NCBI GenBank assembly: GCA_030605085.1
Contig: JAUWBH010000078.1
Span: 1 to 25,274, forward strand
Source: Promethearchaeota archaeon
GTDB lineage: Archaea; Asgardarchaeota; Lokiarchaeia; Sigynarchaeales; SOKP01
DNA length: 25,274 nt
Reading direction: 5' to 3'
A program made the translations under genes and the position numbers. Shown piece by piece: positions 1 through 25,274 of the stretch. Numbering within the stretch: the stretch's first letter is position 1; every line of letters starts with the position of its first letter. The notes under the pieces are model-generated. The model did no database searches and was not told where the DNA came from. It saw nothing but the letters and a program-made list of their open reading frames with translations.

Positions 1-159
1 AATGGAAGAGCATAACTGAAAGCCCGTCCAGCGCAGTTCTGGACGACGCCCTTTCGGAGTAGAAAAGCATTCCCAAATTCCGCAACGGATGACGGGATAG
101 AGGCGTTCGGACTAATGCCGCAAATAATTCAGCAAAACATCGTTGATAATATTATTTGA
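1..159 (+). pseudogene. GC-rich relic, probably decayed 3' end of a mobile-element gene
   Basis: The first ~125 bases are about half G+C, far above the rest of the window. On the plus strand, one frame is open from the window edge to TAG at 60-62 and ends in residues reading SSAVLDDALSE. A second frame, open from 16 to TGA at 157-159, continues as SRKAFPNSATDDGIEAFG. The two read like one C-terminus broken by a frameshift near 50-60. The DNA is also structured: CGTCCAG (24-30) pairs with CTGGACG (38-44) and is flanked by GAAAG/CTTTC. A GC-rich folded 3' end is what TnpB-type (IS200/IS605) elements with an omega RNA have, so I favour a transposon remnant. The TnpB assignment rests on general resemblance only. 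An unrelated structured RNA is the main alternative. Confidence 0.35.
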
Positions 160-272
160 AATAATTTGAATATCGTTTTATTCATTTTAATAGTCTAAAG
201 ATGTATATATCATAAATTCTACATTTAAATTTATAAAATAAACCTCATCATATAATAATAAACACTATCTAT

Positions 273-302
273 AAAGTTGGACAAAGTTGGACAAAGTTGG
301 AC
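273..302. repeat. Three exact tandem copies of AAAGTTGGAC
   Basis: Three head-to-tail 10-base units occupy 273-302 with no mismatch. One base turn per unit (10 bp) places each copy on the same helix face, which suits cooperative protein binding. Inverted copies lie at 702-721. Confidence 0.85.
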
Positions 303-701
303 ACTTCATCCTATATCCCGTCGATAGCGGAAACGGGGTCTAAGGCATCATTATAATATAATCACGTTTAGAAAATCACGATTTTGCTTTAATCGTTATT
401 ACTCAGCCTCATTGACTATTCTTCTTAATCTTATTCCCGAAGAGGGAATCTCTTTCCACAATTGAGGGAAATCCTCAAAATATAACGCCATCACTCCAAT
501 GCGCTCTTTTTAATTCGCATCTATTCTATTTTTTCGTCTATCACCTATCTATATTTCTTGTTTATTTTTACAACTATACAAATTCTAATAAAAATTCTAT
601 CTCAGTATTTATAAAGCTCACAATTTTAAGGATAATTTTTTTGTATTTAAAAGAAAAATTGACACAAATGTAAAATATAAAGTTTTGAACGTTTACTAAA
701 T

Positions 702-721
702 GTCCAAGTTTGTCCAACTTT
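702..721. repeat. Inverted copies of the AAAGTTGGAC unit
   Basis: GTCCAAGTTT (702-711, one mismatch) and GTCCAACTTT (712-721, exact) are the reverse complement of the 273-302 repeat. Together the two sites bracket about 400 bases of gene-free DNA. Confidence 0.8.
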
Positions 722-943
722 TTTATAACTAGTACAACAAACACTTAATTTGGGTTACTTTTCATCTTTAATTACTTTCTCATGAGCACCCAATTAATCC
801 CGATCTTTTGAACCTTTCGAGCCCACGCCTATATTTAGAATACTTTCTGCATGTTCTATTCATCGGAAAAAAATAAAAGCCTCACGCATTTTATCCTATT
901 TAAAATTAATTTTTCAAAATGACTAGATTTGTATCCCAAATCG

Positions 944-987
944 ATCGATTGTTGTACTAGTCACAACAATATCGAAGGATTTTTTTT
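944..987 (+). terminator. Hairpin followed by a T-run
   Basis: TTGTTGT (949-955) pairs perfectly with ACAACAA (963-969) around a 7-base loop. CGAT/ATCG extends the stem across a 2-base bulge, and T8 follows at 980-987. In the plus direction this looks like a terminator for whatever is transcribed from the gene-free region to the left. It is also downstream of the minus-strand gene ending at 1040, for which the T-run is on the wrong strand. Confidence 0.4.
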
Positions 988-1039
988 CAATAATTAATAA
1001 GATAATTAAAAAAAAGTTAAGTTAAATAAATTGAATTTT

Positions 1040-1492
1040 TTACTCTTCTTCTTCCTTCTTACCCTTCCTCATTGATCTTCGAGCAAAAATGGTGGTAAAA
1101 ACTCCAATTATCCCATAACTCATCGGTCCTAATAAAAGACCGATGATTATTTCACTCCAAGTTCCCACTATAGTTCCAGCATAGATTCCAGTAGCAATGA
1201 AAACGATAAAGCCTATTAATCCCATTCCCGCTCCGAGTCCAATTATCCATTTCCCGGTAGCGAGACTTTTAAAGGTGATTATAGATCCAATTATGACTGA
1301 AATTCCCCCACCTACAGCTATCCATCCAAAAATAATTAATAGAGTTAATAACAATGGTGCCAAGTCGCTTGAAACTCTTGCAGTAATATAAACGAATATC
1401 ATCTGATAAATTACTGTATTTCCGACGATCCCTGCAATAAACATGAGGATCCCACCAATTATACAAAAGATTACTGCCGATTTATTTCTCAT
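1040..1492 (-). CDS. Small four-helix membrane protein, function unknown
   Basis: About 150 residues, almost entirely hydrophobic, with four likely membrane segments (near residues 6-28, 45-70, 83-105 and 114-138 from the ATG). Glycine-rich stretches mark the middle helices, and the tail is strongly charged, ending in KKEEEE and probably cytosolic. I recognise no family. A GTG nine bases upstream (1499-1501) would add three residues. I prefer ATG at 1490-1492 because a TATA-like box (CTTATAAAAT, minus strand, 1512-1521) lies ~24 nt upstream, the usual spacing for a leaderless archaeal transcript. It is divergent from grpE and has no operon partner. Confidence 0.75.
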   Translation of the reverse strand: MRNKSAVIFCIIGGILMFIAGIVGNTVIYQMIFVYITARVSSDLAPLLLTLLIIFGWIAVGGGISVIIGSIITFKSLATGKWIIGLGAGMGLIGFIVFIATGIYAGTIVGTWSEIIIGLLLGPMSYGIIGVFTTIFARRSMRKGKKEEEE

Positions 1493-1511
1493 AAAAACCA
1501 CATTACAAGTT

Positions 1512-1521
1512 ATTTTATAAG
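1512..1521 (-). promoter_or_regulatory. TATA-like box of the small membrane protein
   Basis: CTTATAAAAT on the minus strand, centred about 24 nt before ATG 1492. The spacing suggests transcription starts at or next to the start codon. Confidence 0.4.
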
Positions 1522-1774
1522 TTTAATTTATAATTATAAATATTTTGTATGTTACCATATTGTAATTACATTTAAAGATTTCTAAATTCTTTATAATTTA
1601 ATCAACAATTCGCCATTTTTAATTAGGTGTAGAAGCTCTATATAATTATAATATGATATTCATATCGAAGAAAATCTTAATGTATATAATGATCTATATA
1701 TCATTACGAATCGAAAAAAATTTTATTTTATTATTTTTTTTTATACATAACCTCGTAAAAATTGGTGTTGCATA

Positions 1775-1785
1775 ATTTATATTTT
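1775..1785 (+). promoter_or_regulatory. TATA-like box of grpE
   Basis: ATTTATATTTT is centred about 35 nt before the ATG at 1815 in the 320-base divergent spacer. No strong ribosome binding site is visible, only a weak AGG at 1803-1806. Confidence 0.4.
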
Positions 1786-1814
1786 GAATTAAAAGTTAAA
1801 GATAGGATTCCGAT

Positions 1815-2603
1815 ATGACTAAAAAGAAAGAGAAAAAAGAGGATAAAGATAAGGAGCAGGGACAGTCTAAGTCTTCTGTTAAATCACAAATTCCCGAGAA
1901 ATCCGCAGAGTCAAAAAGTATAGAACAGACTAAAAGTGAGGATAGTACTTCTGAAGAAGTGAAACTTATTGAAGCAAAAGAAGGTGCCACGCTAAAGCTG
2001 TTAGATTATTTTTCTAAAGAGGTTTTGATTAAAAAAGTAAAAGAATTAGAAGAGACTATAAAAAAACAGGATGAAAAAATTAAAACCTTAGAAAACGAAC
2101 CTTGGAAAGTTAAATACATACATCTTCAAGCTGAATTTGAGAATGCTCAAAAACGATGGGATAAATCTCGCAAAGATTTAAGAACCCAATATAACGCTTA
2201 TGTTTTGAAAAGCTTCCTCCCGCTTTACGATTCTTTTCAAAAAGCTATGGAAAGTGATACCGAAAGCGAGTCTATTAAGCAATTTTTTAACCAATTTATG
2301 AATATTTTGAAATCATATGGAGCAGAACCTATGCAGACAAAATTAAACGATTCCTACGATTATAATCTACACGAGGCCTTAACTTCAATAGAAAAAGAAG
2401 ATTTGGACGAAAATAGGGTTTGTGAAGTAATTCAAGAAGGATGGAAACTTAATAAAGATGTTCTTCGTTATGCAAAGGTTGTAATCTCAAAAAAGCCTAA
2501 ACCACCCGAACCTGAACCTGAAAAAGAAGGAGTTAAAACTGAAGAAGAGAAACCAGAAGAAACTGAAATCAAAGAGGAATCTAGTAAAGACGAGGAAGTT
2601 TAA
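1815..2603 (+). CDS. grpE: GrpE-type nucleotide exchange factor of Hsp70/DnaK
   Basis: GrpE is a cytosolic homodimer that releases ADP from DnaK. The first ~60 residues are Lys/Glu/Ser-rich and disordered. Residues ~62-130 form the long coiled-coil, including the family signature LQAEFENAQKRW (104-115). LPLYDSFQKAM (136-145) and SYGAEPM...YDYNLHEAL (168-189) match the four-helix bundle and the start of the beta-wing. The wing ends near residue 225 with YAKVVISK. A Pro/Glu/Lys-rich tail (226-262) is extra, so the protein is longer than the usual 170-210 residues. The DnaK partner is not in the window; archaea often have dnaK-grpE together, so the gene being alone here is mildly unusual. Confidence 0.93.
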   Translation: MTKKKEKKEDKDKEQGQSKSSVKSQIPEKSAESKSIEQTKSEDSTSEEVKLIEAKEGATLKLLDYFSKEVLIKKVKELEETIKKQDEKIKTLENEPWKVKYIHLQAEFENAQKRWDKSRKDLRTQYNAYVLKSFLPLYDSFQKAMESDTESESIKQFFNQFMNILKSYGAEPMQTKLNDSYDYNLHEALTSIEKEDLDENRVCEVIQEGWKLNKDVLRYAKVVISKKPKPPEPEPEKEGVKTEEEKPEETEIKEESSKDEEV

Positions 2604-2816
2604 ACGCAATTGAAAAGAAGGATTTGCTAAATTTATTTACCATAATTAACCTTCTGATTATTTTGGTTTTTTATAGAATTTTATAATTATTTATAAATTT
2701 TTAACGAACAGTTGTAACAATAAGTTTCGATACGAACCTAAAAGATTATTAGTTAGAATTAACACAAAAACATAAGAATAAAAATTTAAAAAAATTCATA
2801 TACAAATGGAATAAAG

Positions 2817-3074
2817 ATGAGGAGACAGGACGAACCAGTTTTCCCGCCAATACCAGCGATAGGTGGATTTGATCGGAAAGCAAGATTTATCCAAAGTAAA
2901 CACACAGTTATTAAATGCCAAAACTGTCATGCTAAATATTCTCGCACTTTTAAACCAGGAGATTTTACTTTTAAAAAGGTAACGGACGAGGATTGTAACA
3001 AATGCCATCGAAAATCGCTAGAAATTACTGAGATTTACTCAGAATGGATTGATCCAAAAAAGAAAAAGAAATAA
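2817..3074 (+). CDS. Small protein with two CxxCH motifs (zinc-ribbon-like)
   Basis: 85 residues. The only clear feature is a pair of Cys motifs, C34-x2-C37-H38 and C60-x2-C63-H64, separated by 22 residues that look like a beta-hairpin. This arrangement fits a four-Cys zinc ribbon. CxxCH is also the covalent haem-c motif, but there is no signal peptide or membrane anchor, so export for cytochrome maturation is not supported. The C-terminus ends in a lysine run. It lies 213 bases after grpE and 17 bases before the next gene, with which it is probably co-transcribed. Function unknown. Confidence 0.7.
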   Translation: MRRQDEPVFPPIPAIGGFDRKARFIQSKHTVIKCQNCHAKYSRTFKPGDFTFKKVTDEDCNKCHRKSLEITEIYSEWIDPKKKKK

Positions 3075-3091
3075 ATTCTCTTTTTTTAGAA

Positions 3092-3535
3092 ATGATTTCA
3101 ATAAGTTTAGAAAATTTAATCGATCAAGCTGTTTCTCAAGACTTTATAATACGTAAAATTTCTGAAGACGAAAAAAAAAACGATTCTTATAAAGCTTTAG
3201 AATTTACCTTATCCTTTAATTCAATTAATATTGAGTACGAAAGAAAAGTACAGAGCGAAAAATATCCTAAAATCCCTCAATTTCAATTTTTATTTGGTTT
3301 CTATCCTAAAGAAGGATTATGCTTATTCGTGAATAAAAAAGAACACAAAATAGCATTATGCGATGGACCGTTAGAGGAAATTAACAATACTTGTTCGTTA
3401 ATTCATTCTTTAATGTATTTGTTAGTACCCATTTATAAATTCGAAGTATACTCTTACCTGCCAGCGTGTTGCGAAATAAATTGCGCTAATAGTCCTAAAC
3501 AATACAATTTGCGAATAAACTTATACACAAAATAA
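3092..3535 (+). CDS. Uncharacterised 147-residue protein
   Basis: I do not recognise this protein. It looks soluble and mixed alpha/beta, with no membrane segment and a Cys-containing C-terminal third (LPACCEINC around residues 125-133). Codon use matches its neighbours. It starts 17 bases after the stop of the CxxCH protein, indicating a two-gene transcript. The sequence between the two genes is T-rich and shows no good ribosome binding site. Confidence 0.6.
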   Translation: MISISLENLIDQAVSQDFIIRKISEDEKKNDSYKALEFTLSFNSINIEYERKVQSEKYPKIPQFQFLFGFYPKEGLCLFVNKKEHKIALCDGPLEEINNTCSLIHSLMYLLVPIYKFEVYSYLPACCEINCANSPKQYNLRINLYTK

Positions 3536-3637
3536 AATTAACATTGTAAAGCCTAATTCTTTCTAGAATTGTAAGTAAAATAATTTTTAATTATTAAAAC
3601 CTTTTCTTATTAAATACTAAAATAGTTTGTTATTAAA

Positions 3638-4933
3638 ATGAACGAAATAGCAGAAGTATCGGAAGGAATGGAAAACTTTTTCGGTCGTGGGAGGTTTAAA
3701 ATTATAACCTTTGCAGATGGTGTTTGTCATTATATAGGTGCTTTTGGTAATGTAGGTGTTGTTGAAACGGACGAAGGTTTAATCTTATTTGATTTAGCTA
3801 TAAGATTATTCGGTCAATATGTATTTAGGGCAGTTCGAAAATTTTCAGACAAACCGATAAAATATATTGTTTATTCACATGGTCATTTCGACCATTGCCT
3901 CGGCTATAAGCCTTTCATTAAAGAAATTAAGAGAAAAGGCTGGGAGATGCCCCAAGTAATTGCTCACGAAAATCTTGTAAGAAGATTTGAAAAATATCTA
4001 ATGTTAGATAAACATCAGATGTGGACATACTGGCAACAATTTGCTTCAGTAGGAGTTAAACAATCTAATTTTGAGTCGGTGCACAATAGGCTTGATCCTA
4101 CGATTATAATTCGCGGTAATGAAAGCTACGAATTTAAATTGGGTAAATATACTTTTGAGATTTACCACGATAAGGGCGAAACTGATGATTCATTGTGGTT
4201 ATGGGTTCCCGAAAAGAAAGTTTTATTTACAGGCGATTTGTTTGTAAGTTTCTTTCCGAACGTTGGTAGCCCTTTTAGAGTGCAACGGTACGCAAAACAA
4301 TGGGCTCTTGCAAATGAAAAGATGATGGAAAAGAATGCAGAATATTTACTTCCCGGTCATGGTGAATTAATTAAAGGTAGAGAAAAAATAAAAGAAGTTT
4401 TGTCAATTACATCGGAATCCATGCATTTTATTCACGATGAGGTCGTGAAAAGATTGAACGAGGGAAAATGGTTTGAGGAAATTTATCACGAAATGCTTGA
4501 CATTTTTCCAGAGAAGTTTAACCACAAGTATTTAAGACCTCTATATGGTGATTATCGTTTTGCCGTACACGATGTTTATAGGCTTTACCATGGCTGGTAT
4601 GATACGGGAAATCCGACTGACCTCTTCCCATCAAAATCTAATGACATTGCTAAAGAATTTTTAAAACTCGCTGACGAAAACAGATTTCTTGAACACGCTA
4701 AACAACTCGTTGAAGAAAGTAAATTTCAGCTAGCACTTCATGTAATTGATGTTATAGTAAAAGCAAATGATGCAGCAAGTCCCGAAATACTTTTAGACGC
4801 TTTAAAATTGAAACGCAAAATTTTGAGGCAAAAAGCCAAAGAAGAACCATCTTTCATAGCAATGAATATTTTAAATACTGGTGCTCTTCAAATCAAAAAT
4901 AAAATAAGGGAATTAAAAGAAAAATTGAAATAA
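3638..4933 (+). CDS. Metallo-beta-lactamase-fold hydrolase, alkyl-sulfatase-like
   Basis: 431 residues. The N-terminal metallo-beta-lactamase fold carries the binuclear zinc motif H81-x-H83-x-D85-H86, followed by candidate ligands H177, D200 (FTGD) and H241 (PGHGE). Residues ~300-400 resemble the alkyl-sulfatase dimerisation domain, with the hallmark GWYDTGNPTDLFP, then helices. Class III (SdsA1/BDS1-type) alkylsulfatases hydrolyse alkyl sulfate esters and have ~630 residues with a C-terminal SCP2-like domain. That last domain is absent here, so the substrate may differ. There is no signal peptide, suggesting a cytosolic enzyme. The gene converges with the Gfo/Idh gene, with 7 bases between stops. 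Confidence 0.85.
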   Translation: MNEIAEVSEGMENFFGRGRFKIITFADGVCHYIGAFGNVGVVETDEGLILFDLAIRLFGQYVFRAVRKFSDKPIKYIVYSHGHFDHCLGYKPFIKEIKRKGWEMPQVIAHENLVRRFEKYLMLDKHQMWTYWQQFASVGVKQSNFESVHNRLDPTIIIRGNESYEFKLGKYTFEIYHDKGETDDSLWLWVPEKKVLFTGDLFVSFFPNVGSPFRVQRYAKQWALANEKMMEKNAEYLLPGHGELIKGREKIKEVLSITSESMHFIHDEVVKRLNEGKWFEEIYHEMLDIFPEKFNHKYLRPLYGDYRFAVHDVYRLYHGWYDTGNPTDLFPSKSNDIAKEFLKLADENRFLEHAKQLVEESKFQLALHVIDVIVKANDAASPEILLDALKLKRKILRQKAKEEPSFIAMNILNTGALQIKNKIRELKEKLK

Positions 4934-4940
4934 TCTTTAA

Positions 4941-6050
4941 CTAATCAAAATTAATTATTTTATTTTCCCTTGAAGATTGATAAGCAAGCTCAATAATTTC
5001 ATGTGCTCTATATCCAATTTCCAATCCGGGATAAGGATTTTCTCCATTAGCTATTGATTTTAAAAAGCTTAAGTTTTCAAATAAATAACCTCCTATACTT
5101 ATAGCATTTTTAGGATAGTTCTTTGCAATTAGATATTCCACAGTAATATCGTCCATTTTTAACCTTGTTTTCTTTTTTCTGATCAAATATTCGCATTTAT
5201 TAAGGGAAAATCCAGTATATCCATCCAAATAAAGAAACCCATTTTCAAGATAAATTTCAATCCGTCTCTCATCTATTCTAGCTTTATTCCAAATACTTGT
5301 TAAATTACCTGTTAATCCATCTGCATATTCAAAATTTAAAAGAGCTACATCTTCAAGTCTTTCTTGAGTTAATTTAGAAACATATCGTATTTTAGCAAAT
5401 AATTTCGATATTATAAAATCCTCACCAAAAAGGAATTCGAGCATATCCACATCATGAATGCTATGTTCAAATAAGCATCCAGCATGCGCTAAGGATGGAC
5501 TTTTTCTCCATTCAGAGGGATGAATTCGGGAGCCTACTGGCCATTCCTGGATATCTCGAAATAAAAATGACAATCTATTTCCAAATTGTTCTTTATTATT
5601 TAACAAGATTTGTTTTAACTTCCAAAATACAGGACTATGCCTTAAAACTAGACCCACTTGTGTAAAAATTCCGTACTTTTTTTCTTGAGACATCATCTCC
5701 TTGATATCTTCTAATGAGAATGCAAGGGGCTTTTCACAAAATATATTTTTACCTTCCTCAGCAGCTTTAATATAATAATCCTTATGAAATTTTGTGGGAG
5801 TTGTTATATATATAATATCAATTGTCTTATCTTTAATAATGTCCTCTGGATCAGTCGTGAAATGTTCTACATTATAAGGATTATTCCTTTTCAAATTATT
5901 CAGTTTTTTTTCATCGATATCAACAACTCCCCTTATTTTAATATTTATTCCATCGTTAGAGAGCAAACCATCTTCATTTATTTTTTTCAAAGCTAATAAA
6001 TGGACTAATCCAATCGAACCAGCTCCGATCATGCCAATATTTAAATTCAA
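4941..6050 (-). CDS. Gfo/Idh/MocA-family NAD(P)-dependent oxidoreductase
   Basis: 369 residues, the usual family length. The N-terminal Rossmann fold shows G9-A-G-S-I-G14 and the acidic turn VVDID (42-46). E106-K107-P108 is the conserved EKP motif that positions nicotinamide and catalytic Lys. The C-terminal substrate domain contains EHSIHDVD (195-202), whose H199-D200 correspond to the family's catalytic/metal positions. Members oxidise or reduce sugars, inositols or nucleotide sugars, and the exact substrate cannot be read from sequence. It appears to be a single-gene transcript. The stop is TAG. Confidence 0.9.
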   Translation of the reverse strand: MNLNIGMIGAGSIGLVHLLALKKINEDGLLSNDGINIKIRGVVDIDEKKLNNLKRNNPYNVEHFTTDPEDIIKDKTIDIIYITTPTKFHKDYYIKAAEEGKNIFCEKPLAFSLEDIKEMMSQEKKYGIFTQVGLVLRHSPVFWKLKQILLNNKEQFGNRLSFLFRDIQEWPVGSRIHPSEWRKSPSLAHAGCLFEHSIHDVDMLEFLFGEDFIISKLFAKIRYVSKLTQERLEDVALLNFEYADGLTGNLTSIWNKARIDERRIEIYLENGFLYLDGYTGFSLNKCEYLIRKKKTRLKMDDITVEYLIAKNYPKNAISIGGYLFENLSFLKSIANGENPYPGLEIGYRAHEIIELAYQSSRENKIINFD

Positions 6051-6168
6051 CTAATACCATCTACATTTGCAATTTTAATCTAATATTTATTAATAACCAA
6101 AAATCTAAAATGATTTCGTTCCAAATAAGAATTTTATTTTAATAGAAAAATGAAAAAGATATTTTTTT

Positions 6169-7269
6169 TTAATTTTGTTTTAATCTTAGAGGAGGAACAA
6201 ATACTTTTCTAGGACCAGTTCTTTCTAAATTGATAGCTTCTTCTGGGCAATGATGTGCGCATACCCCACAGCCAATACATCTATCATTGTTTATAACTGC
6301 TAAAGTATCTACCAGCTCCGGTGCTTCGACAGGGCACATATTAACGCACGTTCCACAACCCACACAAATATCTTCATTCACTTTTGCGATATATGAAGTA
6401 AGAGATTTTATTGGTGATATTCCACGATAATAATTCTGGAATGTGCCACAGCAACATTTGCAGCAATTACAAATAGCAGCTTCAATCTTTCTTGGATCTA
6501 AATTGGCATGAATAGCTTTATGAACAAGCCCAGCATCTTCTGCTTCTCTTAAAATTTTCATTGCTTCCTCTTTTGAAACGGATTTAGCAAAACCATGTGC
6601 TATAGAAAAATTAGCGCTTTTTCCTAATTGTATGCAATTTAGTTTTGGTGCGTCAATTTTACAGTGTTCGTTCAAGAGATCTTTATGATGCCTACAATAA
6701 CAATTTGAAACGGCGATAACCTCAGAATTTTCGACTAATTTTTTTATTTCTTCATAAGGTAATACTGATTCTGGTTGAACTTCCACTTGTTCTTCCACTG
6801 GAACAACTCTATCCATATAAGGGAGTTTTTTGTATTGCTCAACGATATTATCGTAGTTCTTTTGGGTAAGTTCTGTCATTTCGTTAAATAATTTTTCGTA
6901 TATAACGGCTAATTTTTTTTCTTTATCTCCTGTTTCTCCTTTCATGAAACTATATTCAAATACGCCGGGGAGGAAGCTCATGAGCGTATATACCATAATT
7001 CCAGTCCGTCTGCTTGGATTACCAGCAATAATACCTTTTTTCATTAAGGCATCAAGCATCTTATCTAATGGTTCCTCGTCCACATCAGCTTTACTTTTAA
7101 TCTCATCAATATTCATATTTGGCTTTCTAAAAACCTTTTGAATAAAATTTCCTTCTTCCTCAGTTACCAAAATTTTAGTTAACTCAATGAGAGTATCATT
7201 AATCGGAAAAGGATACCCACCTGCTTTTTGAATAGTCCTTGCTACTTTATACCAAAATTTGTCATCCAT
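6169..7269 (-). CDS. Winged-helix / Cys-rich / 2[4Fe-4S] ferredoxin fusion, paralogue 3
   Basis: Last of three tandem paralogues. The N-terminal ~130 residues are helical and look like a winged helix. The middle has a CxCR motif (NCYCRHH), then a dense cluster CNCCKCCCG. The C-terminus has two classical [4Fe-4S] motifs, CVGCGTCVNMCP and CIGCGVCAHHCP. This is probably a cytosolic electron carrier or redox sensor. I place the start at ATG 7269 (366 residues) because the alignment with the 368-residue paralogue begins there. A TTG at 7323, three bases after the upstream stop, would add 18 residues but has no properly spaced ribosome binding site. Confidence 0.85.
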   Translation of the reverse strand: MDDKFWYKVARTIQKAGGYPFPINDTLIELTKILVTEEEGNFIQKVFRKPNMNIDEIKSKADVDEEPLDKMLDALMKKGIIAGNPSRRTGIMVYTLMSFLPGVFEYSFMKGETGDKEKKLAVIYEKLFNEMTELTQKNYDNIVEQYKKLPYMDRVVPVEEQVEVQPESVLPYEEIKKLVENSEVIAVSNCYCRHHKDLLNEHCKIDAPKLNCIQLGKSANFSIAHGFAKSVSKEEAMKILREAEDAGLVHKAIHANLDPRKIEAAICNCCKCCCGTFQNYYRGISPIKSLTSYIAKVNEDICVGCGTCVNMCPVEAPELVDTLAVINNDRCIGCGVCAHHCPEEAINLERTGPRKVFVPPLRLKQN

Positions 7270-7326
7270 GTTTTTACACTTCTCTATTAAATTTTTCTTT
7301 TTTGCATATTTGAGATTTCTCAACCT

Positions 7327-8478
7327 TTATTGAATTCTTCCTTCCATATACCTTTTGGCTGCCTCCATTGCATCTGCGGCAGGAACCTTAGTAAATTTTT
7401 TCACCATTGTTAAGGCTTCTTTCGGACAATTAAACGCGCAAACCCCACACCCTATACATCTATCATAGTTAACAACAATTCGCTTATCTTCTGATTCCTC
7501 TTCAACAAGTTCAATGGTATACATTGGACAAAGTTTAGTGCATTGTTTGCAAAATCCACAGTTTTCTTTTTCATACTCTGGGAGAAAATTTGAACTTGCA
7601 ACAACATACGGATTTTTAAATTGTCGAATACCTCGCAACATTATACAAGTGTCCCGGTCACAATTGCATATGAACATGGACTTATCGGTTATGTTTTGAG
7701 TTGTGTGAACCAAACCAGCTTTAGCTGCTGCTGAAAGAGTTTTGAGACCCTCTTCTTTTGATAATTCTCTACCAAATCCTTGCTCAATACAATACTCTGC
7801 TGTTGTATTGAGGGCCATACAAACATTAATCGGATATTCATTAACGGGTGTTCCATCATTATATATCTTCATATGAGTCCGGCAGGCACAATCCATCACA
7901 GAGATCTTACGTGATCTTTCTATGATTGTTTTGGCCTGTTCGAATGGGAGTATATCATTTTTTACTAGCTCAACCTCCTTTGCAACATCAACTAATTTTC
8001 CTTTTCCTCGATTTACTGTATCCTCCACAATTTTTTGATCTACAAAAACTCTCATAAATGGATAAGTAGATTTAAAAGTATTCGATATGTAACCTTTATC
8101 ATAATATTTCTCATATTCCTCAGCAAACAACATCATTTTTTCTTTTTCTTCAGCTGAAGCTCTCTCGTGATTTGAAAAATACATTTCAAACAAACCAGGA
8201 ATTAATGGAAACAATGAATAAGTCCTATTTCCATCCTTCTCTGCAGAGAATAATCGTTGAGTCCTTGCCATCTCCTTTAACATCGGCTCAATTTCTTCAA
8301 CAGGTCGCTTGATTTTTCTCGCTATTTTTTTTGCTGTGAACCGATCCATAAACGGACCGTTGAATACCAATAGTATATCTGCTTCTTCAGGAGTGAATAA
8401 AGCCTTTAGGATTTTTTCCATTTCTGGCGTCCAAACACTGCCCCTCTTTTTTGAAATTTTCTCGTATTTATCAACCAT
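7327..8478 (-). CDS. Winged-helix / Cys-rich / 2[4Fe-4S] ferredoxin fusion, paralogue 2
   Basis: 383 residues with the same architecture as its neighbours: helical winged-helix-like N-terminus, CACRTH in the middle, a CNCDRDTC element in place of the denser Cys cluster, and C-terminal ferredoxin motifs. The first ferredoxin motif is the variant CGFCKQCTKLCP, the second the standard CIGCGVCAFNCP. The central Cys cluster has only three Cys where the paralogues have six or more, so this copy may have lost or changed that metal site. A good ribosome binding site (AAGAGGTT) sits 8 bases before ATG 8478. The next gene follows almost without gap. Confidence 0.85.
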   Translation of the reverse strand: MVDKYEKISKKRGSVWTPEMEKILKALFTPEEADILLVFNGPFMDRFTAKKIARKIKRPVEEIEPMLKEMARTQRLFSAEKDGNRTYSLFPLIPGLFEMYFSNHERASAEEKEKMMLFAEEYEKYYDKGYISNTFKSTYPFMRVFVDQKIVEDTVNRGKGKLVDVAKEVELVKNDILPFEQAKTIIERSRKISVMDCACRTHMKIYNDGTPVNEYPINVCMALNTTAEYCIEQGFGRELSKEEGLKTLSAAAKAGLVHTTQNITDKSMFICNCDRDTCIMLRGIRQFKNPYVVASSNFLPEYEKENCGFCKQCTKLCPMYTIELVEEESEDKRIVVNYDRCIGCGVCAFNCPKEALTMVKKFTKVPAADAMEAAKRYMEGRIQ

Positions 8479-8530
8479 TTTTTTTAACCTCTTAACTAAA
8501 ATCTTTATTTTTTTATTTTTTTATTTTTAT

Positions 8531-9637
8531 TTAAGATTTTTCCATTCTAGCCAATTCTGCTTTTTTATCCATAATAGCCTTGTATGTCGCTGCTGTATTT
8601 AAGGGAGGAATAGTCTCTTCCTCCTTTTTCTTAAGAGATATCGCATCGTTAGGACATGTAGGAATACATACTCCACAGCCAATACAACGATCTCGATTAA
8701 CTGTAGATATATCATCAATGATAGATATTGCATCCATATTACAACGATCTTCACATGCACCACAGCCTACACAGACATCAGAGTCTACTTCGGCATAAAA
8801 GTTGGTGGCGAAGAAAGGAGCCGGAATTTCCAACCTTTTCTGATTGGTTAAAACTTCGCAGCAACATCCACAACATAGGCACATGCAGAAAGGACGTTGA
8901 GAATTTCCTGGTTGTAGAACTAGATCCGCTTCTTCTGCTTTTTCTAAGATTTCGAGGGCTTTTTCCTTGGATATTAATCGATTAAGGCCCTTTTCATGAA
9001 AAGTTAAGGCTGCTGTTCTGAACGAAAAACATATCTCGCGCATATCCGTTTTTTTACACGGTTCTCCAAGGAGATCCGTTACTTGTCGGCATACACATTC
9101 TTGAACTCCTATAGGTTCACCAATATTCTCGATCATACTTTTCAAATCATCATAAGTGGCGATGCTTTGTTCAGGAGTAATACTTTGCTCAATAGGAATT
9201 GTTCTTAATTGAGGGATTTTAGTTCTGTTAAATTCTTGTTGAAAGAACGCTTCCTCAAGATATTGCTCAAAGTCTAAAACAAATTCTTTAGTAAGACGAT
9301 TTAACTGGTATTCAAACATTCCTATTACTAAAGCTGCGGCAGCATAAAATTTCTCTTCTCCTCTTTTTCCATGATTAATTAGTCCTTTATGGTACATCTC
9401 ATCCAACTTATTTTCAAGTTCTTCAATTGTAATGCCGCTTTTTTTTACCCTACGATAAATTTTTTTTAAGGGGTCTGGCATAAAATTCAAACTCAATGCG
9501 AGCTTTGCTTCTTCTGGAGTGAAAAGATGTTTCAACACTTTCAATTCTACGCCCGATTCGGTGGCAGGGAATCCAATAGGCATACTATCGAGATGCTTTT
9601 GTAACTCTCGATAAACTTCCATACTTTCTTCAGACAT
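8531..9637 (-). CDS. Winged-helix / Cys-rich / 2[4Fe-4S] ferredoxin fusion, paralogue 1
   Basis: 368 residues, first of the three paralogues in transcription order. It has a helical N-terminus (LFTPEEAKLAL is shared with paralogue 2), a CVCRQ motif in the middle, and a Cys cluster CMCLCCGCCCE. The C-terminal motifs are CVGCGACEDRCN (Pro after the last Cys replaced by Asn) and CIGCGVCIPTCP. GGTGAT lies ~9 bases before the ATG, a credible ribosome binding site. It is separated by 57 bases from the regulator gene upstream, so all four genes may be one transcript. The Cys-rich middle suggests an extra Fe-S or multi-metal site between DNA-binding-like and electron-transfer domains. Confidence 0.85.
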   Translation of the reverse strand: MSEESMEVYRELQKHLDSMPIGFPATESGVELKVLKHLFTPEEAKLALSLNFMPDPLKKIYRRVKKSGITIEELENKLDEMYHKGLINHGKRGEEKFYAAAALVIGMFEYQLNRLTKEFVLDFEQYLEEAFFQQEFNRTKIPQLRTIPIEQSITPEQSIATYDDLKSMIENIGEPIGVQECVCRQVTDLLGEPCKKTDMREICFSFRTAALTFHEKGLNRLISKEKALEILEKAEEADLVLQPGNSQRPFCMCLCCGCCCEVLTNQKRLEIPAPFFATNFYAEVDSDVCVGCGACEDRCNMDAISIIDDISTVNRDRCIGCGVCIPTCPNDAISLKKKEEETIPPLNTAATYKAIMDKKAELARMEKS

Positions 9638-9694
9638 TTTTTAATTATCACCATTAACAATTAATTTGCTTATTAAATATTCAGACCATATTTG

Positions 9695-10468
9695 CTATAT
9701 TAAAATTGACAATTCTTCTTTTAATCCATGTAGAAATCTCAAGGCTTTTAGTCCGTTTAATGTAATTAAGTATTTTTTATCTTCTTGCTTAACATATTTT
9801 GCTTTGATGAGTTTCTCTATATGAAATAGCAAGTGTCCAGCTTTAATCCCAATTTCTACCTCTAATTGACTATAAAATTTCCCACCTTTACTTAGATTTT
9901 TTAAGATTTTCAATCTTACAACGTTGGAAAGAGGTTTTAACAAGTCATTTATTTCCTCTTCATTTTCAAATTCTAAAAAGGTTTTAGATGTTTGTTCCAA
10001 AACAATTAATTCTTCTGAGTATTTTATTGACAATTCATTTGAAGCATTTATTAAATCCTTTAGTAATATAAATATGTTAGCTGCGTTCTTTAAGCATTCG
10101 TTATTGGGACATAATTTTACGCCTGGATTTGTTTCTAACATTTTCATATATTGATTGATTTTTGCTAGAGCAGAGTTTGATCCTTTGTCCGCGTAAGTTC
10201 TTAAAACGCGAAAAATCAATTTCTCAATTAAAGTCGTACATTCATTTAAGACCTTACAATCTTGAGCTCTGTTATCTAAAAAAAATTGCAGATTTTCATC
10301 AGAACTTTTAGTTAAATGGAGTAAAGAGTTCTCTTGAATTTTCCATTTTTTTAATACTTCAAACTCATTTTTCATATTTAAAATGATATCTTGTAGGCCT
10401 GTAAACTTTTTATTTAGTTCATTCAATTGTTTATTAATATCCAACAGAATTTTCTCTGAATTTTCCAT
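9695..10468 (-). CDS. Winged-helix (ArsR-like) transcriptional regulator with coiled-coil N-terminus
   Basis: 257 residues from ATG 10468. A TTG at 10507 would add 13 hydrophobic residues and is less likely. The N-terminal half is coiled-coil and helical, with a CPNNEC motif in the middle. The last ~90 residues form an ArsR/MarR-like winged helix: LSNVVRLKILKNL (helix 1), FYSQLEVEIG (helix 2), GHLLFHIEKLIKAKYV (recognition helix), then the wing and a terminal helix. It probably controls its own operon with the three Fe-S proteins downstream, or the divergent crotonase gene. A TATA-like box TTTATAATTA lies ~25 nt upstream of the ATG. The stop is TAG. Confidence 0.8.
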   Translation of the reverse strand: MENSEKILLDINKQLNELNKKFTGLQDIILNMKNEFEVLKKWKIQENSLLHLTKSSDENLQFFLDNRAQDCKVLNECTTLIEKLIFRVLRTYADKGSNSALAKINQYMKMLETNPGVKLCPNNECLKNAANIFILLKDLINASNELSIKYSEELIVLEQTSKTFLEFENEEEINDLLKPLSNVVRLKILKNLSKGGKFYSQLEVEIGIKAGHLLFHIEKLIKAKYVKQEDKKYLITLNGLKALRFLHGLKEELSILI

Positions 10469-10661
10469 TTTATTTTTACTAAAGGTAATTATAAATGAAA
10501 TTAGCAAAATGGCACTTAAACTATATTAATTTATACTTTTATTTAAAGTTTATAGAAAAATATAGTGGAAGGGTAACTTTTATATAGTTTAAATTATAAG
10601 AGTATCATACTAAAATAAATAAAAGCAATTAATCTATACAAATCCAAAATAATAAAAAGAG

Positions 10662-11411
10662 TTGTTGAAATTGGCTGAAAATGATTATAAATTTATTGAA
10701 CTTAAGAAAAAAGGTAAGATTTGTATTCTTAGATTAAATCGTCCAGAAAAGAAAAATGCTATGAGTTTCGATATGCGTTCTGAGATTATTAAGGCTTTAA
10801 ATCACCTTAAGGAAGATAATAAGATTAAATGCGTAATACTCTATGGTGGTGAAGAAATATTCACTGCTGGGTTTGATAGAGACGAAGTTCAAGCAGTAAT
10901 CCAAGGGACAGGTGATATACAAAGATTTGTGGATTCGAATAACCTATTCCATCATACAATTCTGGAATTTCCAAAGTTAATGATTGCGGCTATAAATGGT
11001 TATGCTTTAGCCGGAGGTTTTGATCTTTCTGTACTTTGCCATCTCCGTATCGCTTCAAGAACAGCTATGTTTGGCCATCCTGAGATTGGATTTGGAGCGT
11101 GTCCTCTCTTCTTTCCGTATATGGCCCTTGTTGGAAGAGGCAAAGCGCTTGAGCTTACATTAAATACTACGACTCGAGATAAATTTATTACTGCAGAGGA
11201 AGCGTATCGCCTGAACATTGTTAATAAATTAGTAGAGCCTGGCGAAGTTTTAGACGAAGCAATTAAAATGGCAAAGCAAATACTCAAATCCCCTGCGTTA
11301 GCAATCACCCAATTACTTCAAGTAAATAACGTATATTTAGATCGTGTGAAAGCCTTTGATACTGAAATCGATACTATAATTAAAAGTACAAGTTTTTTTT
11401 CAGGAAAGTAA
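10662..11411 (+). CDS. Enoyl-CoA hydratase/isomerase (crotonase) family protein
   Basis: 249 residues, normal crotonase length. Oxyanion-hole segments are AMSFDMR...TAGFDRDE and AAINGYALAGGFDLS. The position of the first catalytic Glu of classical hydratases (rat Glu144) is Asp121 here; the second (Glu164) is kept as E141 in GHPEIGFG. Asp at the first position is typical of dienoyl-CoA isomerases, so isomerisation is at least as likely as hydration. TTG at 10662 is the only sensible start. A TATA-like TTTATATAG lies at 10578-10586. The gene is divergent from the winged-helix regulator and may be under its control. Expected pathway: fatty-acid or aromatic acyl-CoA turnover. Confidence 0.88.
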   Translation: MLKLAENDYKFIELKKKGKICILRLNRPEKKNAMSFDMRSEIIKALNHLKEDNKIKCVILYGGEEIFTAGFDRDEVQAVIQGTGDIQRFVDSNNLFHHTILEFPKLMIAAINGYALAGGFDLSVLCHLRIASRTAMFGHPEIGFGACPLFFPYMALVGRGKALELTLNTTTRDKFITAEEAYRLNIVNKLVEPGEVLDEAIKMAKQILKSPALAITQLLQVNNVYLDRVKAFDTEIDTIIKSTSFFSGK

Positions 11412-11472
11412 TTTCATCCTTCTTTTTTTTATACTTTTATTAAAAAAAATATTTAATGCGTTAGAAAAAACT

Positions 11473-11589
11473 TTAATCGCTTTTTAAGAGTTTGCTTAAC
11501 ACACTTTCTACGCCACTGGGCATGAAAATTACTATTTTTTGGGACGGATCTTGTGAAATGTCACGAATGGTTTGAAGCGTTCTTAACTA
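11473..11589 (-). pseudogene. Stomatin C-terminus beyond an in-frame TAG
   Basis: TAG (11587-11589, minus strand) is followed in the same frame by LRTLQTIRDISQDPSQ, then KIVIFMPSGVESVLSKLL, ending at TAA 11473-11475. Archaeal stomatins have Gln at the TAG position (ALQLRTLQT), so one CAG to TAG change explains it. There are no frameshifts or other stops. It is either a fresh nonsense mutation or a read-through product. Confidence 0.8.
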
Positions 11590-12258
11590 AATCGCGCCGG
11601 GATATTCTGCTAAAAGTCGGGCAGCGTCACGTAGGTTCATGGCTGCCTCTACTTCTCCTTCTGCGCTAATAATCGCTGCGCGCTTTTCTCTTTCCGCCTC
11701 TGCTTGAGCGGCCATTGCTCTCTTCATTACATCAGGTAGTTCAATTTCTTGTATTTTAATACTTGTGATGTCGACTCCCCAATCGTTCGTATCGGTATCT
11801 ACGATTTTGCTAATGTCTTCTGCAATTCTTTCCCTCTCAGTTAAGATGTTGTCAAGTTCCATGCTACTCAACACACCTCTAAGCGCTGCTTGAGTGTATT
11901 GCCGAACAGCGAAATGGTAGTTTTCTATTTTTATAAGGGCGTCCTCGGGGCTTATTACCTTAAAATACACAACAGTATTCACGATAACGGGAATATTATT
12001 TTTTGTAATTACCTCTTGACGAGGGATGTCCGCCGTTACGATTCTTAAAGACATGACCCTTGATTTCTCGAATAGTGGTAACACATATGAGACGCCTGGA
12101 CCTACAGTTCTCTTATACCTTCCCAACCGAAAAACTACTAGCCGTTCGTATTCTAAAACAATTCTAATGCCGGTTAATAACCATATTAATATAATAATCC
12201 CAAAAATTACTATTAAAACATAGAGAGCAATTAAGATTCCTAACATTTGATATATCAC
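11587..12258 (-). CDS. SPFH/stomatin-family membrane protein, cut short by an in-frame TAG
   Basis: 223 residues to the stop. An N-terminal membrane helix (residues ~5-28) is followed by the SPFH/band-7 domain: LEYERLVVFRLGRY, PGVSYVLPLFEKS, TKNNIPVIVNTVVYFKV, YTQAALRGVLSSMELD, and the coiled-coil start MAAQAEAEREKRAAIISAEGE. Stomatins are oligomeric membrane scaffolds, often paired with a NfeD protease, which is not seen here. The frame continues past the TAG for another 37 codons of family-like sequence to TAA at 11473, giving a normal ~261-residue length. See the separate entry and finding. Confidence 0.9.
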   Translation of the reverse strand: MIYQMLGILIALYVLIVIFGIIILIWLLTGIRIVLEYERLVVFRLGRYKRTVGPGVSYVLPLFEKSRVMSLRIVTADIPRQEVITKNNIPVIVNTVVYFKVISPEDALIKIENYHFAVRQYTQAALRGVLSSMELDNILTERERIAEDISKIVDTDTNDWGVDITSIKIQEIELPDVMKRAMAAQAEAEREKRAAIISAEGEVEAAMNLRDAARLLAEYPGAI

Positions 12259-12460
12259 TTAGATTCACCTCTAGAAGTTTTCGTCTAGTTGATTTAAGTT
12301 TACATCTAAAATATAAAAAGTTTTTCTTTTAATTTAAGGAAGAATCTAAATTTTCAATACTATATAAAGTTTAAAGCCAATTGAAAAATGTATGCTACCA
12401 ATTTTTCGACAAATGAGTAGGGATATATACTTATTCCACATTAAACAGTTTCTCTTTAAT

Positions 12461-13240
12461 TTATCGGATAAAATTTCTAAAGAAATTCACTACTCCATGA
12501 CAATTGCATGTTGTTGCAATAATTAGATTAAATTCTTCATTTGATATTATATCTAATTTTTCTTCGAGGTTTTTTAAAATGTGATTAATATCTTCAACTT
12601 TAAGTCCGCCTAATCCTGGACTTAACTGATGACTCTCAATTATGATAATTATTCTTGGAATATTTTCTTCTAATATTATAAAATTATTGTATACTTTATA
12701 GTAGTTTTTTAAATATCTTGTAATCGTTAACGACTTTTCTCTATTAAAATTTGGGCAATAATTCTCGGGACCAAAACAATTATCAGGACAAACCTCATCA
12801 ATTTTGGCGTGGGATAAATAAGCTACTCCTTGTTCCAAACTATGTGTTAATAACAACTCCTCACTAACACTGTTGGCAAATTTAATTGTTAAATCTTCAT
12901 CTGACTTTAAATTAATATTTGCTTCCTCACGTAGAAAGATTTCTATGATCAGAGCTGACAAATGAATAGGGATAACAGGAATAACATATTCAGGCTTAAC
13001 TTTTACAAGAAGTTCATTAATTATAGAAATATCATGGATGAGGAGGAAAACTTCTCCAGTTTCAATTTTTTCCATTTTTGAGTAAAAGTTATCAACTTTT
13101 TCAAATTTTCGGGTTGCGTAATCAGAACAAAAACATTTAGGATTATTGTCGATTATAATTATTTTATATCCGTTCTTTATCCCAAAATCCAAGGCTTTTT
13201 TTCCAAATTTGCCCCCTCCAGCAATAATTAATGTACTCAT
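12461..13240 (-). CDS. Rossmann-fold protein with a central Cys cluster, function unknown
   Basis: 259 residues. The N-terminus is a dinucleotide-binding beta-alpha-beta unit: GGGKFG at 8-13 with Asp31 at the end of strand 2 (IIIIDNN), which suggests NAD preference. CFCSD (36-40) and C151-x3-C155-x6-C162 (in CPDNCFGPENYC) suggest a bound metal or Fe-S cluster. A late CNC motif (245-247) could add ligands. I do not recognise a named family. It lies 43 bases after the acyl-CoA synthetase gene on the same strand and is probably co-transcribed, so a redox or sensing role tied to CoA metabolism is possible. Confidence 0.7.
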   Translation of the reverse strand: MSTLIIAGGGKFGKKALDFGIKNGYKIIIIDNNPKCFCSDYATRKFEKVDNFYSKMEKIETGEVFLLIHDISIINELLVKVKPEYVIPVIPIHLSALIIEIFLREEANINLKSDEDLTIKFANSVSEELLLTHSLEQGVAYLSHAKIDEVCPDNCFGPENYCPNFNREKSLTITRYLKNYYKVYNNFIILEENIPRIIIIIESHQLSPGLGGLKVEDINHILKNLEEKLDIISNEEFNLIIATTCNCHGVVNFFRNFIR

Positions 13241-13283
13241 CTATATGAATGAAAATTATTTAAAATTATCCGGTATCTTAAGT

Positions 13284-14807
13284 TTAATCGTTGCTTTTTG
13301 TTGTAGATTTAGAATTAATGAATTTTTGATAGTTATGTAGCTTTTTTAGTACGATTGGCGCTATTTCGAGGTGTCCTCCGACTACTAAAATTTTATTTTC
13401 ATCATATACTTCATAAACGGGATTAGTAAAATCTGAACTAAATGCAATATAAATAATCCTTTTGTCAGGGTGTTTAAGACACATATTAATCTCGTTTTCT
13501 ATAGATTCTTTCATTCTTTTACTAATCACCGGTAACATCATATCCTTCAACTTTTTTCCATATTCATTCAACGGTTTCATTGATTTTATTCTTTCACTAA
13601 ATGAAGCAGAGGTCATTGTAAATAATACATCGAAACACCCGGAATTTAACATTAATTCAGTAATCTTTTGATAAAGAGTTTCATCATTTGTTGCAACCAT
13701 ATCAACAGGATTGTTGTGGGACCAATAAAACGGGAGTAAATTTGAAATATCTTCAATAAGTTTGGGACCGTTTGGTTCTGTAGTCAGATCGACAACATTG
13801 ATACCCTGCCTTTCACAAAGATCAGTAAGATGAACAACGAAACCACCTCCGCCACTAATAATTCCTGCACGCAAACGGTCGCTGTTAGGGAGTGGTAATA
13901 AATATTGTGCACCTTTAATCAAATGTATGAATTCCATTATTGAATCAGTATATATCACACCAGTTTGTTTAAAAACGGATTTATAAATATTTAATGACCC
14001 TGCAATTGAACCAGTATGACTATTCGCTGCTCTGGCACCAGTTTTAGTAAGCCCTGCTTTAAGAAAAACAATCGGTTTTACTTTTGTAGTTTCTAAGCAA
14101 ATTTCCTTAAATCTTGAACCTGCCCGTAGACCCTCCGCAAATAAGGCAATAACTTTCGTTTCTTTGTCTTGAGCATAGTATTCTAAATAATCTTCTAAGG
14201 TTAAAGAAGCTTCATTCCCACTCGATACAAAATATCTAACCTTATTTAAAGCACTACATAAAATGCTTCCTATAGTTCCGGATTGAGAGACTATTGACAA
14301 ATTTCCGGGTCTTAACATCATAAATCCAAATCCTAAATGTAAAGGGGATGTTTTATCATGTGACGTATACAATCCCATAGAATTTGGACCTACAAAAATT
14401 AAACCTCCTTTTTCAGCAACTTTAACTAACTCTTTATTTTGTTTTTGTCTTTCTTCGGTTTTCACTTCGCCAAATCCCGCTGTGATTATAACTGCTGCTT
14501 TAATGTCAGATTCAATAGATTGTTTTATCGAATCTATGACTGCATTTGGAGGAACGACAATACCAACGAGATCAATTTGCTCTGGGCATTTTTCGATGGT
14601 TGGATAAACATCAATCCCGACTATTTTCTTCTTTTCATATTTTGGATTAGGATTTATTGCGTAGATTTTCTTCGTAAATCCACAGCTTAAAACACTCATT
14701 ACCACAAACGAACCAATCTTCCTCATCTTATCCGTAGCGCCGATTATAGCAATATTCTTTGGATTAAACATAACTTTCATTAAATCTAACTTTTCTTCAA
14801 TATTCAT
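13284..14807 (-). CDS. NDP-forming acyl-CoA synthetase, alpha-type subunit
   Basis: 507 residues. The order is CoA-binding Rossmann domain (FNPKNIAIIGAT near residue 14), then two succinyl-CoA-ligase-like domains. FVGPNSMGLY (138-147) and SIVSQSGTIGS (171-181) are family motifs. H264 in NSHTGSIAGS is the phosphohistidine that relays phosphate from acyl-phosphate to NDP. The C-terminal third contains GIISGGGGFVVHLTD. Archaeal ADP-forming acyl-CoA synthetases convert acyl-CoA, ADP and phosphate to acid, CoA and ATP. The ATP-grasp beta subunit is not fused or adjacent, so it must come from elsewhere. Start ATG 14807. Confidence 0.9.
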   Translation of the reverse strand: MNIEEKLDLMKVMFNPKNIAIIGATDKMRKIGSFVVMSVLSCGFTKKIYAINPNPKYEKKKIVGIDVYPTIEKCPEQIDLVGIVVPPNAVIDSIKQSIESDIKAAVIITAGFGEVKTEERQKQNKELVKVAEKGGLIFVGPNSMGLYTSHDKTSPLHLGFGFMMLRPGNLSIVSQSGTIGSILCSALNKVRYFVSSGNEASLTLEDYLEYYAQDKETKVIALFAEGLRAGSRFKEICLETTKVKPIVFLKAGLTKTGARAANSHTGSIAGSLNIYKSVFKQTGVIYTDSIMEFIHLIKGAQYLLPLPNSDRLRAGIISGGGGFVVHLTDLCERQGINVVDLTTEPNGPKLIEDISNLLPFYWSHNNPVDMVATNDETLYQKITELMLNSGCFDVLFTMTSASFSERIKSMKPLNEYGKKLKDMMLPVISKRMKESIENEINMCLKHPDKRIIYIAFSSDFTNPVYEVYDENKILVVGGHLEIAPIVLKKLHNYQKFINSKSTTKSND

Positions 14808-15014
14808 GAGTATTGTCCTTAAGTCTACAATGTTTATTGAAAATTATTTTTTAAATAGATAGATGAGTAAAGAATTAATTGCCTAATAATCTTCTTAAAC
14901 TCCATAATTTATTTACATTCATGAAAGTAGATTTTCTACCATTTATTGAAATTTTTTGTAGATATAAGAAAAAAATAAAACTAATTAAAAAACGGCATTT
15001 TTAAATATAATATC

Positions 15015-15167
15015 ATGTCTCAAAATAACAAAAGATATAGAACCGATAAAATTCATTCAAAAAGTTTAGAAAGAAACCCCATCGATACCCCTGCTGATCG
15101 TTCTGATGAATTTAACCCTAATTTTTCTTTACCATTTATACTTAACTTTTTTAACATTTTATTGTAA
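15015..15167 (+). CDS. Possible 50-residue protein or gene remnant
   Basis: ATG 15015 to TAA 15167. It is polar at the N-terminus (MSQNNKRYRTDKIHS) and hydrophobic at the end (FILNFFNILL). An A/T-rich TATA-like stretch is only ~10 nt upstream of the ATG. No family is recognised. It may be a chance ORF. Confidence 0.25.
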   Translation: MSQNNKRYRTDKIHSKSLERNPIDTPADRSDEFNPNFSLPFILNFFNILL

Positions 15168-15296
15168 CTCTAAGAAATTCTTCAAGATTTTCATTTCATG
15201 TGCTTCATTTGTATTGATTCGGGATGAAGCCAAAAATTCTTTAATGTGAACTCCCATAATAGTGCCATCATCTGTTGTATCAAAAAAATTATATAT
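15159..15296 (-). pseudogene. Possible small gene remnant
   Basis: An open minus-strand frame of ~45 codons reads FDTTDDGTIMGVHIKEFLAS, then SRINTNEAHEMKILKNFLELQ and TAA at 15159. The composition looks like protein rather than noise, but there is no start except an internal ATG near 15263. I suspect the tail of a lost gene. Confidence 0.25.
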
Positions 15297-15299
15297 TTA
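15288..15299 (+). promoter_or_regulatory. TATA-like box of the vapBC operon
   Basis: A TATATTTAA-type box centred ~33 nt before ATG 15327, preceded by an A-run that could serve as BRE. Confidence 0.35.
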
Positions 15300-15326
15300 A
15301 GATATTATTTATATTGTAGATAAGAA

Positions 15327-15569
15327 ATGACAGAAATAAAACTTACAATTCCGGTATCTTTATATGAAAAAATGAAAAAATACCCCGAAATAAAATGGGA
15401 TTCAATTGCTCAATCAGCTTTAGAACGTTACATAGAAAGAATTGAAGTCACTGAAAAGATTGCATCAAATAGTAAGCTAACAATAGATGATGTCGAAGAC
15501 ATAAGCAATGAAATTACTAAGAAAAGCTGGCAAAAGCATAAAGAATATCTTGAAAAATTAAAAAAATGA
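15327..15569 (+). CDS. VapB-type antitoxin
   Basis: 80 residues. The N-terminus ITLPVSL-like beta strand (KLTIPVSLYEKMKKYPEIKWDSIA) followed by two helices resembles a ribbon-helix-helix DNA-binding domain of archaeal antitoxins. The charged C-terminal half would wrap the toxin. Its TGA stop overlaps the ATG of the PIN gene (ATGA, 15566-15569), the classical translationally coupled antitoxin-toxin layout. As in known pairs, it likely represses its own promoter. Confidence 0.8.
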   Translation: MTEIKLTIPVSLYEKMKKYPEIKWDSIAQSALERYIERIEVTEKIASNSKLTIDDVEDISNEITKKSWQKHKEYLEKLKK

Positions 15570-16030
15570 AGCTTATTATTGATACCAATGTATTAATCTC
15601 TAGCTTATTAAAAGACTCAACAACTAGAGAACTGCTTCTCAATGAATCATTCGAATTTTATTTACCCGAAATAGTTTTGAGGGAGGTAAATAAATATCTT
15701 CCATATATAATTCAAAAATCGAAACTAAGCGAAGAAGGTATAAAGAATCTTCTAAATATAATTCTCGAAAATCTACATTTAGTTCCAATTGATGAATATG
15801 AAGGAAAAATGGATGAAGGAATGGAGATCATAGGAAAAATAGATGAAAAGGATACTCAGTTCATAGGTCTAGCCTTAGCAATAAAAAACGATGGAATATG
15901 GTCAAATGATAAACATTTTGATAAGCAGGAGAAAATCCAAGTTTATAAAACGATTGATATCATCGATCTCTTAGAGAAGAAATCTGGAAAAGAAACTGAA
16001 AAGCATGAAAAAGAAAATGAAGATAATTAA
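15566..16030 (+). CDS. VapC-type PIN-domain ribonuclease toxin
   Basis: 154 residues. The PIN acidic residues are visible: D6 in IIDTNVLI, E40 in LREVNKYL, D96 in KIDEKDTQFIGLALA and D115 in IWSNDKHF. These bind Mg for RNA cleavage. The first ~135 residues are the PIN domain; a Lys/Glu-rich tail follows. It is translationally coupled to the antitoxin upstream by a 4-base overlap. VapC toxins usually cut tRNA or rRNA; the target here is unknown. It sits at the left edge of the proposed conflict locus. Confidence 0.9.
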   Translation: MKLIIDTNVLISSLLKDSTTRELLLNESFEFYLPEIVLREVNKYLPYIIQKSKLSEEGIKNLLNIILENLHLVPIDEYEGKMDEGMEIIGKIDEKDTQFIGLALAIKNDGIWSNDKHFDKQEKIQVYKTIDIIDLLEKKSGKETEKHEKENEDN

Positions 16031-16159
16031 GAGTTATAATTCTAAGAAATTTATGTCATTAAAGTCGTTTCGTAATAAATTTATGCATAATCTTAAACCA
16101 GTAACAAAAAAGAATGCTGAAGACTCATTTTTTCTATCAAAAAAATTAATACATAAAAT

Positions 16160-16182
16160 GATCCAAAATGTTGTTTTGGATC
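16160..16182. terminator. Perfect 9-bp hairpin between convergent genes
   Basis: GATCCAAAA (16160-16168) pairs with TTTTGGATC (16174-16182) around a 5-base loop. It lies between the vapC stop and the stop of the minus-strand gene at 16212, a natural place for a bidirectional terminator, and short T/A-rich runs lie on either side. Confidence 0.5.
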
Positions 16183-16211
16183 TTAAATCCAGTTTTTGAT
16201 GTGTTCTTAAT

Positions 16212-17156
16212 TTAGAGTTTTTTTTTAACAAAATCATATATATTTTGCTTAAGATTATTCGTTTTTAGACTAAATCCTGATGGATTCATTTTCACAATCG
16301 AAAACTTAGGCCCAGTAGACGTTGGATCAACAAATGAACTAAAATGGATTAAACGATTTTCCCATGTTGGGTTACAATCTTCTAATTTCAAGTTTTTATT
16401 GTATTCTAAATATTTACCGATAATATTCAAGGTAAAATATGAAACATATTTAGTAAGAGTAAAAGCATTTGCTACTAAAGGGTATTCCATTAATTCGTAA
16501 TCAAAACGAATTATACTCCCATCAGAAAGTGTATGAATTGTAAAGGCACATGTAGTACTCTCGCCTGTTGTTGATTTGTGTATCAATCTTGAACGCAATG
16601 ATTTCCTACCGTTATTGGCATCAATAAGTAAACCTTGAAATGCAGGTAATGATTCATTTATTAATTTGAGAGCATACGGAATTCTTGAGTCTCTATGCTC
16701 GAAATTTTTTAAAACATTGCTAAGTTTATTAAAAACATCACAATCTTGATTATAAACTTGTTTTGATAAATAAAATGTAATCCTATCTAATAAAGCTCGA
16801 CCATGATATAATAGAGATTCAAAGTCGAAAAGGACTTTATCGTGAACAAATGCGCTCATTACCTTAGGAGGAGGAGAGGTCCTTTTATAAATCTCGAGTG
16901 CATATTGAGATATCCTATATGATTGAAAAAGAAATGCTATTAAGCGCTCAATACAACCATTAAGACTTACCATCTGATTTTTTTGCGGATTATCTCCATT
17001 ATAATGCTTATTAGCAATAATTTTTTTTAACCTAATCACATAATTGATGGCATTATCCCCCAATACTCTAATATCTGGTTTTTCTGGAGCCACAGCAATA
17101 TATCGATATTGCACACCATTTTTATTGTAATCAGAATCCATAATTATTTTTTCCAC
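16212..17156 (-). CDS. Uncharacterised helical protein with R-x4-H motif
   Basis: 314 residues. Residues ~30-180 are predicted helical (IRLKKIIANK, GCIERLIAFLFQSYR, FESLLYHGRALLDRITFYL). An R188-x4-H193 motif follows in LRSRLIHKSTTGE, then a beta-rich tail. HEPN ribonucleases use R-x4-6-H at the end of a helical bundle, so a HEPN-like domain is possible, but the residue after Arg is Ser rather than the usual Asn/Asp/His and I cannot confirm the fold. The gene is divergent from the 1243-residue protein, with a 280-base shared spacer. It could be an effector or regulator of the same locus, or an unrelated neighbour. Confidence 0.65.
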   Translation of the reverse strand: MEKIIMDSDYNKNGVQYRYIAVAPEKPDIRVLGDNAINYVIRLKKIIANKHYNGDNPQKNQMVSLNGCIERLIAFLFQSYRISQYALEIYKRTSPPPKVMSAFVHDKVLFDFESLLYHGRALLDRITFYLSKQVYNQDCDVFNKLSNVLKNFEHRDSRIPYALKLINESLPAFQGLLIDANNGRKSLRSRLIHKSTTGESTTCAFTIHTLSDGSIIRFDYELMEYPLVANAFTLTKYVSYFTLNIIGKYLEYNKNLKLEDCNPTWENRLIHFSSFVDPTSTGPKFSIVKMNPSGFSLKTNNLKQNIYDFVKKKL

Positions 17157-17341
17157 TCAGTTGTATAAGCTAAATGTGTGATAAATTAATAGTGCTAAAA
17201 AAAACAGTTACACTCTTTTTAAATATGTAATGTTTTTCATTTACCTTAATCTTTATGAATTCTAATAAACTTCAGAATCAATTAAGAATCATGTTTATAA
17301 TCTTAATAGTCCTAATAATACATAGAAATATGAATATGTAT

Positions 17342-17360
17342 AATGATAATTAATATCATT
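17342..17360. promoter_or_regulatory. Dyad AATGATA/TATCATT in the divergent spacer
   Basis: Perfect 7-base inverted arms (17342-17348 and 17354-17360) with a 5-base AT centre, 77 bases before ATG 17437. A dyad between two divergent genes is a plausible operator, though AT-rich dyads arise easily by chance. Confidence 0.3.
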
Positions 17361-17436
17361 AATTTTTGTTTAATGAGTCAAATGAGCATACCATTCTTCA
17401 TAGAAACCAATAAAAGATAGAAAAGACAAAATAAAA

Positions 17437-20400
17437 ATGAATTATTCAGATTTAAGGAGATTAATTGATCAAAAGACAATAAAACTAATAAAAAATGAGA
17501 ATTGGGATGAGATATTACACATATTACAGAGATGTCCTGAGCAGATCTATTTTTTTAGGTTAATTCTTGAGGAAAAAATTAAAGTTTCTAAAGAATTAAA
17601 TGAATTCCCCGTAGAAAAAATAATATATGAAAACAACTCTCAAGATGATCCCAAAGCTCCAATTGTGCATTACAAATTTACAAAAATATTTCACTTAATT
17701 TTTGAACTGTTAAATTTTAAAAGAGACTTTCTTAGTGAAGAATTTAAGTATGAATTGTGTGAGATATTGTATCCCAAAATTACAGAATTTTTAAATGATA
17801 AGAGAAGTAGAATATCTTCAATTGAAAAATTTATTAATAATTTATATGTTGGAATTCGTCATAACTATTATGACGATTTTATAAACCATTTGTTTTTGTT
17901 AGAATATCTGAATAAGGAAAGACCAGAAGATATTGTTGAACTTTTTCCGAAAATTGTCTCGAAAGGATTATATCGACTAGGGTATGAATTGATCATTAAA
18001 TTTAATGAATTAATAAAACAGTACGATTCAGAAACGAGACAAATATTAGAGAATATTATACTCTATGAAAAGCAGTATTATTCTCTAAGGGAATTATTGG
18101 AAGAAGAAAATAAAGAGCTTATAAAAATAATGGAGGATAACCGTAGAAAACTGAGAAAAGAATTCTATGAGAGATTTATAAATTATACAAGAGAAACACT
18201 AGATTTAGAATCCTTTGAGAGAAATCCAGAAGATACCTTTAGATATACATTTGATTTATATTCCAAAAGCGAACTTAAAGCAATTATAGAAAAAATCATA
18301 GAACTGAAAATTGACTATTCTCATTATGGAAATAGAACTGAACATCCTTGGGTGCATTTAATTTTACTTGATATAGCATGGGCAAAGGAAAGTCAATTAT
18401 TTGAGGGTTATTTAGAAGATTTGATAAGGCTTGGACATATACAAGCTGTTAGAATGTATTATGGGCAATTTCCTGATAAAATTAAAAAATCCCAAGATTT
18501 TATATTTGATAGATTAGGTTTCTTCGTTCTTGATTTGTTTAGATGGCATTATGAAGCTTTTGAATTTAAAGATCCCGAAAAAATATTTAGAAAACTATTA
18601 TTTAAGGATTTACCAGCTGATGCTCTAACACTCATATTTTTCAATAAACAACCAGAACTTATTAATCAATTAAAAAAGATCATTAAAGAATATATCAACG
18701 CTAAATTAAAAGAAGATGTAATTGGGAGAGGATTATTCTTCAAAATAGATGGACTTTTAAGGATTTATTATCGAGATTATCCTGAATATGATCATAAATC
18801 CGAGTCCAACATCAGTTTATTAGAAAGAGCGTATAAATATTTCGTTTCCAAATCCATTTTTAAAGAAGATATTTCCTTTATTTACAATTTTAAATTAGCT
18901 AAAGACTTCAATCAACTAGAAAAATCGTTGCAAGAAGATATTATAAATCAGTTAATTGGAACTAAAAATTTATCATCAATTGAATTTTTACTTACTTTTG
19001 GTTATAGACATTTGGAAAGTTATTTAGATTTAATAATAACTTTTAAACCTAAGCATGATTTACAATCTGAACATTTTATTAAAGTCTTAGAATCAATTCT
19101 AAGAAAGAGTGGCAAAAATAAAGAAATTCAAGATAAAGTTAAGAATCGACTTAAAGATCAAGTTTTAAGCCATAAAAAAGCAGAAGCTTATTCATTTTTA
19201 GGAGAATTTAAATTATCAGAGCAGGTTATAGAACAGATTCTAAGAGATGAGGTTATAATCCCTTATGCTATAAATTCTTTTATTGATTATCGATTAGTAC
19301 AAATAGAATCTAGAATTATCAATTCTTCTCAATTTGATATATCTGAGAGTATAGATGAGTTGACGGAGATTGAAATAGATTTTAAGCGCTTTAATTCAAA
19401 TCCAAACTTAATACAAAATTATAATTTTAAATTAAACAGTTATAAAGCTCGTCTTAATTTATATCAGGGTTTTCATTATTTATATGATAAATATTTCAAA
19501 ATAAGTCGAAATGCTTTCAAAGAAGCATTAAAACTCTATAAAAAGCTAGAAAAAGCAAAGCGAATAAAACCCGATACTAAAGAAATTTTTAATATCTTAA
19601 AGAAAGTATCAAACTTTTTTTTCATATATTATTCAAGAATCAAAATTTTATTAAAAAAAGATGATTTGGAAGAGCTAAACTCAATCATCAAGCGAAATTT
19701 AATCGAACCTTTACTTTTTATGAAAACAATTAATCCACAATTTCATAGATTTTTAGAAAATATAAAAAATTTACAATTTGATTTGGAATCAAGAACTATT
19801 AATCAACTGAAATGTGAAATTCCTACAAAATTTTGCCCTATTCCTCCAAGCATACAAAATAAACGTATATTAGATAAAAATAAGGAGAAAGTACTAATTG
19901 AATGGGATAAAGATAATAAAACAAAAAATCTTGAACCTATTCAAATATCAGATAGTTTTGAACAATATTACTTTGAAATGAATTTTGTTGAAAAAGACAA
20001 ATATTACGATTTCAACATAATGCCTAAAAATGAAGAAGATTTTCAAATTGAAATAAAAAAAGAAGAACCTCAACAAGCAGGAAAAATTTGTTTTAAATTT
20101 GAAATTTCTTTTCCTCAGATTGAAGGACTTAAGTATTTAAGATTAGATATAAGAGAGAATGATATTTGTGAATATAAAATTGAAATTCCAATACCATTTT
20201 TATTAAAATCACCATTTATTGGACAGTCAATGAATTTAACTGATGATTATATACGAGTTTTACATATATCTGATATCCAAGAAGGATATTTTGGAATAAA
20301 AGAAGATTTAAAAAAGGAAGATCCTGAGAATTGGCAAAATAAATATAATTTATTACTTAATGATTTAAAAAATCAATTTAAGAAGATTCATTCAGAAAGA

Positions 20401-21168
20401 CCAGTTGATATAATAGTAATCTCCGGAGACCTAGCAAGTAAAGGTATTGAAGATGATTATTCAAACTTAACAAGAGAATTCATTCCAATAATGGAAGAAG
20501 TATTCTTTTTGGGGAATAATCCTGTCCCTAAGAATAATTGGTTATTAGCTCCTGGAAATCATGATGTTCATAGGGGCAAAAATGATGATCGATTTAATGA
20601 ATATATTAGTTTTTGCCAACAAAATGGGTTTCATTTACGATTTGAATTAAATAATCCTTTTTCTATATTTGACCTAATCTCAGTTACAAATGAAAGTAAT
20701 AACATTAAAATTGAATTTCTTTTATGTAATAGTTGTCTAGATATTTATGATAAGGACACTGGAAATCAAGCAAAACTTTCTAAAGATTACTTTTACCATT
20801 TTGAAGATAATTTAGATCTGCATACATTAAAGATTTTGATATGTCATCACCGTCTTATTGAGATTTCCAGTAACAAAAGAGATCACTGCTTACAAGAACT
20901 ACGAGATAGGAATGTACTATTGGCTCTAGTTGGAGACTTTCATGAATCTACAAAATATGTTGATAAGATTAATGGAATAAAATTTATATCAACTGGAGCA
21001 TTGTTGGCAAAAAAATCTGAAAGAATGGCTGGAACCGATGTGATTAATCGCGAATTTAATGTATATGATATAAATTTAAAAGAAAGAAATATAATTTGGT
21101 CAACTTATATAAAATCAAACAGATGGGAAAAAATACAAAGAGATGAAGTTAATATCTTTACTGATTAA
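17437..21168 (+). CDS. Giant alpha-solenoid protein with C-terminal calcineurin-like phosphoesterase
   Basis: 1243 residues. Residues ~1-780 are continuous amphipathic helices resembling a TPR/HEAT-type solenoid; no P-loop is visible, so it does not look like a STAND ATPase. Residues ~785-935 are beta-rich, a likely Ig-like sandwich. Residues ~940-1225 are a metallophosphoesterase: D946 in HISDIQ, D998 in SGDLAS, G1040-N-H-D1043, H1137-H1138, and G1166-D-F-H1169. Two canonical metal ligands differ: His of D-x-H is Gln948, and the first His of GHxH is Asp1167. The large sensing-type scaffold plus nuclease or phosphodiesterase domain is typical of conflict proteins. It is followed by a partial duplicate of its enzyme domain and a PLD-like gene. 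Confidence 0.85.
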   Translation: MNYSDLRRLIDQKTIKLIKNENWDEILHILQRCPEQIYFFRLILEEKIKVSKELNEFPVEKIIYENNSQDDPKAPIVHYKFTKIFHLIFELLNFKRDFLSEEFKYELCEILYPKITEFLNDKRSRISSIEKFINNLYVGIRHNYYDDFINHLFLLEYLNKERPEDIVELFPKIVSKGLYRLGYELIIKFNELIKQYDSETRQILENIILYEKQYYSLRELLEEENKELIKIMEDNRRKLRKEFYERFINYTRETLDLESFERNPEDTFRYTFDLYSKSELKAIIEKIIELKIDYSHYGNRTEHPWVHLILLDIAWAKESQLFEGYLEDLIRLGHIQAVRMYYGQFPDKIKKSQDFIFDRLGFFVLDLFRWHYEAFEFKDPEKIFRKLLFKDLPADALTLIFFNKQPELINQLKKIIKEYINAKLKEDVIGRGLFFKIDGLLRIYYRDYPEYDHKSESNISLLERAYKYFVSKSIFKEDISFIYNFKLAKDFNQLEKSLQEDIINQLIGTKNLSSIEFLLTFGYRHLESYLDLIITFKPKHDLQSEHFIKVLESILRKSGKNKEIQDKVKNRLKDQVLSHKKAEAYSFLGEFKLSEQVIEQILRDEVIIPYAINSFIDYRLVQIESRIINSSQFDISESIDELTEIEIDFKRFNSNPNLIQNYNFKLNSYKARLNLYQGFHYLYDKYFKISRNAFKEALKLYKKLEKAKRIKPDTKEIFNILKKVSNFFFIYYSRIKILLKKDDLEELNSIIKRNLIEPLLFMKTINPQFHRFLENIKNLQFDLESRTINQLKCEIPTKFCPIPPSIQNKRILDKNKEKVLIEWDKDNKTKNLEPIQISDSFEQYYFEMNFVEKDKYYDFNIMPKNEEDFQIEIKKEEPQQAGKICFKFEISFPQIEGLKYLRLDIRENDICEYKIEIPIPFLLKSPFIGQSMNLTDDYIRVLHISDIQEGYFGIKEDLKKEDPENWQNKYNLLLNDLKNQFKKIHSERPVDIIVISGDLASKGIEDDYSNLTREFIPIMEEVFFLGNNPVPKNNWLLAPGNHDVHRGKNDDRFNEYISFCQQNGFHLRFELNNPFSIFDLISVTNESNNIKIEFLLCNSCLDIYDKDTGNQAKLSKDYFYHFEDNLDLHTLKILICHHRLIEISSNKRDHCLQELRDRNVLLALVGDFHESTKYVDKINGIKFISTGALLAKKSERMAGTDVINREFNVYDINLKERNIIWSTYIKSNRWEKIQRDEVNIFTD

Positions 21169-21432
21169 ACTAATCTATTTTATTCGATAATAGAATATCA
21201 ATCTATTAGAAGGGATGGAAGAAAGAAAGTAAAGAGACAGGATTAAAATATTTAGCAAATTTTAATCCTTTATTTTAAATAAAATTAACATAACAAAAAT
21301 TTAGCAGAAGTTAACGATTTTTTCACTTTTGAAGATTATTTTGAAGAATTATTATAATATTGATGCAGTTATTTTTTAGTTAACGTTAAAATCTTAATAA
21401 GAAAAACCCCAATAATTAAGAGATGATGTCTC

Positions 21433-21831
21433 TTGCGGATTTTACATCTTTCTGATATTCAAGATGGTGAGCTTGGCATAAAGCCTGACTTAAAAGACAA
21501 GTTTCCCGATGATTGGGAAGAAAAATATAAAGATATTTTAGAAGACTTAAAAAGTGAATTCAATAGTATTCATTCAAAAACGCCTATAGATATAATTACC
21601 ATATCTGGAGATTTAGCGAGTACAGAATTTGAAGAAGAATATAAAAATTTATCAAAAGAATTCGTACCAATATTAGAAGAAATTTTTCTTAAAGGATCAA
21701 ATCCCGTCCCGAAAGATCGGTGGTTAATAATACCTGGAAATCATGATGTCCAATCGGATGAAGGTATAGAACGCTTTGACGAGTTTATTAAATTTTGTGA
21801 AGGGAACGGATTTAAATTGCCGTATGAATAA
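21433..21831 (+). pseudogene. Partial second copy of the phosphoesterase domain
   Basis: 132 residues from TTG 21433 to TAA 21831. Closely similar throughout to residues ~941-1072 of the giant protein: D8 in HLSDIQ, D60 in SGDLAS, GNHD at 102-105, and the same SNPVPKDRW linker. It stops at NGFKLPYE, before motifs IV and V, so the active site cannot be complete. Just past the stop, a shifted frame briefly resembles the expected continuation (NNTL for NNPF), suggesting a frameshift followed by decay. There is no solenoid part upstream. Most likely a duplication remnant; a separately expressed partial domain is less likely. Confidence 0.75.
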
Positions 21832-21895
21832 TACCCTTGATTATTAATATAATAAAAAAATTAATTGGAAACTAATAAATTTAAATATTGAAGAA

Positions 21896-23062
21896 ATGAC
21901 TGGCTCTATAAACTCAGATATTTTATATTATAAATGTGTTAAATGCAGGGATAAAATTTCACTAACTCAGATAAATAATATATTATGGGATAACATATCT
22001 GAAATTGAAAGAATTGTGGATGATAGTTTTTCTACATTTTATGACGTATCAACACCTTCTGCCGATTTATATTATGGAGACTTTAATTCAGGTGGTGCTG
22101 CACAGATTGTAAATTATACATTGCCGAATTCAATTTGTTCATGCCAAACCCCTCATTCAATTGCTTTAAATGTGTTTTTTCTTGCAACTACTCCTGATTT
22201 AAGAAATGGGAGATATACGACATATTTAGAATCTATTGATGATATTATACCCCTCAATTCACGAACATTGGTTTTCTCTATTGATTTTGCTTTATTACAA
22301 GGAGCAGAAATTCTAAAAATTATTTATTATTTATTCGAAAGATGGGTAATATTAGGTTTTAATATAGAGATTTTTTGCCCATATTTGTCCATTGATGTAT
22401 GTTGGGACCCGCTTCTAGAAATATTAAGCACTTTTAAAGCTTCATATGAAAATGTTGAAGCAATATCTATCTATACCCGATATCGTCAAGAATGGAATAA
22501 ATTAAGTATCCAACAACAGATTAAAAAATGGATTAATAAAGTCAATCTTGATACCCAATGTTTTAAATCTTACGATGAAGGTTATGATGATCTGGCTCCC
22601 TGTGAAGAAGACCCTTATTATCCTTGTGCCCATAATTTCGGAAGATTACTTACTTCGAGTATATATACAACAAAGACAAGATTTCATGGAAAATATTATT
22701 TAGGGTATAAAGACAATAATGCTGAAATATTAATAACGAGTTTTAATTTAATATCTGCTGAAATTAATCAATTTGAGACAATGAAATTAGATACTAATAC
22801 TAATTTTAATATAAATACTACAAGACCAAATTTAAATTGGTTAAAATATCAAATAGATTCCTCTTTGATTTATAATCCTCCCGTACATGATTTTATTAAT
22901 CCAATCAAAATTAAAAAATACATTAAATCGAAAGGACTTCGTATATCAACTGAATTATTATATGGAAGTGCTTTAAATTGCAAAATTCAAGATCTCATAA
23001 ACAAAGCAATAGAAAGAACAATAAAAAATAAGAGACGAGATGTTCAATCATATGATATTTAA
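21896..23062 (+). CDS. PLD-like (single HKD-type motif) protein
   Basis: 388 residues. H264-G-K266 followed by D273 and ILITSFNLISAE (278-289) resembles the HxKx4Dx6GSxN motif of phospholipase D-like phosphodiesterases and nucleases. The spacing to Asp is six rather than four, and GS is TS. The motif is preceded by alternating hydrophobic strands (LVFSIDFALLQ, FNIEIFCPYLSIDV, NVEAISIY) consistent with the PLD fold. A single motif implies a dimer, as in Nuc/BfiI-type enzymes. The N-terminus has C14-x2-C17 and CSCQTPH. It starts 64 bases after the phosphoesterase fragment and is probably co-transcribed with the upstream genes. Codon use is like its neighbours. Confidence 0.65.
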   Translation: MTGSINSDILYYKCVKCRDKISLTQINNILWDNISEIERIVDDSFSTFYDVSTPSADLYYGDFNSGGAAQIVNYTLPNSICSCQTPHSIALNVFFLATTPDLRNGRYTTYLESIDDIIPLNSRTLVFSIDFALLQGAEILKIIYYLFERWVILGFNIEIFCPYLSIDVCWDPLLEILSTFKASYENVEAISIYTRYRQEWNKLSIQQQIKKWINKVNLDTQCFKSYDEGYDDLAPCEEDPYYPCAHNFGRLLTSSIYTTKTRFHGKYYLGYKDNNAEILITSFNLISAEINQFETMKLDTNTNFNINTTRPNLNWLKYQIDSSLIYNPPVHDFINPIKIKKYIKSKGLRISTELLYGSALNCKIQDLINKAIERTIKNKRRDVQSYDI

Positions 23063-23080
23063 AAACCCTTAGTAATAATT

Positions 23081-23179
23081 TTGTCGATAGGAGACCTCTC
23101 TTCGCTCGAAGAACTAGATTTAAATGGTAATCAGTTAAAGACTCTCCCTGAGTCGATAGGCCTATATCAACCACACTGA
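23081..23179 (+). pseudogene. Fragment of a leucine-rich-repeat gene
   Basis: 32 codons read as about one and a half LRR units, SIGDLSSLEELDLNGNQLKT then LPESIG, ending at TGA 23177. The IGxLxxLxxLxLxxNxLxxLPESIG pattern is the standard LRR consensus common in Asgard genomes. There is no start and no further repeats, so it is a broken remnant. Confidence 0.75.
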
Positions 23180-23192
23180 CTTTCCCATATTA

Positions 23193-23633
23193 GTGCCTCT
23201 TGTGGATACTATTTTGAGCGGTTCTGAAATTGATTTTAACGAAGGAATTTTCCCCGATCTGATCGGAGATTTCGCAACGAGGTGTTTCGAAACGCCCGAA
23301 AAAATTCAGGAGCGGTACGAATCAACGGTAGATTTTGTAGAAAGTTCAATAAAAAATATAATCAATAATTATTCTGCGATGAGAAATTGGAGATATAAGG
23401 TATTGCCTCTGGCAATGATAAATGAAAACAAAATTCGCAAAGCAGAAAATAATCTGAAGAGTAAACTACGAATCTTAGATCGTGTTTGGGCAATAGGAAT
23501 AATACCTTCAGGGGTGGATGGAAGAGGAGGGGAAATATTTGATGATGATTATACAATCCTTTTATATTTAAGAGTAGGTCCAAAAAATGAATTTGAAAAA
23601 TGGGAAAATGAAAGCAAAGACAAAAAAATTTAA
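23193..23633 (+). CDS. Uncharacterised 146-residue protein, perhaps a fragment
   Basis: GTG 23193 to TAA 23633. The frame is open upstream to 23160, and those extra codons (NHTDFPILVPL) also look coding, so the true protein may once have been longer at the N-terminus. Residues ~30-75 are helical; 95-135 look like beta strands (RVWAIGIIPSGVDGRGGEIF, DDDYTILLYLRVG). No family is recognised. Position between LRR debris and other fragments argues for a remnant, but the length and clean frame leave expression possible. Confidence 0.5.
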   Translation: MPLVDTILSGSEIDFNEGIFPDLIGDFATRCFETPEKIQERYESTVDFVESSIKNIINNYSAMRNWRYKVLPLAMINENKIRKAENNLKSKLRILDRVWAIGIIPSGVDGRGGEIFDDDYTILLYLRVGPKNEFEKWENESKDKKI

Positions 23634-23794
23634 AATATTTAACTTTAAAAAATATCTGGAAACAAGACGGTAAAAAATGTGTAATGATTTGCCACGATCA
23701 CATGTCAAACACGCAAGCATAGAGTGAACATCTTGGAATCGTTCACTTTTTTTGCGGCAAGTGTGGGTATGGTGGGCTACTCAACAAAATGTAA
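23610..23794 (+). pseudogene. Degraded Cys-pair gene fragment with an in-frame TAG
   Basis: One frame reads WKQDGKKCVMICHDHMSNTQA up to the TAG at 23720-23722, then SEHLGIVHFFCGKCGYGG to TAA 23792-23794. CVMIC and CGKC could be the two halves of a zinc ribbon. The DNA is richer in GC than its surroundings. No start codon context is present. I read it as a decayed gene piece. Confidence 0.4.
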
Positions 23795-24192
23795 TAATCT
23801 TTAAAAATAAAATTAATAGAATTAAAAAGAATTGGAATGATTATTGCCTGATCATTTAGGATTGATTGAGGGATATTTAATTTTTGTTTAACGATTTTCC
23901 AGATTAAAATATAAAACTCATTTTTCATTCCTGACATAAATAGAAAATTAGAATATAATAATTTTAAATCACCTAACTTTATGTTTTTTACAGAATCCGG
24001 CTCAAATCTTCCATGTTCCAAATAATTCACGTAAGTTTTATATATCTCTATAAAGCATGGGTAAATTCTTGTGTTTATTAATTTGTTTAAGGCATTTTTG
24101 TTTTGGATAAGGCTGATATAAGTGTGCTTAGCCGTTTTATCCCCATAATAAGCAAGTTCACAAAGAATAGGAAAAGCAAATTTAAAATCTAA
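23743..24192 (-). pseudogene. Fragment of an LRR-associated C-terminal module joined to the hydrolase
   Basis: A minus-strand frame is open from ~24192 to TGA 23743. Its first part reads DYLDFKFAFPILCELAYY, then GDKTAKHTY, which resembles a motif (FPLLxxLxxxGDxxAKxxF) I associate with the tail of Asgard LRR proteins. The start codon is missing, and the upstream end abuts the stop of the alpha/beta hydrolase in a different frame. The later part (after ~23960) is hydrophobic and less convincing. Probably a recombined gene tail. Confidence 0.45.
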
Positions 24193-24901
24193 GTAATCTT
24201 GAGTTTGGAATTTTTTCGTGTAAGAATTTAGAATCTTTTACAAGTATAAGTTTATCATTAGCTCCTGCCATGATTAATGTCGGTTGCTTAATTTTATGTA
24301 ATGAATTGCGCGTATCGTGAGCTGATATAGCGGCTGCTTGATTAATATAGTCTTGAATTCGAGTTGTCTTTTCTGTTACTAATTTCTTTTTTAAAAGATC
24401 TAATAATTTTTCGTCCTTTTCTAAATCTTTTATAAATGACTCTGAAAACAATAAATCAAGCCTTTTTTTAAATGCTTCTTCTATATCCAATTTCTCTATA
24501 AGTTTTTCTTCTTCAATTATTGAATTAGGGTTCATATGCACTGAAGTTGACAATAGAATCAGTGTTTTAACCATATCTGGATATTTTAAAGCAAAATTTT
24601 GAGCAATCATTCCTCCCATACTAACTCCTATTAGATGGATCTTATCCTTAATATTCAAATATTCAAGCAGGGCTTTAGTTTCATCAACAAATGTGTCCAT
24701 CGTGTAAGGATAATTTGGTCTTGAACTTTTTCCAACACCTAGATTATCTAACGCAATAACCATCATTCTTCGTTTGAAAAATGGTATTTGCAATATCCAA
24801 CTTTCAAGGGAGGCTCCAAGCCCTTGGAGCATTACGAGAGGTTCGCCTCTACCTCGTTTTATATAATTTATTTCAATATCATTAAATTTGAAGATGGGCA
24901 T
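24182..24901 (-). CDS. Alpha/beta hydrolase lacking its C-terminus (likely pseudogene)
   Basis: 239 residues. The oxyanion and lid start (LVMLQGLGASLESW), nucleophile elbow G92-V-S94-M-G-G97 and acid strand MAGANDKLI (D216) are intact, so two of three triad residues are present. The protein ends at IPNSRLLRF, about 25-35 residues before family members end, exactly where the GxHxxF strand with the catalytic His should follow. The downstream DNA belongs to an unrelated fragment, so the gene was cut by recombination. Intact relatives are esterases, haloperoxidase-like or C-C hydrolases. The start ATG 24901 is well placed at the family N-terminus. Confidence 0.85.
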   Translation of the reverse strand: MPIFKFNDIEINYIKRGRGEPLVMLQGLGASLESWILQIPFFKRRMMVIALDNLGVGKSSRPNYPYTMDTFVDETKALLEYLNIKDKIHLIGVSMGGMIAQNFALKYPDMVKTLILLSTSVHMNPNSIIEEEKLIEKLDIEEAFKKRLDLLFSESFIKDLEKDEKLLDLLKKKLVTEKTTRIQDYINQAAAISAHDTRNSLHKIKQPTLIMAGANDKLILVKDSKFLHEKIPNSRLLRF

Positions 24902-25187
24902 TTTTTTTTCAAGAGAATAAATAAAGTAAATTAGTTCATTGTTTATAAGAAAATTGTTATACCAATGTTACATTAAGAATTAAATACTTAGGGTGATATA
25001 GTTATAGTGCTTTTATTATAAAATATAGTTTTGAATTAAAATATACATATATAAACTCTAAAAATGCGCACGGGATCTAATCTAGCGTAGAAATCATAAA
25101 AAAGTTTTGTAAATAATTTTATTATCGAACTAAAAAAATTAATATATACCGTATTTATTTGTATTTTACAGCGAATTAAATTTTAAG
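24902..25187. other. Divergent spacer
   Basis: 286 bases of AT-rich DNA between the hydrolase and the last gene. Short TATA-like runs (for example TATACATATATAA near 25044) could act as promoters. Nothing else is seen. Confidence 0.5.
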
Positions 25188-25274
25188 GTGTTTCCAATTA
25201 GGGCTAGAGCGTGTATAAAGTGCCGAGAATACGTAATTATTGAGCCAAATAATTTTGAAAATCAAGAACTTATT
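25188..25274 (+). CDS. Start of a small gene cut by the window edge
   Basis: GTG 25188 opens 29 codons without a stop, reading MFPIRARACIKCREYVIIEP, then NNFENQELI. A CxxC is present at residues 9-12. The frame is open only 15 codons upstream of the GTG (TAA at 25140-25142), so the start is well bounded. The basic IRARA-start with EYVIIxPxN resembles short Asgard proteins I have seen without known function. It is not enough to assign a role. Confidence 0.6.
   Translation, partial: MFPIRARACIKCREYVIIEPNNFENQELI

What the first reader, a model, noticed from the sequence alone, without database searches (positions are those of the whole stretch)
11473..11589. In-frame TAG at a conserved Gln of a stomatin gene, with an intact C-terminus behind it
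The sequence shows TAG followed without any frameshift by 37 codons that match the stomatin C-terminal pattern (LRTLQTIRDIS...). The family has Gln at this exact position, so CAG to TAG is a single transition. The downstream frame shows no decay, implying a very recent mutation, an assembly error, or real decoding of UAG (suppressor tRNA or pyrrolysine).
Basis: partly seen in the sequence, partly recalled or inferred. Interest (0 to 1): 0.72.

Follow-up and report, generated by a model that had tools for sequence, protein, structure and literature searches.

The report
Stop codon truncating an archaeal stomatin
A stomatin (membrane-scaffold) gene of an uncultured Asgard-type archaeon carries a premature UAG stop 38 codons before its normal end; the best reading is a young, ordinary nonsense mutation, because two nearby genes use the same codon as a true stop.

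Summary
A stomatin (SPFH/Band 7) gene on the minus strand, 12258-11473, is interrupted by TAG at 11589-11587, followed in frame by 37 codons that match the stomatin C-terminus and a TAA 2-4 residues past where most aligned homologues end. The aligned residue is Gln in 105, His in 12 and Thr in 2 of 119 listed homologues; the 18 grouped with it are mixed (8 His, 10 Gln). The tail keeps 16 of 16 strongly conserved residues, so the stop is young or the tail is still made.

Best reading: a recent nonsense mutation that removes the cap helix and barrel strand that, in human stomatin, close the ring. UAG read as an amino acid has no positive support: two other genes in the window end in TAG at, or within a few residues of, their homologues' ends; no tRNA and no unusual RNA fold were found. 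It is not excluded: the genome is not held, so pyl genes and a CUA tRNA could not be sought, and lone tRNA-Pyl is reported in Loki- and Thorarchaeia (PMC9723677). Sequence or strain-mixture error is not excluded either.

The parts
11590..12258 (-). Stomatin gene before the stop: membrane segment, SPFH/Band 7 domain and wall-helix region, 223 codons from GTG 12258 (219 from ATG 12246)
   Evidence: Frame; Pfam PF01145 1.2e-39; homologues
11587..11589 (-). In-frame TAG, at a column that is Q in 105, H in 12 and T in 2 of 119 listed homologues
11473..11586 (-). 37 in-frame codons of the stomatin C-terminus (cap helix and barrel strand by alignment to human stomatin) and the TAA at 11475-11473
   Evidence: domain names from passages of PMC12344292
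4941..6050 (-). Gfo/Idh/MocA-type oxidoreductase gene that ends in TAG: internal control showing TAG as a true terminator
   Evidence: searches (stop; Pfam): of 17 aligned homologues 8 end at the same column, 8 within one residue, 1 six residues further
9695..10507 (-). Winged-helix (ArsR-like) gene that ends in TAG: second internal control
   Evidence: searches (stop; Pfam, sub-threshold): of 13 aligned homologues 10 end at the same column (one of them, P0241, the same species), 3 end 1-3 residues earlier

Best explanation
This is a real, evolutionarily young nonsense mutation in a stomatin gene of an Asgard-type archaeon. UAG is read as stop here, as at the ends of two other genes in the window. 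Translation would give a 219- or 223-residue protein that keeps the membrane segment and the SPFH domain but lacks the cap helix and the beta-strand which, by analogy with human stomatin, close the narrow end of the oligomeric ring. The product is probably inactive or impaired, and the gene is either being lost in this lineage or is a strain polymorphism. Shown: the stop, the intact frame behind it, and TAG used as a terminator nearby. Inferred: that the mutation is real, that it stops translation, and its effect on the ring.
For: TAG ends two other genes at or near the ends of their homologues. No tRNA gene, no Rfam family at gathering score and no unusual fold around the stop (z -1.0, 31 of 200 shuffles fold as well). 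A neutral simulation shows that an intact tail is expected if the stop is young: probability 0.44 at 2% divergence, 0.14 at 5%, 0.04 at 8%. The other 119 listed homologues are 243-262 residues long, so the short form is unusual. Truncated gene pieces with TAA stops lie elsewhere in the window. Section 5 of PMC7918605 reports that in-frame stops in bacterial genes tend to persist only for short times.
Against: The tail keeps 16 of 16 strongly conserved residues, which continued translation would explain as well. PMC7918605 (abstract) argues from dN/dS below 1 that many in-frame stops in bacteria are not pseudogenes and suggests readthrough. Orphan tRNA-Pyl genes are reported in Loki- and Thorarchaeia (PMC9723677). 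No sister allele with a sense codon was seen; the next homologue is 76% identical.
Confidence: 0.72

Rival explanations
1. Sequencing, assembly or strain-mixture error: the main allele in the population has a sense codon, and the consensus base is wrong or comes from a minority strain.
For: A single base separates the site from a sense codon, the tail is undecayed, and the record is a lone contig of 25,274 bases of unknown coverage.
Against: No intact copy of this species' stomatin is among the 120 best hits; the next homologue is 76% identical. The window's short form stands for a cluster of two member sequences, but the second member could not be seen, so this is only a hint.
Confidence: 0.15
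2. UAG is decoded as an amino acid here, by pyrrolysyl-tRNA or another CUA tRNA in competition with the release factor, so that full-length stomatin is made.
For: Intact tail with 16 of 16 conserved residues kept and a proper end. Pyl recoding is reported for Sifarchaeia, which still end 21% of genes with UAG, and tRNA-Pyl without pyl genes for Loki- and Thorarchaeia; true TAG ends nearby do not exclude ambiguous decoding.
Against: Two genes in the window use TAG as a true end. In Sifarchaeia the only in-frame UAG reported is in mtbB. No tRNA in the window; no PYLIS-like fold, though that element is not required (PMC9499178 passage). No chemical reason for Pyl at a site that is Q, H or T elsewhere.
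Confidence: 0.09
3. A functional short form: the truncated stomatin is a maintained variant that works without the cap and barrel.
For: The body still keeps 108 of 119 strongly conserved positions.
Against: A tail long out of use would not stay intact.
Confidence: 0.04

Closest known systems
Archaeal and human stomatins (PH stomatin 3bk6; human stomatin 9wmj and others)
   Same: Same family over the whole length, tail included: profile matches to 3bk6 (1.5e-58) and 9wmj (1.7e-63).
   Different: An in-frame TAG at the column of about Gln249 of human stomatin (my count from the alignment and residue numbers in PMC12344292).
In-frame stops in bacterial genes (PMC7918605)
   Same: One in-frame stop with an undecayed frame behind it; the paper's worked example is also TAG (8 TAG and 10 CAG sequences in Paenibacillus).
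   Different: [quoted passage not shown] this is one archaeal contig.
Pyrrolysine recoding in Sifarchaeia (PMC9723677)
   Same: In-frame UAG in an Asgard-type archaeon that also uses UAG as a stop.
   Different: The gene is not a methylamine methyltransferase, the host class is not known, and no pyl gene or CUA tRNA was seen (genome not held).

Membership tests
Stomatin (SPFH/Band 7) | Band 7/SPFH domain after an N-terminal membrane segment | tested here: met
   PF01145 1.2e-39, residues 33-202; hydrophobic N-terminus aligned with homologues
Stomatin (SPFH/Band 7) | C-terminal cap helix and barrel strand in the translated product | tested here: inconclusive
   Encoded in frame but behind a TAG; whether it is translated is unknown
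Nonsense-disrupted gene | In-frame stop well before the ends of the homologues | tested here: met
   219/223 against 243-262 residues in the other 119 listed homologues
Nonsense-disrupted gene | Intact allele in close relatives of the same species | not testable with these tools
   No other allele could be read; next homologue 76% identical
Pyrrolysine-containing protein | pylS, pylB, pylC, pylD and tRNA-Pyl in the genome | not testable with these tools
   No genome held for the window; the window alone has no tRNA
Pyrrolysine-containing protein | Methylamine methyltransferase or known Pyl-protein family | tested here: not met
   The protein is a stomatin
Global UAG reassignment | UAG no longer used as a terminator | tested here: not met
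   2 of the 19 other ORFs counted end in TAG, both at or within a few residues of their homologues' ends

The most novel reading that the evidence does not exclude
A lone CUA tRNA (a remnant tRNA-Pyl such as those reported without pyl genes in Loki- and Thorarchaeia, or a natural suppressor) reads this UAG and keeps a stomatin gene working, which would give such orphan tRNAs of Asgard archaea a physiological target.
Probability: 0.07. Interest if true: 0.8.

Novelty: new member of a known kind. Interest (0 to 1): 0.2.

Why it matters
As an ordinary nonsense allele it matters little: one more young gene disruption in an uncultured archaeon. If UAG were decoded here, it would give a function to the orphan tRNA-Pyl genes reported in Loki- and Thorarchaeia and show amber suppression outside methylamine metabolism. 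The source genome and its reads would settle which.

Tried and rejected
Global recoding of UAG: rejected, because two other genes end in TAG at or near their natural ends. A PYLIS-like element: the 96 bases around the stop fold about 1 SD better than shuffles. A chance open frame: rejected by homology, not by openness, which has probability about 0.05. Fast evolution of the body as proof of decay: dropped, since a long branch is also expected of an unsampled lineage. Structure prediction of the read-through protein gave a useless model (mean pLDDT 43.7, pTM 0.18) and is not used. DNA relatives: the genome-contig scan returned one locus, a bacterial stomatin (L001, 30% identity); viral contigs returned two distant ones (L002 41%, L003 46%); an exact-pattern scan of viral contigs found none. 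A literature search with 'pyrrolysine', 'Pyl code' and 'TAG' from 2023 on found 0 papers; I made no claim of novelty in print.

ORF count: one search listed 21 ORFs of 100 aa or more; I dropped the antisense one at 11000-11308 and counted stop codons on the other 20 (17 TAA, 3 TAG, the stomatin's included).

Full report
What is there. The minus strand carries a stomatin frame from GTG 12258 (or ATG 12246) to TAG 11589-11587, 223 codons; then 37 sense codons to 11476 and TAA at 11475-11473. Pfam recognises Band 7 (PF01145, 1.2e-39). The protein search returned 7833 matches among 7998 scored candidates; the best 120 were listed: the window's own 219-residue form and 119 others of 243-262 residues, whose organism names, where given, are Lokiarchaeota, Thorarchaeota or Promethearchaeota. 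The host is therefore taken as an Asgard-type archaeon, class not determined. The same search gives 25,274 bases as the contig of the window's own protein, so the window is probably a whole contig; no genome is held.

The site. In an alignment of the read-through frame with the 119 other listed homologues, the TAG column holds Q in 105, H in 12 and T in 2. In a tree of the part before the stop, the smallest group that holds the window's protein has 18 others (support 0.876), of which 8 have H and 10 have Q. Descent from a Gln codon by one transition is plausible, but no sister sequence shows it.

State of the tail. At columns where at least 95% of homologues agree, the tail keeps 16 of 16 and the body (from residue 29) keeps 108 of 119. 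Eleven body departures rank third among the 120 sequences; 110 of the 120 have no tail departure at all, so an intact tail is the norm and not special to this copy. In a simple neutral simulation of the tail (transition bias, no indels), the chance of keeping all 16 residues with no new stop is 0.44 at 2% divergence, 0.14 at 5%, 0.04 at 8% and 0.015 at 10%. So either the stop is younger than roughly 8% neutral divergence or the tail is still translated; the sequence alone cannot separate the two. The window's protein has the longest terminal branch in the body tree (0.289, next 0.183). That may mean relaxed constraint, but the nearest relative of the oxidoreductase is also only 75% identical, and that of the winged-helix protein outside the species 60%, so an unsampled lineage explains it too.

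Is UAG a stop here? Of the 20 ORFs counted, 17 end in TAA and 3 in TAG, the stomatin included. The oxidoreductase (6050-4941) ends in TAG right after IINFD, exactly where homologue P0130 ends with the same residues; of the 17 homologues aligned 8 end at that column, 8 within one residue and P0123 six further on. The winged-helix gene (10507-9695) ends in TAG at the column where 10 of 13 aligned homologues end (one of the 10, P0241, is the same species), the other 3 ending 1-3 residues earlier. Global reassignment of UAG is therefore very unlikely. ARAGORN found no tRNA and Rfam no family at gathering score in the window, and the RNA around the stop is not unusually structured (z -1.0).

What the literature allows. 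PMC9723677 (abstract and passages, section 12) reports Pyl recoding among Asgards only in Sifarchaeia, with 21% of genes ending in UAG and mtbB as the only in-frame UAG gene; it also reports tRNA-Pyl without the pyl cluster in Lokiarchaeia and Thorarchaeia, role unknown. PMC9499178 (passages) repeats this. So the pyrrolysine/suppressor idea is not absurd for this host, and true TAG terminators nearby do not rule out ambiguous decoding. Nothing here supports it positively. PMC7918605 (abstract, section 5) finds in-frame stops widespread in bacterial genes. It cuts both ways: it says they tend to persist for short times, which fits a young mutation, but also reads their dN/dS below 1 as a sign that many are not pseudogenes and may be read through.

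Effect if UAG stops translation. By the profile alignment and the residue numbers in PMC12344292 (passages), the TAG column corresponds to about Gln249 of human stomatin (my count back from K263). [quoted passage not shown] The short protein would keep the membrane segment and SPFH domain but not that closure. Impaired function is inferred, not tested; an AlphaFold model was too poor to use.

Allele evidence. Apart from the window's own protein, no listed homologue is above 76% identity. A second strain of the same species is in the database: P0241, on a 3,071-base contig, has one Val/Ile difference from the window's winged-helix protein. The window's short stomatin heads a cluster of two member sequences; the second could not be seen and may be that strain's copy, truncated or cut by a contig end. 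This is a lead, not evidence.

Setting. The right end of the contig holds what look like gene pieces: a 132-codon metallophosphoesterase piece 55% identical to residues 939-1070 of the gene next door, and an alpha/beta-hydrolase frame that stops at TAA about 20 positions before the end of its Hydrolase_4 match. These end in TAA, so they are no candidates for UAG decoding; they suggest that broken genes are not rare here.

Verdict. A confirmed observation; most likely an ordinary, recent nonsense mutation in a stomatin gene (0.72), with error (0.15), UAG decoding (0.09) and a functional short form (0.04) as rivals.

Noticed in passing
21433-21831 (+) and 17437-21168 (+): A 132-codon metallophosphoesterase piece, 55% identical to residues 939-1070 of the 1243-residue protein upstream; it covers only profile positions 1-83 of 191 and ends in TAA. 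Looks like a remnant of a duplicated gene.
   Followed up: partly
24182-24901 (-) and 23743-24237 (-): An alpha/beta-hydrolase frame stops at TAA near but before its profile end, and a different 164-codon open frame overlaps its end. The second frame was not searched; a rearrangement is my reading by eye.
   Followed up: partly
23063-23179 (+): A short open stretch (38 codons) that reads by eye like one leucine-rich repeat; not searched against any library.
   Followed up: no
6169-9637 (-): Three tandem genes for related 4Fe-4S proteins (Pfam); the first and third are 30% identical over 354 columns, the middle one was not compared.
   Followed up: partly
273-306 and 698-721: A short tandem repeat (AAAGTTGGAC units) with an inverted copy about 400 bases on (24 bases, 92% complementary), in a stretch (1-1000) without an ORF of 100 aa.
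   Followed up: no
11587-12258 (-): The stomatin ORF has the highest G+C of the 20 ORFs counted (0.40; the others 0.26-0.38).
   Followed up: no
9695-10507 (-): Protein P0241, on a separate 3,071-base contig (source label 'lgn'), differs from the window's winged-helix protein at one residue: a second strain of the species is in public data.
   Followed up: partly
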